The translations under genes and the position numbers were made by a program. Shown in pieces: positions 1 through 64,000 of a stretch of DNA of 64,000 nt; the first letter of the stretch is position 1, and the number at the start of each line of letters is the position of its first letter. The notes below the pieces were generated by a model. It made no database searches, was not told where the DNA came from, and worked only from the letters and a program-made list of their open reading frames with translations. The stretch is from Blastococcus sp. TBT05-19 (GTDB lineage: Bacteria > Actinomycetota > Actinomycetes > Mycobacteriales > Geodermatophilaceae): positions 186,001-250,000 of the forward strand of contig NZ_QOHI01000005.1 in assembly GCF_003319095.1 (NCBI RefSeq). The letters run 5' to 3'.

Positions 1-24
1 ACGACTGAGGCGGCCGTCCCGCCG

Positions 25-1614
25 TCAGGCGGGGTCGCCGACCTCCTCGGGGGCCTGGCCCTGCGCGCGCTCCTGCTCGGCCCGCTCCTGCTCGGCCCGC
101 TCGCGCTCGGCAGCGCGCGCCGCGGCCTGCTCGGCGGCCTGCGCGGCGAAGTCGGCGGCGAGCCAGTCGTGGCCCTCGACGAGCAGTGCCCAGACGCGCT
201 CGACGTGGGCGCGGGTCGTGGCGGGGGAGCCCACCGCCACGCGGAGGACCGGCTGCCGCTCGACGGTGGTGTGGGTGAGGAACACCTCGCCGCCGTCGTT
301 GAGCCGGTCCAGCAGCGTCATGGTGGCGACGTCGGCGTCCACGCCCTCGGGCCAGCGGGGCTTGAGGCAGACCAGCGACAGCGGGTGCGGCGCGACGACG
401 TCGAAGCGCTCGTCGGCGGCGGCCCAGCCGGCGAGCTCCTGGGCGAGGGCCACGTGGCCCCGGATGTGCGCGCGCAGGCCCTCGGCGCCGTACCAGCGCA
501 GCACGAACCACAGCTTGAGGGCGCGGAAGCGCCGGCCCAGCGGGATCTGCCAGTCGCGGAAGTCGACCACGGCACCGGCGTCGGTGGCGGCGTTGCGGAG
601 GTACTCGGGGAGGATCGCCAGCGCCCCGGTGAGGGCGGCCCGGTCGGCGACCCAGAAGAGGGTGGCGTCGAAGCCGGTGAGCAACCACTTGTGCGCGTCG
701 GTCGTGTAGCTGTCGGCCCACTCGACCCCGGCCTGCAGCTCGCGCAGCTCCGGGACGAGCGCGCTCACGCCGGCGTACGCGGCGTCGACGTGCAGCCAGA
801 CGCCGAACTTCTGGCAGATCGGGCCGATCGCCGCGAGCGGGTCCACCGCGGTGGTGGACGTGGTGCCGACCGTCGCGCAGACCAGGACCGGGCGGTACCC
901 CCGGGCGACGTCGCGCTCGATGCGGGCGGCCAGCGCGACCGGGTCCATGGCGAGGTCGCCGTCGACCTCGACGATGCGGACGGCGTCGGTGCCCAGCCCG
1001 GCGATCCGCACGGCCTTCTCCATGGAGGAGTGCGTCTCGCGCGACACGTAGACCGTGGCGCGCTCGGGCTCCACGCCGTGGCGGACGGTGGCGCCGCCGG
1101 AGGCCCGGTGCAGGGCCGCGAGCAGCGCGACGAGGTTGGCCCCGGAGCTGGAGTCCTGGACGACGCCGCCACCGGTGCCCGTGGAGCGGAAGGACTCCGG
1201 CAGCCCCATCAGATCGGCCAGCCAGTCCATGACGTGCTGCTCGAGCTCGGTCGCGGCGGGGCTGGTCACCCACGACATGCCCTGCACGCCGAGCCCCGCG
1301 GACACCAGGTCGCCGAGCACCGAGGGGCCGGAGGTGTTGGCCGGGAAGTAGCCGAAGAAGCCGGGGTGCTGCCAGTGCGTGACGCCGGGCAGCACGACGC
1401 GGTCGAGGTCGCCCAGGATCGCGTCGAAGGACTCGCCCTGCTCCGGGGCGGACGCCGGCAGCCCGGCGCGGACGTCGCCGGGGGAGACCTGGGAGCGCAC
1501 GGGGAACGAGCCGATCCGCGTCCAGTAGTCGGCGATCCAGTCGACCACCTCGTGGCCGTGGCGCCGGAACTGCTCGGGGGTCATGTGCGGAACGGGCTCG
1601 GTCACGGGGTCCAC
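25..1614 (-). CDS. PLP-dependent aromatic L-amino acid decarboxylase family protein
   Basis: Predicted cytosolic group II pyridoxal-phosphate decarboxylase (529 aa) removing the carboxyl group of an aromatic or related amino acid to give an amine. The fold runs from about residue 12 to 490. Visible landmarks are the HVDAAYAG stretch (about 275-282, with the PLP-ring-binding Asp) and TTDAHKWL, in which K309 should form the Schiff base. The C-terminus carries a low-complexity charged tail (Ala/Glu/Arg with a repeated ERAEQ unit) outside the catalytic fold. The GTG start at 1614 has no clear Shine-Dalgarno; GTG 1605 and ATG 1584 (MTPEQ) are alternatives. The exact substrate (DOPA, tryptophan, tyrosine or glutamate-like) cannot be told from sequence. 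Confidence 0.9.
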   Translation of the reverse strand: MDPVTEPVPHMTPEQFRRHGHEVVDWIADYWTRIGSFPVRSQVSPGDVRAGLPASAPEQGESFDAILGDLDRVVLPGVTHWQHPGFFGYFPANTSGPSVLGDLVSAGLGVQGMSWVTSPAATELEQHVMDWLADLMGLPESFRSTGTGGGVVQDSSSGANLVALLAALHRASGGATVRHGVEPERATVYVSRETHSSMEKAVRIAGLGTDAVRIVEVDGDLAMDPVALAARIERDVARGYRPVLVCATVGTTSTTAVDPLAAIGPICQKFGVWLHVDAAYAGVSALVPELRELQAGVEWADSYTTDAHKWLLTGFDATLFWVADRAALTGALAILPEYLRNAATDAGAVVDFRDWQIPLGRRFRALKLWFVLRWYGAEGLRAHIRGHVALAQELAGWAAADERFDVVAPHPLSLVCLKPRWPEGVDADVATMTLLDRLNDGGEVFLTHTTVERQPVLRVAVGSPATTRAHVERVWALLVEGHDWLAADFAAQAAEQAAARAAERERAEQERAEQERAQGQAPEEVGDPA

Positions 1615-1670
1615 CGTATTGGGTGGGTGCCGCCCCTTCCGGGCGGTCCCGTCCGCGCCGTCCTCCCGGA

Positions 1671-2105
1671 TCAGGGTCGGGGGATCGGGAGCTCCCGCAG
1701 CGGCGTGCCGCCGTCCACGAACAACCGGGCAGCGGGCGTCGTGGCGGCGCCGAGGCGTCGGAGCACCCGTGCCCCCGCCTCGGGGTGGCGTCCGTCCAGG
1801 GCGCCCACGCGGACGGCGAGGACGACGTCGAAGGCCTGGTCCCCGTCCTCGAGGACGAAGTCCTCCGCCGCGATCCGGCGGAACCGCAACCGCCCCGCGG
1901 CGAGCAGGTCGGCAGCGGCGGCGCGGGCCTGGTCGATGGCCGCGGCCGACCGGTCGATGCCCAGGACGTGGCCGGTACGCAGCCGCCGGGCGATCGCGCG
2001 GGCGGCGGCCCCCGGTCCGCAGCCGATCTCGAGGACGCGCGAGCCGGGGCGCAGCGGCAGGGCCTCGACGACTGCCGCGAGACGCGGCGACAGGTCGGAC
2101 GGCAT
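1671..2105 (-). CDS. Small class I SAM-dependent methyltransferase
   Basis: A 144-aa single-domain methyltransferase. The SAM-binding motif I is clear (VLEIGCGPG, about residues 24-32), followed by an acidic residue ending beta2 (GIDRS) and a motif near AFDVVLAVRVGALDG. It is shorter than most class I enzymes and has little C-terminal substrate domain, so the substrate is unknown. The start is the ATG at 2105 (MPSDLS); the reading frame stays open far upstream through the tRNA-Leu and pdtaR region, but that extension is antisense noise. It lies head to tail with the decarboxylase, with a 56-base gap. Confidence 0.8.
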   Translation of the reverse strand: MPSDLSPRLAAVVEALPLRPGSRVLEIGCGPGAAARAIARRLRTGHVLGIDRSAAAIDQARAAAADLLAAGRLRFRRIAAEDFVLEDGDQAFDVVLAVRVGALDGRHPEAGARVLRRLGAATTPAARLFVDGGTPLRELPIPRP

Positions 2106-2130
2106 GCGCCGCAGGCTAGCGAGACCGCGG

Positions 2131-2204
2131 TGCCCCCGGTGCGACTCGAACGCACACTGCGCGGGTTTTGAATCCGCTCCCTCTGCCGATTGGGGTACGG
2201 GGGC
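2131..2204 (-). tRNA. tRNA-Leu (CAA)
   Basis: On the minus strand the 74-nt sequence folds as a cloverleaf. The acceptor stem is GCCCCCG/CGGGGGC with discriminator A, the T arm is GTGCG-TTCGAGT-CGCAC, and the anticodon loop TTCAAAA places CAA at 34-36, which reads the leucine codon UUG. The variable region is only 5 nt, so the long arm expected in leucine tRNAs is absent. The anticodon stem has an A-C mismatch at 31-39. No CCA is encoded. Confidence 0.88.
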
Positions 2205-2279
2205 GTGCCGGGTGCGACCGGCGCCGGGGCAGCCTATCGGGGCGGTGCCCGGGACCCGACGCCGATAGGCTCCTGCCCC

Positions 2280-2876
2280 GTGAGCAGCGACCCGATCCGC
2301 GTTCTGATCGCCGAGGACGAGGCGCTGATCCGTCTCGACCTCAAGGAGATGCTGGAGGAGGAGGGCTACAACGTCGTCGCAGAGGTCGGCGACGGTCAGC
2401 AGGCCGTCGACCGTGCGCAGGAGCTGCAGCCGGACCTGGTCATCCTCGACATCCAGATGCCGGTGCTGGACGGGCTGTCCGCCGCCGAGCAGATCGCCTC
2501 GGCCCGCATCGCGCCGGTCATCGTGCTCACCGCCTTCAGCCAGCGCGAGCTCGTGGAGCGGGCACGTGACGCCGGGGCCATGGCCTACCTGGTCAAGCCG
2601 TTCTCGAAGAACGACCTGGTCCCCGCCATCGAGGTGGCCCGCGGCCGCTTCGCGGAGATGACGGCGCTGGACGGCGAGGTCCGCACGCTCGAGGAGCGCC
2701 TGGAGACCCGCAAGGTCGTGGAGCAGGCGAAGGGCCGGGTGATGGCCGACCAGGGGATGTCCGAGGCCGAGGCGTTCCGCTGGATCCAGCGCACGGCGAT
2801 GAACCAGCGCACCAGCATGAAGGCGCTCGCGGAGGCGATCCTGGCCGGTACAGCGGTCGGCGACGCGTCGGTCTGA
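2280..2876 (+). CDS. pdtaR: Response regulator with ANTAR RNA-binding domain (PdtaR type)
   Basis: Two-component response regulator (198 aa). The N-terminal receiver domain has the acidic pair near E12/D13, phospho-acceptor D57 in VILDIQMPV, and the conserved Lys in LVKPFSKN. The C-terminal ANTAR domain (about 130-190, with the AKGRVMADQGMSEAEAF helix) binds tandem hairpins in nascent RNA to prevent transcription termination. Length and architecture match mycobacterial PdtaR (Rv1626). The start is the GTG at 2280 (MSSDPIRV); the frame is open further upstream but runs into the tRNA. The partner kinase is not in this window. Confidence 0.93.
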   Translation: MSSDPIRVLIAEDEALIRLDLKEMLEEEGYNVVAEVGDGQQAVDRAQELQPDLVILDIQMPVLDGLSAAEQIASARIAPVIVLTAFSQRELVERARDAGAMAYLVKPFSKNDLVPAIEVARGRFAEMTALDGEVRTLEERLETRKVVEQAKGRVMADQGMSEAEAFRWIQRTAMNQRTSMKALAEAILAGTAVGDASV

Positions 2877-3116
2877 GCGGGGCCGAGCCAACCTGTACGG
2901 GGCCTGTCAGAGCACTCCGCATCGTTGGCGTGACGCTGCGTGCAACTTCGTCCCACCCTGGGGCAGTGAGATCACGACCTCATCACGGTCCGTCCGGCGT
3001 CGGGTCAGTTCCCGCCCAACGGAAGCTAGGTTCTGCCCACTGATCGGGCGCCTCCCGACCGGACCCTCCTGACGAGGCGCGCCCGACGTCTGTCAGATGA
3101 CACTGGGAGCTACTTG

Positions 3117-4448
3117 ATGCGCACTGGCACAACTGCCCGAGGCATCGCCGTGACCGGTGCCGCCCTCCTCGCCCTGACCGCCTGTGGCGGCGGCGACGGC
3201 GGCGGCAGCGACAACGCCGACAGCGGCGACAGCGGCGAGAAGCAGGTCAACGTCTACGGCACCGACGGCAACATGGGTAACGCCCTCGGTGAGGACTTCT
3301 CCGAGGAGGGCGCGCTCGCGGGGATGCGGGGCACCACGCCGCTCACCGACCTGTCGCAGGACTTCAAGGACCGGCTGCTCGAGGTCGACCCCAACCTGCA
3401 GGACTACAACTACGCCGGTGAGACCTACGACGCGGTCGTCCTGACGGCGCTGGCAGCCCAGGCCGCCGGTAGCAACCAGGCCACGGCGTTCGCGCCCTAC
3501 GTCAACGGCCTCACCTTCGGTGGCGAGGCCTGCACCGACTTCGCCGCCTGCGCCGAGATCCTGGCCAGCGGCGGCAACGTCGACTACGACGGTGCCTCCG
3601 GTCCGCTGAGCTTCGCCGACGCCGGTGAGCCGGCCGAGGCCAGCTTCGGCATCCTGCAGTTCGGTGAGGACAACACCCTCGACGACGACGCCACGGAGTT
3701 CGTGATCTCCGGCGACGAGGCCAACGCCGCCACCGACGAGGGCCCGGCTCCGGTCCCGACCGCGACCACGGGTGGCCCGCTGATCATCGGGACGCTGCTC
3801 CCGCTGACCGGCAACCTCGCGTTCCTCGGCCCGCCCGAGGTCGCCGGTGCCAAGCTCGCCGTCCAGGACATCAACGCCGCCGGCGGCGTGCTGGGTGCTC
3901 CGGTGCAGCTCGTCGAGGGTGACTCCGGTGACGCCTCGACCGACACGGCCACCCAGACCGTCGACCGCCTGCTGCAGGCCGGCGTCAACGCGATCGTGGG
4001 CGCCGCGTCCTCCGGCGTGAGCCTCACCGTCATCGACGCCATCACGCAGGCCGGCGTCATGCAGATCTCGCCGGCCAACACGTCGGACCAGTTCACGACC
4101 TACAACGACAACGGCCTGTACTTCCGTACGGCTCCGCCGGACACGCTGCAGGCTCGCGCCCTGGCCGACCTGATCATCGAGGACGGCAACAACACGGTCG
4201 GCATCCTCGCCCTCAACGACCCGTACGGCACGGGTCTGGCGGAGAACACGCTGAACAACCTGGTCGAGGCCGGCCTCTCCGAGGACGACATCGTCAGCAT
4301 CACCTACGACCCGCAGGCGGCGAACTTCGACTCCGAGGTCCAGGAGATGGTCGAGTTCAACCCCGACGCGATCGTGGTCATCGGCTTCGAGGAGTCCTCG
4401 CGGATCCTCGAGGGTCTCAACTCCAACGGCGTCGGCCCGCAGCGTTGA
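3117..4448 (+). CDS. Branched-chain amino acid ABC transporter substrate-binding lipoprotein, circularly permuted
   Basis: Type I periplasmic binding lipoprotein (443 aa). It begins with a lipoprotein signal (LLALTAC, lipid Cys23) and a Gly/Ser/Asp spacer. The domain order is unusual. Residues about 41-200 (from NVYGTDGNMGN through YDGASGPLSFADAGEP to ILQFGEDN) match what is normally the C-terminal part of this family. After a linker (about 201-220, APVPTATTGG), residues 221-443 match the normal N-terminal part (IGTLLPLTGNLAFLGPPE, ASSGVSLTV, SPANTSDQF, FRTAPPD, NDPYGTGLAEN). The protein then stops at GVGPQR, exactly where normal homologues continue into VYGTDGN. The single frame is uninterrupted. 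ATG 3117 has GGGAG just upstream. Its partners are probably livHMGF on the opposite strand. Family order is recalled knowledge, not a search. Confidence 0.9.
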   Translation: MRTGTTARGIAVTGAALLALTACGGGDGGGSDNADSGDSGEKQVNVYGTDGNMGNALGEDFSEEGALAGMRGTTPLTDLSQDFKDRLLEVDPNLQDYNYAGETYDAVVLTALAAQAAGSNQATAFAPYVNGLTFGGEACTDFAACAEILASGGNVDYDGASGPLSFADAGEPAEASFGILQFGEDNTLDDDATEFVISGDEANAATDEGPAPVPTATTGGPLIIGTLLPLTGNLAFLGPPEVAGAKLAVQDINAAGGVLGAPVQLVEGDSGDASTDTATQTVDRLLQAGVNAIVGAASSGVSLTVIDAITQAGVMQISPANTSDQFTTYNDNGLYFRTAPPDTLQARALADLIIEDGNNTVGILALNDPYGTGLAENTLNNLVEAGLSEDDIVSITYDPQAANFDSEVQEMVEFNPDAIVVIGFEESSRILEGLNSNGVGPQR

Positions 4449-4454
4449 TCCCCG

Positions 4455-4476
4455 CTACCGGGTCGTGACCCGGTAG
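4455..4476 (+). terminator. Hairpin directly after the binding-protein gene
   Basis: CTACCGGG (4455-4462) pairs perfectly with CCCGGTAG (4469-4476) across a 6-nt loop, starting 6 nt after the stop codon. There is no clear U tract, as is usual in high-GC actinobacteria. Confidence 0.6.
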
Positions 4477-4484
4477 GAGCCACA

Positions 4485-4523
4485 CACTGTGGCCCGGCAC
4501 CCACTGGGTGCCGGGCCACAGTG
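4485..4523. terminator. Strong bidirectional terminator hairpin
   Basis: A perfect 18-bp inverted repeat (CACTGTGGCCCGGCACCC at 4485-4502 with its complement at 4506-4523) and a 3-nt loop. It sits between the convergent binding-protein gene and livF, so it could stop transcription from either side. Confidence 0.75.
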
Positions 4524-4582
4524 CTGTCCGGGGCACGACGCCGTTTCCGTGCCGACCGACCCCGGCTGCAGAAGCGGTGTGG

Positions 4583-4885
4583 GCGGAGCGATGTCCCTCC
4601 GAGCGCCGTTCCTGGCGCCGGAACGACGCATGCAGGGACTTCGCCGGCCGGGGTTGCCTGGGCCAGCCACCGGAACCGGTCGCCACCCGACGCCGGCTGC
4701 TCGGGGCGTCGCGGGCGGAGCGATGTCCCTCCGAGCGCCATTCCGGTCGCCGGAATGACGCATGCAGGGACCACGCCGGCCGGGGTCGCCTGGGCCAGCG
4801 CGTCAGGGCCGAGCGGTGTCCCTCTGAGCGCCGTTCCGGGCGCCGGGACGACGCGTGCAGGGACGACGCCGGCAGGGGTGGCCGC
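4583..4885. repeat. Three copies of a conserved 47-base hairpin repeat
   Basis: Three related units occupy about 4583-4666, 4715-4799 and 4808-4885 in the 436-base non-coding gap before livF. Each contains a 47-base hairpin (4593-4639, 4725-4771, 4818-4864). The outer arms GTCCCT/AGGGAC are kept in all copies. The inner stem shows paired changes: CGTTCC/GGAACG, CATTCC/GGAATG, and CGTTCC/GGGACG with a G-U pair. A GCCGGCCGGGG-CCTGGGCCAG tail follows copies 1 and 2 and decays in copy 3. It could be a REP-like element or a structured RNA in the livF 3' region. Confidence 0.7.
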
Positions 4886-4959
4886 CGGCTCGGCGCCCGC
4901 GAACGCGACAGCGCCGGCCCCCTGGCGGGGACCGGCGCTGCGGCGGGACGAGCGGTGGG

Positions 4960-5811
4960 CTAGTGGGCCTTGGCCAGCGTGCCCAGGTAGAGCTCGATGA
5001 CCTTGGGGTCGTTCATCAGCGACGCGCCTGTGTCGGTGTAGGCGTTGCGGCCCTGGTCGAGCACGTAGCCGCGGTCGCAGATCTGCAGGCACCGGCGGGC
5101 GTTCTGCTCGACCATGATGATCGAGACACCCGTGGCGTTGATCCGCCGGCAGCGGATGAAGACCTCGTCCTGGTAGGCGGGGGAGAGGCCGGCCGACGGC
5201 TCGTCGAGCAGCAGCACCGACGGGTCCATCATCAGCGCGCGGCCCATGGCCACCATCTGGCGCTCGCCACCGGAGAGCGCCCCGGCCTTGCCCTTGCGCC
5301 GCTCGCCGAGCAGCGGGAACAGGTCGATGACGTAGTCGAACCGCTCCTTGAAGGTCTTCGGCCGCAGGTAGACGCCCATCTGCATGTTCTCCTCGATGGT
5401 GAGCGAGGGGAACACGTTGTTGTTCTGCGGGACGTAGCCGACACCCAGCGAGACCAGGCGGTGCGCCGGCGCGGAGGTGATGCTCTCCCCGCGCAGGGTC
5501 ACCGAGCCCGATCGCACCGGGATGAGGCCGAACAGCGTCTTGAGCAGCGTCGACTTGCCGGCACCGTTGGGGCCGATGATGCCGACGAGCTCGCCCTCCT
5601 GCAGGTAGAAGTCGCAGCCGCGGAGGATGTTCACGCCCGGCACGTAGCCGGCCACCAGGTCGTCGGCGCGCACCAGCGCGCCCTCGGCCAGCCGCACGTG
5701 CTCCTCGCGGGTCGCTGCCTTCTCGGCGGGGGAGAGCTCCGTGCTCTCCACCGTCTCGGCGCGGGTCAGGCCCTCGCCGGACTCGTCGACCTCGAACACC
5801 GGCTCGCTCAT
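4960..5811 (-). CDS. livF: Branched-chain amino acid ABC transporter ATP-binding protein LivF
   Basis: ATPase subunit (283 aa) energising high-affinity branched-chain amino acid uptake. Walker A is GPNGAGKST (80-88), the signature is LSGGERQ, Walker B is VLLLDEPSAGLSP, and the switch His is replaced by Gln-like sequence IIMVEQN, as is usual for LivF. An approximately 45-residue acidic N-terminal extension precedes the ABC fold; typical LivF is about 235 aa. The ATG at 5811 overlaps the livG stop by 4 bases (ATGA), implying coupled translation. It is the last gene of the minus-strand livHMGF operon. Confidence 0.94.
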   Translation of the reverse strand: MSEPVFEVDESGEGLTRAETVESTELSPAEKAATREEHVRLAEGALVRADDLVAGYVPGVNILRGCDFYLQEGELVGIIGPNGAGKSTLLKTLFGLIPVRSGSVTLRGESITSAPAHRLVSLGVGYVPQNNNVFPSLTIEENMQMGVYLRPKTFKERFDYVIDLFPLLGERRKGKAGALSGGERQMVAMGRALMMDPSVLLLDEPSAGLSPAYQDEVFIRCRRINATGVSIIMVEQNARRCLQICDRGYVLDQGRNAYTDTGASLMNDPKVIELYLGTLAKAH

Positions 5812-6812
5812 CGGCCCGTCCCCTCACTGCTGTCGGAGGAGCCCGGCTCGTCCCGGCTCTCCTCACGGGCGATCTGCGCCTCGACCTCGGCCAGCACCCG
5901 GTCCTCGTCCTCGACGGTGAGCGGGGCGTCGTGGTGGGCGCCGAGGTAGGCGTCGACCACGGCCCTGTTCTGGCTGATCGACTCCGGCGGGCCCTCGGCG
6001 ATGACCTTGCCGGCCGCCATGACGACGACCCAGTCGCTGATGTCGCGGACCACGTCCATGTCGTGCTCGACGAAGATGACCGTCATGCCCTCCTCGCGGA
6101 GGTCCTTGACGTGCCCGAGCAGGCTCTGCGTGAGCGCGGGGTTCACGCCGGCCATCGGCTCGTCGAGCATGACCACCTGCGGGTCGCTCATGAGCGCGCG
6201 GGCCATCTCCAGCAGCTTGCGCTGGCCACCGGACAGCGTGCCGGCGAAGTCGTCCTTCTTCGCATCCAGCTTGAACCGCCGGAGCAGCTCCATGGCCTTC
6301 TCGGTGTTGGCCTTCTCCTGAGCGCGCCAGGTGCCCGGCACCAGCGCGCGGAGGAAGCTCTCGCCGCGCTGCCCCTGGGCGCCGAGCAGCATGTTCTGCA
6401 GCACGGTGAGCCGGGACAGCGCCTTGGTGAGCTGGAAGGTCCGGACGACGCCGAGCCGCGCGACCTGGTGGGGGGCCAGCTTGCCCAGCGACCTGCCGTT
6501 GAACGACCAGGTGCCGGTGTCGGGCTGGTCGAACCCGGTCAGCAGGTTGAACAGCGTCGTCTTGCCGGCGCCGTTGGGCCCGATGAGCCCGGTGATGCCG
6601 CCGCGCTGGATCTCCAGGTGGTCCACCGAGACGGCCGTCAGACCGCCGAACGTGCGCGTGATGCCGTCGACGACCACGGCGGCGTCGGGCTTGGCGACGC
6701 CGACCTCCCACGGGAGGTCGCGCAGCGCCGCCTGCGCCAGGCGCTGGGGGGCGCCGCCGGTCGTGCCTGCGCCGGCGGCCGTGGCACCGTGCGGGATCGG
6801 GTCAGCGGGCAT
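5808..6812 (-). CDS. livG: Branched-chain amino acid ABC transporter ATP-binding protein LivG
   Basis: Second ATPase subunit (334 aa, longer than the usual 255). Walker A is GPNGAGKTT, the signature LSGGQRK, Walker B VVMLDEPMAGVNP, and the H-loop is in VIFVEHDMDVV. A Pro/Gly/Ala-rich N-terminal extension (about 45 residues, starting MPADPIPHGA) and an acidic C-terminal tail (EDEDRVLAEVEAQ onward) flank the core. The ATG at 6812 lies inside the end of livM (11-base overlap), and its stop overlaps the livF start. Confidence 0.93.
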   Translation of the reverse strand: MPADPIPHGATAAGAGTTGGAPQRLAQAALRDLPWEVGVAKPDAAVVVDGITRTFGGLTAVSVDHLEIQRGGITGLIGPNGAGKTTLFNLLTGFDQPDTGTWSFNGRSLGKLAPHQVARLGVVRTFQLTKALSRLTVLQNMLLGAQGQRGESFLRALVPGTWRAQEKANTEKAMELLRRFKLDAKKDDFAGTLSGGQRKLLEMARALMSDPQVVMLDEPMAGVNPALTQSLLGHVKDLREEGMTVIFVEHDMDVVRDISDWVVVMAAGKVIAEGPPESISQNRAVVDAYLGAHHDAPLTVEDEDRVLAEVEAQIAREESRDEPGSSDSSEGTGR

Positions 6813-7800
6813 CGAGCATCACCTCTCGTCGATCACCGAAGATGCCCTGGGGGCGGAAGATCAGCAGCAGCATCAGGCCCAGACCGACGAGGACGAAGCG
6901 GATCTGCGCGACGTCGGTGGAGGACAGCAGGTCCTCGGGGATGATCCCGTTGCTGATCAGCAGGCGCAGGCCCGTGTCGGCGAACTGCAGGATGAACAGC
7001 AGGATCATGGCGCCGACGACCGGCCCCAGCACCCGCGCGGCCCCGCCGAGGATGAGGGCGGCGTAGGCCAGGAACGTGTTCGCGTTCTGGTACTGGTCCG
7101 GGACGGCCGAGCCGGTGCCCACCGCGTAGACCATGCCGCCGAGGGCGCCGAAGACACCGCCGAGCACCAGCGCCTGCATCTTGTAGACGTAGACGTTCTT
7201 GCCCAGGGCGCGGACGGCGTCCTCGTCCTCGCGGATCGACTTCACCACGCGGCCCCAGGGGCTGCGCATGAGGAGGAAGACCAGCAGGCTGCCCAGGATC
7301 ACCAGGATCCAGCCGACCAGGGCCACCCACAGCTCGCCGCCGGACCAGCTGGTCCCGAGGATCGAGTAGCGCTGCGAGGTGTTCCACGGCGCCAGGGCGA
7401 TGAAGTCGCCGTTGAAGGCCGACAGACCGCGCGTGCCGTTGGTGACCGGCGTCGCCGACACCGACCGGAACAGCAGCCGCAGTCCTTCGGCGGTCGCGAT
7501 GGTCGCGATGGCCAGGTAGTCCGCGCGCAGCCGCAGGGTCGGCAGACCCAGGAGGAGCGCGAGGACGACGGCGGCCAGCAGGCCCACCAGGACGCCGACC
7601 CAGAAGGGCAGGCCCCACTGGCTGACGGAGATGGCGATGCCGAACCCGCCGAGCAGCGCGAACGCGATCTGGCCGAAGTTGAGCAGGCCGGCGTAGCCGA
7701 ACTGCACGTTGATGCCGATGGCCAGCAGCGCGAAGAAGATCGCCTGGAAGCCGAGCGCGGACTTGCCCGCGACGGCCAGGGCGTTGAGGAGGTCGGCCAT
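6802..7800 (-). CDS. livM: Branched-chain amino acid ABC transporter permease LivM
   Basis: Integral membrane permease (332 aa) with about 8-9 hydrophobic helices. The family signature is present: NVQFGYAGLLNFGQIAFALLG near the N-terminus and the EAA-like loop WGRVVKSIREDEDAVRALGKNVYVYK, which contacts the ATPases. It ends in a RPQGIFGDRREV tail typical of LivM. The ATG at 7800 follows the livH stop by 3 bases and overlaps livG downstream. It forms the translocation pore with LivH. Confidence 0.93.
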   Translation of the reverse strand: MADLLNALAVAGKSALGFQAIFFALLAIGINVQFGYAGLLNFGQIAFALLGGFGIAISVSQWGLPFWVGVLVGLLAAVVLALLLGLPTLRLRADYLAIATIATAEGLRLLFRSVSATPVTNGTRGLSAFNGDFIALAPWNTSQRYSILGTSWSGGELWVALVGWILVILGSLLVFLLMRSPWGRVVKSIREDEDAVRALGKNVYVYKMQALVLGGVFGALGGMVYAVGTGSAVPDQYQNANTFLAYAALILGGAARVLGPVVGAMILLFILQFADTGLRLLISNGIIPEDLLSSTDVAQIRFVLVGLGLMLLLIFRPQGIFGDRREVMLDAR

Positions 7801-7803
7801 GGG

Positions 7804-9162
7804 TCAGCCGATCCGTGCGCGGCTGCCCAGGATGCCCTGGGGTCGGATGACGAGGATGACGATCAAGAGCAGCAGCCCTCCGACGTACTTCACGTCATTC
7901 GGGATGACGAGGGTCGACATCTGCACGAACACACCCACGATCAGGCTGCCCACGAGGGCGCCGTACGCGGTGCCGAGGCCACCCAGGGTGACACCGGCGA
8001 ACATCAGGAGCAGCAGGCGGAAGCCCATGTCCCACTGCACCTGGTCGGACAGGCCGAGCAGCACGCCGCCGAGCGCGGCCAGCGCGCCACCCATCATCCA
8101 GACGACCAGGATGACGCGGTTGACGTCGATGCCCGACGACGCGGCCAGGTCGCGGTTGTCGGCGACGGCCCGCATGGCCTTGCCGATCTTCGTCCGCTGC
8201 AGCATCACGGCCACGAGGACGAGGACGACGACGGAGATGATCACCGACGCGAGGTCGGCGTTGGTCATCGTGAAGAAGCCGTAGTTGACCGCGCGCCCGC
8301 CCTGGAAGCCCTGGTAGGGGCTGGAGCGGCCGCCGTACACGATCTGGATCAGGTAGCGCAGCAGCAGCGACAGACCGATCGAGACGACCAGCGCGGCGAT
8401 CAGGCCGGTACCGCGCCGGCGCAGCGGCCGCCAGAGGCCCAGCTCGTTCAGCGCGCCGACCGCGGCTCCCACGATCATCGCCAGGATCGTGGCGACGATC
8501 AGGTTCACGCCGCCCGAGACGTTGATGTACCAGGCGGCGACCGCGCCGATCGTGACCAGCTCGCCGTGCGCGAAGTTGGTCAGGCCCGTCGTCCCGAAGA
8601 TCAGGGAGAGGCCGACGGCGGCCATGGCGATCAGCAGACCGAAGCGGATGCCGTCGACCAGCAGCTGGACGGCCTTGACGGTGCCGCCACCGGAGCCGCG
8701 GCTGCCGTCCTCGAGGCCGATGATGACCGCCTGGCGGCGCCCCTCGTCGACGGTGACGGTGCGACTGGCCTCGCCGGCGAGCTCGACGCCGTCGGGGAGG
8801 TCGTCGGCGTCGATGGCGACCGTGTACTGACCGGGACCGGGCAGGTCCACCGACCAGCGGCCGTCCTCGTCGGTCTCGACCTCGTCGACGTCCTCACCGG
8901 CAGCCGTGGTGACCGTGACCGCGATGCCCTCGATGGGGCCGCTCCGGCTGGTCTGCAGCGTGCCGGCGACCTGCTCGCCCTCGGCCGAGGCGATGCCCGG
9001 GCTGAAGGCGGCCAGGCCGAGCCCGAACGTCAGGACCAGCAGCAACCGGACGACGACACGCGACGCCTCGATCGGCCGGCCCCGGCCTCGCAGTCGCGGC
9101 AGGGAACGCAGGGTTCCCGCTCGTCGACCATGCCGGCGGGCACGGTTTCCCGCGTGCGTCAC
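7804..9162 (-). CDS. livH: Branched-chain amino acid ABC transporter permease LivH with N-terminal extracytoplasmic domain
   Basis: A 452-aa permease. The C-terminal part (from about residue 160) is LivH: GLSLIFGTTGLTNFAHGELVT, an IGKAMRAVADNRDLAASSGI coupling loop and a final RPQGILGSRARIG. The first 160 residues are extra. They hold a signal-like hydrophobic segment (about 36-58) ending in ASA, then a beta-sandwich of the carboxypeptidase-regulatory or Cna-B type (about 62-150, with TDEDGRWSVDLPGPGQYTV). LivH proteins are usually about 300 aa. The GTG at 9162 is preceded by GGGAGG at good spacing. It is the first gene of livHMGF. Confidence 0.92.
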   Translation of the reverse strand: MTHAGNRARRHGRRAGTLRSLPRLRGRGRPIEASRVVVRLLLVLTFGLGLAAFSPGIASAEGEQVAGTLQTSRSGPIEGIAVTVTTAAGEDVDEVETDEDGRWSVDLPGPGQYTVAIDADDLPDGVELAGEASRTVTVDEGRRQAVIIGLEDGSRGSGGGTVKAVQLLVDGIRFGLLIAMAAVGLSLIFGTTGLTNFAHGELVTIGAVAAWYINVSGGVNLIVATILAMIVGAAVGALNELGLWRPLRRRGTGLIAALVVSIGLSLLLRYLIQIVYGGRSSPYQGFQGGRAVNYGFFTMTNADLASVIISVVVLVLVAVMLQRTKIGKAMRAVADNRDLAASSGIDVNRVILVVWMMGGALAALGGVLLGLSDQVQWDMGFRLLLLMFAGVTLGGLGTAYGALVGSLIVGVFVQMSTLVIPNDVKYVGGLLLLIVILVIRPQGILGSRARIG

Positions 9163-9354
9163 TCGACCTCCCAGACGATGAATTGAGGTCGGACCCTAAC
9201 CCGGTTCTGCGTCGGCGCCGTTGCCGCGTGCTGAGCTGTGACCTTTCCGCGACACGCCGACGGCGTCACGCTCCGGATTCGGGCGGTCCATCTGCGTCAT
9301 CCCAGCAGGTGGGAGGCGGGTTCGCGGGTCGCGCCGGGTGGGGCTGACGAGGTG
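9163..9354. promoter_or_regulatory. Leader and probable promoter region of livHMGF
   Basis: A 192-base non-coding gap. Reading toward livH on the minus strand it contains a -10-like TTAGGGT (GGGTTAGGGTCC) and the GGGAGG ribosome-binding site. The half nearer the thioesterase gene shows no recognisable element. Confidence 0.35.
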
Positions 9355-9771
9355 TCACACCTTCTTCGAGGCGTTCAGCGTCATGCAGGTCAGCCGGGCC
9401 GTGGCCGTCTGCCGGCCGCGGTCGTCGGTGATCTCGATGACGAACGTCGACAGGGTCCTGCCCCTCCGCACCGGGGTGCAGACGGCGGTCACGGTCCCCG
9501 ACGTCGCGGCTCGCAGGTAGCTGGCGTTGAGCTCGATGCCCACGACCTGCTTGTCGGGGCCGGCCCCGACCGCGGCCGCCATGGAGCCGATCGTCTCGAC
9601 CAGCGTGCACGTGGCGCCCCCGTGCAGGAGGCCGAACGGCTGCTCGTTGCCGGACACCGGCATCGTCGCGACCATCCGGTCGGGGTTCCAGTCGATGATC
9701 TGCACGCCGAGCTTGTCGTCGAGGGGGCTGCTGACCCCGTCGGGCAGCCAGTCCGGGGGAGGGGTGCTCAT
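9355..9771 (-). CDS. PaaI-like hotdog-fold acyl-CoA thioesterase
   Basis: A 138-aa single hotdog-domain protein. The PaaI-family signature is present: a central helix with GLLHGGATCTLVETIGS, then GIELNASYLRAATSGTV. It probably hydrolyses acyl- or aryl-CoA thioesters in the cytosol as a homotetramer; the natural substrate is unknown. The start is the ATG at 9771 (MSTPPPDW); an upstream in-frame start would add an unlikely 17-residue stretch overlapping the polA promoter. It is divergent from polA, with 66 bases between starts. Confidence 0.85.
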   Translation of the reverse strand: MSTPPPDWLPDGVSSPLDDKLGVQIIDWNPDRMVATMPVSGNEQPFGLLHGGATCTLVETIGSMAAAVGAGPDKQVVGIELNASYLRAATSGTVTAVCTPVRRGRTLSTFVIEITDDRGRQTATARLTCMTLNASKKV

Positions 9772-9837
9772 CCCGGCACCGTAGCCAGCGTTCGGGGGCG
9801 TCCTGACCGTCGGTGGGTGCACCTACGATCGGCGACG

Positions 9838-12576
9838 ATGTCCGCTCCGGTTGCCACCTCCGCGCCCGCCGCCCCGACTACTCCCGGGACGCGTCCCCGG
9901 CTGCTGCTCCTCGACGGGCACTCGCTGGCCTACCGGGCGTTCTTCGCGCTCCCGGTGGAGAACTTCTCGACCACGACGGGTCAGCCGACGAACGCCGTCT
10001 ACGGCTTCACGTCGATGCTCATCAACATCCTGCGCGACGAGCAGCCCACCCACCTCGCCGTGGCCTTCGACGTGGGCCGCAAGACCTTCCGCAGCGAGAT
10101 CTACGCCGAGTACAAGGCGAACCGCGCCGAGAGCCCGACGGACTTCCGCGGCCAGGTGAGCCTCGTGCAGGAGGTCCTCGGCGCCCTGCGCGTGCCGGTC
10201 ATCACCGCCGAGGGGTACGAGGCCGACGACGTGATCGCCACCCTCACCGTGCAGGCCGTCGAGCAGGGCATGGACGTGCTCATCGCCACCGGCGACCGCG
10301 ACGCGCTGCAGCTGGTGAACGACCACGTCACCGTGCTCTACCCGCGCAAGGGCGTCTCGGAGATGACCCGCTTCACACCGGGCGAGGTCGAGGCCAAGTA
10401 CAACCTCACGCCCGCGCAGTACCCCGACTTCGCCGCGCTGCGGGGGGACCCGAGCGACAACCTGCCCAGCATCCCGAGCGTGGGGGAGAAGACCGCCGCC
10501 AAGTGGGTGCGCGAGTACGGCTCCCTCGACGCGCTGGTCGACCAGGTCGACACGGTCAAGGGCAAGGTGGGGGAGAAGCTGCGCGAGCACCTCTCCTCGG
10601 TGCTGCAGAACCGGCGGCTCACCGAGCTCGACCGCGCCGTCCCGCTCGAGATCGGCCCGCAGGACCTCGCCGTCCAGGCCTGGGACCGCAACGAGGTGCA
10701 CACCCTCTTCGACAACCTGCAGTTCCGCGTGCTGCGCGAGAGGCTCTTCGCCACGCTGACCAGCGCCGAGCCCGAGGTCGAGGGCGGCTTCGACGTCTCC
10801 GTCGACGAGGTGGCCGCCGGCGAGCTCGGCGCCTGGCTGGACGCGCACGCCCGCACCGGCAACACCGGCGTGATCTTCCGCGGCACCTGGGGGCGTGGCA
10901 CGGGCGAGCTGACCGGCATGGCGCTGGCGGCGGCCGACGACCACACCGCCTTACTCGACCTCGGCCCGGATCTCGACGTCGCCGACGAGCAGGCGCTGGC
11001 CGCCTGGCTCGCCGACGCCGACCGGCCCAAGGTCGTCCACGAGGTCAAGGGCCCGCTGCTGGCGATCTGGGCGCGCGGCTGGGACCTGGCCGGCGTGGTC
11101 AGCGACACCGCGCTGGCCGCCTACCTGGCGCTGCCCGGACAGCGGTCCTTCGACCTCGGCGACCTCGCGGTGCGCTACCTGCGCCGCGAGCTCAAGGACG
11201 CCGCCGAGCCGGAGGGGCAGCTCACCCTCGACGGGCTCGGCCCCACCGAGGACGACGTCGCCGCGGAGGCCGCGAAGGCCGACGTGCTCAAGGCCGTGGC
11301 GGTCAACGACCTCTCCGACGCCCTCGAGCAGGTGCTCGGCCAGAAGGGCGGCGCCCACCTGCTCGGTGGGATCGAGCTGCCGCTGACCCGGGTGCTCGCC
11401 TCGATGGAGCACCGGGGCATCGCCGCCGACCTGGACTTCCTGCACGACCTGCAGAAGGAGTTCTCCGACGCCGTCGCCGCGGCGGCCGCCGAGTGCTACG
11501 CCGTCATCGGCCGCGAGGTGAACCTCGGATCGCCCAAGCAGCTGCAGGCGGTCATCTTCGACGAGCTGGGCCTGCCCAAGACGAAGAAGAACAAGACCGG
11601 CTACACGACCGACGCCGACGCGCTCACCTGGCTGTTCGAGCAGACCGGGCACCCGTTCATGGAGCACCTGCTCCGCCACCGCGACGTCTCCCGGCTGCGC
11701 ACCGTCATCGACGGGCTCATCCCGATGGTCGACGACGCCGGGCGCATCCACACGACGTACCAGCAGACCATCGCGGCGACCGGGCGGCTGTCCTCTACCG
11801 ACCCCAACCTGCAGAACATCCCGATCCGCACCGCCGAGGGGCGCCGCATCCGGCAGGCCTTCGTCGTAGGCACCGGCTACGAGTCCCTGATGACGGCGGA
11901 CTACAGCCAGATCGAGATGCGGATCATGGCGCACCTCTCCAGCGACGCGGGGCTGATCGAGGCGTTCACCTCGGGGGAGGACCTGCACTCCTTCGTCGCC
12001 TCCCGGGCGTTCGGCATCCCGATCGAGGAGGTCGACCCGGAGATGCGCCGCCGGATCAAGGCGATGAGCTACGGGCTGGCGTACGGGCTCTCCGCCTACG
12101 GGCTGTCCGGGCAGCTGCGCATCTCCGTCGAGGAGGCGCGCGAGCAGATGCACGCCTACTTCGAGCGCTTCGGCGGGATCCGCGACTACCTGGACAGCGT
12201 CGTGGACGACGCGCGGCAGACCGGCTACACCGAGACGACGCTGGGCCGGCGGCGCTACCTGCCCGACCTGACCAGCGACAACGGCCAGCGCCGGCAGATG
12301 GCCGAGCGCATGGCCCTCAACGCACCCATCCAGGGCTCGGCCGCCGACGTCATCAAGGTCGCGATGCTCAACGTGGAGAAGGCCATCGCGGCCGAGGGGC
12401 TCAGCTCCCGGATGCTGCTCCAGGTGCACGACGAGCTCGTGCTCGAGGTGGCACCGGGGGAGAGGGAGGCCCTGGAGGCGCTCGTGCGCCGCGAGATGGC
12501 CGGCGCCGCCGACCTGTCCGTCCCGCTCGAGGTCTCGGTCGGCTTCGGCCGCACCTGGGACGACGCCGCGCACTGA
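9838..12576 (+). CDS. polA: DNA polymerase I
   Basis: DNA polymerase I (912 aa), filling gaps and removing RNA primers. Domains in order are a 5'-3' exonuclease (about 20-310: LLLLDGHSLAYRAFFAL, ADDVIATLT, TGDRDALQL, RGDPSDNLPSIPSVGEKTA), a central 3'-5' exonuclease-like fold lacking the catalytic acidic residues, so probably without proofreading, and a polymerase domain (about 520-912) with motif A DYSQIEMRI, motif B RRRIKAMSYGLAYG and motif C VHDEL. The ATG at 9838 (MSAPVAT) is preferred; the frame is open for 600 bases upstream, but that part is antisense to the thioesterase. Confidence 0.97.
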   Translation: MSAPVATSAPAAPTTPGTRPRLLLLDGHSLAYRAFFALPVENFSTTTGQPTNAVYGFTSMLINILRDEQPTHLAVAFDVGRKTFRSEIYAEYKANRAESPTDFRGQVSLVQEVLGALRVPVITAEGYEADDVIATLTVQAVEQGMDVLIATGDRDALQLVNDHVTVLYPRKGVSEMTRFTPGEVEAKYNLTPAQYPDFAALRGDPSDNLPSIPSVGEKTAAKWVREYGSLDALVDQVDTVKGKVGEKLREHLSSVLQNRRLTELDRAVPLEIGPQDLAVQAWDRNEVHTLFDNLQFRVLRERLFATLTSAEPEVEGGFDVSVDEVAAGELGAWLDAHARTGNTGVIFRGTWGRGTGELTGMALAAADDHTALLDLGPDLDVADEQALAAWLADADRPKVVHEVKGPLLAIWARGWDLAGVVSDTALAAYLALPGQRSFDLGDLAVRYLRRELKDAAEPEGQLTLDGLGPTEDDVAAEAAKADVLKAVAVNDLSDALEQVLGQKGGAHLLGGIELPLTRVLASMEHRGIAADLDFLHDLQKEFSDAVAAAAAECYAVIGREVNLGSPKQLQAVIFDELGLPKTKKNKTGYTTDADALTWLFEQTGHPFMEHLLRHRDVSRLRTVIDGLIPMVDDAGRIHTTYQQTIAATGRLSSTDPNLQNIPIRTAEGRRIRQAFVVGTGYESLMTADYSQIEMRIMAHLSSDAGLIEAFTSGEDLHSFVASRAFGIPIEEVDPEMRRRIKAMSYGLAYGLSAYGLSGQLRISVEEAREQMHAYFERFGGIRDYLDSVVDDARQTGYTETTLGRRRYLPDLTSDNGQRRQMAERMALNAPIQGSAADVIKVAMLNVEKAIAAEGLSSRMLLQVHDELVLEVAPGEREALEALVRREMAGAADLSVPLEVSVGFGRTWDDAAH

Positions 12577-12578
12577 GG

Positions 12579-13118
12579 ATGGCGTCGACCGGCCTCGCTG
12601 ACCGGAGGCTGACCTACGGGCCGGCCGGCGTCACGGCGCCCGGGGACGCGGTGTCGTCGGCGCCTGCGGGGCGCCGCGCGTACGAGCGGTCCGTGCTCGT
12701 CGGCAGGGGTGACGAGTGCTGGGTGCACGCGCGAGCGGCGCTGCTGTCGTGGGGCGTGAAGACCCGCAGCGGCTTCGCGGTCGAGCCTGCGTCGGGGTCC
12801 GGGCCCGGTGTGCGGGGCGGCGCCGACTACTGGCTCGTGGCCTCGGTCGGGCCCCTGCGCATCCGTGAGCCCGCCCGGGTGGTCGCGGTCGTGGACCGGC
12901 CGGACCGCTGCGGGTTCGCCTACGGCACTCTCGAGGGGCACCCGGTCTCGGGCGAGGAGGCCTTCGTGCTGCACCGCGGCGACGACGGGGACGTCCGGCT
13001 GACGCTCCGGTCGGTGACCGCGCCTGGTGCCGGTCGGTGGCGCCTGGCGTTCCCCGGTGTGCTGATCGCCCAGCGCTGGTACCGACGCCGGTATGCCCGC
13101 GCCCTGGTCGGGGGCTGA
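12579..13118 (+). CDS. DUF1990 family protein
   Basis: A 179-aa protein of the DUF1990 family, judged from the block order: YERSVLVGRGDECWVHARAALLSWG (the GRG-x-F/C-x-RA-x-LL-x-W segment), RVVAVVDRPDRCGFAYGTLEGHP, SGEEAFVLHRGDDG and a terminal QRWYRRRYARAL. The fold resembles small ligand-binding or START-like proteins, but no activity is established. It starts with the ATG 2 bases after the polA stop, with the following acetyltransferase gene 3 bases downstream, so it is probably cotranscribed with both. Confidence 0.8.
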   Translation: MASTGLADRRLTYGPAGVTAPGDAVSSAPAGRRAYERSVLVGRGDECWVHARAALLSWGVKTRSGFAVEPASGSGPGVRGGADYWLVASVGPLRIREPARVVAVVDRPDRCGFAYGTLEGHPVSGEEAFVLHRGDDGDVRLTLRSVTAPGAGRWRLAFPGVLIAQRWYRRRYARALVGG

Positions 13119-13121
13119 GCC

Positions 13122-13655
13122 GTGCCGACGACCGTCGTCCGGCGCACGGCCGACCTCGACGACGTCGAGCACCTGGAGATCCGCGCGCTGCTGGACCGGG
13201 CGTTCGCCGGCGACTTCGCCGACGAGGACTTCGCCCACGCCCTGGGCGGGATGCACGCCCTGGTGCACGACGAGGGCCGGCTGATCGGCCACGGTGCGGT
13301 GGTCCGGCGGCAGCTGCGGCACGGTGGCCGGACGCTGCGCGCCGGCTACGTCGAAGCCGTCGCGGTCGTGCCGGACCGTCGCCGGCAGGGCATCGCGACG
13401 GCGGTGATGGACGCCCTGGAGGAGATCGTCCGCACCGATCACGACCTCGGCGCCCTCAGCGCGTCGGAGGACGGGATCGGCCTGTACGCCGCCCGCGGGT
13501 GGCTGCTCTGGGAGGGGCCGACCTCGGTGCTCGCCCCCGAGGGCATCCGCCGCACCCCGGAGGACGACGGGTCGGTGTTCGTGCTGCCCGGGCCGCTGCC
13601 GCTGGACCGCCGCGGCGAGCTCACCTGCGACTGGCGCGCCGGGGACGTCTGGTGA
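13122..13655 (+). CDS. Aminoglycoside 2'-N-acetyltransferase, AAC(2')-I family (GNAT)
   Basis: A 177-aa GNAT acetyltransferase. The order and wording of conserved blocks match the chromosomal AAC(2')-I enzymes of mycobacteria: AFAGDFADEDFAHALGGMHAL, GYVEAVAVVPDRRRQGIA (acetyl-CoA loop RRQGIA), LGALSASEDGIGLYAARGW, GPTSVLAPEGIRRTPEDDGS and the C-terminal CDWRAGDVW. These enzymes acetylate the 2'-amine of gentamicin- or tobramycin-like drugs and may have a cell-envelope or housekeeping role. The GTG start at 13122 lies 3 bases after the DUF1990 stop. No mobile-element context is seen, so it is probably intrinsic. Confidence 0.88.
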   Translation: MPTTVVRRTADLDDVEHLEIRALLDRAFAGDFADEDFAHALGGMHALVHDEGRLIGHGAVVRRQLRHGGRTLRAGYVEAVAVVPDRRRQGIATAVMDALEEIVRTDHDLGALSASEDGIGLYAARGWLLWEGPTSVLAPEGIRRTPEDDGSVFVLPGPLPLDRRGELTCDWRAGDVW

Positions 13656-13714
13656 GCCATCCGCCCGTGGACCAGTGGCTGCAGCGGCTGGCGGTCTGAG
13701 GCTCGACCAGAGGT

Positions 13715-14563
13715 TCAGGGTCGCCGGCAGACCAGGACCAGGGTGCCGGGCACGAGCGCGCCGCGCTCCGGTGACCACTGCCCCCAGTTCTCCGTGCGGC
13801 CCGGGGTCCATTTCGGCTCGACCAGGTCCTCGAGCACGAGCCCGGCCCCGACGACGGCCCGCACCCAGTCGCCGACCGTCCGGTGGTGCTCCACGTAGAC
13901 CGTCCGGCCGGCGTCGTCGGTCTCCACGTACGGGGTGCGGTCGAAGTAGGAGGAGACGATCCGCAGGTCCTCGGGGTCGGGGGAGTCGGGGAACGGCCAG
14001 CGCATCGGGTGGTTCACCGACGCCACGAAGCGCCCGCCCGGCCGCAGCACCCGCGTGACCTCGCGGAGCGCCCCCTCGACGTCGGCCACGAACGGCAGGC
14101 CGCCGAACGCCGAGCAGGCGACGTCGACGCTCGCGTCGGCCAGCGGGAGCGCACCGGCATCGGCCTGCAGCAGGGGGACGGCGATGCCGGTGGCGCGGTT
14201 GAGCTCCGCCGCCCGGGCCAGCATGCCGCCGGACAGGTCGAGCGCCACGACGTCGGCACCGGCGGTGCGCAGCCAGCGGGCGCACGGAGCGGAGCCGCAG
14301 CCGATCTCGAGCACCCGCCGGCCGGCGACGTCCCCGAGCAGGCGGGCATCGGCCTCCCGCAGGCCCTCGGGGCACCAGAGGAAGTCCGCGTCACCCAGGT
14401 CGGAGCCGTGCTCGTCGAGGTACGCCGGCGCCGCGGCGTCCCACCAGGCGCGGTTGGCGCGGACCGATTCCGCGCCCCCCACGGGGCGGCGGGCGACACC
14501 GCCCGCGGCCGGGTAGCCGTCACCGGCGAGCGGCAGGGGGGACGGGTGCGGGGGGAGGGTCAT
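13715..14563 (-). CDS. Class I SAM-dependent methyltransferase
   Basis: A 282-aa methyltransferase. SAM motif I is RRVLEIGCGSAPCARWL (about 75-91), followed by VVALDLSGGML, an ADAGALPLADASVDV segment and LRPGGRFVASVNHPMRWPF. The N-terminus contains SVRANRAWWDAAAPAYLDEHG, typical of the Methyltransf_11 family proteins common in actinobacteria. The substrate is unknown. The ATG at 14563 (MTLPPHP) has GGAGGG just upstream. It is convergent with the AAC(2') gene and divergent from rpsA. Confidence 0.85.
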   Translation of the reverse strand: MTLPPHPSPLPLAGDGYPAAGGVARRPVGGAESVRANRAWWDAAAPAYLDEHGSDLGDADFLWCPEGLREADARLLGDVAGRRVLEIGCGSAPCARWLRTAGADVVALDLSGGMLARAAELNRATGIAVPLLQADAGALPLADASVDVACSAFGGLPFVADVEGALREVTRVLRPGGRFVASVNHPMRWPFPDSPDPEDLRIVSSYFDRTPYVETDDAGRTVYVEHHRTVGDWVRAVVGAGLVLEDLVEPKWTPGRTENWGQWSPERGALVPGTLVLVCRRP

Positions 14564-14784
14564 GACACGCCGATCGTGACACGCCGCCCCGGGAGGGGGC
14601 CGGTTCCACCCAGGTGGACCGCGCCGTCCCGGCGTCCGTACCATGGAGGGGCGCCAGAGGTCTGACGTGTCCTCCCCCTCTCGTGGGACGGGCCGCGCCG
14701 GTTCTTTCCCGCTGTTCCTCCCCGCGGTCGTGCGGCCGTGGGTGTCCTGTCCCTACGCATTCCCCGTCCGGAGCTACCAACCAC
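14564..14784. promoter_or_regulatory. rpsA upstream region
   Basis: A 221-base gap between the divergent methyltransferase and rpsA. A longer in-frame rpsA start exists but encodes Cys/Pro/Arg-rich sequence unlike S1, so this is read as leader. Apart from GGAG about 12 bases before rpsA, no definite promoter or attenuator could be identified by eye. Confidence 0.3.
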
Positions 14785-16254
14785 ATGACCTCCACCCAGG
14801 TCCGTCCTTCCAGCACCCCCCAGGTCGCCGTCAACGACATCGGCAGCGCCGAGGACTTCCTCGCCGCCATCGACGCGACGATCAAGTACTTCAACGATGG
14901 CGACATCGTCGAGGGCGTCATCGTCAAGGTCGACCGGGACGAGGTGCTGCTGGACATCGGCTACAAGACCGAGGGCGTCATCCCCTCGCGCGAGCTCTCC
15001 ATCAAGCACGACGTCGACCCCAACGAGGTCGTCAAGGTCGGCGACGAGGTGGAAGCCCTGGTTCTCCAGAAGGAGGACAAGGAAGGCCGGCTGATCCTCT
15101 CCAAGAAGCGCGCCCAGTACGAGCGCGCCTGGGGCACGATCGAGGCGAAGAAGGAAGCCGACGAGGTCGTCACCGGCACCGTCATCGAGGTCGTCAAGGG
15201 TGGTCTCATCCTGGACATCGGCCTCCGCGGCTTCCTCCCGGCCTCGCTGGTCGAGATGCGCCGCGTGCGCGACCTGCAGCCCTACGTGGGCCGCGAGCTC
15301 GAGGCCAAGATCATCGAGCTCGACAAGAACCGCAACAACGTCGTGCTCTCCCGTCGTCAGTGGCTGGAGCAGACGCAGTCCGAGGTCCGCAGCGAGTTCC
15401 TCAACAAGCTCGCCAAGGGCCAGGTGCGCTCGGGTGTCGTCTCCTCGATCGTCAACTTCGGTGCGTTCGTCGACCTGGGTGGCGTGGACGGCCTCGTGCA
15501 CGTCTCCGAGCTGTCCTGGAAGCACATCGACCACCCCTCCGAGGTCGTCGAGGTGGGCCAGGAGGTCACGGTCGAGGTCCTCGACGTCGACCTGGACCGC
15601 GAGCGGGTCTCCCTGTCGCTGAAGGCGACGCAGGAGGACCCGTGGCGTCAGTTCGCCCGCACCCACCAGATCGGGCAGGTCGTCCCCGGCAAGGTCACCA
15701 AGCTGGTTCCCTTCGGTGCGTTCGTGCGCGTCGACGAGGGCATCGAGGGCCTGGTCCACATCTCCGAGCTGGCCGAGCGCCACGTGGAGATCCCGGAGCA
15801 GGTCGTGCAGGTCGGCGACGAGATCCTGGTCAAGGTCATCGACATCGACCTGGACCGCCGCCGCATCTCGCTCTCGCTCAAGCAGGCCAACGAGGGCGTC
15901 GTCGGCGAGGAGGACCAGTTCGACCCGGCCGCCTACGGCATGTCGGCGTCCTACGACGAGCAGGGCAACTACATCTACCCCGAGGGCTTCGACCCGGAGA
16001 CCGGCGAGTGGCTCGAGGGCTACGACGAGGCCCGCGAGACGTGGGAGCGGCAGTACGCCGAGGCCCAGGCCCGCTTCGAGGCGCACCGCAAGCAGATCGC
16101 GGCCGCCAAGGAGGCCGACGCCGAGGCGGCTGCCGGTGGCAGCTACTCCAGCGACGACGCCGCCGGCTCGGACGCCCCGGCCAGCACCGGTGGCACCCTG
16201 GCCAGCGACGAGGCGCTCGCGGCGCTCCGCGCCAAGCTGGCCGGCGGCGAGTGA
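14785..16254 (+). CDS. rpsA: 30S ribosomal protein S1
   Basis: Ribosomal protein S1 (489 aa), which helps load mRNA on the 30S subunit. Four S1 RNA-binding repeats are visible (about 35-105, 120-190, 208-278, 293-363), with repeated cores such as [38 protein letters not shown] and [21 protein letters not shown]. The C-terminal about 100 residues form an acidic, Ala-rich tail ([19 protein letters not shown]-like segment, then Asp/Ala/Ser) typical of actinobacterial S1. The ATG at 14785 (MTSTQVRPS) matches the family start. Confidence 0.96.
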
Positions 16255-16288
16255 CCTGAGGGTCTGACCCGCCAGCTCTGCACGTCGG

Positions 16289-16318
16289 AGGCCCAGGACC
16301 CGCACGGGTCCTGGGCCT
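16289..16318 (+). terminator. rpsA terminator
   Basis: Perfect 14-bp stem AGGCCCAGGACCCG / CGGGTCCTGGGCCT with a 2-nt spacer, followed by a CTCTGCCGTT run, 35 bases after the rpsA stop. Confidence 0.8.
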
Positions 16319-16347
16319 CTGCCGTTCCCGCAGCGGGGCGGAGCACG

Positions 16348-16384
16348 CCGAAGGGCCCGTGGACGACGTCCACGGGCCCTTCGG
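16348..16384. terminator. Second hairpin between rpsA and the convergent small gene
   Basis: Perfect 17-bp inverted repeat (CCGAAGGGCCCGTGGAC at 16348-16364, complement at 16368-16384) with loop GAC. Its position suits a terminator for the minus-strand gene ending at 16468 as well as backup for rpsA. Confidence 0.7.
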
Positions 16385-16467
16385 CACTGCACCGCACAGC
16401 GCGGCACGCGAAGGTGCCGCAGGGCGTCAGCCGGACCGCCGCAGCCTCCGGGGCGCGGCGGGCTCCG

Positions 16468-16740
16468 TCAGAGGCTGAGGATGATGGCGAACGCCGTGCG
16501 CGGGCGTCCGCCGGAGCCCGCGAGGAAGCTCCAGGTGTGGCGCCCGGTGGTGGGCGTGGAGAACATCCAGCGCAGCAGCGAGCTGCGGTGGGCCACGGCC
16601 GGCCGCTGGAACTGCATGCGGTCGCGGACCGCGGGGATGTCGGCGCAACGCACACCGGTGGGGGCGCCGAGCCGGTGCCGTCCGGCGCCACGACGGGCGG
16701 CTCGGGTCGACGGGGATGCAGCGGGCGTGTGACCGGACAT
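16468..16740 (-). CDS. Small hypothetical protein
   Basis: A 90-aa ORF of unknown function. The N-terminal half is basic and Ala-rich; the C-terminal half (HRSSLLRWMFSTPTTGRHTW to FAIILSL) contains Trp and hydrophobic residues and looks more structured. The ATG at 16740 is preceded by GAGAGAGG on the minus strand at plausible distance, and the gene ends before a hairpin, which supports reality. Arg/Pro-rich high-GC frames often look open by chance, so confidence is moderate. It is divergent from coaE. Confidence 0.45.
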   Translation of the reverse strand: MSGHTPAASPSTRAARRGAGRHRLGAPTGVRCADIPAVRDRMQFQRPAVAHRSSLLRWMFSTPTTGRHTWSFLAGSGGRPRTAFAIILSL

Positions 16741-16882
16741 GTTCGTTCTGCCTCTCTCGGCGGGGAAGATCGCCAGGACGAACGTTAGTGGTGGGGCTCG
16801 TGTGACTACTGCGACGCGCCGGGCGTGCGGGACGGGTGTTACCGCCCCGTGATCTCCGCGGGACGGTCGCTACTGTCCGTGC

Positions 16883-17479
16883 GTGCTGACGATCGGACTG
16901 ACCGGGGGCATCGGCTCGGGCAAGAGCACGGTGTCGACCCTCCTGGCGGCGCGGGGCGCGACGGTGGTCGATGCCGACCGCATCGCGCGCGAGGTGCTGG
17001 AGCCGGGCACTCCCGGCCTCGCTGCCGTCGTGACGGAATTCGGGGCGGGTGTGCTGAGCCCGGACGGCGCGCTGGACCGGGCGGCGCTGGCCGCGATCGT
17101 GTTCGCCGACGCGGACGCGCGCGCCCGGCTGGACGCGATCGTCCACCCGCTGGTGCGGCAGCGGTCCAGGGAGCTGGTCGCCGCCGTGCCGCCGGACGCC
17201 GTGGTGGTCAACGACGTCCCGCTGCTGGTGGAGACCGGGCAGGCAGGCTCCTACGACCTCGTGCTCGTCGTCGAGGCCGATCCCGAGACCCGGGTGGCGC
17301 GGCTGATCGACCGCGGCCTCACCGAGGCGGACGCCCGCGCCCGGATCGCGGCGCAGGCCTCCGACGAGCAGCGCCGCGCGGCAGCCGACGTGGTGCTCGA
17401 CAACAGCGGGACCCCCGACCAGCTGGCCGAGCAGGTGCAGCGGTTCTGGGCCGAGCGGGTGGCCCCGAAGGCGGGGTGA
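16883..17479 (+). CDS. coaE: Dephospho-CoA kinase
   Basis: A 198-aa kinase phosphorylating the 3'-hydroxyl of dephospho-CoA, the last step of coenzyme A synthesis. The P-loop is GGIGSGKST (8-16), with DADRIAREV and the CoA-binding/lid region [10 protein letters not shown] following. Length matches the single-domain form, lacking the C-terminal GrpB domain seen in mycobacteria. The start is the GTG at 16883 (MLTIGLTGG). It follows rpsA, as in other actinobacteria, separated here by the small minus-strand gene. Confidence 0.95.
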
Positions 17480-17510
17480 CCGGCCGGCCCGCCGGGCCCC
17501 CGGGACGACG

Positions 17511-17540
17511 AGAGCCCCAGGTCATCGGACCTGGGGCTCT
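17511..17540. terminator. Terminator between coaE and tRNA-Val
   Basis: Perfect 13-bp stem AGAGCCCCAGGTC / GACCTGGGGCTCT with ATCG loop. It is placed to end both coaE (plus) and the minus-strand tRNA operon. Confidence 0.75.
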
Positions 17541-17543
17541 TCG

Positions 17544-17618
17544 TGGTGGGCGATACTGGGATCGAACCAGTGACCTCTTCCGTGTCAGGGAAGCGCGCTA
17601 CCGCTGCGCCAATCGCCC
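17544..17618 (-). tRNA. tRNA-Val (GAC)
   Basis: 75 nt including an encoded CCA. The acceptor is GGGCGAT/ATCGCCC, the anticodon arm CTTCC-CTGACAC-GGAAG gives GAC, and the T arm is ACTGG-TTCGATC-CCAGT. It is last in a minus-strand tRNA cluster Gly-Cys-Val. Confidence 0.95.
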
Positions 17619-17670
17619 GTTCCGGCCTCGCGACCGGACCCTCCTCCGCGCTCGTACTCCGGAGGAGACG

Positions 17671-17741
17671 AGGTGGAGACGGGATTTGAACCCGTGTAGA
17701 CGGCTTTGCAGGCCGTTGCCTCGCCTCTCGGCCACTCCACC
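17671..17741 (-). tRNA. tRNA-Cys (GCA)
   Basis: 71 nt. The acceptor is GGTGGAG/CTCCACC with discriminator T, anticodon loop CTGCAAA gives GCA, and the T loop is TTCAAAT. No CCA is encoded. Confidence 0.95.
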
Positions 17742-17782
17742 GCACGCGGGAGCCGGTCTCTCGACCGGCCCCCGAGGTTCCG

Positions 17783-17854
17783 AGCGGATGACGGGATTCG
17801 AACCCGCGACCCTCACCTTGGCAAGGTGATGCTCTACCACTGAGCCACATCCGC
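17783..17854 (-). tRNA. tRNA-Gly (GCC)
   Basis: 72 nt. The acceptor is GCGGATG/CATCCGC, anticodon arm CACCT-TGCCAA-GGTG gives GCC, and the T arm is GCGGG-TTCGAAT-CCCGT. First gene of the minus-strand tRNA cluster. Confidence 0.95.
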
Positions 17855-17950
17855 GTTACGAGAAAGAACTCTAACCGACGCCCGGAGGGGGTTTGAAGGG
17901 GGGGTCTCCGCGCTTCCCCCCGCAGGGTGCCGACGGTGCGTTCCCGCAGG

Positions 17951-18400
17951 TCAGCGGCCCGTCGCGTCCGGTCCGCCGTTGGACAGGAGGGCGTCCAGCT
18001 CCTGGTCGAGGCCCAGCAGGGCGCTCTCCGAACCGGAGGGGACCAGGGCCTCGGTGTGCCGCAGGAAGGCGGCAACGGTGGCGCGGGACAGCTCGAACAG
18101 CGCCTCGCCCGAGGGTGCGCGCAGGTGGAGGAACAGCACGTCGGTGCTGGCCTGGGCCGGCCAGATGCGCACGTCGCCGTCGCCGGTGGGGTGCTCGAGG
18201 CCTGCCTGCAGGAGCTCGCGTGCCACCAGCCAGGCGATGCCCTCGTCGTCCTGCTCGCCGGCCTCGCCGAAGGCGATGCGGACCGCGAACGGGTCCGACT
18301 GGTCGTAGCAGAGCAGCGCGGGGACCTCGGTCCACGACTGCGGGCCGACCAGCTGAAGAGTGATGGGTGTGATGTGACCGGGGGTCCATCGGCTCGTCAT
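17951..18400 (-). CDS. SsgA-family sporulation/cell division regulator (SsgB-like)
   Basis: A 149-aa protein of the actinobacterial SsgA-like family. In streptomycetes SsgB recruits FtsZ to future septum sites. The family pattern is clear: PALLCYDQSDPFAVRIAF, VARELLQAGLEHPTGDGDVRIWP, VLFLHLRAPSGEALFELSRATVAAFLRHTEALVP and the acidic C-terminal LDQELDALLS. The ATG at 18400 is preferred (MTSRWTPGH). It is divergent from the ECF sigma gene, with a 9-base repeat array in between. Sporulation of this organism is not shown by this gene alone. Confidence 0.9.
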   Translation of the reverse strand: MTSRWTPGHITPITLQLVGPQSWTEVPALLCYDQSDPFAVRIAFGEAGEQDDEGIAWLVARELLQAGLEHPTGDGDVRIWPAQASTDVLFLHLRAPSGEALFELSRATVAAFLRHTEALVPSGSESALLGLDQELDALLSNGGPDATGR

Positions 18401-18458
18401 GTCCGGTCAACGACGGGTGGTCCGAAAAGTGACGTCCTGACACACAGCGCGTCCCGCT

Positions 18459-18502
18459 CGTCACAACCGCCACATCCGCCACATCCGCCACATCCGTCAC
18501 AG
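18459..18502. repeat. Tandem 9-base repeats between ssgB-like and sigma genes
   Basis: Three identical CCGCCACAT units (18467-18493) are flanked by diverged copies CGTCACAA (18459-18466) and CCGTCACAG (18494-18502), giving a CCGYCACAN ladder with about one helical turn spacing. It lies in the divergent promoter region and could be a regulator-binding array. Confidence 0.6.
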
Positions 18503-18543
18503 CGAACCGATGTGCTGGGACGATGCGAACGCCCCGTGTGACC

Positions 18544-19191
18544 ATGGGAGTCGTGAGTCGACCGGTGCGCCGTTCGGAGGAGGGCGTCGGCGACGTCGAG
18601 ATCCTCCGTCGCATCCGTGCCGGTGAACGCGGAGCCGTCGACGACCTGTACGAGCGCTTCCGCCGTCCCGCCTTCGCGCTGGCGCGCAGGATCCTCACGG
18701 ACGACGGCCTGGCCGAGGACGTGCTGCAGGACGTGTTCCTCGGCGTCTGGCGCGACCCGTGGGCCTACGACGCGGCCCGGGGCAGTTTCGCCTCCTGGCT
18801 CCTGGCCGTCGTCCACCACAAGGCCGTCGACGCCGTGCGACGTGAGGAGTCGCAGCGGCGGCGCCAGGCACGGGCGGAGGACGAGGCGGTGCTGGACGCG
18901 CCCACCGCGACCCGCGACGTCGAGGACGACGCCTGGGCGCGGGTCGTCGCCGACGAGGTGCGCGCCGCCCTCGGCGAGCTGCCCGCCGCCCAGCGCGAGG
19001 CGCTCACGCTGGCCTACTACGGCGGGTACACGCAGCGGGAGGTGGCGGCCCTCACCGGCACACCTCTCGGCACCGTCAAGACACGGATGCTGGCCGGCAT
19101 GCGCCGGCTGAAGACAGAACTGGGCGGGTCGTCGGGCCAGGGTGGCAGCGCGCTGTCCGGCAACCCGTCCTCGGACGGGACGGCACGATGA
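18544..19191 (+). CDS. ECF-family RNA polymerase sigma factor (SigK-like)
   Basis: A sigma-70 family ECF factor (215 aa from this start). Region 2 is visible as DDLYERFRRPAFALARRILTDDGLAEDVLQDVFLGVW and region 4 as LGELPAAQREALTLAYYGGYTQREVAALTGTPLGTVKTRM, whose HTH binds the -35 element. The start is uncertain: ATG 18523, ATG 18544 and GTG 18553 (preceded by GGGAG) are all in frame. It overlaps the anti-sigma gene by 4 bases (ATGA), so the two should be made in fixed ratio. Pairing with an RskA-type anti-sigma suggests the SigK/SigL group. Confidence 0.92.
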   Translation: MGVVSRPVRRSEEGVGDVEILRRIRAGERGAVDDLYERFRRPAFALARRILTDDGLAEDVLQDVFLGVWRDPWAYDAARGSFASWLLAVVHHKAVDAVRREESQRRRQARAEDEAVLDAPTATRDVEDDAWARVVADEVRAALGELPAAQREALTLAYYGGYTQREVAALTGTPLGTVKTRMLAGMRRLKTELGGSSGQGGSALSGNPSSDGTAR

Positions 19192-20000
19192 CCGGGGAGC
19201 ACGCTTTCGACGAGCTGGCCGTGGGTTGGGCGCTGCACGCGCTGGAGCCCGACGACGAGGCGGCCTTCGCCCGTCACCTGCCCGGCTGCGAGCGCTGTGC
19301 GCGCACCGTGGCGGAGACCGCCGAGGTGATGGCGGCCATGGCCTACGACCTCCCGTCGGCCGAGCCCTCGCCCGAGCTCCGGTCCCGCCTGAGCGCCGCG
19401 GTCGGGTCCACCGAGCAGCTGCCCCCGCCGGCGGCACCGCCGGCTCCGCCGGCTCCGCCGGCTTCTGCGAGCGAGGGCGAGAGCACCGGCCCGGTCCCGG
19501 TCCCGGAGCTGCCCGCCCCCCGGTCCCGGGCCCTCGGCCGGGTGCTCGTGGCGGCCGCCGTGGCCGCGGTGGTCGGCCTCGGCACCTGGACCGTGGTGCT
19601 CAGCCAGTCCCGCGAGGAGCTGCAGGCCACGGTGGCGGCGCAGGAGGCGGTCGTCGCCGAGCTCACCCGCCCCGGGCAGTCCGTCGTCGTCCCGCTGACC
19701 AGCGAGGACCAGCGGCTGGCCACGCTGGTCGCCCGCGACGGTGTCGCGCACGTCGTCACCGAAGGGCTCGAGCTCAACGACGTGTCCGCCGAGACCTACG
19801 TCCTCTGGGGCCTGGGCAAGGGCGCGCCGGTGGCTCTGGGCACGTTCGACGTCGAACGGTCGCAGATCGCCGTCGAAACCGTAGGCTCCGGTGCGACCGG
19901 ACTCGACGAGTTCCTCGGCTACGGCATCAGCATCGAGCCCGGTCGCCAGGCTCCGGCAGAACCGTCGGGGGTCGTCGCGAGCGGGGAGGTGTCCAGCTGA
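19188..20000 (+). CDS. Anti-sigma factor, RskA-like, membrane-anchored
   Basis: A 270-aa anti-sigma factor. The cytoplasmic N-terminal zinc-binding motif is H-x3-C-x2-C (HLPGCERC, about 29-36) in an anti-sigma domain. A Pro/Ala linker leads to one transmembrane helix (about 122-140, VLVAAAVAAVVGLGTWTVVL) and an extracytoplasmic RskA domain (from about 150, with ETYVLWGLGKGAPVALGTF). It should hold the upstream sigma factor inactive until its outer domain is cleaved by proteolysis. It starts inside the sigma stop codon and has GGGGAGG near its own 3' end, serving the next gene. Confidence 0.92.
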   Translation: MTGEHAFDELAVGWALHALEPDDEAAFARHLPGCERCARTVAETAEVMAAMAYDLPSAEPSPELRSRLSAAVGSTEQLPPPAAPPAPPAPPASASEGESTGPVPVPELPAPRSRALGRVLVAAAVAAVVGLGTWTVVLSQSREELQATVAAQEAVVAELTRPGQSVVVPLTSEDQRLATLVARDGVAHVVTEGLELNDVSAETYVLWGLGKGAPVALGTFDVERSQIAVETVGSGATGLDEFLGYGISIEPGRQAPAEPSGVVASGEVSS

Positions 20001-20491
20001 GCGGATCGGACACGACGGCGAAGTCGACCTCCACCGCGCACCCGCGCGGGGAGACCGCCGACGAGCGCCGGGCGCGGTACGACGCCGACGAGGTGCACAG
20101 CCTGCGCGAGCGCGTGGCCCAGGCGCGCTGGCGCAGGCGTCTCGCGGCCACGCGCAGCCTCAACCACGGCTACCGGGTGGGGGTCGGGATCGTCGGCGGC
20201 CTGATCGTCGCGGTCGGCCTGGTCACCATCCCGCTGCCCGGTCCGGGCTGGCTCACCGTCATCGCGGGTCTGTTCGTGCTGGCGACGGAGTTCACCTGGG
20301 CCGAGCGGCTGCTCGAGTTCACCAAGCACCACGTCAAGCGCTGGACCGACTGGGTGACCGGCCAGCCGGTGTGGGTCCGGCTGCTCCTCGGCCTCGCCAC
20401 GGCGGCGTTCGTCTACGGCGTCCTGGTGGTCACGCTGCACGTCATGGGAGTGCCCGGCTGGGTGCCGGGGTGGGTTCCGCTCTGGCGATGA
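19997..20491 (+). CDS. TIGR02611-family membrane protein with PGPGW motif, probable CTG start
   Basis: An actinobacterial small membrane protein (164 aa from CTG) with a basic N-terminal cytoplasmic part, two hydrophobic segments and the diagnostic IPLPGPGWLTVIAGLFVLATEF motif; a second pair of helices ends in a PGWVPGWVP tail. Function is unknown. No ATG, GTG or TTG occurs in frame until GTG 20093, yet codons before it have near-total G/C third positions and look coding. A strong GGGGAGGT lies 8 bases before CTG 19997, which overlaps the anti-sigma stop (CTGA). This is the best-supported start; GTG 20093 is the fallback. Confidence 0.8.
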   Translation: MSGSDTTAKSTSTAHPRGETADERRARYDADEVHSLRERVAQARWRRRLAATRSLNHGYRVGVGIVGGLIVAVGLVTIPLPGPGWLTVIAGLFVLATEFTWAERLLEFTKHHVKRWTDWVTGQPVWVRLLLGLATAAFVYGVLVVTLHVMGVPGWVPGWVPLWR

Positions 20492-20517
20492 GCGTCTGGC
20501 ACAATCAGTCGCGCAAC

Positions 20518-20592
20518 GGGCGATTGGCTCAGTGGTAGAGCGCTTCGTTCACACCGAAGAGGTCACTGGTTCGAACCCAGTATCGCCCACCA
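20518..20592 (+). tRNA. tRNA-Val (CAC)
   Basis: 75 nt including CCA. The acceptor is GGGCGAT/ATCGCCC and the anticodon arm CTTCG-TTCACAC-CGAAG gives CAC. Its T arm and 3' half are nearly identical to tRNA-Val(GAC) at 17544-17618 on the other strand. Confidence 0.95.
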
Positions 20593-20594
20593 GC

Positions 20595-20628
20595 ACGAGA
20601 GGCCCGGTCCGCGGACCGGGCCTCTCGT
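20595..20628. terminator. Bidirectional terminator after tRNA-Val(CAC)
   Basis: Perfect 16-bp stem ACGAGAGGCCCGGTCC / GGACCGGGCCTCTCGT around a GC dinucleotide, followed by CGTCGTT. It lies between the tRNA and the convergent multicopper oxidase gene. Confidence 0.8.
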
Positions 20629-20638
20629 CGTTCGGAGG

Positions 20639-22045
20639 TCAGGCGCTCCCGTAGCGCACCAGGCGGACCATGCCGTCCTCCATGTGGTGGTGGTTGTGGC
20701 AGTGGAACAGCCACTTCCCGGGGTTGGTGGCCAGGAAGTCGAACGTCACCACGCCGCCCCTGGCCGGCACGGCGACGGTGTCCTTCACCGGTCCGCGGCC
20801 CGACGGCGTCAGCACCTGGAAGTGGTGCCCGTGCAGGTGCATGGGATGCCACTTCGCGCCGGTGTTGCGCAGGACCAGCCGCACCCACTCGCCCTCGGCG
20901 ACCGTCAGCGGGTCGGCGTCGGGATAGCTCTGACCGCCGATCTCGGTGCCGTCGAGGGTCAGGTCGAACACCCGGTCCGGCCGCCCCGGGGGCAGGGCCA
21001 GCGGCTCGACGGCGAGCAGGTCGGCGTGCTCGGCGGGCCGGCCGTCCAGCTCCGCGGGCCAGGCGGTGACCGGCGGAGCGGACGACGCCGGGCTGCCGGT
21101 GTAGCGCAGCACCGCCCGGCCCCACCCGCGCCGCCCCTCGGGCGCGACCCCGATCTGCCAGGCGCCGTCGCGCCGGCCCAGCTCCACCAGGACGTCGTAG
21201 CGCTCGCCCATGCCCAGCCGCAGCACGTCGACCGTGACCGGCTCCACCGGCATGCCGTCGGTGTGCGTGACGGTGAGCGGGTGCCCGGCCACGGCGAACC
21301 GGAAGCCGGTGTCCGCGGCCACGTTCATCACCCGCAGCCGCAGGCGGTCGCCCGGCCTGCCCTCCAGGACCGGTGGGTCGTCCGGGGGGTGCCCGTTCAC
21401 GAGGACCAGCGGGTACGTGCGACCACCGAAGGAGACCGTCGCCGGGCCGGGGTCGACGGCGGACTCGGCCGGCACCCCGCCGTGGTCGGTGTGCGGCCCC
21501 GTCTCCTCGACGCCGTCGGCCCAGTCGTCGAGCATCAGGACGTACTCGCGGTCGTAGGAGAGCGGCTCGTCGCGGGGCTCCACCACCAGCGGCCCGTAGA
21601 GCCCGCGGTCGAGCTGGACGCCCACGTGGGCGTGGTACATGAACGACCCCGCGACGGGGGTGCGGAACTCGTACAGGAAGGTGCCGCCCGGCTCGACGGG
21701 GACCTGGGTCACGCGGGGGACGCCGTCCATGGCGTTCGGCGGCGCCAGCCCGTGCCAGTGGACCGTGGTCCCCTCCGGCAGGCCGTTGTCGAGCCGGACC
21801 CGCAGCACGTCGCCGGCCCGGAGCCGGATCTCCGGGCCGGGAACCGTGCCGTACCCCCAGGTGGCCACCTCGGAGCCGGCCAGGTCGAGGGTCATCGGCC
21901 CGGGCTGCAGGGGGAGTGCCGCGGCGGCGGTGGCGCCGCCGCCACCGCCGCGGCACCCGGCCGCGACCGCGAGCCCAGCCCCCAGGGCGAGGAACCCGCG
22001 CCGGGTCAGGGATGCGTCCTCCGCCACCCGTCGGCCGTCCCTCAC
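20639..22045 (-). CDS. Multicopper oxidase (laccase-like), Tat-exported, possible lipoprotein
   Basis: A 468-aa three-domain multicopper oxidase. All four copper-ligand blocks are present: HWHG, HAHV, HPMHLHGHHF and the C-terminal HCHNHHHMEDGM, with an axial Met. The N-terminus has a twin-arginine signal (LTRRGFLALGAGLAVAAGC) that ends in a possible lipobox Cys31, so it may be folded with copper in the cytosol, exported by Tat and anchored outside. Likely roles are Cu(I) or phenol oxidation. The GTG at 22045 overlaps the stop of the upstream cupredoxin-like lipoprotein gene (GTGA), indicating one operon. Confidence 0.93.
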   Translation of the reverse strand: MRDGRRVAEDASLTRRGFLALGAGLAVAAGCRGGGGGATAAAALPLQPGPMTLDLAGSEVATWGYGTVPGPEIRLRAGDVLRVRLDNGLPEGTTVHWHGLAPPNAMDGVPRVTQVPVEPGGTFLYEFRTPVAGSFMYHAHVGVQLDRGLYGPLVVEPRDEPLSYDREYVLMLDDWADGVEETGPHTDHGGVPAESAVDPGPATVSFGGRTYPLVLVNGHPPDDPPVLEGRPGDRLRLRVMNVAADTGFRFAVAGHPLTVTHTDGMPVEPVTVDVLRLGMGERYDVLVELGRRDGAWQIGVAPEGRRGWGRAVLRYTGSPASSAPPVTAWPAELDGRPAEHADLLAVEPLALPPGRPDRVFDLTLDGTEIGGQSYPDADPLTVAEGEWVRLVLRNTGAKWHPMHLHGHHFQVLTPSGRGPVKDTVAVPARGGVVTFDFLATNPGKWLFHCHNHHHMEDGMVRLVRYGSA

Positions 22046-22875
22046 TCGACGGTGAACTCGCTGACCATGCCGAGGGTGAAGTGCGGCGCGCCCTCCGCCA
22101 TCGTCTCCATGTCCGTCGTCCCCTGCGGGACGAAGCAGATGGCGGCGTAGCGACCCGGCTGCAGCTCCAGGAACGTGGTGTCGGACCCGCCGGGCGGGGC
22201 GAACGCGCCCCCGGTGAAGGTCGCCATCGTCATGGCCTGCTCCTCCGGCATCGCCAGCAGCTCCTCGGCCGAGGCGGTGACGCCGTCGTTGATCCGAGCG
22301 ATGCCGATCTCGTGCATCTCCTCGCCCTCGTTGGCGAACGTGACCGCGACGGTGCCGCCCGGGACGGTGTCCGGGATGCCCTCGAACTCGTAGTCGACCG
22401 CGGTCGCCTCGATCTGCTCGTAGCCGCAGGAGTCGAGCATGTAGTCGTCGATGCCGGCGTCGGCGGACCGGGCCTCCTCGCTGTCCATCAGGGTGTCGTC
22501 CCCGGTCTCGAGCATCTGGCGGATCATCCCGGTGAGCGTCTCGACGTCGTCGCGGACCTCGTCCGGTGCGGTGTCCTCCACCTCCTTCAGGGAAGGCTCC
22601 AGCCGCGCGCCGAACTCGGTCACCGCGGCCTGGATCTCCTCCGGGGACGCGGTCTCGAAGTCCACGGCGGGTCCCTGGCTCGCCATCGACTCCGCCTCGA
22701 CGGCCGCGGCGCAGAACGCCTCGACGTCACCGGCGGCGCTGGTCGACGCCGGGCTCTCCCCGCCCGCCTCGTCCGTTCCTCCGTCGGATCCGCAGGCCGG
22801 GAGGGCGGCCAGCAGCACCGCCGTGGCGCCGCCCGCCGCCCATCGACGGATCGTCGTGCTCGTGCTCGTGTGCAT
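22042..22875 (-). CDS. Lipoprotein with cupredoxin-like C-terminal domain
   Basis: A 277-aa exported lipoprotein (lipobox LPAC, Cys28). The middle (about 50-150) is acidic and helical with no recognised domain. The C-terminal part (about 160-277) looks like a cupredoxin beta-sandwich. A His-Cys-His-Met set in the right order (H188 in EMHEIG, C247 in AICFVP, H265 in APHF, M270 in LGM) would suit a type 1 copper site. It probably donates or accepts electrons or copper with the co-encoded multicopper oxidase. The ATG at 22875 (MHTSTST) has GAGAGGTGG upstream; a longer frame upstream is unlikely. Confidence 0.8.
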   Translation of the reverse strand: MHTSTSTTIRRWAAGGATAVLLAALPACGSDGGTDEAGGESPASTSAAGDVEAFCAAAVEAESMASQGPAVDFETASPEEIQAAVTEFGARLEPSLKEVEDTAPDEVRDDVETLTGMIRQMLETGDDTLMDSEEARSADAGIDDYMLDSCGYEQIEATAVDYEFEGIPDTVPGGTVAVTFANEGEEMHEIGIARINDGVTASAEELLAMPEEQAMTMATFTGGAFAPPGGSDTTFLELQPGRYAAICFVPQGTTDMETMAEGAPHFTLGMVSEFTVE

Positions 22876-23068
22876 CGCCGTTCCACCTCTCTGCCTGCGG
22901 ACGGCCGGGTGCCGCGCCGCGGAGGAGGGCACAGTGCTGCGACCCGGTGATCGACGGGCGGGATCGGCTTCTCCCACTTACGATGCGCCGGCGCTCGCGC
23001 GCGATCCGGGACGAGGTGTGAGCGGTCGGCGTCGGTCGGTGAAGCGCCGGCCGGGCTTCGCGGGGACC
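22876..23068. promoter_or_regulatory. Divergent promoter region, copper operon and HNH-MOSC gene
   Basis: A 193-base non-coding region between divergent starts. A TACGAT -10-like hexamer (CACTTACGATGC, about 22976-22987) faces the HNH-MOSC gene. No copper-regulator box was recognised. Confidence 0.3.
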
Positions 23069-24034
23069 ATGGGACCGGTGAGCGCCCGACCGGACCGCGC
23101 GGCCAGGCTGCGGCTGGTCCTCGACCGGGACGGGCCCACCTGCATCTGGTGCGGCCGCGAGTTCTCGGCGCTCGTGCAGCCGAGCACCGAGCACGTGGTG
23201 CCGCGGGTGAAGGGCGGCCCCTCCTGGCTGGCCAACGAGGTGGCCGCCTGCCGGCGCTGCAACGCCGAACGCGGGCACCGCACCCCGGTCGAGTGGCTCG
23301 AGGAGTGCCTGGGGCGTGGCTGGCCGGCCGACCCGGCGCGGCTGGTGCGGGCGCTCGAGGCGCTCGAGGCCGCCATCGCCACCTCGGGCGGGCAGCGTCG
23401 CGCCCGGCCCTACCTCGACGCGCAGCTGCGCCGGCTGCGCCGCTCGGCTGCCCGTAGCGTGGGTGCGGTGAGCGACGCGGTGGGTTCGGTGGCCTCGATC
23501 TCGGTGTACCCGGTGAAGTCCCTGGCCGGCCGGGCCGTCCCGCGGGCCGAGGTGGAGCCCGCCGGGCTGCGGGGCGATCGGGCCCACGCGGTCGTCGACG
23601 CCGGCACCGGCGAACCGGTCACGGTGAAGACCACGCCCGAGCTGCGCCAGGTCGTGGCCACCGGCGACGCCGAGGCCGACACGATCACCCTCGCCGAGGT
23701 GCTGGGGCGGCCCGTGCGGCTGGCGGCGAGCGAGAGCCCGCAGGTCGACGCCGCGGCGGTGCACCTCGTCTCCCGCCAGGCGATCGACCGGGCCGCCGCC
23801 GGCGACGTCCCCGAGGGCTGCTCCGCCGACGACCCGCGCGCCAACGTGCTGCTGGACCTGCCCGACGGCGACGAGCGCACGTGGGTCGGCCGGGTCGTCC
23901 GCATCGGGGACGCCGAGCTGCGGGTGACCCGGACGCCGAAGCACTGCCTGGGCGTGTACGCCGAGGTGCGGCGCCCGGGCGCGATCGCCGTCGGTGACGT
24001 CGTCCACCTCCAGCCGGACGACGTCCCGGGGTGA
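23069..24034 (+). CDS. HNH endonuclease domain fused in frame to MOSC domain protein
   Basis: One uninterrupted frame (321 aa) joining two usually separate proteins. Residues about 5-125 are an HNH nuclease of the zinc-ribbon type: [26 protein letters not shown] (C-x2-C, then the EH-VP core) and [14 protein letters not shown] (second C-x2-C and N). Residues about 145-321 are a MOSC protein with the beta-barrel start [15 protein letters not shown] and a conserved Cys in [12 protein letters not shown], a molybdenum-cofactor-sulfur-binding type. No stop lies between them; a GTG (VSDAVGSV, about 23468) is where an independent MOSC gene would be expected to begin. The start is ATG 23069 after CGGGGACC; GTG 23078 is possible. 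Confidence 0.75.
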
Positions 24035-24116
24035 GCAGGGGAGCGCACTAGGCTCGGGGGCCGGTGACCGGCCTCGGCCGGGCACCCCGATGCCGTGCCG
24101 ACCCCTGGGAGCTCCC

Positions 24117-26144
24117 GTGTCCACCCCGCCCTCGCCGACCGCCGTCTCCCCGATCCGGGTGCCGGCCGGGACGACGGCGCAGCAGGCCCTCAAGGACGCC
24201 GGGGTCCCGCTCAAGGGACCCGACGGCGCCGTCGTCGTCCGCGACCTGGCCTCCGGTGACCTCAAGGACCTGGCCTGGACCCCTGACGCCGACGCCGAGG
24301 TGGACCCGGTCCCCGCGGCCAGCGCCGAGGGGCGCGCCGTCATCCGGCACTCGGCCGCGCACGTGCTCGCGCAGGCCGTGCAGGAGCTCTTCCCGGGCAC
24401 CCGCCTGGGCATCGGCCCGCCGGTCGAGAACGGCTTCTACTACGACTTCGACCCGGAGCGGCCCTTCACCCCCGAGGACCTGCAGGCCCTCGAGAAGAAG
24501 ATGACCGAGATCGTGCGGGCCGGGCAGAACTTCTCCCGCCGCGAGATCAGCGACGCCGACGCGCAGGCCGAGCTCGCGCACGAGCCGTACAAGCTGGAGC
24601 TGATCGGCCTCAAGGGCGGTGCCGGCGATGCGGAGGGCGCCGACGTGGAGGTCGGCGGCGCGCAGCTGACCATGTACGACAACCTCGACGCCCGCACCGG
24701 CGACCGGGTCTGGACCGACCTGTGCCGCGGCCCGCACCTGCCGCGCACCTCGGGCATCCCGGCGTTCAGCCTCACCCGGTCGGCGGCGGCCTACTGGCGC
24801 GGCAGCGAGAAGAACCCCCAGCTGCAGCGGGTGTACGGCACCGCCTGGGAGAGCAAGGACGCGCACAAGGCCTACCTCGAGCACCTGGCCGAGGCCGAGC
24901 GCCGCGACCACCGCCGGCTCGGCGCGGAGCTCGACCTGTTCAGCTTCCCCGACGAGATCGGCTCCGGCCTGGTCGTCTTCCACCCCAAGGGCGGTGTGGT
25001 GAAGCGGGAGATGGAGGACTACGTCCGCGCCCGCCACATCGAGGAGGGCTTCGACTACGTCGGCACCCCGCACATCTCCAAGAGCGGGCTGTTCGAGACC
25101 TCGGGCCACCTGCCGTACTACGCCGACACGATGTTCCCCGGCATGGAGCTGGAGAACAGCGAGTACCGGCTCAAGGCCATGAACTGCCCGGGGCACAACC
25201 TGATCTTCCGGTCGCGAGGGCGGTCCTACCGCGAGCTGCCGCTGCGGTTCTTCGAGTTCGGCACCGTCTACCGGTACGAGAAGTCCGGCGTCGTGCACGG
25301 CCTGACCCGCGTGCGCGGTCTCACCCAGGACGACTCGCACAGCTACGTCACCCCGGAGCAGGCGCCCGGCGAGATCCGGCACCTGCTGAACTTCGTGCTC
25401 AGCCTGCTGCGCGACTTCGGGCTCGACGACTACTACCTGGAGCTCTCCACCCGCGGCGACGACCCGGAGAAGCGGTCCAAGTTCATCGGCTCCGAGGAGC
25501 AGTGGGCGGTCGCGACCGGCGTGCTCGAGGACGCCGCCCGCGAGACCGGGCTGGAGCTCGTCCCCGACCCCGGGGGCGCGGCGTTCTACGGCCCGAAGAT
25601 CTCGGTGCAGGCGCGCGACGCGATCGGTCGCACCTGGCAGATGTCGACCATCCAGTACGACTTCAACCAGCCAGAGCGCTTCGGCCTGGAGTTCAGCGCC
25701 GCCGACGGCACCCGCCAGCAGCCGGTGATGATCCACTCGGCCAAGTTCGGCTCGATCGAGCGGTTCTTCGGCGTGCTCACCGAGCACTACGCCGGCGCCT
25801 TCCCGGCCTGGCTGGCCCCGGTCCAGGCCGTCGGCATCCCGGTCACCGACGAGCAGGTGCCCTACCTGCGCGACGTCGCGCTGAAGCTCCGGGCGCGCGG
25901 CCTGCGGTTCGAGCTCGACGACTCCGACGACCGGATGCAGAAGAAGATCCGCACCGCCAGCAAGCAGAAGGTGCCGTTCGTGCTCATCGCCGGCGCGACC
26001 GACGCCGAGGCGGGTGCGGTCTCCTTCCGGTTCCGCGACGGCAGCCAGCGCAACGGCGTGCCGGTCGACGCCGCGGTCGAGGAGATCGCGGCCTGGGTCG
26101 CGGCGCGGAACAACGCCGACCCCACCGCGGAGACCGCCGGATGA
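24117..26144 (+). CDS. thrS: Threonyl-tRNA synthetase
   Basis: Class II aminoacyl-tRNA synthetase (675 aa) charging tRNA-Thr. Domains are an N-terminal TGS (about 10-75), the editing domain with [11 protein letters not shown] (H-x3-H), the catalytic core with MNCPGH (zinc Cys), motif 2 [21 protein letters not shown] and motif 3 [12 protein letters not shown], and an anticodon-binding domain ([15 protein letters not shown]-like region). The GTG start at 24117 (STPPSP) follows GGGAG; ATG 24090 is an alternative. The leader is only 82 bases, too short for a T-box. It heads a long run of tightly overlapping genes. Confidence 0.97.
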
Positions 26145-26683
26145 CGCCCGACGACGGACCGGGCGCGGCCTTCGAGCACCTCTGGACGCCGTACCGGATG
26201 GCCTACATCCGGGGCGAGAACAAGCCGACCGGCGACCACGACTGCCCGTTCTGCCTCATCCCGGCGATGAGCGACGAGGACGGTCTGATCGTGGCCCGCG
26301 GGTCGACGGTGTTCGCGGTGCTGAACCTCTACCCGTACAACGCCGGCCACCTGATGCTGGTCCCGTACCGGCACGTGCCCGACTACACCGACCTCACGGT
26401 CGAGGAGGTCGCCGAGCTCGGTGCCTTCACCCAGACGGCGATGCGCACGATCCGGGCCGTCGCCGGCGCGCACGGCTTCAACATCGGCATGAACCAGGGG
26501 TCCGTGGCCGGGGCCGGCATCGCCGACCACCTGCACCAGCACGCCGTGCCCCGCTGGGGCGGCGACACCAACTTCATGCCGGTGGTCGGGCTCACCCGGG
26601 TGCTCCCGCAGGTGCTGCGCGAGACTCGCGACCTGCTCGCCGCCGCGTGGTCGGACCGCGCGGCCCCGGTGCGGGAGACCTGA
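26141..26683 (+). CDS. HIT domain protein, AP4A phosphorylase-like
   Basis: A 180-aa histidine-triad nucleotide-binding protein. The catalytic triad is [10 protein letters not shown] (H-x-H-x-H), preceded by CPFCLIPAM (zinc-type C-x2-C) and [17 protein letters not shown]. The equivalent Rv2613c in M. tuberculosis, in the same place between thrS and pgsA, is a diadenosine tetraphosphate phosphorylase. The ATG overlaps the thrS stop (ATGA). Confidence 0.93.
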
Positions 26684-26684
26684 C

Positions 26685-27302
26685 GTGCTCGGCGTCAACG
26701 CCCGCCCGGCCGTCGCCAAGGTGGTGAACCCGATCGTCACCCGGCTGGACCGCATCGGCGTCACCCCGGACATGGTGACGATCACCGGCACGGTGGGCGC
26801 GGTCGTCTCCGCGGTGTTCCTCATCGGCTCGGGCTCCCTGTTCTGGGGTGCCTTCGCCGTCTGGATGTTCGTGATGCTGGACATGCTCGACGGGGCGCTG
26901 GCCCGGCTGCGCGGCGGCGGCTCGGTGTTCGGCGCGGTCCTGGACTCCGTCGGCGACCGGGCCGCGGACGCCGCCATCTTCGGCGCGCTGGCGTGGTGGT
27001 TCTCCGGCGGTGGCGACAACCGGCTCATCGTCGCGTTGTCGCTGATCTGCCTCGTGCTCGGCGTCCTGACCAGCTACATCAAGGCGCGGGCCGAGGGCGT
27101 CGGCCTGTCGTGCGACGTCGGCATCGTCGAGCGCACCGAGCGGCTGATCATCGTCCTCGTGGGCACCGGGTTCACCGGCCTGGGCATCCCGTACTCGCTG
27201 CACGTCGCCCTGTGGGTGCTGCTGGCCGGCAGCGCGGTCACCGTGGCGCAGCGGGTCCTGGCGGTGAAGCGGGCGGCAGCCGGCGCGCGGATCGCCTCGT
27301 GA
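26685..27302 (+). CDS. pgsA: CDP-alcohol phosphatidyltransferase (phosphatidylinositol phosphate synthase)
   Basis: Membrane enzyme (205 aa) moving a phosphatidyl group from CDP-diacylglycerol to an alcohol, probably inositol phosphate. The diagnostic motif D-x2-DG-x2-AR-x8-G-x3-D-x3-D is intact (DMLDGALARLRGGGSVFGA, then VLDSVGDRAAD). About six helices are visible. Position between the HIT gene and patA/pimA matches mycobacterial pgsA1 (Rv2612c). The GTG start lies 1 base after the HIT stop, and its stop overlaps patA (GTGA). Confidence 0.92.
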   Translation: MLGVNARPAVAKVVNPIVTRLDRIGVTPDMVTITGTVGAVVSAVFLIGSGSLFWGAFAVWMFVMLDMLDGALARLRGGGSVFGAVLDSVGDRAADAAIFGALAWWFSGGGDNRLIVALSLICLVLGVLTSYIKARAEGVGLSCDVGIVERTERLIIVLVGTGFTGLGIPYSLHVALWVLLAGSAVTVAQRVLAVKRAAAGARIAS

Positions 27303-28240
27303 GCCGTCGCGAACGGCTCCTGGGCCGGGCCGCCGACGCCGGGTACGCCGCCGGCTGGCGGGCGGTGCGGATGCTGCCCGAGCCCGCCGCGCGCGGGCTG
27401 TTCGACCGGGCGGGCGACTGGGCCGCCGGCCGCGAGGGCGCCGGCGTCCGCCGGCTGCGGGCCAACCTCCGGGTGGTCACCGGGGGAGCGCTGACCGAGG
27501 CCGAGCTCGACGACCTCACGGCTGCGGCCATGCGCTCCTACGCCCGGTACTGGCAGGAGGCGTTCCGGCTGCCCACCCTCGGCGTCGACCGGATCCTCGC
27601 CGGCACCACCGTCCCCGGGATCGAGCACCTGGAGGAGGCCCGTGCCGCCGGCAGGGGAGTGGTCCTCGCCCTGCCGCACAGCGGCAACTGGGACGCCGCC
27701 GGGGTCTGGTTCATCGACTGGCTGGGCGGCCCGTTCATGACCGTCGCCGAGCGGCTGAAGCCGGAGTCCCTGTACCGGCGTTTCCTCGACTACCGCGAGA
27801 CCCTCGGGATGCGGGTCGTGCCGCTCACCGGCGGGCCGCGGCCGAGCTCCGACGTGCTGCGCGACTGGCTGGCCGACGGCGGCTCGGCGTGCCTGCTGGT
27901 CGACCGCAACCTCGGCGCCGGCGGCGTGCCGGTGACGTTCTTCGGCCGGCCCGCCCGGATGCCCGGCGGTGCCGCGCAGCTCGCCGTGGAGACCGGCGCC
28001 TCGCTGCACCCGGTGGTCTGCCGCTTCACCGAGCGCGGCTGGCAGCTCAAGGTGCACCCCGAGGTGCCCGTCACCGGCGGCGCCGACCCGCGCGACGCCG
28101 TGCCGACGGCGATGCAGGCCGTGGCGGACGCCTTCACCGAGTCGATCGCCGAGCGCCCGGAGGACTGGCACATGCTCGGCCGCATCTGGGCCGACGTCCC
28201 GGCCGACGAGCCACGGTCCGCGCGGCGGGGCCCGGCCTGA
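27299..28240 (+). CDS. patA: Phosphatidylinositol mannoside acyltransferase
   Basis: A 313-aa acyltransferase of the HtrB/LpxL-like superfamily. The catalytic H-x4-D motif is HSGNWD, with RNLGAGGVPVTFFGRPARMPGG and an E-R-P-E-DWHML block following. PatA acylates the 6-position of the mannose added by PimA, on the inner face of the membrane. The GTG at 27299 overlaps the pgsA stop and the gene's own stop overlaps the pimA start, so lipid-anchor synthesis, acylation and mannosylation are coupled. Confidence 0.92.
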   Translation: MSRRERLLGRAADAGYAAGWRAVRMLPEPAARGLFDRAGDWAAGREGAGVRRLRANLRVVTGGALTEAELDDLTAAAMRSYARYWQEAFRLPTLGVDRILAGTTVPGIEHLEEARAAGRGVVLALPHSGNWDAAGVWFIDWLGGPFMTVAERLKPESLYRRFLDYRETLGMRVVPLTGGPRPSSDVLRDWLADGGSACLLVDRNLGAGGVPVTFFGRPARMPGGAAQLAVETGASLHPVVCRFTERGWQLKVHPEVPVTGGADPRDAVPTAMQAVADAFTESIAERPEDWHMLGRIWADVPADEPRSARRGPA

Positions 28241-29451
28241 TGCGCATCGGCCTGGTCTCCCCGTACCGGTGGGACGTCCCCGGGGGCGTCCAGTACCACG
28301 TGCGCGACCTGGCCGAGACGCTCCGCGGGATGGGGCACCACGTCGAGGTGCTGACCCCCGCCGAGCGCGAGGAGTCGATCACCGACCCCTCCATCACCTT
28401 CGCCGGCCGCACCGTGCCGGTCCCGTACAACGGCTCGATGGCCAGCGTGCAGTTCGGCCCGGTCTCGGCCGCGCGGGTGCGCCGCTGGCTGCGGGAGGGG
28501 CGGTTCGACGTCGTCCACGTGCACGAGCCGTCGTCGCCGTCGGTGTCGCTGCTGGTGTGCATGCTCGCCCGCGGCCCGATCGTGGCGACCTTCCACACCG
28601 CCACCACGCGCTCGAAGATGCTGGTGGTGCTCGGGCCGGCCGTGCGCCCGTGGCTCGAGCGCATCGCCGGGCGGATCGCCGTCTCGGATTTCGCCCGCCG
28701 CGTGCAGGTCGAGCACCTGGGCGGCGACGCGGTGATCATCCCCAACGGGGTGCACGTCGGCTTCTTCGCCGAGGGCCCCACGCTCACCGGCCGCCCGCGG
28801 GGCGCCGAGGGCCCGACCGTCGGCTTCGTCGGCCGCTTCGACGAGCCGCGCAAGGGCCTCCCCGTCCTGCTGACGGCGATGCGCACGGTCGTCCGCGACC
28901 ACCCCGACGCACGCCTGCTGATCGCCGGGCGCGGCGACGCCGAGGAGCTGGAGCGCATGGTGGGCGACGACCTCTGCCCGCACGTGACGCTGCTGGGCGA
29001 GGTGTCCGAGGCCGACAAGGCGGCGCTGCTGCGGAGCGTCGACGTCTACTGCGCGCCGAACCTGCTCGGCGAGTCCTTCGGCGTGATCCTCATCGAGGCG
29101 ATGGCCGCCGGGGCGCCGGTCGTCGCCAGCGACCTCGACGCCTTCGTCCGCGTGCTCGACGGCGGGACGGCGGGGGTCGTCGTGCGGCGCGACGACCCGG
29201 CGGCCCTGGGCCGGGCGCTGTCGGAGCTGCTCGGCGATCCGGAGCGCCGGGCCGAGCTGTCCGCCCGCGGCTCGCGGCTGGCCGCGCAGTACGACTGGCA
29301 GGTGCTGGCCCGGCGGATCCTCGCCGTCTACGAGACGGTGGTGCCCGCGGGTGGCGGGGCGGTCACGGTGGGCCCGGACGACGTCGTCCCGGGCGTGCCG
29401 CCGACCGGAACCGCGGCGCGACCTCCCCGCATCCGCCCGCGCCGCCGCTAG
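28240..29451 (+). CDS. pimA: Phosphatidylinositol alpha-mannosyltransferase PimA
   Basis: GT4-family, GT-B fold glycosyltransferase (403 aa) adding the first mannose to phosphatidylinositol. The N-terminal acceptor domain has [17 protein letters not shown]; the donor domain has [14 protein letters not shown] and the E-x7-E motif [14 protein letters not shown]. An extra Pro/Arg-rich C-terminal tail (about 375-403) follows the fold. The ATG at 28240 shares one base with the patA stop (TGATG). Confidence 0.94.
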
Positions 29452-29462
29452 CCTCGACGACC

Positions 29463-30011
29463 GTGACGTCCGAGCTGTGGGTGCTGATCGCCGCCGGCGT
29501 CCTCGTGCTGCTCGCCGCGTGGACGGGGTGGACGCTGACCCGCCTGCGCCGGCTGGACCAGCGGATGCGGCGTGCGGAGGCGGCCCTGGAGGCCCAGCTG
29601 CGACGGCGGGCGGGTCTCGCCGAGGAGCTCGCGCGCAACCACCCGGCCGCGCTGGGGGAGCGCACGGCCGAGCGCCTGGCGACGGCGGCGGCGCAGGCGC
29701 GGGCCGCGCACCCGGGCGACCGCGAGCTGGCGGAGAACGCGCTGGGGCGGGAGTTGCGCGAGCTCCCCGCCGACCTGCCCGGGGTGCCGAACGGCCTGCG
29801 CACCGACCTGGCGGGCACGCTCACCCGCGTCGCCCTGGCCCGCCGCTTCTACAACGACGCCGTCCGCGACACCCGCGAGCTGCGCGGCCGCCGGTTCGCC
29901 CGGTGGCTGCGGCTGCACCGCTCGCGGCCGCTGCCGCGCTACTTCGACATCGACGACCGGCTCGGCGCCGGCATCCGGGAGGTGGACCCGGCCGGCCGGT
30001 CCGCGCGCTGA
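29463..30011 (+). CDS. LemA-like membrane-anchored protein
   Basis: A 182-aa protein with one N-terminal transmembrane helix (about 8-26) and a long helical region. [17 protein letters not shown] and a terminal PRYFDID are LemA-type signatures. In M. tuberculosis the gene at this position (Rv2609c) has the same kind of domain joined to a NUDIX hydrolase; no NUDIX box is present here. Function is unknown. The GTG start at 29463 lies 11 bases after pimA. Confidence 0.75.
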
Positions 30012-30061
30012 CCGCCGTATCGTTGCGCACCACTGATCGCGTCGACCGAAGGCGGACACCC

Positions 30062-30970
30062 GTGGCAGCGCAGCAGGACCAGCCGGAACCGACGACCGGG
30101 ACCGACCGGGTGAAGCGCGGCATGGCCGAGCAGCTCAAGGGCGGCGTCATCATGGACGTCGTCACCCCCGAGCAGGCACGCATCGCCGAGGACGCCGGCG
30201 CGGTCGCCGTCATGGCCCTCGAGCGGGTGCCGGCCGACATCCGGGCCCAGGGCGGCATCGCGCGGATGAGCGACCCCGACATGATCCAGGGGATCATCGA
30301 CGCGGTCTCCATCCCCGTGATGGCCAAGGCGCGCATCGGCCACTTCGTCGAGGCGCAGGTCCTGCAGTCCCTCGGCGTCGACTACATCGACGAGTCCGAG
30401 GTCCTGACCCCGGCCGACGAGGCCCACCACATCGAGAAGCACGCCTTCACGGTGCCCTTCGTCTGCGGGGCCACCGACCTGGGCGAGGCGCTGCGCCGCA
30501 TCTCCGAGGGCGCGGCCATGATCCGCTCCAAGGGCGAGGCCGGCACCGGCAACGTCGTCGAGGCCACCCGGCACATGCGGGCGCTGCGGGCGGGCATCCG
30601 CCGGCTGACCACCCTGGACGAGACCGAGCTCTTCGTCGCCGCCAAGGAGCTGCGCGCACCGGTCGAGCTCGTCCAGGAGGTGGCGCGGCTGGGCAAGCTG
30701 CCGGTCGTGCTCTTCACCGCGGGCGGCCTGGCCACCCCGGCCGACGCCGCGATGATGATGCAGCTGGGTGCCGAGGGCGTCTTCGTCGGCTCGGGCATCT
30801 TCAAGTCCGGTGACCCGGCCCAGCGCGCGGCGGCCATCGTGCAGGCCACCACCTTCTTCGACGACCCCGACGTCATCGCCAAGGTGTCGCGGGGCCTGGG
30901 CGAGCCGATGGTCGGCATCAACGTCGCGACGCTGCCGGAGAGCGAGCGCTACGCCACCCGCGGGTGGTGA
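30062..30970 (+). CDS. pdxS: Pyridoxal 5'-phosphate synthase, synthase subunit PdxS
   Basis: TIM-barrel synthase (302 aa) making PLP from ribose 5-phosphate, glyceraldehyde 3-phosphate and ammonia. Conserved blocks are [36 protein letters not shown], the Lys of MAKARIGH and the second Lys of [11 protein letters not shown]. The barrel end LGEPMVGI is also present. The GTG start is at 30062. It overlaps pdxT by 4 bases (GTGA), matching the PdxST complex in which PdxT feeds ammonia. Confidence 0.97.
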
Positions 30971-31592
30971 GCAGCCCCGTCATCGGGGTGCTGGCGCTGC
31001 AGGGCGACGTCCGGGAGCACCTGGCCGCGTTGCAGGCCGAGGGCGCCGAGGTCCGTGCGGTGCGCCGGCCCGAGGAGCTGGCCGGGCTGGACGGCATCGT
31101 CGTCCCCGGTGGTGAGTCGACCACCATGGGCAAGCTGGCCACCCGCTTCGGGCTGCTGGGACCGCTGCGCGAGGCGGTCCGCTCCGGGCTGCCCGCGTAC
31201 GGCACCTGCGCGGGGATGATCCTGCTGGCCGACCGGCTGCTGGACGCCCCGCCGGAGCAGCCGACGGTGGGCGGCCTGGACGTCACCGTGCGGCGCAACG
31301 CCTTCGGTCGGCAGGCGGACTCCTTCGAGTCGACGGTGCGCTTCGCCGGGCTCGACGGCCCGCCCCTGCAGGCGGTCTTCATCCGCGCGCCGTGGGTGGA
31401 GGAGGCCGCCGAGGGCGTGGAGGTGCTCGGCCGGGTCGAGGGCGGGCCGGCCGACGGTAGGATCGTCGCGGTCCGCCAGCGCAACGTGGTGGCCACCAGC
31501 TTCCACCCGGAACTGACCGGGGACCGCCGGGTGCACGCGCTGTTCGTCGACATCGTGCGCCGTCACCTGGCCGACGCAGAGAGGGAAGAGCC

Positions 31593-31596
<4 letters not shown>
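30967..31596 (+). CDS. pdxT: Pyridoxal 5'-phosphate synthase glutaminase subunit PdxT
   Basis: Class I glutamine amidotransferase (209 aa). The catalytic Cys is in [12 protein letters not shown] and the His-Glu pair in [24 protein letters not shown] and [10 protein letters not shown] mark the N-terminal half. It releases ammonia from glutamine and channels it into PdxS. GTG 30967 (overlapping the pdxS stop) is preferred over GTG 30964. Its stop overlaps the yebC start. Confidence 0.96.
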
Positions 31597-32351
<755 letters not shown>

Positions 32352-32395
32352 GGGCGTGTCGGCGCCCCGGTGGGGGTGCCGGAGGTTAGCCTCGG

Positions 32396-32411
32396 TCGAA
32401 CAAGCGTTCGG
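32396..32411. promoter_or_regulatory. LexA (SOS) box upstream of ruvCAB
   Basis: TCGAAC-AAGC-GTTCGG is a near-perfect match to the actinobacterial SOS box TCGAAC-N4-GTTCGA, with the CGAAC/GTTCG arms exact. It ends 18 bases before the ruvC ATG, so LexA should repress ruvC, ruvA and ruvB until DNA damage. Confidence 0.85.
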
Positions 32412-32428
32412 CTGACGGGAGCGTGACC

Positions 32429-32998
32429 ATGCGGGTGCTCGGTATCGACCCGGGCCTCACCCGGTGCGGGTGGGGCGTGGTCGACGGGCGCCCCGGTGCC
32501 CGTCCGACGGCGATCGGCGTGGGCGTCGTCCGCACGATGCCGGAGCTGGACCTGGAGCTGCGGCTGCTGGAGCTGCACACCGCGGTGACGGCGCTGCTGC
32601 GCGAGCACCGGCCCGACGTCGTCGCCATCGAGCGCGTCTTCACCCAGAACAACAAGGGCACCGCCACCGGCACCGCGCAGGCGGCCGGCGTCGCGGCGCT
32701 GGCCGCGGCGCAGGCCGACCGCCCGGTCGCCTGGCACACGCCGAGCGAGGTCAAGGCCGCCATCTCCGGCAACGGCCGCGCGGACAAGGAGCAGGTCACC
32801 GTGATGGTCACCCGCGTGCTCGGGCTCGCCACCGCCCCGAAGCCCGCCGACGCCGCGGACGCCCTGGCGCTCGCGGTGTGCCACGCCTGGCGCGGCCCGG
32901 CCCAGCAGCGGCTGCGGTCGGCAGCGATCGCCGGCGGCATCGGCGCCCCCGTCGTCCAGCGCACGCTGCCCCGCTGGCAGGGGGTGGCGGCCCGATGA
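32429..32998 (+). CDS. ruvC: Holliday junction resolvase RuvC
   Basis: A 189-aa endonuclease that cuts four-way DNA junctions. The catalytic acids sit in [27 protein letters not shown] and [12 protein letters not shown]; the DNA-binding loop is STATGTAQA-like. The ATG at 32429 has GGGAG 7 bases upstream; GTG 32423 is too close to it. A LexA box precedes the gene, and its stop overlaps ruvA (ATGA). Confidence 0.96.
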
Positions 32999-33627
32999 TC
33001 GCCTCGGTCAACGGCCGGGTGGCCGCGGTCGGCCCCGACGGCGCGGTGGTGGAGGTCGGCGGCGTCGGCCTGGCGGTGCAGTGCACGCCCGGCACCATCG
33101 CCCGGCTGCAGGTCGGGGAGCCCGCCCGCCTGGCCACCAGCCTCGTGGTGCGCGAGGACTCGCTCACCCTCTACGGCTTCGCCGACGACGACGAGCGGCA
33201 GCTGTTCGAGCTGCTGCAGACGGCGAACGGCGTCGGCCCGCGGCTCGCCCAGGCGGTCCTCGCCATCCACCCCCCGCGGGAGATCCGCCGCGCGGTGACC
33301 ATGGGCGACCTCAAGGCCCTCATGCAGGTGCCCGGCATCGGCAAGAAGGGCGCCGAGCGGCTGGTCCTGGAGCTCCGCGACCGGCTGGGCTCCACCACGA
33401 CCGACACCCAGCTCGACGCGCCGTCGGGTCTGCCCGCGGTGACGCCGGTCGCGCCGTGGCGGGACCAGCTGACTGCTGCGCTCGTCTCGCTCGGCTGGTC
33501 GGCCAAGGAGGCCGACGGGGCGCTGGGGCAGCTCGAGCCGGTGGCCGAGGAGCAGATCGCCGCGACCGGCTCGGCGCAGATCGCCGTCCTGCTGCGCCAG
33601 GCGCTGCAGCTGCTGGGTAGGGCATGA
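32995..33627 (+). CDS. ruvA: Holliday junction branch migration protein RuvA
   Basis: A 210-aa junction-binding protein that loads RuvB. An OB-fold N-terminus ([16 protein letters not shown]) is followed by helix-hairpin-helix motifs ([30 protein letters not shown]) and, after a flexible linker, a C-terminal RuvB-binding domain ([16 protein letters not shown]). It overlaps ruvC and ruvB by 4 bases each. Confidence 0.96.
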
Positions 33628-34748
33628 GCGCGCCGTTCGACCGGTCGCTGACCGGCGAGCTCGCCGCCGGCACCGGGCAGGACTGGGGCGTCCAGCCGCA
33701 GGCCGGCGACGAGGAGCGGGTGGTCGAGTCGGCCCTGCGGCCGCACTCGCTGCACGACTTCATCGGCCAGCCCAAGGTGGCCCGGCAGCTCGCGCTCGTC
33801 CTCGAGGGGGCGAAGCGCCGGGGGAGGACGCCCGACCACGTGCTGCTCTCCGGCCCGCCCGGGCTGGGCAAGACCAGCCTCGCGCTCATCATCGGCTCGG
33901 AGCTGGGCACCTCGGTGAAGATCACCAGCGGCCCGGCCATCGAGCGCTCCGGCGACCTCGCGGCGATGCTCTCCAACCTCGCGCCCGGCGACGTGCTGTT
34001 CATCGACGAGATCCACCGCATCGCCCGGCCCGCCGAGGAACTGCTGTACATGGCGATGGAGGACTTCCGGGTCGACGTCGTCGTCGGCAAGGGGCCGGGG
34101 GCGACCGCCATCCCGCTGGAGATCAACCCCTTCACGCTCGTCGGCGCCACCACCCGCGCCGGCCTGCTGACCGGCCCGCTGCGCGACCGGTTCGGCTTCG
34201 TGGGGCAGATGGAGTTCTACGAGCCGGCGGAGCTGGAGCGGGTCCTCGCCCGCAGCGCCGACCTGCTCGGGGTCGAGCTCACGCCCGAGGGGTCCGCCGA
34301 GATCGCCGGGCGCTCCCGCGGCACACCACGGATCGCCAACCGGTTGCTGCGCCGCGTGCGCGACTACGCCGAGGTGGAGGCCGACGGCCGGGTCACCCGC
34401 GAGGTCGCCGAGGCCGCGCTCGCGCTCTACGACGTCGACCACCTGGGCCTGGACCGGCTCGACCGCGCCGTCCTGGAGGCGCTGGTCGTGAAGTTCGGCG
34501 GCGGACCGGTCGGCGTCGCGACGCTGGCCGTGGCCGTGGGGGAGGAGCCGCACACCGTCGAGGAGGTGTGCGAGCCGTTCCTGGTGCGAGCCGGGCTGCT
34601 GGCCCGCACCCCGCGCGGCCGCGTGGCCACCGAGGCGGCCTGGCAGCACCTCGGGCAGCCCCTCCCGCGCGGCGGGATCCCCCTCGGCCGGGTCACAGCA
34701 GAACCACAGGTCCCGGGGTCGTCGTCAGAAGCCCTCTTCGACGCCTAG
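33624..34748 (+). CDS. ruvB: Holliday junction branch migration helicase RuvB
   Basis: AAA+ motor (374 aa) driving branch migration with RuvA. Walker A is [11 protein letters not shown], Walker B LFIDEIHR, sensor 1 is in [18 protein letters not shown], and the winged-helix domain ends [18 protein letters not shown]. The N-terminal [16 protein letters not shown] motif appears as [13 protein letters not shown]. The C-terminal tail of about 30 residues is longer than usual. Confidence 0.96.
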
Positions 34749-34895
34749 ACTCCGGAGCGCTGGCGCGCAACTCGCAGGCCGGGCCGTGCGCGTCCCGCCT
34801 GGTCGCCGCGCGCGCCGGTGCCGACGTACCCGAGCGGATCCCCCGTGGACCGCACCCACCGCGGTCGAGCGACGCGGTAGAGAGGCACACCTGTC

Positions 34896-35210
34896 GTGGA
34901 GCAGTTCTTCCCGTTCATCCTCCTGGCCGTCATGCTCGTGGTGCTGCTCGTGCTGCCGGCCCGGCAGCGCAAGCGCATGCAGGAGCAGGCCGCCGCGATG
35001 CAGGCCTCGCTGGAGATCGGCACGCCGGTCATGACCACCAGCGGCCTGCACGGGACGGTCGCCAAGCTGGGTGACACCACGGTCGACCTGGAGATCGCTC
35101 CCGGCGTCGTCGTGACCTTCATCCGCCAGGCGATCCTCGAGGTGCGCCGTCCTGCCGAGCCGACGGTGGTGGCCGAGGACCCGGCCCGCCCGGCCGACGG
35201 CACCGTCTGA
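34896..35210 (+). CDS. yajC: Preprotein translocase subunit YajC
   Basis: A 104-aa protein with one N-terminal transmembrane helix (about 4-22) and the conserved LEIGTPVMTTSGLHGTVAKLGDTTVDLEIAPGV core; it associates with SecDF. The GTG start follows AGAGAGG by about 10 bases. The 147-base gap after ruvB has a TAGACT hexamer over the ruvB stop but nothing else recognised. Confidence 0.94.
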   Translation: MEQFFPFILLAVMLVVLLVLPARQRKRMQEQAAAMQASLEIGTPVMTTSGLHGTVAKLGDTTVDLEIAPGVVVTFIRQAILEVRRPAEPTVVAEDPARPADGTV

Positions 35211-35225
35211 CCCAGGAGAACCCCC

Positions 35226-36893
35226 GTGGCCAACCGCCCGGCCCCGGCGAGGGGCTACTTCGCCGCCTTCATCGCGATCATCGCCCTCATCTACGGGCTG
35301 GTCTTCTTCGTCGGCGACACCCGCACCCCTCAGCTCGGGCTCGACCTGCGCGGCGGCACCACCGTCACGCTGACCGCCCGCACGCCCGACGGCCAGGCGC
35401 CGGCCCAGGAGGACCTGGAGCTGGCCCGCCGGATCATCGAGCAGCGGGTCAACGGCCTCGGCGTCGCCGAGGCCGAGGTGGTCACCGAGGGCGACTCCAA
35501 CATCGTCATCTCCGTCCCGGGTGAGGACGGCGAGCAGGCGCGCGAGCTCGGTGCCACCGCGCAGCTGCGCTTCCGCCCGGTCCTCTCCGGACCGGAGCCC
35601 GCGGCCCCGCCGGCCGAGGACCCGGCCGCCGAGGAGGGTGCCGACGCCGAGCCGACGGACGGTGCCGAGCCGACCGACGGCGCCGAGACCGCCGACGGGA
35701 CGGCCGAGGGCGAGTCCGCCGAGGAGTCCGCCGCTCCCGCCACGCCGACCGACGACGAGGGGGCCGTCGAGGACCCGGCGCTGCCCGACCCGGACGCGCC
35801 CGCCGTGACGCTGGAGGAGGCGTCCGCGGAGTACGCGACGCTCACCTGCGACGCGGAGAACGTCACCGGTGAGACCTCTCGTCCCGGCGACCACGTCGCG
35901 GCCTGCACCGAGGACGGCACCGCGAAGTACCTGCTCGGGCCCACGATCATCGAGGGCACCGAGATCGACGACGCCAGTGCCGCGACCGACGCCACCGACG
36001 GCCGCTGGGTCGTCCTGCTGGACTTCAAGTCCCAGGGGCGCGAGACCTGGGCGGCCTACACCGCCGCGAACGTCGGCAAGAACGTCGCCTTCACCCTCGA
36101 CGGACGGGTCATCTCCGCACCCACCATCCAGGGCGCCATCAACGGGCAGACCACCATCACGGGGCAGTTCGACCAGGAGTCGGCGGAGGAGCTCGCCAAC
36201 CAGCTGAAGTACGGCGCGCTCCCGCTCACCTTCACCCAGGCCACGGCGCAGTCGATCTCCACCGAGCTGGGGGAGGAGCAGCTGCGGGCCGGCCTCATCG
36301 CCGGCGCCCTCGGCATCGCGCTGGTCTTCCTCTACGCGCTGTTCTACTACCGGCTCCTCGGCCTGGTCATGATCGCCAGCCTCGTGCTGTCGGCGGTGGT
36401 GGTCTACGGCTGCCTGATCCTGCTCGGCCGTGAGATCGGCTTCACGCTCAGCCTCGCCGGCATCGCCGGGTTCATCGTGTCGATCGGCATCACGGCCGAC
36501 TCGTTCGTCGTCTACTTCGAACGGTTGAAGGACGAGATCCGGGAGGGCCGGTCGCTGCGGTCCGCCGTGCCGCGTGCCTGGGTCCGCGCCCGCCGGACGA
36601 TCCTCTCCGCGGACGCGGTCAGCTTCCTCGCGGCGGCGATCCTCTACGTGCTGGCGATCGGTGACGTGAAGGGCTTCGCGTTCACCCTCGGCATGTCCAC
36701 CGTGCTGGACCTGATCGTCGTCTTCCTCTTCACCCACCCGCTCATGGCCGTGCTGTCCCGGATCAAGTCGTTCGGCAGCAACCGGTTCTCCGGTCTGGGC
36801 CAGGTGGAGCACACCCGCCGCGCGGAGAAGCCGGCGCGCACGCGCGAGCTGGCCGGTGCCGGAGCCGGCCGCACCGACAGGAGCACCTCATGA
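35226..36893 (+). CDS. secD: Protein translocase subunit SecD
   Basis: A 555-aa membrane protein using proton flow to pull exported proteins through SecYEG. The N-terminal helix, GLDLRGGTTVTL, the P1 domain, and the RND-type core (FILYALFYYRLLGLVMIASL region, GITADSFVVYFERLKDEIREG, then the last helices) are visible. An acidic Ala/Glu/Pro-rich insertion with a repeated EPTDGAEPTDGAE unit fills about residues 120-195. It ends overlapping secF by 4 bases. Confidence 0.95.
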   Translation: MANRPAPARGYFAAFIAIIALIYGLVFFVGDTRTPQLGLDLRGGTTVTLTARTPDGQAPAQEDLELARRIIEQRVNGLGVAEAEVVTEGDSNIVISVPGEDGEQARELGATAQLRFRPVLSGPEPAAPPAEDPAAEEGADAEPTDGAEPTDGAETADGTAEGESAEESAAPATPTDDEGAVEDPALPDPDAPAVTLEEASAEYATLTCDAENVTGETSRPGDHVAACTEDGTAKYLLGPTIIEGTEIDDASAATDATDGRWVVLLDFKSQGRETWAAYTAANVGKNVAFTLDGRVISAPTIQGAINGQTTITGQFDQESAEELANQLKYGALPLTFTQATAQSISTELGEEQLRAGLIAGALGIALVFLYALFYYRLLGLVMIASLVLSAVVVYGCLILLGREIGFTLSLAGIAGFIVSIGITADSFVVYFERLKDEIREGRSLRSAVPRAWVRARRTILSADAVSFLAAAILYVLAIGDVKGFAFTLGMSTVLDLIVVFLFTHPLMAVLSRIKSFGSNRFSGLGQVEHTRRAEKPARTRELAGAGAGRTDRSTS

Positions 36894-38197
36894 CCCGCCC
36901 GACCGACCAGGGAGAGCCGACGCCGGTGGACGCCCCCGTCGGCGCCGGCGAGGACGCCCTCGCCGATGCCGGTCTGCCGCAGGACCCCGGCGGCGAGGCC
37001 GAGTCGACGGCCGCCTCGCGACCCCGTGCCCGCCTCAGCTCCCGGCTCTACAACGGCGAGGCCGGGTTGGACGTCGTCGGCCGCAGCCGGCTGATCTACA
37101 AGATCACCGCCGTGGTGATGATCCTGTGCATCGCCTCGATGGTGTTCCGCGGCTTCAACTTCGGCATCGACTTCGAGGGCGGCAACAGCTTCCGGCTGCC
37201 CGGTACCGAGCAGCAGCTGTCCGACGCCCGGTCCGCGGCCGAGGACGCCGGCGCCGAGGTGGCCACCGCCCAGGTCGTCGGGGGCAACACGCTGCTGGTG
37301 CGCACGGAGGCGCTGGACAACGACGGCGAGCGCGCGGTCGTCGAGGCTCTCGCGGACGCCGTCGGCATCGCCCCGGACGAGGTCAGCCCCGAGGCCGTCA
37401 GCGCCGAGTGGGGCCGGGACATCACCGACCAGGCGCTGGTCGCCCTGGCCGTCTTCCTGGTCGCCGTGGTGCTGTTCCTCGCCGTGCGCTTCCAGCCGAA
37501 GATGGCCATCGGGGCCATGGCCGCCCTGGCCCACGACATCGTCGTGACCGCCGGCGTGTACGCGCTGATCGGTTTCGAGGTCACACCGTCCACGGTCATC
37601 GGCTTCCTGACCATCCTCGGCTTCTCGCTCTACGACACCGTCGTCGTCTTCGACAAGGTCGACGAGAACGTGAAGGACCTGGACAAGTCCGCCCGCATGA
37701 CCTGGGGCGAGGCGGCCAACCTGGCGGTCAACCAGACCCTCATGCGCTCGATCAACACCTCGATCATCGCGCTGCTGCCGGTGGCCGGGCTGCTCTTCGT
37801 GGGCGCCGGTCTGCTCGGCGTCGGCACGCTCAAGGACCTCGCCCTGGTGCTGTTCGTCGGCCTGGCCGCGGGCACGTACTCGTCGATCGTCCTGGCGACG
37901 CCGATCGTGGCCGACCTCAAGGAGCGCGAGCCCGAGGTGCAGGCGCTCCGGCGGAGGGTGCAGGCCCGCCGTTCCACGGCCGCCCGCACCGGCGGGGCCC
38001 CCGCCGGGCCGGTCGCCAGCGCGCGCCGGCGCCGGAGCAGCGGCGGCGGGGTGGCGGTGGCCGAGCTGCCGGAGACGGTGGACGCCGACGTCGTCGTCGA
38101 GTCGCCGGCCTCGGTGCGGCCGGAGCGGGCCGCCGGTTCCACCGCCGCGCCGCGGCCCGGCGCGCGTCCGCAGCGCCCCGGCAAGCGCCGCCGGTGA
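36890..38197 (+). CDS. secF: Protein translocase subunit SecF
   Basis: SecD partner (435 aa). After a 45-residue acidic N-terminus and the LSSRLYNGEAGLDVVGRSR motif come six helices with FNFGIDFEGGNSFRLPG, LTILGFSLYDTVVVFDKVDEN and VNQTLMRSINTS. The C-terminal about 90 residues are Arg/Ala/Pro-rich and end PGKRRR, a basic cytoplasmic tail typical of actinobacteria. It overlaps secD and apt by 4 bases each. Confidence 0.95.
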   Translation: MTRPTDQGEPTPVDAPVGAGEDALADAGLPQDPGGEAESTAASRPRARLSSRLYNGEAGLDVVGRSRLIYKITAVVMILCIASMVFRGFNFGIDFEGGNSFRLPGTEQQLSDARSAAEDAGAEVATAQVVGGNTLLVRTEALDNDGERAVVEALADAVGIAPDEVSPEAVSAEWGRDITDQALVALAVFLVAVVLFLAVRFQPKMAIGAMAALAHDIVVTAGVYALIGFEVTPSTVIGFLTILGFSLYDTVVVFDKVDENVKDLDKSARMTWGEAANLAVNQTLMRSINTSIIALLPVAGLLFVGAGLLGVGTLKDLALVLFVGLAAGTYSSIVLATPIVADLKEREPEVQALRRRVQARRSTAARTGGAPAGPVASARRRRSSGGGVAVAELPETVDADVVVESPASVRPERAAGSTAAPRPGARPQRPGKRRR

Positions 38198-38778
38198 CCG
38201 ACCCGACCGTGCAGCCGCTCGACGAGCTCATCGCGAGCCTCACCGTCGACGTCCCGGACCACCCCGAACCCGGGGTCCTGTTCCGGGACCTCACGCCGGT
38301 GTTCGCCGACGGCCCGGCCTTCCGCCGGGTCGTCGAGGGCCTGGCCGCACCGCAGGAGTCCGATCCGCGGGCGGCGGCGCTCGCGGGCTCCACGGCGGGG
38401 GAGCGAGCCTTCGACGTCGTCGTCGGCGTGGAGGCCCGCGGCTTCCTGCTGGCCGCCGCCATCGCGCTCGACGCGGGCGTCGGCGTGGTCCCGGTCCGCA
38501 AGGCCGGCAAGCTCCCGCGCGAGCGGATCGCGGCGGACTACGCCCTCGAGTACGGCAGCGCCACGCTCGAGCTGCACACCGACTCGATCCGGCCCGGTCA
38601 GCGCGTGCTGGTGGTCGACGACGTGCTGGCCACCGGCGGCACGCTCGTCGCGGCCGTCTCGCTGGTCGAGCAGCTCGGCGGGATCGTCACCGCGGTGGCC
38701 GTCGTCGTGGAGCTCACCGCCCTGGGCGGCCGGGAGCGGTTGGTGCCGCACGCGGTGCACGCGCTCTGGACCACCTAG
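38194..38778 (+). CDS. apt: Adenine phosphoribosyltransferase
   Basis: A 194-aa purine salvage enzyme converting adenine and PRPP to AMP. The PRPP-binding motif is VLVVDDVLATGGT, with PGVLFRDLTPVFADG and GVEARGFLLAAAIAL upstream. An extra Ala-rich insertion (about residues 50-65, SDPRAAALAGSTAGE) lies before the GVEARG block. The GTG start at 38194 overlaps the secF stop. Position before relA matches other actinobacteria. Confidence 0.94.
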   Translation: MTDPTVQPLDELIASLTVDVPDHPEPGVLFRDLTPVFADGPAFRRVVEGLAAPQESDPRAAALAGSTAGERAFDVVVGVEARGFLLAAAIALDAGVGVVPVRKAGKLPRERIAADYALEYGSATLELHTDSIRPGQRVLVVDDVLATGGTLVAAVSLVEQLGGIVTAVAVVVELTALGGRERLVPHAVHALWTT

Positions 38779-38872
38779 CCGGGTGAGGCGCGTCCGGCGC
38801 GCCCGGCGACGGGACACGCCGTCCGGCTAGCATGGGGAGGGTCCCCCCTCCTCGAAACCCGTGGGAGCAGCC

Positions 38873-41326
38873 GTGGCCTCCGAAGTAGCCGCTGACGCGG
38901 CTCCCGCGCGGCCCGGCGCGGTGGAGACCGGTGCGGCGGAGGGCGCGGTGGCGCCCGACGGCGGGACGCCCACCCGGCACCCGCTCCCGGAGCGCCCGGT
39001 GGTCCGCCGCCCCGACGACGTCGGCGCCGAGCCCGTCGACCCGGACTCCGGTGCACCCCGCCGCCGCGTGCGCGACCGGCTCGCCCGCCGGATCGTCGCC
39101 GGGCAGCGGAGCACGCTGGTGCGCCCGGTGCTCGAGCCGCTGGCAGCGCTGCACCGGCAGAGCCACCCGAAGGCCGACCTCGCACTGCTGCAGCGCGCCT
39201 ACGACGTGGCCGAGGCGGCGCACAGCAGCCAGAAGCGCAAGAGCGGCGACCCCTACATCACCCACCCGCTCGCCGTCTCCACGGTGCTGGCCGGGCTCGG
39301 GATGGACACCACGACGCTGATCGCGGCCCTGCTGCACGACACCGTCGAGGACACCGGCGTCACGCTCGAGACGATCACCACCGACTTCGGCTCGGAGGTG
39401 GCGCACCTGGTCGACGGCGTCACCAAGATCGACCGGGTCAAGCTGGGTGACGCCGCCCAGGCCGAGACGATCCGCAAGATGATCGTGGCGATGGCCCGCG
39501 ACCCGCGGGTACTGGTCATCAAGCTGGCCGACCGGCTGCACAACATGCGCACGCTGCGCTTCCTCCCGCCCGAGAAGCAGGAGAAGAAGGCGCGCGAGAC
39601 GCTGGAGATCCTCGCCCCGCTGGCCCACCGGCTGGGTATGAACACCATCAAGTGGGAGCTCGAGGACCTCGCGTTCGCCACGCTGTACCCGAAGCGCTAC
39701 GACGAGATCGTGCGGCTGGTGGCCGAGCGCGCGCCGTCCCGCGACACGTTCATCGCCGAGGTCACCTCGCAGGTGACCGAGCAGCTCAAGGCCGCGAAGA
39801 TCGAGGCGGCCGTGACCGGCCGGCCCAAGCACTACTACTCGATCTACCAGAAGATGATCGTGCGCGGCCGCGACTTCACCGACATCTGGGACCTCGTCGG
39901 CATCCGCATCCTGGTGGACTCGGTGCGCGACTGCTACGCGGCACTCGGCATCATGCACGCGCACTGGCAGCCGGTGCCGGGCCGCTTCAAGGACTTCGTG
40001 GCCATGCCGAAGTTCAACATGTACCAGTCGCTGCACACGACGGTGATCGGCCCGCAGGGCAAGCCGGTCGAGCTGCAGATCCGCACGCACGACATGCACC
40101 GCACCGCGGAGTTCGGCATCGCCGCGCACTGGAAGTACAAGGAGAAGGCGCGGGTCGGCGGCAAGCCCAGCGCCGGTGAGTTCGGTGCCCCGGTCAAGGC
40201 CGGCTCGCCCGACGACATGCTGTGGCTGCGCCAGCTGCTGGACTGGCAGCGCGAGGCGCAGGAGCCCGGCGAGTTCCTGGAGACGCTGCGGTACGACCTC
40301 GGTCCGCAGGAGGTCTTCGTCTTCACGCCGAAGGGCGACGTGGTCAGCCTGCCCGGCGAGTCGACGCCGGTGGACTTCGCCTTCGCGGTGCACACCGAGG
40401 TCGGCTACCGGACGATCGGCGCCCGCGTGAACGGCTCGCTGGTGTCGCTGGACAGCAAGCTCACCAACGGGGACGTCGTCGAGATCTTCACCTCCAAGTC
40501 GCCGACCGCCGGCCCGTCGAAGGACTGGCTGTCGTTCGTCGGGTCGTCCCGGGCACGCACCAAGATCCGCCAGTGGTTCACCAAGGAGCGCCGCGAGGAC
40601 GCCGTCGAGGCCGGCAAGGAGGCCCTGACCCGCGCCATGCGCAAGGCCGGGCTCCCGCTGCAGCGGCTGCTCGGCGGCGAGGCGCTGTCCACGCTCGCCA
40701 AGGACCTGCGCTTCGCCGACGTCACCGCGCTCTACGCGGCGGTGGGAGAGAACCACCTCTCGGCCGCCTCGGTCGTCGAGAAGCTGATGGTGGCGCTCGG
40801 CGGCAGCGAGGGCGCCACCGAGGACATCGCCGAGACCGCGATCCCGACCCGGCGGTCCTCGCCGCGGCGCGGCAGCGGCGATCCGGGCGTCGTCGTGCAC
40901 GGCATGACCGACGTGTGGGCCAAGCTCGCGAAGTGCTGCACCCCCGTGCCGGGGGACGCGATCCTCGGGTTCGTCACCCGCGGGGGTGGCGTGAGCGTGC
41001 ACCGCACCGACTGCACCAACGCCGCTGACCTGCAGAGCAAGCCCGAGCGGCTCGTCGAGGTCGAGTGGGGCAACCAGCAGGGCGCGATGTTCCTGGTCGC
41101 GATCCAGGTCGAGGCGCTGGACCGGCACCGGCTGCTGTCCGACGTGACCAAGGCGCTGGCCGACGAGCGGGTGAACATCCTGTCCGCGTCGGTGCAGACC
41201 AGCCGCGACCGCGTCGCGATCAGCCGGTTCACCTTCGAGCTGGCCGACCCCGCGCACCTCGGCGCGGTGCTGCAGACCGTGCGCAACGTGGACGGCGTCT
41301 TCGACGTCGAGCGCGTCACCGCCTAG
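38873..41326 (+). CDS. relA: Bifunctional (p)ppGpp synthetase/hydrolase RelA/SpoT
   Basis: Rel protein (817 aa) making and breaking the stringent-response alarmone. After a disordered 65-residue N-terminus comes the hydrolase HD domain (HDTVEDT), the synthetase domain with RFKD and [12 protein letters not shown], then TGS ([24 protein letters not shown]), the zinc-finger-like region (KCCTPVPGD) and a C-terminal ACT domain. RFKD is the form found in bifunctional Rel enzymes, so both activities are expected. GTG 38873 is preferred because GGGAG lies 5 bases upstream; GTG 38861 is the alternative. Confidence 0.96.
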
Positions 41327-41369
41327 GTCCCGCGGTGCGACCCTGAGGGCTGGGAACGTCGTGGGGCTC

Positions 41370-41723
41370 TCAGTCGCGCCGGATGTCGATCTGCTCGGTG
41401 CGTCCGGCGGGCATCCGTGGGCGACCGGCCACCACATCGAGATCCAGAGCTCGGTCAGGGCGGCGGAAGAGGGCGGCGAACGTGTTCGCACGCAGACCCA
41501 CCCGGGCTCGCAGCGTCACCCGGTCGTCGGCGGAGAGATCGAGATCGAGGGGCGCGCTGGCCTGCGGCCACAGGGCGACGTGGACCGTGTATCGCCCCTC
41601 TTCCATCGTGATGTCGACGCTGCTCTCGCTGCGGAGGGCGGCCACCCGGTTCCCGTCGACGAACACCTGCATGCGGCTGACGAGCGGGGCGCCGTACTCG
41701 CGGTAGACGGTGACGGTGGACAT
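41370..41723 (-). CDS. Small hypothetical beta-rich protein
   Basis: A 117-aa protein with no membrane segment. The middle (QVFVDGNRVAALRSESSVDITMEEGRYTVHVAL, then LDLDLSADDRVTLRARV) has the look of a small PEGA-like beta-sandwich, in which a short strand with VDG is followed by a glycine-turn and paired strands. Function is unknown. The ATG at 41723 (MSTVTVYREYG) is preferred; the open frame upstream is GC noise. It lies convergent with relA, 43 bases away. Confidence 0.7.
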   Translation of the reverse strand: MSTVTVYREYGAPLVSRMQVFVDGNRVAALRSESSVDITMEEGRYTVHVALWPQASAPLDLDLSADDRVTLRARVGLRANTFAALFRRPDRALDLDVVAGRPRMPAGRTEQIDIRRD

Positions 41724-41790
41724 GGGGCCAGCACCGTAACGGATCTTGCAATGGCCCCGCGGTGTGGGGAGCGCTTCACCCCCCGGAGCG

Positions 41791-41829
41791 ACGAGAGCGC
41801 CGGTCCCCGAGGGGAACCGGCGCTCTCGT
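41791..41829. terminator. Hairpin downstream of the cyclophilin gene
   Basis: ACGAGAGCGCCGGT (41791-41804) pairs with ACCGGCGCTCTCGT (41816-41829), with an inner CCCC/GGGG extension. It lies just beyond the stop of the minus-strand cyclophilin gene. Confidence 0.75.
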
Positions 41830-41844
41830 GAGGGGCGATTCAGG

Positions 41845-42705
41845 TCAGACGACGGACATGTCGGTGATCTGGACCGGGATGTTCGGGGCGCCGTCGCCGG
41901 GGCCCTCGACGCCCTGCACGCCGCCCGCGGCGACCTTCTCGAGCACGGCCAGGCCGGCCTCGTCGATGGTGCCGACCACCGTGTACTGCGGCGGCAGCGT
42001 GACGTCGGTGTAGGTGAGGAAGAACTGCCCGCCGGTGGAGCCGGGTGCGGCGGTCTTGGCCATCGCGATGGTCCCGCGCGGGTAGGTCGTCTCCGGCGTG
42101 ACCTCCTCGGCGTACTTGTAGGACGGCCCGCCCGAGCCCTTGCCGGTCGGGTCACCGCACTGCAGCAGACCGAACGATTCCTGGGTCACCAGCCGGTGGC
42201 AGGGGGTGTCGTCGTAGAAGCCGACGTCGGTGAGGTGCACGAAGCTCGCCGCCGCGCACGGCGCCTTGGCGCGGTCCAGGGTCAGCGTCAGGTCGCCCTG
42301 GTCGGTGGCCATCAGCAGGGTCGCGGTGCCCTGCGTCGGCGTCGCCTCGGGCGTGGGCGGGAGGCCGACGTCCTTGAGGTCGGGGTTGCCGCTCTCGTCG
42401 GGCACGTACTCGCAGCTGACCGTGCCGTCGGGGTTCGTCGTGCGCGCCGCGGGCGACGTCGCCGCCGGCGAGGAGGAGGGGGCGGCGGCCTGGTCGTCGG
42501 GCTCGTCGTCGCCACCGAGGACGCCGGTGATCAGCAGCGCGGCGCCGACGACCACGACGGCGGCGAGCGCGGTGAGGAGGATGCCCAGGTTGCGACGGCG
42601 CTTCTTCGCCTGGTCGGCGCGGCGCTCCAGCTGGCGCTGGAGGTGGCGCTGCGCGGCCTGGCGCCGCTGCTTGTTCGTGGACACGGGTGCGAACTCCTCG
42701 GGCAT
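41845..42705 (-). CDS. Membrane-anchored cyclophilin-type peptidyl-prolyl isomerase
   Basis: A 286-aa protein. It has a basic cytoplasmic N-terminus (NKQRRQAAQRHLQRQLERRA), one transmembrane helix (about 40-62), a Pro/Ser/Ala linker, and an extracytoplasmic cyclophilin domain (about 120-286) with DTPCHRLV, QCGDPTGKGSGGPSYKYAEE, GTIAMAKTAAPGSTGGQFF and YTVVGTIDEAGL. It probably assists folding of exported proteins. It is divergent from the MBL gene and follows relA, as in M. tuberculosis (Rv2582 next to relA). Confidence 0.92.
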   Translation of the reverse strand: MPEEFAPVSTNKQRRQAAQRHLQRQLERRADQAKKRRRNLGILLTALAAVVVVGAALLITGVLGGDDEPDDQAAAPSSSPAATSPAARTTNPDGTVSCEYVPDESGNPDLKDVGLPPTPEATPTQGTATLLMATDQGDLTLTLDRAKAPCAAASFVHLTDVGFYDDTPCHRLVTQESFGLLQCGDPTGKGSGGPSYKYAEEVTPETTYPRGTIAMAKTAAPGSTGGQFFLTYTDVTLPPQYTVVGTIDEAGLAVLEKVAAGGVQGVEGPGDGAPNIPVQITDMSVV

Positions 42706-42834
42706 GCGGGGGTGCGGGACGCGCGGCCGGGAGAACGGCCGAGATCCGCTGTTCGGGGACGGAGTCTAGGTGGCGGGGCTGGGCGCTCCCTGGCAGCACC
42801 GGGGAGCGTCGGCACGCCCGCGTAACCTGCACGG

Positions 42835-43518
42835 GTGCTCATCCGCTCGTTCCCCGCCGGCGCGTTCGGCACCAACTGCTACGCCGTCGCCTCCGGGCCG
42901 GGGCAGGAGTGCGTCGTCGTCGACCCCGGCATGGACGCCGTCGAGCCCCTGGCCCGCATGCTGGCCGAGGACGGCCTCAAGCCGGTCGCCGTCGTGCTCA
43001 CCCACGGGCACCTGGACCACACGTTCTCCGTGCTGCCGGTCTGCGACGGCTACGACATCCCCGCGTACCTGCACCCGAAGGACTTCGGGATGCTGTCCGA
43101 CCCCGCGAAGTGGCACGGCCCCCAGCTCGCCCCGCTGATCACCGGCGTCCGGCTGCCCGACCCGTCGGACGTGAAGTCGCTGGACGACGGCGCCGTGCTC
43201 TCCCTGGCCGGGGTCGACCTGACCGTGCGGCACGCGCCGGGGCACACGCAGGGCTCGGTCATGTTCTCCGTCGACCTCGGCGAGGCCCCCGGACTGCTGG
43301 CCGGCGACGTGCTGTTCGCCGGCTCCGTGGGCCGGGTCGACCTGCCCGGCGGCTCGTGGGACGACATGCTGCGCTCGCTGCGCGACGTCGTCCTGCCGCT
43401 GGACGACGAGACGGTCGTGCTGCCCGGCCACGGCCCGGCGACGACGATCGGCCGCGAGCGCGCGACCAACCCCTACCTGGCCGAAGCCGCCTCCGCACCG
43501 AAGGGCCGTGGTCTCTGA
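42835..43518 (+). CDS. MBL-fold metallo-hydrolase (glyoxalase II-like)
   Basis: A 227-aa metallo-beta-lactamase fold hydrolase. The binuclear metal motif is THGHLDH, with further ligands in APGHTQGSVMF, LLAGDVLFAGS and LPGHGPATTIG. It resembles hydroxyacylglutathione-hydrolase-like enzymes; actinobacteria of this type lack glutathione, so the thioester substrate is probably different. The GTG start at 42835 is used, and hisS starts immediately after its stop. Confidence 0.9.
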   Translation: MLIRSFPAGAFGTNCYAVASGPGQECVVVDPGMDAVEPLARMLAEDGLKPVAVVLTHGHLDHTFSVLPVCDGYDIPAYLHPKDFGMLSDPAKWHGPQLAPLITGVRLPDPSDVKSLDDGAVLSLAGVDLTVRHAPGHTQGSVMFSVDLGEAPGLLAGDVLFAGSVGRVDLPGGSWDDMLRSLRDVVLPLDDETVVLPGHGPATTIGRERATNPYLAEAASAPKGRGL

Positions 43519-44781
43519 ATGGCCGGCATGACCGCCCCCAAGGGCACGTTCGACACCCTGCCCCCGGACTCCGCGCGCTTCCTCGCCGTCCGCGACACCC
43601 TGACCGCGCCGCTGCGGCGGGCGGGCTACGGCTACGTCGAGACGCCGGTGTTCGAGGACACCGCCGTCTTCTCCCGCGGCGTCGGTGAGTCCACCGACGT
43701 CGTGACCAAGGAGATGTACACCTTCGAGGACAGGGGAGGCCGTTCGCTGACCCTGCGCCCGGAGCTCACCGCCGGCCTGATGCGCGCGTTCATCGAGCAC
43801 CGCCTGCACGACGGCGCGTTGCCGGTGAAGCTCTGGACGGTCGGCTCGGCCTTCCGCTACGAGCGCCCGCAGGCCGGCCGCTACCGGCACTTCACCCAGG
43901 TCGACATGGAGGCCCTCGGCACCGACGACCCGGCGCTGGACGCCGAGGTCGTCGCCCTGGGCGTGCAGGGCTTCCGCGACCTCGGGCTCACCGACTTCGA
44001 GCTGCTCCTGACCTCGCTCGGCGATGCCACCTGCCGGCCGCAGTACCGCGAGCTGCTCGTGGCCTACCTGGACAAGCTGGACCTCGACGAGGAGACCCGG
44101 CGCCGCGCGGCCATCAACCCGCTGCGCGTGCTCGACGACAAGCGGCCCGAGGTGCAGGCCCAGCTCGGCGACGCCCCGCTGATGGTCGACCACCTCTCGG
44201 ACTCGACCAAGGCGCACTACGACGCCGTCCGCCAGCACCTGACCGACCTCGGCGTCACCTGGACCGAGGCGCCTCGGCTCGTGCGCGGGCTGGACTACTA
44301 CACGAAGACGACGTTCGAGTTCATCCACTCCGGCCTGGGCGCGCAGTCGGCGATCGGTGGTGGCGGCCGCTACGACGGGCTGTCGGCCGCGCTCGGCGGC
44401 CCGGACCTCTCGGGCATCGGCTACGCCGTCGGCGTCGACCGGACGCTGCTCGCGGTGCAGGCCGAGGGCCTCGACGTCGGGGCGACCCCGGGCGTGCAGG
44501 CGTTCGTCGTCCCGCTGGGGGCCGAGGCCAAGCGGCTCGCCGTGACGCTGGTCGGGCAGCTGCGCCAGGCCGGGGTCTCCGCCGACACCGTCTACGGCGA
44601 CCGCGGGCTCAAGGGCTCGATGAAGGCGGCCGACCGCTCCGGGGCCTCGCACGTGCTCGTCATCGGCGAGCGCGACCTGGCCGAGGGGGTCGGTCAGCTC
44701 AAGGATCTGCGCACCGGCGAGCAGGTCGCCGTCCCCGTGGGTGAGCTGTTCGACCGGCTGCGTGCGAGTGTGGAGAGGTGA
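43519..44781 (+). CDS. hisS: Histidyl-tRNA synthetase
   Basis: Class II synthetase (420 aa) charging tRNA-His. Motif 2 region is [24 protein letters not shown], the histidine-binding loop is [13 protein letters not shown], motif 3 is GGGGRYDGL through [14 protein letters not shown], and a C-terminal anticodon-binding domain follows (about 325-420). The ATG at 43519 abuts the MBL stop, and its stop overlaps the aldo/keto reductase start. Confidence 0.96.
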
Positions 44782-45770
44782 GTTCCTCGATGGAGCAGCG
44801 ACCGCTCGGGCGGACCGGGGCCGACGTCAGCGTGATCGGCCTGGGCACCTGGCAGCTGGGCGGCGACTGGGGCAGCGTCGACGACGAGACGGCGCTGACG
44901 ATCCTGGAGACGGCGCTCGACGCCGGGGTGACCCTGCTCGACACCGCCGACGTCTACGGCGACGGCCGTTCCGAGGAGCGGATCCGCAAGGCGCTCGCGA
45001 CGCGGTCCAAGCGGCCGTTCGTCGCGACCAAGGCCGGGCGCCGGGCCGATCCGTTCGAGGCCGACCAGTACACGCCCGAGAACCTGCGCGCGTGGATCGA
45101 CCGGTCCCGCCGCAACCTCGGCGTCGACACCCTCGACCTGGTCCAGCTGCACTGCCCGCCGCCCGCGGTCTACTCCGACCAGCGGGTCTACGACGCGCTG
45201 GACTCGTTCGTCGCGGACGGCGCCATCGCCGCGTACGGCGTCTCGGTGGAGACGGTCGAGGAGGGGCTGACCGCGCTGCAGCACGAGGGCGTGGCCACGA
45301 TCCAGGTCATCCTCAACGTCTTCCGGCGCAAGCCGCTGGAGGAGCTGCTGCCCGCCGCCCAGCGCGCCGGGGTCGGCATCCTCGCCCGCGTCCCGCTGGC
45401 CAGCGGCCTGCTCACCGGCCGGTTCAGCGAGCACACCGAGTTCGCCGCCGACGACCACCGGAACTTCAACCGCAACGGCGAGGCCTTCGACGTCGGCGAG
45501 ACGTTCGCGGGCGTGCCCTACGACGTCGGGGTGGCCGCCGCCCGCGACTTCGTCGACATCGCCGGCAATCGGGTTCCCAGCCAGGTCGCCCTGCGCTGGG
45601 TCATCGACCAGCCCGGCGTCACCTCGGTCATCCCCGGCGCCAGCAAGGTCGGGCACGTCGGCGGGAACGTCGACGCGGCAGCGCTCCCGGCGCTCACCGA
45701 CACCGAGCTCTCCGACCTCGAGCGGCTGTACGACGAGCGCATCCGCGCGCACGTGCACGACCGCTGGTAA
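44778..45770 (+). CDS. Aldo/keto reductase
   Basis: NADPH-dependent TIM-barrel reductase (330 aa). The catalytic set is visible: D and Y in [12 protein letters not shown] in [13 protein letters not shown] in LVQLHCPPP; the C-terminal cofactor segment is [16 protein letters not shown]. The physiological carbonyl substrate is unknown. The start is GTG 44778 overlapping the hisS stop; ATG 44790 (MEQRPLG), which follows GTTCCTCG rather than a Shine-Dalgarno, is possible. Confidence 0.93.
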
Positions 45771-45798
45771 CCCACCGCCCTTTCGAAAGGCTCCTCCT

Positions 45799-47577
45799 GT
45801 GCTTCGCACCCACGACGCCGGCGCGCTCCGCGCATCCGACGCCGGAACCACCGTCACCCTCGCCGGCTGGGTCGCCCGCCGCCGCGACCACGGCGGCGTG
45901 GTCTTCCTCGACCTGCGCGACGCCTCCGGGTACGTGCAGGTCGTCGTCCGCGAGGAGGAGGCCCACCACCTGCGCAACGAGTACTGCGTGCTCGTGACCG
46001 GTGAGGTGCGCACCCGCCCGGAGGGCAACGAGAACCCGGAGCTGCCCACCGGCGAGATCGAGGTCGCCACCTCCTCGCTCCAGGTGCTGTCGGCCTCGGC
46101 GCCGCTGCCGTTCCCGATCGAGACCGACCAGGCGGCGTCCGACGACGTCCGGTACAGGTACCGCTACCTCGACCTGCGCCGGCAGGGCCCGGCCAAGGCC
46201 ATGCGCCTGCGCTCGGAGATCAGCCGGATCGCCCGCAGCGTCATGGCCGGGCACGGCTTCACCGAGGTCGAGACGCCCATCCTGACCCGGTCCACCCCCG
46301 AGGGCGCCCGCGACTTCCTGGTGCCGGTCCGCCTGCAGCAGGGCAAGTGGTACGCGCTGCCGCAGTCGCCGCAGCTGTTCAAGCAGCTGCTCATGATCGG
46401 CGGGCTGGAGCGGTACTACCAGATCGCCCGCGCCTTCCGCGACGAGGACTTCCGCGCCGACCGGCAGCCGGAGTTCACCCAGCTCGACTTCGAGATGAGC
46501 TTCGTCGAGCGCGACGACGTGCTGGCCGTCGCCGAGGACGTCGTCCGCAACCTGTGGCGCGAGCTGGCCTCCTACGAGGTGCCCGAGATCCCGCGGATGA
46601 CCTACCGCGAGGCGATGGACCGCTTCGGCTCCGACAAGCCCGACCTGCGCTTCGGCATCGAGCTGACCGAGCTGACCGAGTACTTCGCCGCCACCCCGTT
46701 CCGGGTGTTCCAGTCGCCCTACGTCGGCGCCGTCGTCATGCCCGGCGGTGGTTCGCAGCCGCGGCGCGCGTTCGACGCCTGGCAGGACTGGGCCAAGTCG
46801 CGCGGTGCCAAGGGCCTGGCCTACGTGACCATCGCCGAGGACGGCACGCTCGGCGGCCCGGTGGCCAAGAACATCTCCGACGCCGAGCGCGAGGGCCTGG
46901 TCGAGGCCGTGGGTGCTGCGCCCGGCGACTGCGTCTTCTTCGCCGCCGGTCAGCGCCGCTCGTCGCAGGAGCTGCTCGGCGCGGCCCGCAACGAGATCGC
47001 CAAGCGCCTGGAGCTGATCGAGCCCGGCTCGTGGTCGTTCCTCTTCGTCGTCGACTTCCCGATGTTCGAGGAGACCGAGGACGGCGACTGGACCTTCATG
47101 CACCACCCGTTCACCTCGCCCACGCCCGAGTGGCGCGACCGGTTCGCCGAGGACAAGGGCGCGGCGCTGTCCGACGCCTACGACATGGTGATCAACGGCA
47201 ACGAGGTCATGAGCGGCTCGGTCCGCATCCACGACGCCGACCTGCAGGAGCGGGTGTTCGAGACCCTCGGCATGTCCCGCGAGGAGGCCCGCGAGCGCTT
47301 CGGCTTCTTCCTCGAGGCGTTCGCCTACGGCCCGCCGCCGCACGCCGGTGCCGCGCTGGGCTGGGACCGCCTGTCGGCGCTGCTGTCCGGCGTCGAGTCG
47401 ATCCGCGAGGTCATCGCCTTCCCGAAGACCGGTGCCGGGTTCGACCCGCTCACCGGCGCGCCGACGCCGATCACCGAGGCCCAGCGCAAGGAGGCCGGCA
47501 TCGACGCGAAGCCCGAGGAGCCGGCGCTGCCCGGTCAGCCCGGGGCGCCGGGGGCCTCCGACCCGACGAAGGGCTAG
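45799..47577 (+). CDS. aspS: Aspartyl-tRNA synthetase
   Basis: Class II synthetase (592 aa) of the bacterial type. The N-terminal OB-fold anticodon domain has [24 protein letters not shown]; motif 2 is [20 protein letters not shown]; the bacterial GAD insertion occupies the middle; motif 3 is [15 protein letters not shown]. Many actinobacterial AspRS enzymes also charge tRNA-Asn for amidation, but that cannot be told here. The GTG start at 45799 follows AAAGGCTCCTCCT. Confidence 0.96.
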
Positions 47578-48077
47578 TCCCGGTCGGCGACCTCGGGGGG
47601 CCAGACGACGCGGAAGCGTTCGAAGACCACCTCGAGGTCGTCGGTCCACTCCTGCCCGCGCGCGGCCTGCGTGCGGCGGAAGTACCGCTCGTGCCCGTCC
47701 AGCCACCCGGCGCGGGAGCGGTCGCCCTCGCCCTCGTCCCAGGCGAACGCCACGTCGACGCTGTCCAGCGGGCCGAGGCGGAGCTCGGTCGACCGCAGCA
47801 CGCACCGCGGCACCCCGGCGCCGTCGCAGGCGACCCAGTGGCCGCCGATCCGGGGCAGCGGCTCGCCGTTCGCGGCGAAGTCCGCGACCAGGCCCGCGGT
47901 CGCCCGCTTCGTGCCGGCGAGCACGAGGCCGATGAGCTCGTCGGCCAGCGCGGCGCTGTCGCCGAAGCGCTCCACGGCGGGTTCGTCGAGGGGCGGGGAG
48001 GGGAGCGAGGCGACGTAGTCGCGCCACAGGGCCGAGGCCGCGTCGCGGTCGAGCTCACCCGGCTGGTCAGCAGTCAC
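47574..48077 (-). CDS. ASCH domain protein
   Basis: A 167-aa protein with the ASCH (PUA-like) fold. The motif [15 protein letters not shown] and the [27 protein letters not shown] block are typical; the C-terminus binds with [22 protein letters not shown] proteins are thought to bind RNA or to hydrolyse modified nucleosides such as N4-acetylcytidine. The GTG at 48077 (VTADQPG) is chosen; it is divergent from the aminotransferase. Its TAG stop shares the palindrome CTAG with the aspS stop. Confidence 0.88.
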
Positions 48078-48095
48078 GCCGGTAGTTTGCTGGTC

Positions 48096-49187
48096 ATGCC
48101 GCTGCGCGCACGCACCCTGCTCGGTCCCGGCCCGTCCAATCCCTATCCGGAGGCGACCGCCGCGCTCGGTCTCCCGCTGCTCGGGCACCTCGATCCGCTG
48201 TTCCTGGAGGTGCTGGACGAGACCTCCGACCGGCTCCGCCAGGTGTTCGGCACGGCGAACCGGCGCACCCTGCCGCTGTCGGCGACGGGGTCGGCGGGCA
48301 TGGAGGCGGCGTTCGTCAACACCGTGGGCCCGGGCGACGTCGTCGTCGTCGCGGTGAACGGGCTGTTCGGGCAGCGGATGACCGACGTCGCCGCCCGGTG
48401 CGGGGCCGAGGTCGTCGCCGTCGAGCACGAGTGGGGGCAGCCGGTCGACGCCGAGCGCGTGCTGGCCGCGCACCCGTCCCCGAAGCTGATCGCCGCCGTG
48501 CACGCCGAGACCTCCACCGGTGTGCGCTCGGACCTGGAGCCGCTGGCCGCGGGCAAGGGCGACGCGCTGCTGCTCGCCGACTGCGTCACCTCGCTCGGCG
48601 GCATCCCGGTGCGGCTGGACGAGTGGGGCGTGGACCTCGCCTACGCCGGTTCGCAGAAGTGCCTGGGCGTGCCGCCGGGGCTCGCGCCCTTCACGATCTC
48701 CGACCGCGCCTGGGAGCGCCGGATCGAGAAGCCGCAGAGCTGGTACCTCGACCTGGGCATGCTCGGCGGCTACGCCGGCGAGGCCGCCGGGTCCGGTGGC
48801 CGCACCTACCACCACACGGCACCGACCGGCATGGTCGTGTCGCTGCACGCCGGGCTCGGCCGGATCCTCGAGGAGGGGCTGGACGCCGTCCACGCCCGGC
48901 ACGCCGAGGCCGGCCGGCTGCTCCACGAGGGCCTCGAGGCGATGGGCCTGGAGCTCTTCGCCGCCGAGGGGCACCGGCTGCCCGAGCTCACCACGGTCAA
49001 GGTGCCCGACGGCGTCGACCCGGCGGCCGTGCGCAAGGAGCTGCTGGAGCGCTACGACCTGGAGATCGGCACGGGTGCCGGGGCCTACGCCTCGACCGTC
49101 TGGCGGATCGGGCTGATGGGCCCCAACGCCGCCCCCGACAGGGTGGCGCTCGTCCTGGCCGCCCTGGAAGACGTCCTGGGTCGCTGA
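48096..49187 (+). CDS. Alanine-glyoxylate/serine-pyruvate type aminotransferase (class V)
   Basis: PLP-dependent class V aminotransferase (363 aa). GPGPSNPYPEA at the N-terminus, AETSTGVRSDL, ADCVTSLGGIPV and the Lys-containing AGSQKCLGVPPGLA are characteristic of alanine-glyoxylate or serine-pyruvate aminotransferases. It probably transfers amino groups to glyoxylate or pyruvate. The ATG at 48096 is 18 bases from the divergent ASCH gene start, so promoters overlap the genes. It is convergent with the amidohydrolase, 7 bases apart. Confidence 0.92.
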   Translation: MPLRARTLLGPGPSNPYPEATAALGLPLLGHLDPLFLEVLDETSDRLRQVFGTANRRTLPLSATGSAGMEAAFVNTVGPGDVVVVAVNGLFGQRMTDVAARCGAEVVAVEHEWGQPVDAERVLAAHPSPKLIAAVHAETSTGVRSDLEPLAAGKGDALLLADCVTSLGGIPVRLDEWGVDLAYAGSQKCLGVPPGLAPFTISDRAWERRIEKPQSWYLDLGMLGGYAGEAAGSGGRTYHHTAPTGMVVSLHAGLGRILEEGLDAVHARHAEAGRLLHEGLEAMGLELFAAEGHRLPELTTVKVPDGVDPAAVRKELLERYDLEIGTGAGAYASTVWRIGLMGPNAAPDRVALVLAALEDVLGR

Positions 49188-49194
49188 CCGCGCC

Positions 49195-50829
49195 TCACCC
49201 GCCGCAGTAGGTGGGCACCCCGCCGGTGACGGTGCGCGTCACCCGCGCCTCGAGCAGCGAGTCGACGCCGTCGACGAAGGGGTTCCGGTCGAGGACGGCG
49301 AAGTCGGCCAGCCGGCCGGGGGAGAGGACCCCGCGCTCGTGCTCGGCGGTGCACGACCAGGCCGCGTCGTAGGTCGCGTGGCGGAGGGCGTCGGCCAGCG
49401 GGAGCGCGAAGCGGGGGATGTTCGGCGGCAGCGAGGGGTCGAGGGCCGAGCGGCGGGTCGCGGCGATGTACAGGTTGCGCAGCGGCGAGTGCGGAGCCGT
49501 GGGCGCGTCGGTGCCGAACGCCAGCCGCGCCCCGGTCTCGGCGAACTCCGGCCAGGCGTAGCCGCGCTCCACCCGGTCGTCACCGAGCATCGCGCGCCAG
49601 TTGTCCTGGACGGCGGGGTCGGCGTGGACCGGCTGCATCGAGGCGGTGATGCCGAGCCGGCCCAGGCGCGGCACGTCGGCCGGGTCGACGTACTCCAGGT
49701 GCTCGATCCGGTGCCGCCGCGGCCGGTCCCCGTTCCGGTCGACGGCGGCCTCGAGCGCGTCCAGCGCGATGCGCGCGGCCTGGTCGCCGATGGCGTGGAC
49801 GGCGATCTGCAGCCCGGCGGCGTCGGCCGCCACCACCGCGGGCGCGAGGGTCTCGAGGTCCCAGATCGGCTCGGGGGCGGCGCCGTTGGCGTACGGCGCG
49901 GTGAGCGCGGCCGTGCACCCGTCGATGACGCCGTCCACCACGAACTTCACGCCGGCCATCCGCAGCCGGGGGGAGCGGTGCTCCTGCGCCAGGCGGGCGG
50001 CCGTCGCCACCTGGGCGAGGTGCTGCGCGGTGTCCCCGGGACGGTCCATGAACCAGTGCCCGACGATGCGGACCGGGAGGCGGCCGGCAGCCTGGGCGCG
50101 CGCCATCGCCGCCAGCCCGTGCTCGTCCACGGCCATGTCGATCACGCCGGTGATCCCGTTGGACGCGTACGCAGTCATGGCCGCGTCGAAGTGCCGGTCC
50201 CGGTCCGCGTCGGTGCGCTGCGCCGCCAGGAAGGGCCAGACGATCTCGCTCATCGCCGTCTCGTCGATGTGCCCGGTGGGCTCTCCGGTGACCGGGTCCC
50301 GGGCGATCGTCCCCCCGACCGGGTCCGCGGTGTCCCGCGTGATGCCGAGCTCCTCGAGCGCCCGGCTGTTGACCCACACGGAGTGGTAGTCGTTCGCGTC
50401 GAGGTAGACGGGCCGGTCCGGGCAGACCGCGTCGAGCATCGCCCGCGTCGGGCGGCCGTCCGGCACCGCGGAGAACAGCCAGCCCTGGCCCAGGACGCGA
50501 GGCGCCTCCGGGTTCGCCGCGGCCCAGTCGGCGATCCGCCGCTGGATCGTCCCGAGGTCGGGGGCGTCCCGCAGGTGCACCCGGGTGAGCGCGTCCCCGG
50601 TCATGAGGACGTGCGTGTGGGCGTCGACGAAGCCCGGGACGACGAGCCCGCCGGACAGCTCCACCACCTCGGCACCGGCGCCCGCGGCCTCCCGCGCGCC
50701 GACCTCCGAGCCCACGTGCAGCAGCCGGTCGCCCCGGACGACGAGGGCCTCGGCGGGCGGGGAGTCCGCCCCGGTGAAGACGGCGGCGCCGCGGTAGATC
50801 GTGGTGCGGTCAGCGTGCGCGGTGGTCAT
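49195..50829 (-). CDS. Amidohydrolase family protein (YtcJ-like)
   Basis: Metal-dependent amidohydrolase (544 aa) of the YtcJ/exoenzyme-regulatory type. The metal motif is GFVDAHTHVLMTGD; further ligands lie in KFVVDGVIDG, QIAVHAIGDQAAR, HRIEHLEYVDPAD and AFGTDAPTAPHSPL. Probably hydrolyses an amide or N-acyl compound in the cytosol. The ATG at 50829 (MTTAHADR) has AAAGGGTGG upstream. It overlaps the NCS1 permease gene by 20 bases, so substrate uptake and hydrolysis are coupled. Confidence 0.88.
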   Translation of the reverse strand: MTTAHADRTTIYRGAAVFTGADSPPAEALVVRGDRLLHVGSEVGAREAAGAGAEVVELSGGLVVPGFVDAHTHVLMTGDALTRVHLRDAPDLGTIQRRIADWAAANPEAPRVLGQGWLFSAVPDGRPTRAMLDAVCPDRPVYLDANDYHSVWVNSRALEELGITRDTADPVGGTIARDPVTGEPTGHIDETAMSEIVWPFLAAQRTDADRDRHFDAAMTAYASNGITGVIDMAVDEHGLAAMARAQAAGRLPVRIVGHWFMDRPGDTAQHLAQVATAARLAQEHRSPRLRMAGVKFVVDGVIDGCTAALTAPYANGAAPEPIWDLETLAPAVVAADAAGLQIAVHAIGDQAARIALDALEAAVDRNGDRPRRHRIEHLEYVDPADVPRLGRLGITASMQPVHADPAVQDNWRAMLGDDRVERGYAWPEFAETGARLAFGTDAPTAPHSPLRNLYIAATRRSALDPSLPPNIPRFALPLADALRHATYDAAWSCTAEHERGVLSPGRLADFAVLDRNPFVDGVDSLLEARVTRTVTGGVPTYCGG

Positions 50830-52255
50830 AGCCACCCTTTCCGGACGGGGCGACGACGAGGCGGGTCAGGACGTAGTGGACGACGCCGGTGACGAGGAAG
50901 GCCGGCAGCGTCGCCGTGGTGTAGCGGAACGCGGCCGCGGACTCGAAGGTGATCGGGTCGAGCAGCACGTAGTAGGTCGCCGCTCCGGCCGCCACGGCCA
51001 GGAAGGCGAACGGGTTGACCCCCCGCCAGAAGCTGTAGCGGGAGACCCCTTCGGGCTCGTACAGGCCCCGGACGTGCAGGGTCCGCTTCCGGAGCAGGAA
51101 GAAGTCGACGAAGTAGACGGCGCACAGCGGGGCGAGGACCAGCGACACCCAGGCCAGGAACTTGAAGTAGTTGTCGTAGATGGCACCGGGCCAGAAGACG
51201 ACGGCCGCCGCGGGGGCGAACAGCAGGGCGGCGAGCACCGGCCACGGGAGCCGACGGGTGGGCGCGCCGCCCGCCCGGCGGATCGCCAGGCTGCCCGAGT
51301 AGGTCTGCCCGACCATGCTGGTCACGTTGGCGAAGCCGACGAACACCAGCGCGATGACGCCGAGCACGGCTCCGCCGAGCGGCACCATCCACACCGTCGG
51401 GTCGGAGTCACCGAGGACCAGGGCGGCGAACGAGCCGACCACGCCGGCCACGACGCTGGCCAGGAAGAGCCCCAGCAGGTTGGGCCAGAACGCCGCCCGC
51501 TGCGTGGTGGTGAGCCGGGCGAGGTTGCCCATGATCGTCCACCAGGAGAAGCCCACACCGAGGCTCAGCTCGAGCGCGATCATCCAGTCGAGCCCGGGGT
51601 CGCCGAAGGGGGCCAGGGGCTCGGCGGCGAGCAGGTCGGCCCACGAGTGCTCGGTGAGGAGCGCCACGAGCATGACCACGATGACGACCACGAGGGCGGG
51701 CGCGACGAACTTGTTGACCCACTCGATGCTGACCGGCCCCTTCACCAGCAGCAGCCAGGAGATCAGGATCGCGAACAGCGCCGCGGCGATCACCATCCCG
51801 CCCTCGGGGCCGAAGTCGGTGCCGAAGGTCGAGTTGCTGACGTTCACGATGGCCCGGCCGAACATGATCGCGAGGATCGCGTTCCAGCCGGCGGCCGCCA
51901 GGGGGAAGAGCACCAGGACGAGGGCGCGCGAGCCGTTGCCCCCGAAGACGCTGCGCAGCGCCGTGTACTGCTCCAGGCCGTACTTGGCCGACGGGATGCA
52001 GGTCGTCAGCGACACGAGGACGACGCCTATGAGGTTGCCGATGACGCTCGCGGCGATGGCGGTCTCGGCGCCGACGAAGACGGCGAGGGTGCCTCCGCTC
52101 AGGAACGCCCACGTGGCGATGGCCAGCCCGATGTTGACCGAGGTGAACGACCAGAAGCCCCAGATCCGCTCGGAGGCGAGCGTGGGCAGGTCGCTGGTGC
52201 CGGCGTCGCCGCCGACCGGCGCGGAGGCGGGCTGGGTGCGCAGTCCCTCGCTCAT
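50810..52255 (-). CDS. NCS1-family permease (purine/cytosine/hydantoin type)
   Basis: A 481-aa nucleobase:cation symporter-1 family protein with about 12 helices. TLASERIWGFWSFTSVNIGLAIATWAFLSGG, LVSLTTCIPSAKYGLEQYTALRSVFG and WWTIMGNLARLTTTQRAAFWPN are characteristic. The substrate could be a nucleobase, hydantoin or other small N-compound. The ATG at 52255 (MSEGL) overlaps the stop of a 55-codon upstream gene (ATGA); GTG 52270 in the older frame (MELPG) is less likely. Second gene of a three-gene operon. Confidence 0.92.
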   Translation of the reverse strand: MSEGLRTQPASAPVGGDAGTSDLPTLASERIWGFWSFTSVNIGLAIATWAFLSGGTLAVFVGAETAIAASVIGNLIGVVLVSLTTCIPSAKYGLEQYTALRSVFGGNGSRALVLVLFPLAAAGWNAILAIMFGRAIVNVSNSTFGTDFGPEGGMVIAAALFAILISWLLLVKGPVSIEWVNKFVAPALVVVIVVMLVALLTEHSWADLLAAEPLAPFGDPGLDWMIALELSLGVGFSWWTIMGNLARLTTTQRAAFWPNLLGLFLASVVAGVVGSFAALVLGDSDPTVWMVPLGGAVLGVIALVFVGFANVTSMVGQTYSGSLAIRRAGGAPTRRLPWPVLAALLFAPAAAVVFWPGAIYDNYFKFLAWVSLVLAPLCAVYFVDFFLLRKRTLHVRGLYEPEGVSRYSFWRGVNPFAFLAVAAGAATYYVLLDPITFESAAAFRYTTATLPAFLVTGVVHYVLTRLVVAPSGKGGYDHRAR

Positions 52256-52419
52256 GCCGGGTAGCTCCACACGATCATCGCGAGGACCAGCAGGGCCCCG
52301 AGCACCACGAGCAGGACGATGTCCCGGGCCGGCAGGTCGGCCCGGGCAGGGTCGACGTACCCCGGGTCCTCGATCACCGCCAGCCGTGCCTGCAGCTCTC
52401 GCTCGAAGTCGTCGGTCAT
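52252..52419 (-). CDS. Small single-span membrane protein, NCS1 permease partner
   Basis: A 55-aa gene. It starts ATG at 52419, preceded by GGGAGGACCACG, an excellent ribosome-binding site. The protein has an acidic/basic cytoplasmic N-terminus (MTDDFERELQARLAVIEDPG) and one helix (IVLLVVLGALLVLAMIVW), ending SYPA. Its stop overlaps the permease start (ATGA). Function is unknown; the arrangement suggests an accessory subunit or assembly peptide for the permease. Confidence 0.82.
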   Translation of the reverse strand: MTDDFERELQARLAVIEDPGYVDPARADLPARDIVLLVVLGALLVLAMIVWSYPA

Positions 52420-52447
52420 CGTGGTCCTCCCGAAGGGGTGGTGCCCG

Positions 52448-52470
52448 GTTAACTAGCGGCGCTAGTTAAC
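52448..52470. promoter_or_regulatory. Palindromic operator, probable TetR site
   Basis: GTTAACTAGC (52448-52457), spacer GGC, then GCTAGTTAAC (52461-52470): a perfect 10-bp inverted repeat between the minus-strand permease operon and the plus-strand tetR gene. A further ACTAGCG half-site follows at about 52478-52484. This is the typical place for a self-regulating TetR repressor. Confidence 0.82.
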
Positions 52471-52547
52471 GGCGGAGACTAGCGTCACACCGGCGTCGTG
52501 GGAAGAGGGCCGGCCGATCGCGGTCGCGGGCAGATCCGGAGGTGGAC

Positions 52548-53159
52548 GTGGGACGGCGGTCGGACCTCGTGCTCACGCGCGAGGACATCGCGCGCACGGC
52601 GCTGGCGATCATCGACGAGGAAGGTGTCGGAGCGCTCACCGTGCGACACCTCGCCGCACGGCTCGGCGTCCGGTCGCCGTCGCTCTACAACCACGTCCGG
52701 TCCAAGGACGAGATCCTGGACGCCGTCGTCGAGCTCATCGACGAGGAGATCGACACGGGCTGCCTGGACGACCCGGACTGGCGCCGGGGGATCACGGCGT
52801 TCGCCCGCAGCTACCGCCAGGCCTTCCGGGCCCACCCCGAGGTGCTGTCGCTCGTCGCGCGGGAGGCGGTGGAGACCGCCCAGGCGCTCCACGCCTACGA
52901 CGCGGCACTGGCCGCGCTGCTGCGTGCGGGCTGGTCGCCCGAGCGGGCCCTCCAGCTGCTCGCGTCGATCGACTACCTCGTCCTGGGGTCCGCGCTCGTC
53001 CCCTTCACCGCGGGCTTCATCCGGCCGCCGGGGGAGTACGCGGAGCGCTACCCGTCCCTGGCTGCCGCTCTCGCCGGTTCTCCCGACCTCACCGCGGTGG
53101 ACGACGACGGTTTCGAGCGCGGCCTGGCCGCGCTGCTCCGGGAGGACCCGGTCGGCTGA
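52548..53159 (+). CDS. TetR/AcrR family transcriptional regulator
   Basis: A 203-aa one-component regulator. The N-terminal HTH is IARTALAIIDEEGVGALTVRHLAARLGVRSPSLYNHVRSKDEIL, followed by a ligand-binding helical domain of the TetR C-terminal type (WRRGITAFARSYRQAFRAHPEV, then a PFTAGFIRPPGEYAERYP segment). GTG 52548 has GGAGG at 7 bases and is preferred to GTG 52542. Divergent from the permease/amidohydrolase operon, which it probably controls through the palindrome at 52448-52470. Confidence 0.9.
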   Translation: MGRRSDLVLTREDIARTALAIIDEEGVGALTVRHLAARLGVRSPSLYNHVRSKDEILDAVVELIDEEIDTGCLDDPDWRRGITAFARSYRQAFRAHPEVLSLVAREAVETAQALHAYDAALAALLRAGWSPERALQLLASIDYLVLGSALVPFTAGFIRPPGEYAERYPSLAAALAGSPDLTAVDDDGFERGLAALLREDPVG

Positions 53160-53193
53160 AGGCGTGCCGGACGGGAGCGTGCCTCCGCGCAGC

Positions 53194-53210
53194 ATGGACA
53201 GTTCGTCCAT
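53194..53210. promoter_or_regulatory. Inverted repeat upstream of first aldehyde dehydrogenase gene
   Basis: ATGGAC-AGTTC-GTCCAT, a perfect 6-bp inverted repeat with a 5-base spacer, 56 bases before the aldehyde dehydrogenase ATG. It is unrelated in sequence to the GTTAACTAGC operator, so a different regulator is likely. Confidence 0.5.
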
Positions 53211-53265
53211 ACCCGGGCCCGGTCGACGCGGTGCAGGCTGCAGCCGCAGACCCCGAGGAGGACCC

Positions 53266-54702
53266 ATGACCACCACCCCGTACTGGATCGCGGGCCGGGC
53301 GGCGACCGGCACCGACGTGCTGGAGGTGCGCTCACCCTTCGACGGCGCCCTCGCGGGCCGCACGACCAACGCCACCGCCGAGGACGTGGAGGCCGCCGTC
53401 GCCGCGGCCGACGGTGCCCGCGCCGTCTGCGCCGCCACGCCCGCGCACGTGCGCGCCGCGGCTCTCGACCACGTGTCCCGCCGGCTCGCCGAGCGGTCCG
53501 AGGAGATCGCCGCGCTGATCACGGCGGAGTCGGGCAAGCCGCTCAAGTGGTCGCGGCTGGAGGTCACCCGCGCCGTCTCGACGTTCCGGTGGGGGGCCGA
53601 GGAGGCCCGCCGCTGGTCGGGGTCGCTGCAGCGCCTGGACACCGACCCGGCGGCGACCGGCCGCATGGCGCTGGTCCGGCGAGCCCCGCGCGGCCCGGTC
53701 CTGGGCATCGCGCCGTTCAACTTCCCGCTGAACCTGGTGGCCCACAAGGTGGCCCCCGCGATCGCGGTCGGCGCCCCGATCGTGCTCAAGCCCGCCCCGG
53801 CCACGCCGCTGAGCGCGCTGCTGCTCGGGGAGATCCTCGCCGAGACCGACCTGCCGGCCGGCTCCTGGTCGGTGCTGCCGGTGCCCAACGAGGTCGCCGC
53901 CGAGCTCGTGCGCGACCCCCGGCTCCCGGTCGTCTCCTTCACCGGGTCGGTGCCGGTGGGTTGGTCCATCCGCGAGTCCGCCCCGCGCAAGCACGTGACG
54001 CTGGAGCTCGGCGGGAACGCGGCGGTCGTCGTCGCCCCCGACCAGGACGACGCAGCCCTGGACTGGGCCGCGACCCGCATCGCGACCTTCGCGATGTACC
54101 AGGCCGGGCAGTCCTGCGTCTCCGTGCAGCGGGTCTTCGCCCACCGCGACGTCGCCGGCGCGCTGGCCGACCGCGTGGTCGAGACGGTCGGCAAGCTGGT
54201 CACCGGTGACCCGACCGACGCTGCCACCGACGTGGGCCCGCTGATCGACGAGCAGGCGGCCCGCCGGGTCGAGAGCTGGGTGGATGAGGCCGTCGCCGCC
54301 GGCGCCACGGTGCTCACCGGTGGCACCCGGGAGGGCTCCTCGTACGCACCGACCGTGCTCGCTGACGTCCCGGCCCACGTGAAGGTCTCCTGCGAGGAGG
54401 TCTTCGGCCCGGTCGTCGTGCTGGAGACGGTGGACTCCGTGGACGAGGCGTTCGCCCGGGTCAACGACAGCCGGTTCGGCCTGCAGGCGGGCGTGTTCAC
54501 CCGCGACCTGCAGCTGGCGTTCCGGGCCGCCCAGGAGCTCGAGGTCGGCGGGGTGATCATCGGCGACGTGCCGAGCTACCGCGCCGACCAGATGCCCTAC
54601 GGCGGGCTGAAGGACTCCGGCACCGGCCGCGAGGGCGTGCACGCCGCGATGGAGGACCTCACCGAGGAGCGCGTGCTGGTCCTGACCGGCATCGCCGTCT
54701 GA
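53266..54702 (+). CDS. Aldehyde dehydrogenase (ALDH superfamily)
   Basis: NAD(P)-dependent aldehyde dehydrogenase (478 aa). Catalytic Cys284 sits in YQAGQSCVSVQR and general-base E247 in LELGGNA; FNFPLNLVAHKVAPA and SFTGSVPVGW mark the cofactor domain, and the C-terminus has MPYGGLKDSGTGREG. It resembles enzymes acting on short aldehydes such as phosphonoacetaldehyde, lactaldehyde or semialdehydes, without clear preference. The ATG at 53266 follows GAGGAGG. An inverted repeat and a perfect terminator frame it as its own unit. Confidence 0.93.
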   Translation: MTTTPYWIAGRAATGTDVLEVRSPFDGALAGRTTNATAEDVEAAVAAADGARAVCAATPAHVRAAALDHVSRRLAERSEEIAALITAESGKPLKWSRLEVTRAVSTFRWGAEEARRWSGSLQRLDTDPAATGRMALVRRAPRGPVLGIAPFNFPLNLVAHKVAPAIAVGAPIVLKPAPATPLSALLLGEILAETDLPAGSWSVLPVPNEVAAELVRDPRLPVVSFTGSVPVGWSIRESAPRKHVTLELGGNAAVVVAPDQDDAALDWAATRIATFAMYQAGQSCVSVQRVFAHRDVAGALADRVVETVGKLVTGDPTDAATDVGPLIDEQAARRVESWVDEAVAAGATVLTGGTREGSSYAPTVLADVPAHVKVSCEEVFGPVVVLETVDSVDEAFARVNDSRFGLQAGVFTRDLQLAFRAAQELEVGGVIIGDVPSYRADQMPYGGLKDSGTGREGVHAAMEDLTEERVLVLTGIAV

Positions 54703-54748
54703 AGGCTCCCCGGCCGCCTCTGATGATCTCGGGGTGGCCGGGACGCAG

Positions 54749-54780
54749 CGAGGCCCCGGTCCGATCGGACCGGGGCCTCG
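54749..54780. terminator. Terminator after first aldehyde dehydrogenase
   Basis: CGAGGCCCCGGTCCGA / TCGGACCGGGGCCTCG, a gapless 32-base palindrome that can fold as a 14-bp stem with a GATC-type loop, followed by TCG. Confidence 0.75.
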
Positions 54781-54884
54781 TCGCAGCAGTGGCGGCCCTG
54801 GCAGGGTTCGCCGCAGGGGGAGGCGAGGAGACTTCCCACCAGCCGCACCTGGACCACCGAGGAACACCGACGGAGAGGAACACC

Positions 54885-56222
54885 ATGGACTACGCAGTGC
54901 TGGATCCGCGGACCGGGGAGACCGTCGCGACCTTCCCCGTCGCGACCGACGAGGAGATCGCCCAGGCCGTGGCTGCTGCCGCGGAGGCGCACCGGAGCTG
55001 GGGCCGCACGACGCCGGCCGAGCGGGCCGCGGTCGTGCGGCGGGTGGGCGAGCTCCACCTGGAGCGGGCCGACGAGCTGGCGCGGATCATCGAGCGCGAG
55101 ATGGGCAAGCCGCACGAGGAGGGCGTCGGCGAGGTGGAGTACGCCGCCTCGATCTTCCAGTACTACGCCGACAACGCCGAGGAGTTCCTCGCCGACGAGC
55201 AGATCGAGGTGACCTCGGGGGAGGGCACCGCCCTGATCCGGCGCGCCTCCGTCGGCACGATCCTCGGCATCATGCCGTGGAACTTCCCCTACTACCAGGT
55301 CGCCCGCTTCGCGGCCCCGAACCTGGTCACCGGCAACACCGTGCTGCTCAAGCACGCGCCGCAGTGCCCGGAATCGGCCGCCGCCATCGCGCAGATCTTC
55401 CGCGACGCCGGGGCGCCCGAGGGCGTGTACGTCAACATCTACGCCAGCAACGAGCAGGTCGAGACGATCATCGCCGCACCCAGCGTGCGCGGTGTCTCGC
55501 TGACCGGGTCGGAGCGGGCCGGCGAGGCCGTGGCCTCCATCGCCGGCCGCCACCTGAAGAAGGTGGTGCTCGAGCTCGGTGGGTCCGACCCGTTCATCGT
55601 CCTCAGCACCGACGACGTCAGGGCGACCGCGGAAGCGGCCGTGGCGGCGCGCATGGAGAACACCGGCCAGGCCTGCAACGCGGCGAAGCGGATCATCGTC
55701 CTCGACGCGCTGTACGACGACTTCGTCGCGGCGTTCTCGGAGCTGCTGCTGGCGGCGGGCCCGGCGGCTCCGCTCTCCTCGCCGCGGGCCGCGGCGAACC
55801 TCGGCGAGCAGGTGGACCGGGCGGTGGCCCAGGGTGCCCGGCTGGCGGTCACCGGCGAGCGCGACGGCGCTTACTTCCCGGCCGGGGTCCTCACCGACGT
55901 GCGCCCGGACAACGAGGTCTACTCCCAGGAGCTGTTCGGCCCCGTGGCCCAGGTGTACCGCGTCGCCGACGAGGCGGCGGCGATCGAGCTGGCCAACGAC
56001 ACGCCGTACGGCCTCGGCTCCTACGTGTTCACCACCGATCCGGAGCAGGCCCTGCGGGTCGCCGACGCGCTGGACACCGGCATGGTGTTCATCAACGGGG
56101 TCGGCGCCGAGGGCCCGGAGCTGCCGTTCGGGGGGACGAAGCGCTCCGGCTTCGGCCGCGAGCTGGGCCGGCTGGGCATGGACGAGTTCGTGAACAAGAA
56201 GCTCATCCGCACGGTGGGCTGA
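54885..56222 (+). CDS. Succinate-semialdehyde dehydrogenase-like aldehyde dehydrogenase
   Basis: Second ALDH (445 aa), of the SSADH (GabD/GabD1-like) group. IMPWNFPYYQVARFAAPNLV, LTGSERAGEAVASIAG, VLELGGSDPF and the catalytic C264 in NTGQACNAAKR are visible, with ELPFGGTKRSGFGRELG at the end. Length equals the compact mycobacterial GabD1 type. It probably oxidises succinic or a related semialdehyde to the acid for the TCA cycle. The ATG at 54885 has GGAGAGG upstream. It differs from the first ALDH, so it is not a duplicate. Confidence 0.92.
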   Translation: MDYAVLDPRTGETVATFPVATDEEIAQAVAAAAEAHRSWGRTTPAERAAVVRRVGELHLERADELARIIEREMGKPHEEGVGEVEYAASIFQYYADNAEEFLADEQIEVTSGEGTALIRRASVGTILGIMPWNFPYYQVARFAAPNLVTGNTVLLKHAPQCPESAAAIAQIFRDAGAPEGVYVNIYASNEQVETIIAAPSVRGVSLTGSERAGEAVASIAGRHLKKVVLELGGSDPFIVLSTDDVRATAEAAVAARMENTGQACNAAKRIIVLDALYDDFVAAFSELLLAAGPAAPLSSPRAAANLGEQVDRAVAQGARLAVTGERDGAYFPAGVLTDVRPDNEVYSQELFGPVAQVYRVADEAAAIELANDTPYGLGSYVFTTDPEQALRVADALDTGMVFINGVGAEGPELPFGGTKRSGFGRELGRLGMDEFVNKKLIRTVG

Positions 56223-56237
56223 CGCCGCCCGGAACGA

Positions 56238-56269
56238 CGAGGCCCCGGTCCACCTGGACCGGGGCCTCG
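56238..56269. terminator. Terminator after second aldehyde dehydrogenase
   Basis: CGAGGCCCCGGTCCA (56238-56252) pairs with TGGACCGGGGCCTCG (56255-56269), a 15-bp stem with a CC loop. The stem repeats the CGAGGCCCCGGTCC sequence of the terminator at 54749. It separates the ALDH gene from the convergent oxidase operon. Confidence 0.78.
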
Positions 56270-56289
56270 CCGCGTTCGACGGGATCGAG

Positions 56290-56610
56290 CTACCGCGGCG
56301 GCGGCGTCGGAGCCTGCTCGCGCTCGATCTCGGCCAGGATCTCCGAGCCGGCGACGACCTTCTCGGCGAAGTGCGCGTGCATCCAGGCGAGGTGGTCCCC
56401 CCGGCTGCGCATGATCCGGAGCGTGTCCCAGTTGGGGAACACCTGCTGCAGGACGTGCACCTCCATGAGCCGCGGATCGACCTCGTAGACGTGCTCGAAG
56501 GTCGTCTGCGCCACCTCGCTCACCCGCACCGGCTCCGGCGGGGTGTGCTGCTCGGCGAACCGGTACGGCGCGGTCGCGGCCGGACCGGTCGGCTGGTCAT
56601 CGGTTCTCAT
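56290..56610 (-). CDS. Small conserved-looking protein of the FAD/Fe-S oxidase operon
   Basis: A 106-aa soluble protein with no recognised domain. The central stretch (FEHVYEVDPRLMEVHVLQQVFPNWDTLRIMRSRGDHLAWMHAHF) is rich in His, Trp and Met and looks folded; the ends are Pro-rich. The ATG at 56610 lies inside the end of the FAD oxidase gene (14-base overlap), and the gene ends before a terminator, so it is the last member of that operon. It may be a small subunit or maturation factor. Confidence 0.7.
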   Translation of the reverse strand: MRTDDQPTGPAATAPYRFAEQHTPPEPVRVSEVAQTTFEHVYEVDPRLMEVHVLQQVFPNWDTLRIMRSRGDHLAWMHAHFAEKVVAGSEILAEIEREQAPTPPPR

Positions 56611-58159
56611 CGGTCGTGTCCCTCCCGTACGCGCGGTCCAGCAGGTACTTGCCGGGGTTCATGATGTTGTTCGGGTCCAGCGACCGCTTCACGTCGAGCA
56701 TCACGTCGAAGCCGCGGCCGAGCTCCTGCGGCACCAGGTCGACCTCGCCCTCGCGGCAGGAGCCGTGGCAGGCGCTCATCGAGCCGCCGTGGGCGAGGGC
56801 CACCGCGCCGATGGCCCGCTTGGCGTCCACCCACGCCGCCCAGGCCTTGTCGTCCAGGCGCTGCTCCCAGATGCCGACGTCGATCTCGGTCAGGTAGTCG
56901 ACCCCCGTGTTCGCCGACGTGTAGGCGAACATCCCCCAGTCGTCGAAGACGTCGGACTTCCGGCGGAGGTCGGCCAGGATCTCGTGCCAGGCGCGGCTGA
57001 CCGCCGGAACGCTGGTGAAGTTGACCGCGGCGTCCTCGCAGTGCCACGACATCGGGATGACCTGGCCGTCCTTGGTCCGCCCGTGCAGCGGGGTGGCGTA
57101 CCGGTCGTGCCGGGCCGCCCAGTCGCCCTCGGAGATCTCGTCGCCGAGGTAGCGCGCGCCGTGCTCCTTGGCGATGCGGAACAGCCGCTTGCCGCCGGCC
57201 CGGACCTCGTCCTCGTAGCCGTACATGACCGAGCAGACCAGCGCGCGGACGTCGGCGGGCTGCGGGATGTAGGCCTCGTCGTCGCGGCGCAGGTAGGCGA
57301 CCTTGTGCTCGTCGAAGAGGACGGCGCCGGCGAAGGTCGCCACCCCCGCCCGGGCCAGCGCCCCGGTGCAGGCGTGCGCGTCCTCGTAGTTGTCGAACGC
57401 CCAGAACGGCGAGAGCTCGGCCTCGGGCTTGGGGAAGAGCTTGAGCGTCGCCTTGGTCGCGATGCCCAGCGTGCCCTGGTGGCCCATGAACAGGTGCTTG
57501 AGCTGGTAGCCGCTCGAGGACTTGCTGATCTTCCGGCCGATGCCGTCGCCGACGTGCAGGACGTCGCCGGTGGGCAGCACGTGGTCGAAGCTCAGCACCA
57601 GGTCGCGGGTGTGCCCGTACCGGGAGCCGATGAGCGACCAGCCGCTGGTGCCGATGCGCCCGCCCACCAGCGAGCACGGGTAGCTCGCCGGGTCGTCCGG
57701 GTAGAACAGCCCGTGCTTGGCCAGGCGCTCGTTGAGCTTCATCATGCTGATGCCGGTCCCGACGGTGACCGTGCGGTTGAGCAGGTCGAGCTCGAAGATC
57801 TGGTTCATCTTCTTGACGTCGACGACGATGCCGCGGCGGTGCGGCACCGCCCCGTCGGTCAGGCCGGTCCCGCCGTCGCGCGGGACGACGGGGATCCGCA
57901 TCTCGTTGGCGATCTTCACGACCGCTGCCACCTGCTCGGTGGAGGTCGGCATGACCACGACGTCGGGCACGCGCTCGGACCACCGGTGCACCGGGAAGGG
58001 TGCCGGGACGCGGGCGCGGTTGTAGCGGTCGGTCTTGGCCAGGAGGATCTGGTCGTCGGCGAGGACCGGTCGCAGCGCCCGCACCAGGGCGTCCAGGCGG
58101 TCGTCGCTGAGGGGCTCGGTGGTGAACGGCGCGGTGCCGATCGGCTCGGTGATCGTCAT
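56597..58159 (-). CDS. FAD-linked oxidase (D-2-hydroxyacid dehydrogenase / glycolate oxidase GlcD-like)
   Basis: FAD-binding PCMH-type oxidoreductase (520 aa) of the vanillyl-alcohol-oxidase superfamily. The FAD domain has PRDGGTGLTDGAVPHRRGIVVDVKKMN and GGRIGTSGWSLIGSRYGHTRDLVL; the C-terminal FAD-oxidase domain ends with the conserved KRSLDPNNIMNPGKYLL. It probably oxidises a 2-hydroxyacid or a related C-O or C-N bond, passing electrons to the co-encoded Fe-S protein. The ATG at 58159 (MTITEPIG) lies 1 base after the Fe-S gene stop; upstream frame extension is noise. Confidence 0.9.
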   Translation of the reverse strand: MTITEPIGTAPFTTEPLSDDRLDALVRALRPVLADDQILLAKTDRYNRARVPAPFPVHRWSERVPDVVVMPTSTEQVAAVVKIANEMRIPVVPRDGGTGLTDGAVPHRRGIVVDVKKMNQIFELDLLNRTVTVGTGISMMKLNERLAKHGLFYPDDPASYPCSLVGGRIGTSGWSLIGSRYGHTRDLVLSFDHVLPTGDVLHVGDGIGRKISKSSSGYQLKHLFMGHQGTLGIATKATLKLFPKPEAELSPFWAFDNYEDAHACTGALARAGVATFAGAVLFDEHKVAYLRRDDEAYIPQPADVRALVCSVMYGYEDEVRAGGKRLFRIAKEHGARYLGDEISEGDWAARHDRYATPLHGRTKDGQVIPMSWHCEDAAVNFTSVPAVSRAWHEILADLRRKSDVFDDWGMFAYTSANTGVDYLTEIDVGIWEQRLDDKAWAAWVDAKRAIGAVALAHGGSMSACHGSCREGEVDLVPQELGRGFDVMLDVKRSLDPNNIMNPGKYLLDRAYGRDTTDENR

Positions 58160-58160
58160 G

Positions 58161-59681
58161 TCAGTGCCCTCCGCACCCGCAGCCGCCGGAGCCGTTCCCG
58201 CACCCGCCGCCGCAGCCCCCGCCGCCTCCGCCGCAGCCGCCGCGGCTGCTGCCGCGCTCGCGCCGCGCGCGGCCGGGGACGCCGGTGCGCTCCTGGGCCA
58301 GCCGGCGGTCGCCGACCTCCCCGCGCGAGCCGCCGACGGTGATGCCGAGCGACTGGGCGAACAGCTCGTGCAGGTCGACCACGTCGATGTCCTCGGCGTC
58401 GCCGGCCTCCGACAGCGGCCGCTCCGACCACGGGCAGGCGCTGACGAGGGTGTCGACGTCGAGCTCGGCGGCCCGCTCCAGCCGCATCGCGCTGATCTTG
58501 GCGGTGAGCTCCGGCTTCTCGATCGGCAGACCGCCACCACCGCCGGAGCAGTAGGACCACTGGGTGACCCGGTCGACGTCCGAGAAGTGCAGGCCCGGGA
58601 TGGCGCGCAGCAGCTCCCGCGGCTCGGCCCAGATGCCCTTGCGCTTGTTGAGCCGGCACGGGTCGTGGTAGGTGATCGCGCGGTCGACCGGGACCGAGGG
58701 GGTCAGCTTGCCCGCGCGCAGCAGCTGGGCGAGCACCTCGATGACGAGGACGACCTCGATGTCGAACTCCTCGCCGAAGTACTTCGGGTAGTCCTCGGTG
58801 AAGCTGATGTAGTCGTGCGGGTCGAGCACCAGCAGCCGCTTGGTGCCGGTCTTCCGCCAGTTGTCCAGGTTGTGCCGGGCGAAGCGCTGGGCCTGCTCGG
58901 CGTAGCCCATCTCGGCGGCCGGGCCGCCGCAGCACCACTGGTCCTCCATGAGGCCGAACTCGTAGCCGCCCATCTGCAGCATCTGCGCGACCGCGCGCGG
59001 CACCGAGGTCCGGTAGAAGGCCGCCTCGCAGTCGACGAAGAGGACCGTCTCCCCGCCGATCGGGATGTCGAGCCCCTCGGCCCAGTCGCGCACCTTGTCC
59101 TGGTTGACCGGGGTGTCGCCGAGGACCGGCTCGTGCGTGCGCAGGTCGGTGCGCTCGTTCCAGCTCTGCCAGTTCGGCTGGTGCACGCCGCTCTCCACTG
59201 CGAGGGAGCGCACCGCCTTGACGACGTCGACCGTGCGGGTGCGGAACCGGTAGAAGTCACCGGTGAAGAGCGTGTTGGGGCAGCGCAGCTCGCACGCACC
59301 GCACTGGGTGCAGTTGACGTAGTCCGCGGCGATGTCGGCGATCTCGAGCTCGCCGCGCTCCATGGCCACGACGTTGGCGTGGAAGGCGGTGGGCGTCCAC
59401 GACTCGTTGCGCTCGACCTGGGTGACCGGGCAGACCTCGCGGCAGAACTTGTGGCCCGAGGAGAAGCAGTTGTACGACGTGTTGCGCCACTGCTCCACGA
59501 ACGCGGCCGTCTTCGGGTCCTGCACCGGCGGGGGGACCGGGCCGGCGAGCAGCTCCGGGTAGTCCGCCAGCTCGGGCGCGTTGGACGGGGCGCCGGGGGT
59601 GAACGGTTCCGAGAGGGCGTCGATGGAGACGGGGACCGGAGGGGTCGCCCCGGCCGCCCGATCGGGCTCTACCTGTGTCAC
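58161..59681 (-). CDS. Fe-S oxidoreductase with two 4Fe-4S sites, two CCG-type domains and a Gly/Cys-rich tail
   Basis: A 506-aa electron-transfer protein of the GlpC/HdrB type. Two ferredoxin-like cluster motifs occur: CFSSGHKFCREVCPVTQ (first) and CTQCGACELRCP (second). Two cysteine-rich CCG-type blocks follow (DQWCCGGPAAEMGY and SYCSGGGGG, with HDPCRLNKRKG). The last about 26 residues are almost only Gly and Cys (five Cys) ending in His, which is not normal for the family. It probably takes electrons from the FAD oxidase. The GTG start at 59681 is used, and an ATAGGTTTT motif lies about 46-61 bases upstream. Confidence 0.88.
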   Translation of the reverse strand: MTQVEPDRAAGATPPVPVSIDALSEPFTPGAPSNAPELADYPELLAGPVPPPVQDPKTAAFVEQWRNTSYNCFSSGHKFCREVCPVTQVERNESWTPTAFHANVVAMERGELEIADIAADYVNCTQCGACELRCPNTLFTGDFYRFRTRTVDVVKAVRSLAVESGVHQPNWQSWNERTDLRTHEPVLGDTPVNQDKVRDWAEGLDIPIGGETVLFVDCEAAFYRTSVPRAVAQMLQMGGYEFGLMEDQWCCGGPAAEMGYAEQAQRFARHNLDNWRKTGTKRLLVLDPHDYISFTEDYPKYFGEEFDIEVVLVIEVLAQLLRAGKLTPSVPVDRAITYHDPCRLNKRKGIWAEPRELLRAIPGLHFSDVDRVTQWSYCSGGGGGLPIEKPELTAKISAMRLERAAELDVDTLVSACPWSERPLSEAGDAEDIDVVDLHELFAQSLGITVGGSRGEVGDRRLAQERTGVPGRARRERGSSRGGCGGGGGGCGGGCGNGSGGCGCGGH

Positions 59682-59726
59682 TGCGTGCTCCTCGTCACAG
59701 GATGGGTGGGACGGGCGTCACCGTAT

Positions 59727-59742
59727 CCGGCAAAACCTATGG
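59727..59742 (-). promoter_or_regulatory. Shared 16-base motif upstream of the oxidase operon
   Basis: On the minus strand, CCATAGGTTTTGCCGG sits 46-61 bases before the Fe-S protein start. It matches 14 of 16 positions of the motif at 61356-61371 before the APC permease gene, in the same orientation relative to the gene. It may be a shared -10/operator element. Confidence 0.6.
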
Positions 59743-59767
59743 AATCAACGGTTAACTCGCCGGGACC

Positions 59768-59779
59768 GTGGTGCCACAA
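59768..59779. promoter_or_regulatory. Probable GntR (FCD-type) operator
   Basis: TGGTGCCACAA fits the TNGTNNNACNA consensus of FadR/PdhR-type regulators, within the palindrome GTGG-TG-CCAC. It lies between the minus-strand oxidase operon and the plus-strand gntR gene, 30 bases before its start. Confidence 0.6.
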
Positions 59780-59809
59780 TCCGAGGCATCCCGGTCCCAG
59801 GAGGCGAGC

Positions 59810-60586
59810 GTGCAACTGCTCAGCGGTGACGCCCGGCGGGCGGTCTTCGCCCCGCTCGACGACGGCGCGCTGCGCAGCGAGGCCGTCGTGCGGCGGGTCG
59901 GGAGCGCCATCGCGCTGGGTCTCCTGGGCGACGGCGAGCAGCTGCCGACCGAGACCGACCTCGCCACGATGCTCAACGTCTCGACCATGACGCTGCGCGA
60001 GGCGCTGGCCGAGCTCCGCAAGCTCGGGCTCGTGGCGACCCGCCGGGGCCGGGGTGGCGGGAGCTTCGTCCAGGCGCGCGACGACGTCCTCGCCGAGCTG
60101 GCGGAGGAGCGCCTGTCGGAGCTCGGGACGACCGACCTGCGCGAGCTCGGTGACATCCACGGCGCGGTGGCCTCGGCCGCCGCGCGGCTCGCGGCGTCCC
60201 GGGCGTCGCGCACCGAGATCGCCCGCCTGCGCGACATCGTCGACCGCCTGGCGCGCTCCGGGTCCGTGACCGAGCAGCGCCGGGCCGAGGGCCGGTACTA
60301 CATCGAGCTGGCCGCCTGCGCGCAGTCGGTGCGCCTCACCATGCAGGAGATGGACCTCCACCTCGAGCTGGGGCAGCTGCCCTGGCCGCCGGCCCACGCG
60401 CCCGAGCTGCTCGACACCATCGTCGCCGGCCACCGCGCCGTCGTGGACGCGATCGACGCCCGTGACCCGGCGCGTGCCCGGGCGCTGACCGAGCAGCACA
60501 TCGAGACCCGCACCCTGTGGTCGATCGAGCTGCTGCTCGGTTCGATGGAGGCCGGCGGGGCCTTCGGCGGACGGGAGGTCTCGTGA
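59810..60586 (+). CDS. FadR/GntR family transcriptional regulator (FCD)
   Basis: A 258-aa regulator. The N-terminal winged HTH has LGLLGDGEQLPTETDLATMLNVSTMTLREALAELRKLGLVATRRGRGGGSFV, and the C-terminal FCD domain begins near DLRELGDIHGAVASAAARLA and has ALTEQHIETRTLW with likely metal or effector ligands. GTG 59810 follows AGGAGGCGAGC and is preferred over GTG 59768, which would place the operator inside the gene. It is divergent from the oxidase operon and overlaps the downstream Cache gene. Confidence 0.9.
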   Translation: MQLLSGDARRAVFAPLDDGALRSEAVVRRVGSAIALGLLGDGEQLPTETDLATMLNVSTMTLREALAELRKLGLVATRRGRGGGSFVQARDDVLAELAEERLSELGTTDLRELGDIHGAVASAAARLAASRASRTEIARLRDIVDRLARSGSVTEQRRAEGRYYIELAACAQSVRLTMQEMDLHLELGQLPWPPAHAPELLDTIVAGHRAVVDAIDARDPARARALTEQHIETRTLWSIELLLGSMEAGGAFGGREVS

Positions 60587-61296
60587 GCCGCCCGGCCGAC
60601 GACGAGGCGGCGCGGGTGGGCGGTGCCGTCGCTGGGGTGGTCGAACGGGTCTTCGCCACCGTGGCCGCGGTGCGGGAGGCGGCCCTGCGGCCGCTGGCCC
60701 GGGAGGGGTTCGCGACCGGGGCGCCCGTGCTCGCCGACGACGTACCCGATCTGCTCCTCGAGCGCGGGCAGCTCGCCGTCGGCCTCGGCCTCGTGGTCGC
60801 GCCCCGCCCCGAGCGGCGGCTGCCGCTGCGGCTGGAGTGGTGGCAGCTCGACCAGGGCGACAGCCGGCTGCGCACGCTGGAGCCCGACCTGCGGCCGACG
60901 AGCATGGGCTACTACGACTACACCTCCAGTGCGTGGTTCGAGGTCCCGCGCCGCACGGGGCGGCGGCACGTCGTCGGGCCCTACGTCGACGTGCACGGGA
61001 CCGGGCGGTACCTGCTCACGCTGACCGAGCCGGTCGAGGTCGACGGCGAGTTCGTCGGCGTGGTCGGGGCCGACGTCCCGGTGCGCCGCTTCGAGACCCA
61101 CCTCCTGCACGGCCTGGGCCGGCCACCCGCGCCGTTCCTGCTGCTCAACGACGAGGACCGGGTGGTGCTGTCCACCGATCCCCGCCGGCTGGTGGGGGAG
61201 CTGCTGCCGCCCGGCACGCCGGCGTCCGGCGCGGTCGAGGTCCCGGGCACGCCGTGGCGGCTCCTGGTGGCCGAGGGCGCCGACGCGGCGCGCTGA
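60583..61296 (+). CDS. Soluble Cache-domain protein
   Basis: A 237-aa protein with a PDC/Cache-like sensor fold: LEWWQLDQGDSRLRTLEPDLRPTSMGYYDYTSSAWFEVPRRTGRRHVVGPYVDVHGTGRYLLTLTEPV, then VGVVGADVPVRRFE. Cache domains normally sit outside the cell on transmembrane receptors. Here no signal peptide, transmembrane helix or output domain is visible, so it should be cytosolic. The GTG start overlaps the gntR stop (GTGA), so it may bind the same ligand as the regulated permease or modulate GntR. Confidence 0.8.
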   Translation: MSRPADDEAARVGGAVAGVVERVFATVAAVREAALRPLAREGFATGAPVLADDVPDLLLERGQLAVGLGLVVAPRPERRLPLRLEWWQLDQGDSRLRTLEPDLRPTSMGYYDYTSSAWFEVPRRTGRRHVVGPYVDVHGTGRYLLTLTEPVEVDGEFVGVVGADVPVRRFETHLLHGLGRPPAPFLLLNDEDRVVLSTDPRRLVGELLPPGTPASGAVEVPGTPWRLLVAEGADAAR

Positions 61297-61355
61297 CCGG
61301 CCGACCGGGCCGCGCGGAACCCGCGCCGGAGCCTCTTGTCCTCTGAACTCTGCAT

Positions 61356-61371
61356 CTATAGGTTTTCCCGG
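61356..61371 (+). promoter_or_regulatory. Shared 16-base motif upstream of the permease operon
   Basis: CTATAGGTTTTCCCGG includes a TATAGG hexamer that could be a -10 element, with TTGTCC about 15 bases upstream. The 16-base block matches 14 positions of the minus-strand motif at 59727-59742. Confidence 0.55.
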
Positions 61372-61436
61372 ACCCTGTGACCGCGGGCACATCGACGTCG
61401 TCGATCCGCCCGCTCCGCGCCTCCGAGGAGAACCCC

Positions 61437-62972
61437 GTGACGCCACCCGGAACGCATGCCGGTGCCAACGACGACGACGTCCAGCTCGCCGCTCTCGGGT
61501 ACTCCGGGGAGTTCGAGCGCAGCATGGGCCTGTGGGCCAACATGGCCCTCGGCTTCACCTACCTGTCGCCGCTGGTCGGGGTCTACTCCCTGTTCGCCTA
61601 CAGCCTCTCCATCGGAGGGCCGCCGTCGATCTGGTGGATCGTCATCGTCGGCGCCGGCCAGCTGCTGGTCTCGCTGGTCTTCGGCGAGGTGGTGTCGCAG
61701 TACCCGCTGGCCGGGGGCATCTACCCGTGGACGCGGCGGCTGTGGAACCGGCGCTACGCCTGGCTGGTCTCCTGGATCTACATCTGGGCGGTCATCGTGA
61801 CCATCACCGCCGTCGCCGAGTTCGGCGGCGGTTTCGTCGCCGCCCTCTTCGACATGAAGGCGACGCCGGGCGTGGTGCTCGGCACCGCGGTGGCGCTGCT
61901 CGTGATCGCCTTCGCCGTCAACTACAGCGGCACCCGCACGCTCGCCCGGATCGCGCAGCTGGGTCTGGCCGCCGAGCTGGTCGGCGTCATCGCGCTGGGC
62001 CTGTTCCTCCTGCTGTTCCGCCGCGAGCAGCCGTTCTCGGTCTTCTTCGACTCGATGGGTGCCGGCGGCGGCGAGGGCTACCTCGGGGTCTTCCTGGCCG
62101 CGTCGTTGTCCGGGTTGTTCCTCTTCTACGGCTTCGAGGCCTGCGGGGACGTGGCGGAGGAGGTCGCCGACCCCGCCCGGCAGATCCCGCGCGCGATGAT
62201 CCTCACCATCCTCGTCGGCGGCGTCTCCGGCTTCCTCTCCTACGCCGGCTACGTGCTGGCCGCCCCCGACCTGCCGGCGATCATCGCCGGGGAGGACGCC
62301 GACCCGATCCCCTCGATCCTGCAGAGCTCGCTCGGGACGGCGGGGTCGAAGGTGTTCCTGGTCGTCATCGTCATCGCGTTCCTCTCCTGCGTGCTGTCCC
62401 TCCAGGCGGCCGGCAGCCGGCTGCTCTACGCCTTCGCCCGCGACCGCATGCTCCCGGCCAGCGGCTGGCTGTCCCACGTCTCGTCGCGGCACGCGGTCCC
62501 GACCAACGCGCTGCTCGTCGTGTGCGTCGTCCCGGTGCTCATCGCGCTGTTCGTCTACTTCCAGGAGGGCGTCCTGGCCCGGGTGACCGCCTTCGCGGTG
62601 CTCGGCATCTACGTGTCGTTCCAGGCCGTGGTGCTGGCGGCGCTGCGGCAGCGGCTCAAGGGCTGGCGGCCCGCCGGCCTGTGGAACCTCGGCAACGCGG
62701 GCCTGGTCGTCAACGTCCTGGCCCTGGCGTACGGCGTCTTCGCCATCATCCTGCTGCTCAAGCCCGCGCCCGGTACCGAGACCTTCGTCGACCGGTGGAT
62801 CGTCGCGATCGGGCTGGCCGTCGTCGCGGGGACCGGGCTGCTGTACCTGGTCATCGCCCGCCCGGACCGGCATTCTGCCGACATCCCCGAGGGCGACGCC
62901 CGCGAGGTGGCCCACCAGTTGCAGCAGATCCGCCGCGGCACCGGCGTCGCGGCCCGGGAGGAGATCCGATGA
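61437..62972 (+). CDS. APC-family amino acid/polyamine permease
   Basis: A 511-aa permease with about 12 helices. ALGFTYLSPLVGVYSLFAYSLSIGGPPSIWW, VVSQYPLAGGIYPWTRRLWNRRYAWLVSWIYIW and the FYGFEACGDVAEEVADPARQIPRAM segment are typical of the APC superfamily and close to GABA, choline or amino-acid permeases. GTG 61437 (TPPGTH) has GAGGAG 6 bases upstream and is preferred; GTG 61377 would add 20 residues. Its stop overlaps the following LLM gene (ATGA). Confidence 0.92.
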   Translation: MTPPGTHAGANDDDVQLAALGYSGEFERSMGLWANMALGFTYLSPLVGVYSLFAYSLSIGGPPSIWWIVIVGAGQLLVSLVFGEVVSQYPLAGGIYPWTRRLWNRRYAWLVSWIYIWAVIVTITAVAEFGGGFVAALFDMKATPGVVLGTAVALLVIAFAVNYSGTRTLARIAQLGLAAELVGVIALGLFLLLFRREQPFSVFFDSMGAGGGEGYLGVFLAASLSGLFLFYGFEACGDVAEEVADPARQIPRAMILTILVGGVSGFLSYAGYVLAAPDLPAIIAGEDADPIPSILQSSLGTAGSKVFLVVIVIAFLSCVLSLQAAGSRLLYAFARDRMLPASGWLSHVSSRHAVPTNALLVVCVVPVLIALFVYFQEGVLARVTAFAVLGIYVSFQAVVLAALRQRLKGWRPAGLWNLGNAGLVVNVLALAYGVFAIILLLKPAPGTETFVDRWIVAIGLAVVAGTGLLYLVIARPDRHSADIPEGDAREVAHQLQQIRRGTGVAAREEIR

Positions 62973-64000
62973 GGTTCAGCTACGCGATGTTGCCCGACTA
63001 CTCGCTCGAGGAGTCGCTGGCCGCCATCCAGCTGGCCGACGAGCTGGGCTTCTACGCGGTGTACGCCGCCGACGAGACCTGGCACAAGGACCTGTGGCTG
63101 CTCTTCGCCGCGGCCGCGGCGAGGACCTCGCGCGTCCGCATGGGGCCCAGCGTCTCGCCGGTGACCCTGCGGGAGCCGACGCTCATCGCCCAGGCCGCGG
63201 CCACCCTCGACGAGCTCACCGGCGGCCGCGCCGAGGTGGTCCTCTCCAGCGGCAACTTCGGGCTGCTCGCCCAGTACAAGATGGACTGGACGAAGACCAA
63301 GCCGCTGTCCCGGGTGATCGAGGCGGTGGGCGTGGTCCGCACCTTCCTCGACGAGGGGGCGATCACCCGCGACGGGGAGTTCTTCTCCTACGACGGGCTG
63401 TTCACCTTCGCCCGGCCGGTCCAGGAGCGGCTGCCGGTGAAGATGGGCGCGATGCGCGGGCCGAAGTCGTTCGAGGCGGCGGCCGAGCACTCCGACGGCT
63501 GCCACCACGCGCTCAGCTACACCCGCGAGGCCTACGACTACGCCGCCGAGCACCTGCGGATCGGCGCCGAGCGGGCCGGCAAGGACTGGACGACGCTGGA
63601 CTTCGGCGCCTGGGTGGTCCTCGCGGTCGGGCGCGACTCCGCCGCCGCGAAGGACGCGGCGCGCAGCATGGTCGGCATCTACGCCTCCTCCATGCCGGCC
63701 GAGCAGCTGGAGCGCAACGGGGTCGACCCGGCGGAGCTCAAGCCGATCATCGACGCGATCGGCGGCGGGGACCTGGCCCGGGGCATCGAGCTGACCAGCC
63801 CGGAGCTCGCGGACAAGCTCTCCTTCGCCGGCACCCCGGAGGAGGTCACCGCGAAGATCAAGGAGATCGAGCCGGCCGGGGTCAACCACGTCGTGGCCGC
63901 CATCACCGACGCCTCGATCGTCAAGACCTTCACGGGTCGGGAGATCCCCGGTGTCGCGACGGTGGAGGAGCAGCTGCGGCTGCTGCACGACGAGGTGATG
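62969..64000 (+). CDS. LLM-class F420- or flavin-dependent oxidoreductase (partial, cut by window end)
   Basis: Luciferase-like oxidoreductase; 344 codons are visible and no stop is reached. The N-terminal MRFSYAMLPDYSLEESLAAIQLADELGF, MGPSVSPVTLREPTLIAQAAATLDELTGGR and PVKMGAMRGPKSFEAAAEHSDG blocks match coenzyme F420- or FMN-dependent enzymes (merR/5,10-methylene-H4MPT reductase-like family). ATG 62969 overlaps the permease stop. The end lies beyond the window, probably within a few tens of codons. Substrate unknown. Confidence 0.88.
   Translation, partial: MRFSYAMLPDYSLEESLAAIQLADELGFYAVYAADETWHKDLWLLFAAAAARTSRVRMGPSVSPVTLREPTLIAQAAATLDELTGGRAEVVLSSGNFGLLAQYKMDWTKTKPLSRVIEAVGVVRTFLDEGAITRDGEFFSYDGLFTFARPVQERLPVKMGAMRGPKSFEAAAEHSDGCHHALSYTREAYDYAAEHLRIGAERAGKDWTTLDFGAWVVLAVGRDSAAAKDAARSMVGIYASSMPAEQLERNGVDPAELKPIIDAIGGGDLARGIELTSPELADKLSFAGTPEEVTAKIKEIEPAGVNHVVAAITDASIVKTFTGREIPGVATVEEQLRLLHDEVM

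Follow-up and report, generated by a model that had tools for sequence, protein, structure and literature searches.

The C-terminal half of the Liv-type substrate-binding protein (SBP) described here precedes its N-terminal half in one gene. We showed this order, its conservation and synteny, its occurrence in separate clusters of relatives, two cut sites and a conserved linker length; the fold is predicted by a model. The very likely explanation is that a working amino-acid SBP was circularly permuted in place, and repeatedly, so that its lipid anchor now sits on the C lobe where it once sat on the N lobe; transport, ligand binding and the effect of a C-lobe tether are inferred. Positions refer to the window, the whole stretch of 64,000 nucleotides of Blastococcus sp. 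TBT05-19 that was analysed.

The gene (3117-4448, plus strand) is one open frame and its product, a predicted lipoprotein of 443 aa, is named P0001 (Table 1). P0001 starts with MRTGTTARGIAVTGAALLALTAC and carries the lipobox LTAC with Cys23; the signal peptide leads into a Liv-type binding protein (Peripla_BP_6) with its C-terminal half first, then a linker and its N-terminal half. The C half opens at cut site A, just ahead of the strand VNVYG and the DGN loop. In mid-chain, normal proteins have ..GIGP-xx-VYGVDGN..; P0001 ends with ..NGVGPQR and the stop codon, and starts after the tether with ..KQVNVYGTDGN. Normal proteins end shortly past ..DNxxxxxYxVG; P0001 runs on into the linker and then into IIGTLLPLTG, the usual start of the mature domain in normal-order proteins.

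Table 1. Features of the SBP locus and its surroundings in the window.
Feature	Position	Strand	Basis or remark
ANTAR-domain response regulator, the syntenic neighbour on the upstream side	2190..2876	+	exact start codon uncertain
Circularly permuted Liv-type substrate-binding lipoprotein gene	3117..4448	+	443 aa; ORF, Pfam match, relatives
Lipoprotein signal peptide, lipobox LTA-Cys23	3117..3185	+	sequence; lipobox shared by almost every permuted relative
Short disordered tether, residues 24-41, Cys23 to C lobe	3186..3239	+	pLDDT <50 for residues 1-40
C-terminal half of normal Liv SBP (residues 42-199), now first	3240..3713	+	alignment to relatives, model
Asp50 of invariant DGN loop	3264..3266	+	invariant in 44 permuted relatives; profile alignment
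Linker, residues 200-221, old C terminus to old N terminus	3714..3779	+	termini of normal-order relatives; length conserved
Residues 222-443 (N-terminal half of normal Liv SBP), with the stop codon	3780..4448	+	ends ..NGVGPQR; Pfam, relatives
Hairpin straight after the stop codon, no T-tract	4455..4476	.	folding
Second, longer hairpin, convergent intergenic region	4482..4527	.	folding
LivF-type ATPase, convergent with the SBP gene	4960..5811	-	domain and synteny
LivG-type ATPase (ABC_tran and BCA_ABC_TP_C)	5808..6812	-	domains
LivM-type permease (BPD_transp_2)	6802..7800	-	domain
LivH-type permease with N-terminal CarboxypepD_reg (prealbumin-like) domain	7804..9162	-	domains

The Pfam search matched Peripla_BP_6 to residues 224-438 only, corresponding to profile positions 4-214 of 343, and found no match to the remainder of the profile after residue 438. 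Using phmmer against the PDB, LivJ/LivK-type chains aligned to P0001 from residue ~216 onward, the first part of P0001 matched at most weakly to the C-terminal end of these chains, and no chain of a solved structure covered the permuted order at full length. In normal-order relatives (Microbispora, Actinoplanes and Planotetraspora; families Streptosporangiaceae and Micromonosporaceae), the N half stops within a few residues of where the C half begins, and identity to P0001 was ~59% for the N half (P0001 219-443) and ~49% for the C half (P0001 42-187). Since the halves abut in these relatives exactly at the ends of P0001, the permutation is clean, without loss or overlap. P0001 thus meets the definition of a natural circular permutation: the old termini are joined, the new termini lie within the old chain and nothing is duplicated. 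Its Liv-type homology spans the whole domain with the halves swapped, and the criterion that the N half comes before the C half is not met.

A sequence-only reading of this stretch had claimed a C half preceding the N half in one open, intact-looking gene, a normal lipobox, and usual family members in which GVGPQ leads directly into VYGTDGN. All three held: the first on the ORF, Pfam and normal-order relatives, the second with LTA-Cys23, and the third because the halves abut there in normal-order relatives. Its claim of two terminators behind the gene was partly held. Two very stable hairpins are present (4455-4476 and 4482-4527, z = -8.1) and the terminator scan makes no call on them because they have no T-tract. 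Further on, positions 4574-4892 of the window hold three imperfect 94-nt direct repeats (100, 89 and 77%) between the convergent SBP and livF genes, with no copy elsewhere in the genome.

The same reading had left a misassembly of tandem copies possible, and this failed. According to this rival, two tandem normal genes were collapsed into one during assembly, and tandem SBP copies do exist in relatives. Against it, the same open frame with its own signal peptide, linker and stop recurs in dozens of independent assemblies, some of them single-contig, and constraint acts on both halves (see below). When relatives were searched for the same order, as the reading had proposed, the permuted order was found throughout the Geodermatophilaceae (Blastococcus, Geodermatophilus, Modestobacter, Klenkia and others), where it is the rule at 60-96% identity, single-contig assemblies included, and also in other families; ~70 permuted copies were found in all, in isolates and single-contig genomes. 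Relatives with two-match and one-match patterns were all examined at the ORF level. Misassembly is all but excluded, because the same colinear order occupies a conserved locus in dozens of independently assembled Geodermatophilaceae genomes. The swapped order is genuine and old. The reading would also have been refuted if the permuted order were the normal form; it is not, as normal-order orthologues fill the syntenic site in many actinobacterial families.

The P0001 SBP had no match, whichever the order of halves, in eight genomes of the same genus (G001, G009-G012, G014, G020 and G023), so part of the genus has lost the gene or the whole locus. One record named 'Bacillus sp. AZ43' (L034, SPQJ01000006.1), which is flagged UNVERIFIED_ORG, carries a Blastococcus-like locus with 87-95% protein identity and is evidently a mislabelled Geodermatophilaceae genome.

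The P0001 gene is linked to livFGMH genes. The locus order RR-SBP-livF-livG-livM-livH-(polA) is common to permuted and normal forms across Actinomycetota: the SBP sits between the ANTAR response regulator (RR) and the convergent livF-livG-livM-livH block, and polA is often next. Using family labels of the genome set searched (f-numbers, f1 being Geodermatophilaceae), normal-order copies occupy the locus in f4, f8, f10, f15, f23, f31, f41, f49, Streptosporangiaceae and Micromonosporaceae, and permuted copies occupy it in f1, f13, f39, f41 and f49. The SBP also adjoins livFGMH in f81, f122 and f68, with a different arrangement in f68. Since the locus and partner genes are the same in both orders, the permuted gene is an orthologue rearranged in place. 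The exception is f16, whose permuted copies lie away from liv genes. These f16 relatives (L121-L123, L201-L205 and L211) share 45-50% identity, and some of the genomes (genus g71) also have a normal-order match.

Weaker matches to a CarboxypepD_reg/prealbumin-like domain like that at the N terminus of LivH were found on LivH of both normal-order and permuted relatives. A link between the permutation and this domain was rejected, as the domain accompanies normal and permuted SBPs; being present in both forms, the LivH extension is a trait of the importer lineage, unconnected with the permutation.

In broader searches, permuted SBPs were found in f1, f13, f16, f39, f41, f49, f68, f81 and f122, with two cut sites. 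Cut A (f1, f16, f39, f41 and f49) divides GIGP..|..LY-VDGN. Cut B (f68, f81 and f122) lies ~20 residues beyond cut A, at DGNIGNALGE-F|L-GMKG; the cut-B proteins end with ..DGNIGNALGENFDAGK and the stop codon and start with ..ELxGMKGT. The genomes with cut B and those of f39/f49 are mostly fragmented assemblies, several of them metagenome-like. A lipobox is present in almost all permuted proteins, and the tether has a median of ~21 aa in the permuted family. In most clusters the median gap separating the conserved end of the C half from the beginning of the N half is 31-34 residues; f39 and f122 have medians of 38-40. The linker combines what was the C-terminal tail with a new stretch, and frequently also retains the last part of the former tether (GDGxLxVG). 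One f81 locus (L268, genome G1071) carries a tandem pair of permuted SBP genes, both of the cut-B type; the tether that follows the lipobox Cys is very short there.

The sequence-only reading had proposed a structure prediction, and AlphaFold2 gave a confident fold. Run on P0001 with 44 permuted sequences, it reached pLDDT 81 and pTM 0.81, with values <50 for residues 1-40 only. Foldseek aligned this model with Liv-type PDB structures over ~222 columns (TMq 0.43), and a normal-order relative predicted likewise over ~385 columns (TMt ~0.8). A half-length match of the permuted model is what a permutation would give with an order-dependent aligner. In the model, cut A falls between helix 427-436 and strand 45-49, and the position of cut B between short helix 55-58 and strand 71-74. 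Both cuts are thus in helix-to-strand loops, and strand-to-helix loops hold the DGN, SPANT, GAASS and DPYG motifs. It is the strand-to-helix side that faces the ligand cleft in type I SBPs. With the motifs on this cleft-facing side and the cuts in helix-to-strand loops, both cuts are therefore predicted to break the chain on the side of the C lobe that points away from the cleft.

The ligand-side motifs GAASS (S299), SPANT, DPYG and DGN are invariant or almost so in permuted relatives. Asp50 aligns, via the normal-order profile, to Asp226 of Atu2422 (3ip5), which we take to be a ligand-binding position. Nei-Gojobori dN/dS against seven relatives was ~0.23-0.43 over the gene, mostly lower in the N half than in the C half. 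These data show that the gene is under purifying selection with both halves constrained. As part of the whole best explanation, P0001 is very likely a functional amino-acid SBP, with ligand binding and transport inferred in the absence of assay data or a solved structure. The earlier claim of a naturally permuted Liv-type protein, made by an intact, expressed gene, is supported to the same extent: the function only looks intact, and ligand binding and transport are inferred.

A referee may object that P0001 is degenerate or repurposed, for example a sensor or an orphan SBP that no longer serves the importer. In favour of this, the same genome encodes five further full-length, normal-order Peripla_BP_6 proteins, and the permuted copies of f16 are not beside liv genes. 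Against it, the gene is convergent to livFGMH with conserved synteny, the ligand-loop motifs are invariant and selection is purifying. We consider this explanation unlikely and retain that of a working SBP.

For the number of origins, IQ-TREE trees of the rejoined SBP required 5 or 6 changes of the permuted label, and the well-supported branches force 4-5. The permuted clusters are Geodermatophilaceae (f16 lies near this cluster, separated from it by f8/f15 normal proteins), f39 with f49, f41, f81 with f122 (cut B) and f68 (cut B). The f41 permuted cluster is nested in f41 normal-order proteins (100/100), the halves being 69-75% identical for typical members, and the f68 permuted cluster is sister to f81 normal proteins. 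The N half alone gave 6 changes and the C half alone 5, with unchanged groups. The concatenated tree of the neighbouring LivF/G/M/H, which are themselves unrearranged, gave 5 changes. Chimera formation or gene conversion between paralogues was rejected, as the trees of both halves agree.

In AU tests, a single clade of all permuted proteins was rejected by SBP (p=3.6e-5) and LivFGMH (p=2.5e-6), as was a single clade of all cut-A proteins (8e-7 and 3e-6, respectively). One origin was not rejected for Geodermatophilaceae with f16 (p=0.54), for all cut-B proteins (p=0.13) or for Geodermatophilaceae with f16 and cut B (p=0.08), and for f41 joined to f39/f49, SBP gave rejection (p=0.01) and LivFGMH did not (p=0.18). 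The groups were set by phenotype before testing, while the pairwise subsets were picked after the trees were seen. There were at least three origins by a conservative count (cut A twice and cut B once) and the trees favour ~5; the exact number is uncertain. The single oddity that had first been noted is thus amended to a permutation recurring in several lineages with two cut sites. On the SBP tree, one normal-order f41 protein (L255, genome G1152) falls within the permuted f41 cluster (91/87), and on the LivFGMH tree it groups with normal f41 proteins; its branch is long, and the placement is possibly an error or a reversion.

The scatter could alternatively reflect one ancient permutation, as a permuted paralogue or a horizontally spread gene, followed by differential loss, transfer or reversion. 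This is favoured by cluster subsets that cannot be separated with confidence, by the relocation of the f16 copies from liv genes, so that movement does happen, and by the similar linker lengths of the cut-A clusters. However, a paralogue or transfer predicts that permuted proteins cluster together, which was rejected for both SBP and its LivFGMH neighbours; each half separately agrees on the scatter, and there are two different cut sites. A single ancient permutation is therefore unlikely, and repeated origin remains our reading.

Under repeated origin, the normal-order gene of the orthologous locus was rearranged where it stood. A linker, with ~31 residues separating the conserved cores, now joins the former N and C termini, and the new ends open in a helix-to-strand loop of the C lobe. 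The chain is predicted to fold to the usual two-lobe Venus-flytrap, lipid-anchored via the C lobe and not the N lobe. Events of this kind would have taken place repeatedly and independently within Actinomycetota, each opening one of two adjacent loops in the C lobe. The putative mechanism is duplication in tandem, after which the outer halves were lost. Permutation by duplication has been described (PMC3320104) and is inferred here as the best-fitting mechanism. Tandem SBP copies exist today in f31, f49, f41 and f81, and the leader of the permuted f41 gene L244 (GGQMKRSTKT..) resembles that of the normal f41 gene L245 (GGQMKRSTKT..). No fused N-C-N or C-N-C intermediate was found among the fetched loci, where second domain hits were split hits; the duplication step is therefore an inference.

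Whether the permutation has a functional consequence is a further question. It may be neutral, with C-lobe loops that are merely permissive, frequent tandem duplication and fixation by drift. Synteny and partner genes are unchanged, including the N-terminal domain of LivH in both forms, and close relatives keep normal forms. Against neutrality, every cluster shifts the anchor to the same C-lobe region with a similar linker length, despite many openable loops; structural tolerance alone could also limit the choice of cut site. We can neither favour nor dismiss neutrality on this evidence. A bolder reading is that ~5 in-place permutations, always with C-lobe re-tethering via two neighbouring loops and similar linkers, represent convergent evolution under selection on membrane tethering. 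We offer it only tentatively, as we judge it less likely than not.

Most accounts of a natural circular permutation treat it as one ancient event, deduced from structures. Here, ancestral and permuted forms occupy one locus in related genomes, with up to ~75% identity per half and flanking genes that provide an independent tree. The family is also a warning that profile searches and automatic annotation detect only half of such permuted proteins. Biosensor designers, who permute SBPs artificially, may find natural solutions to copy in its cut sites and ~31-residue linker.

In the open-access literature searched, no paper on a permuted Liv-type SBP was found, and the only natural permuted SBP was TpMglB-2 (Tp0684) of Treponema pallidum (PMC4990184). 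Thus the claim of the sequence-only reading that no natural permuted Liv-type binding protein is known holds for the Liv type, while permuted SBPs in general have this precedent. Within that literature, a permuted Liv-type SBP, its repeated origins at an orthologous locus and its C-lobe cut appear to be new. TpMglB-2, classified as 'Type Ic / Cluster Bc', binds glucose and changes conformation on binding; its authors already proposed a tie between permutation and tethering, and one clade of TpMglB-2-like proteins was traced (PMC4990184). With P0001 it shares the natural permutation of an SBP of type I, a lipid anchor (predicted for P0001), ABC genes of its own alongside and an extra crossover or linker between the old termini. 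Unlike P0001, which is Liv/HAAT, it belongs to the MglB-type sugar-binding family, and it is cut in the N lobe, whose strands run in the order 5-4-6-1-2-3; the C lobe is unaffected and the N-lobe start is kept. The P0001 family has a C-lobe cut at two sites and is recurrent; P0001 is homologous to Peripla_BP_6, and neither MglB homology nor an N-lobe cut applies to it.

Compared with the Liv-type (HAAT) SBPs of PF13458, such as LivJ/LivK, Atu2422 and S. pneumoniae LivJ (4gnr), P0001 shares both halves, the ligand-loop motifs, the lipoprotein signal and the neighbouring livFGMH, and differs in the order of the halves, the anchor on the C lobe and the linker between the old termini. The closest comparison is with the normal-order orthologues of Microbispora, Actinoplanes, f4, f8, f10, f15, f23, f31, f41 and f49, which share its syntenic position and partner genes but are not permuted, and in f41 these reach up to ~75% identity per half to permuted forms.
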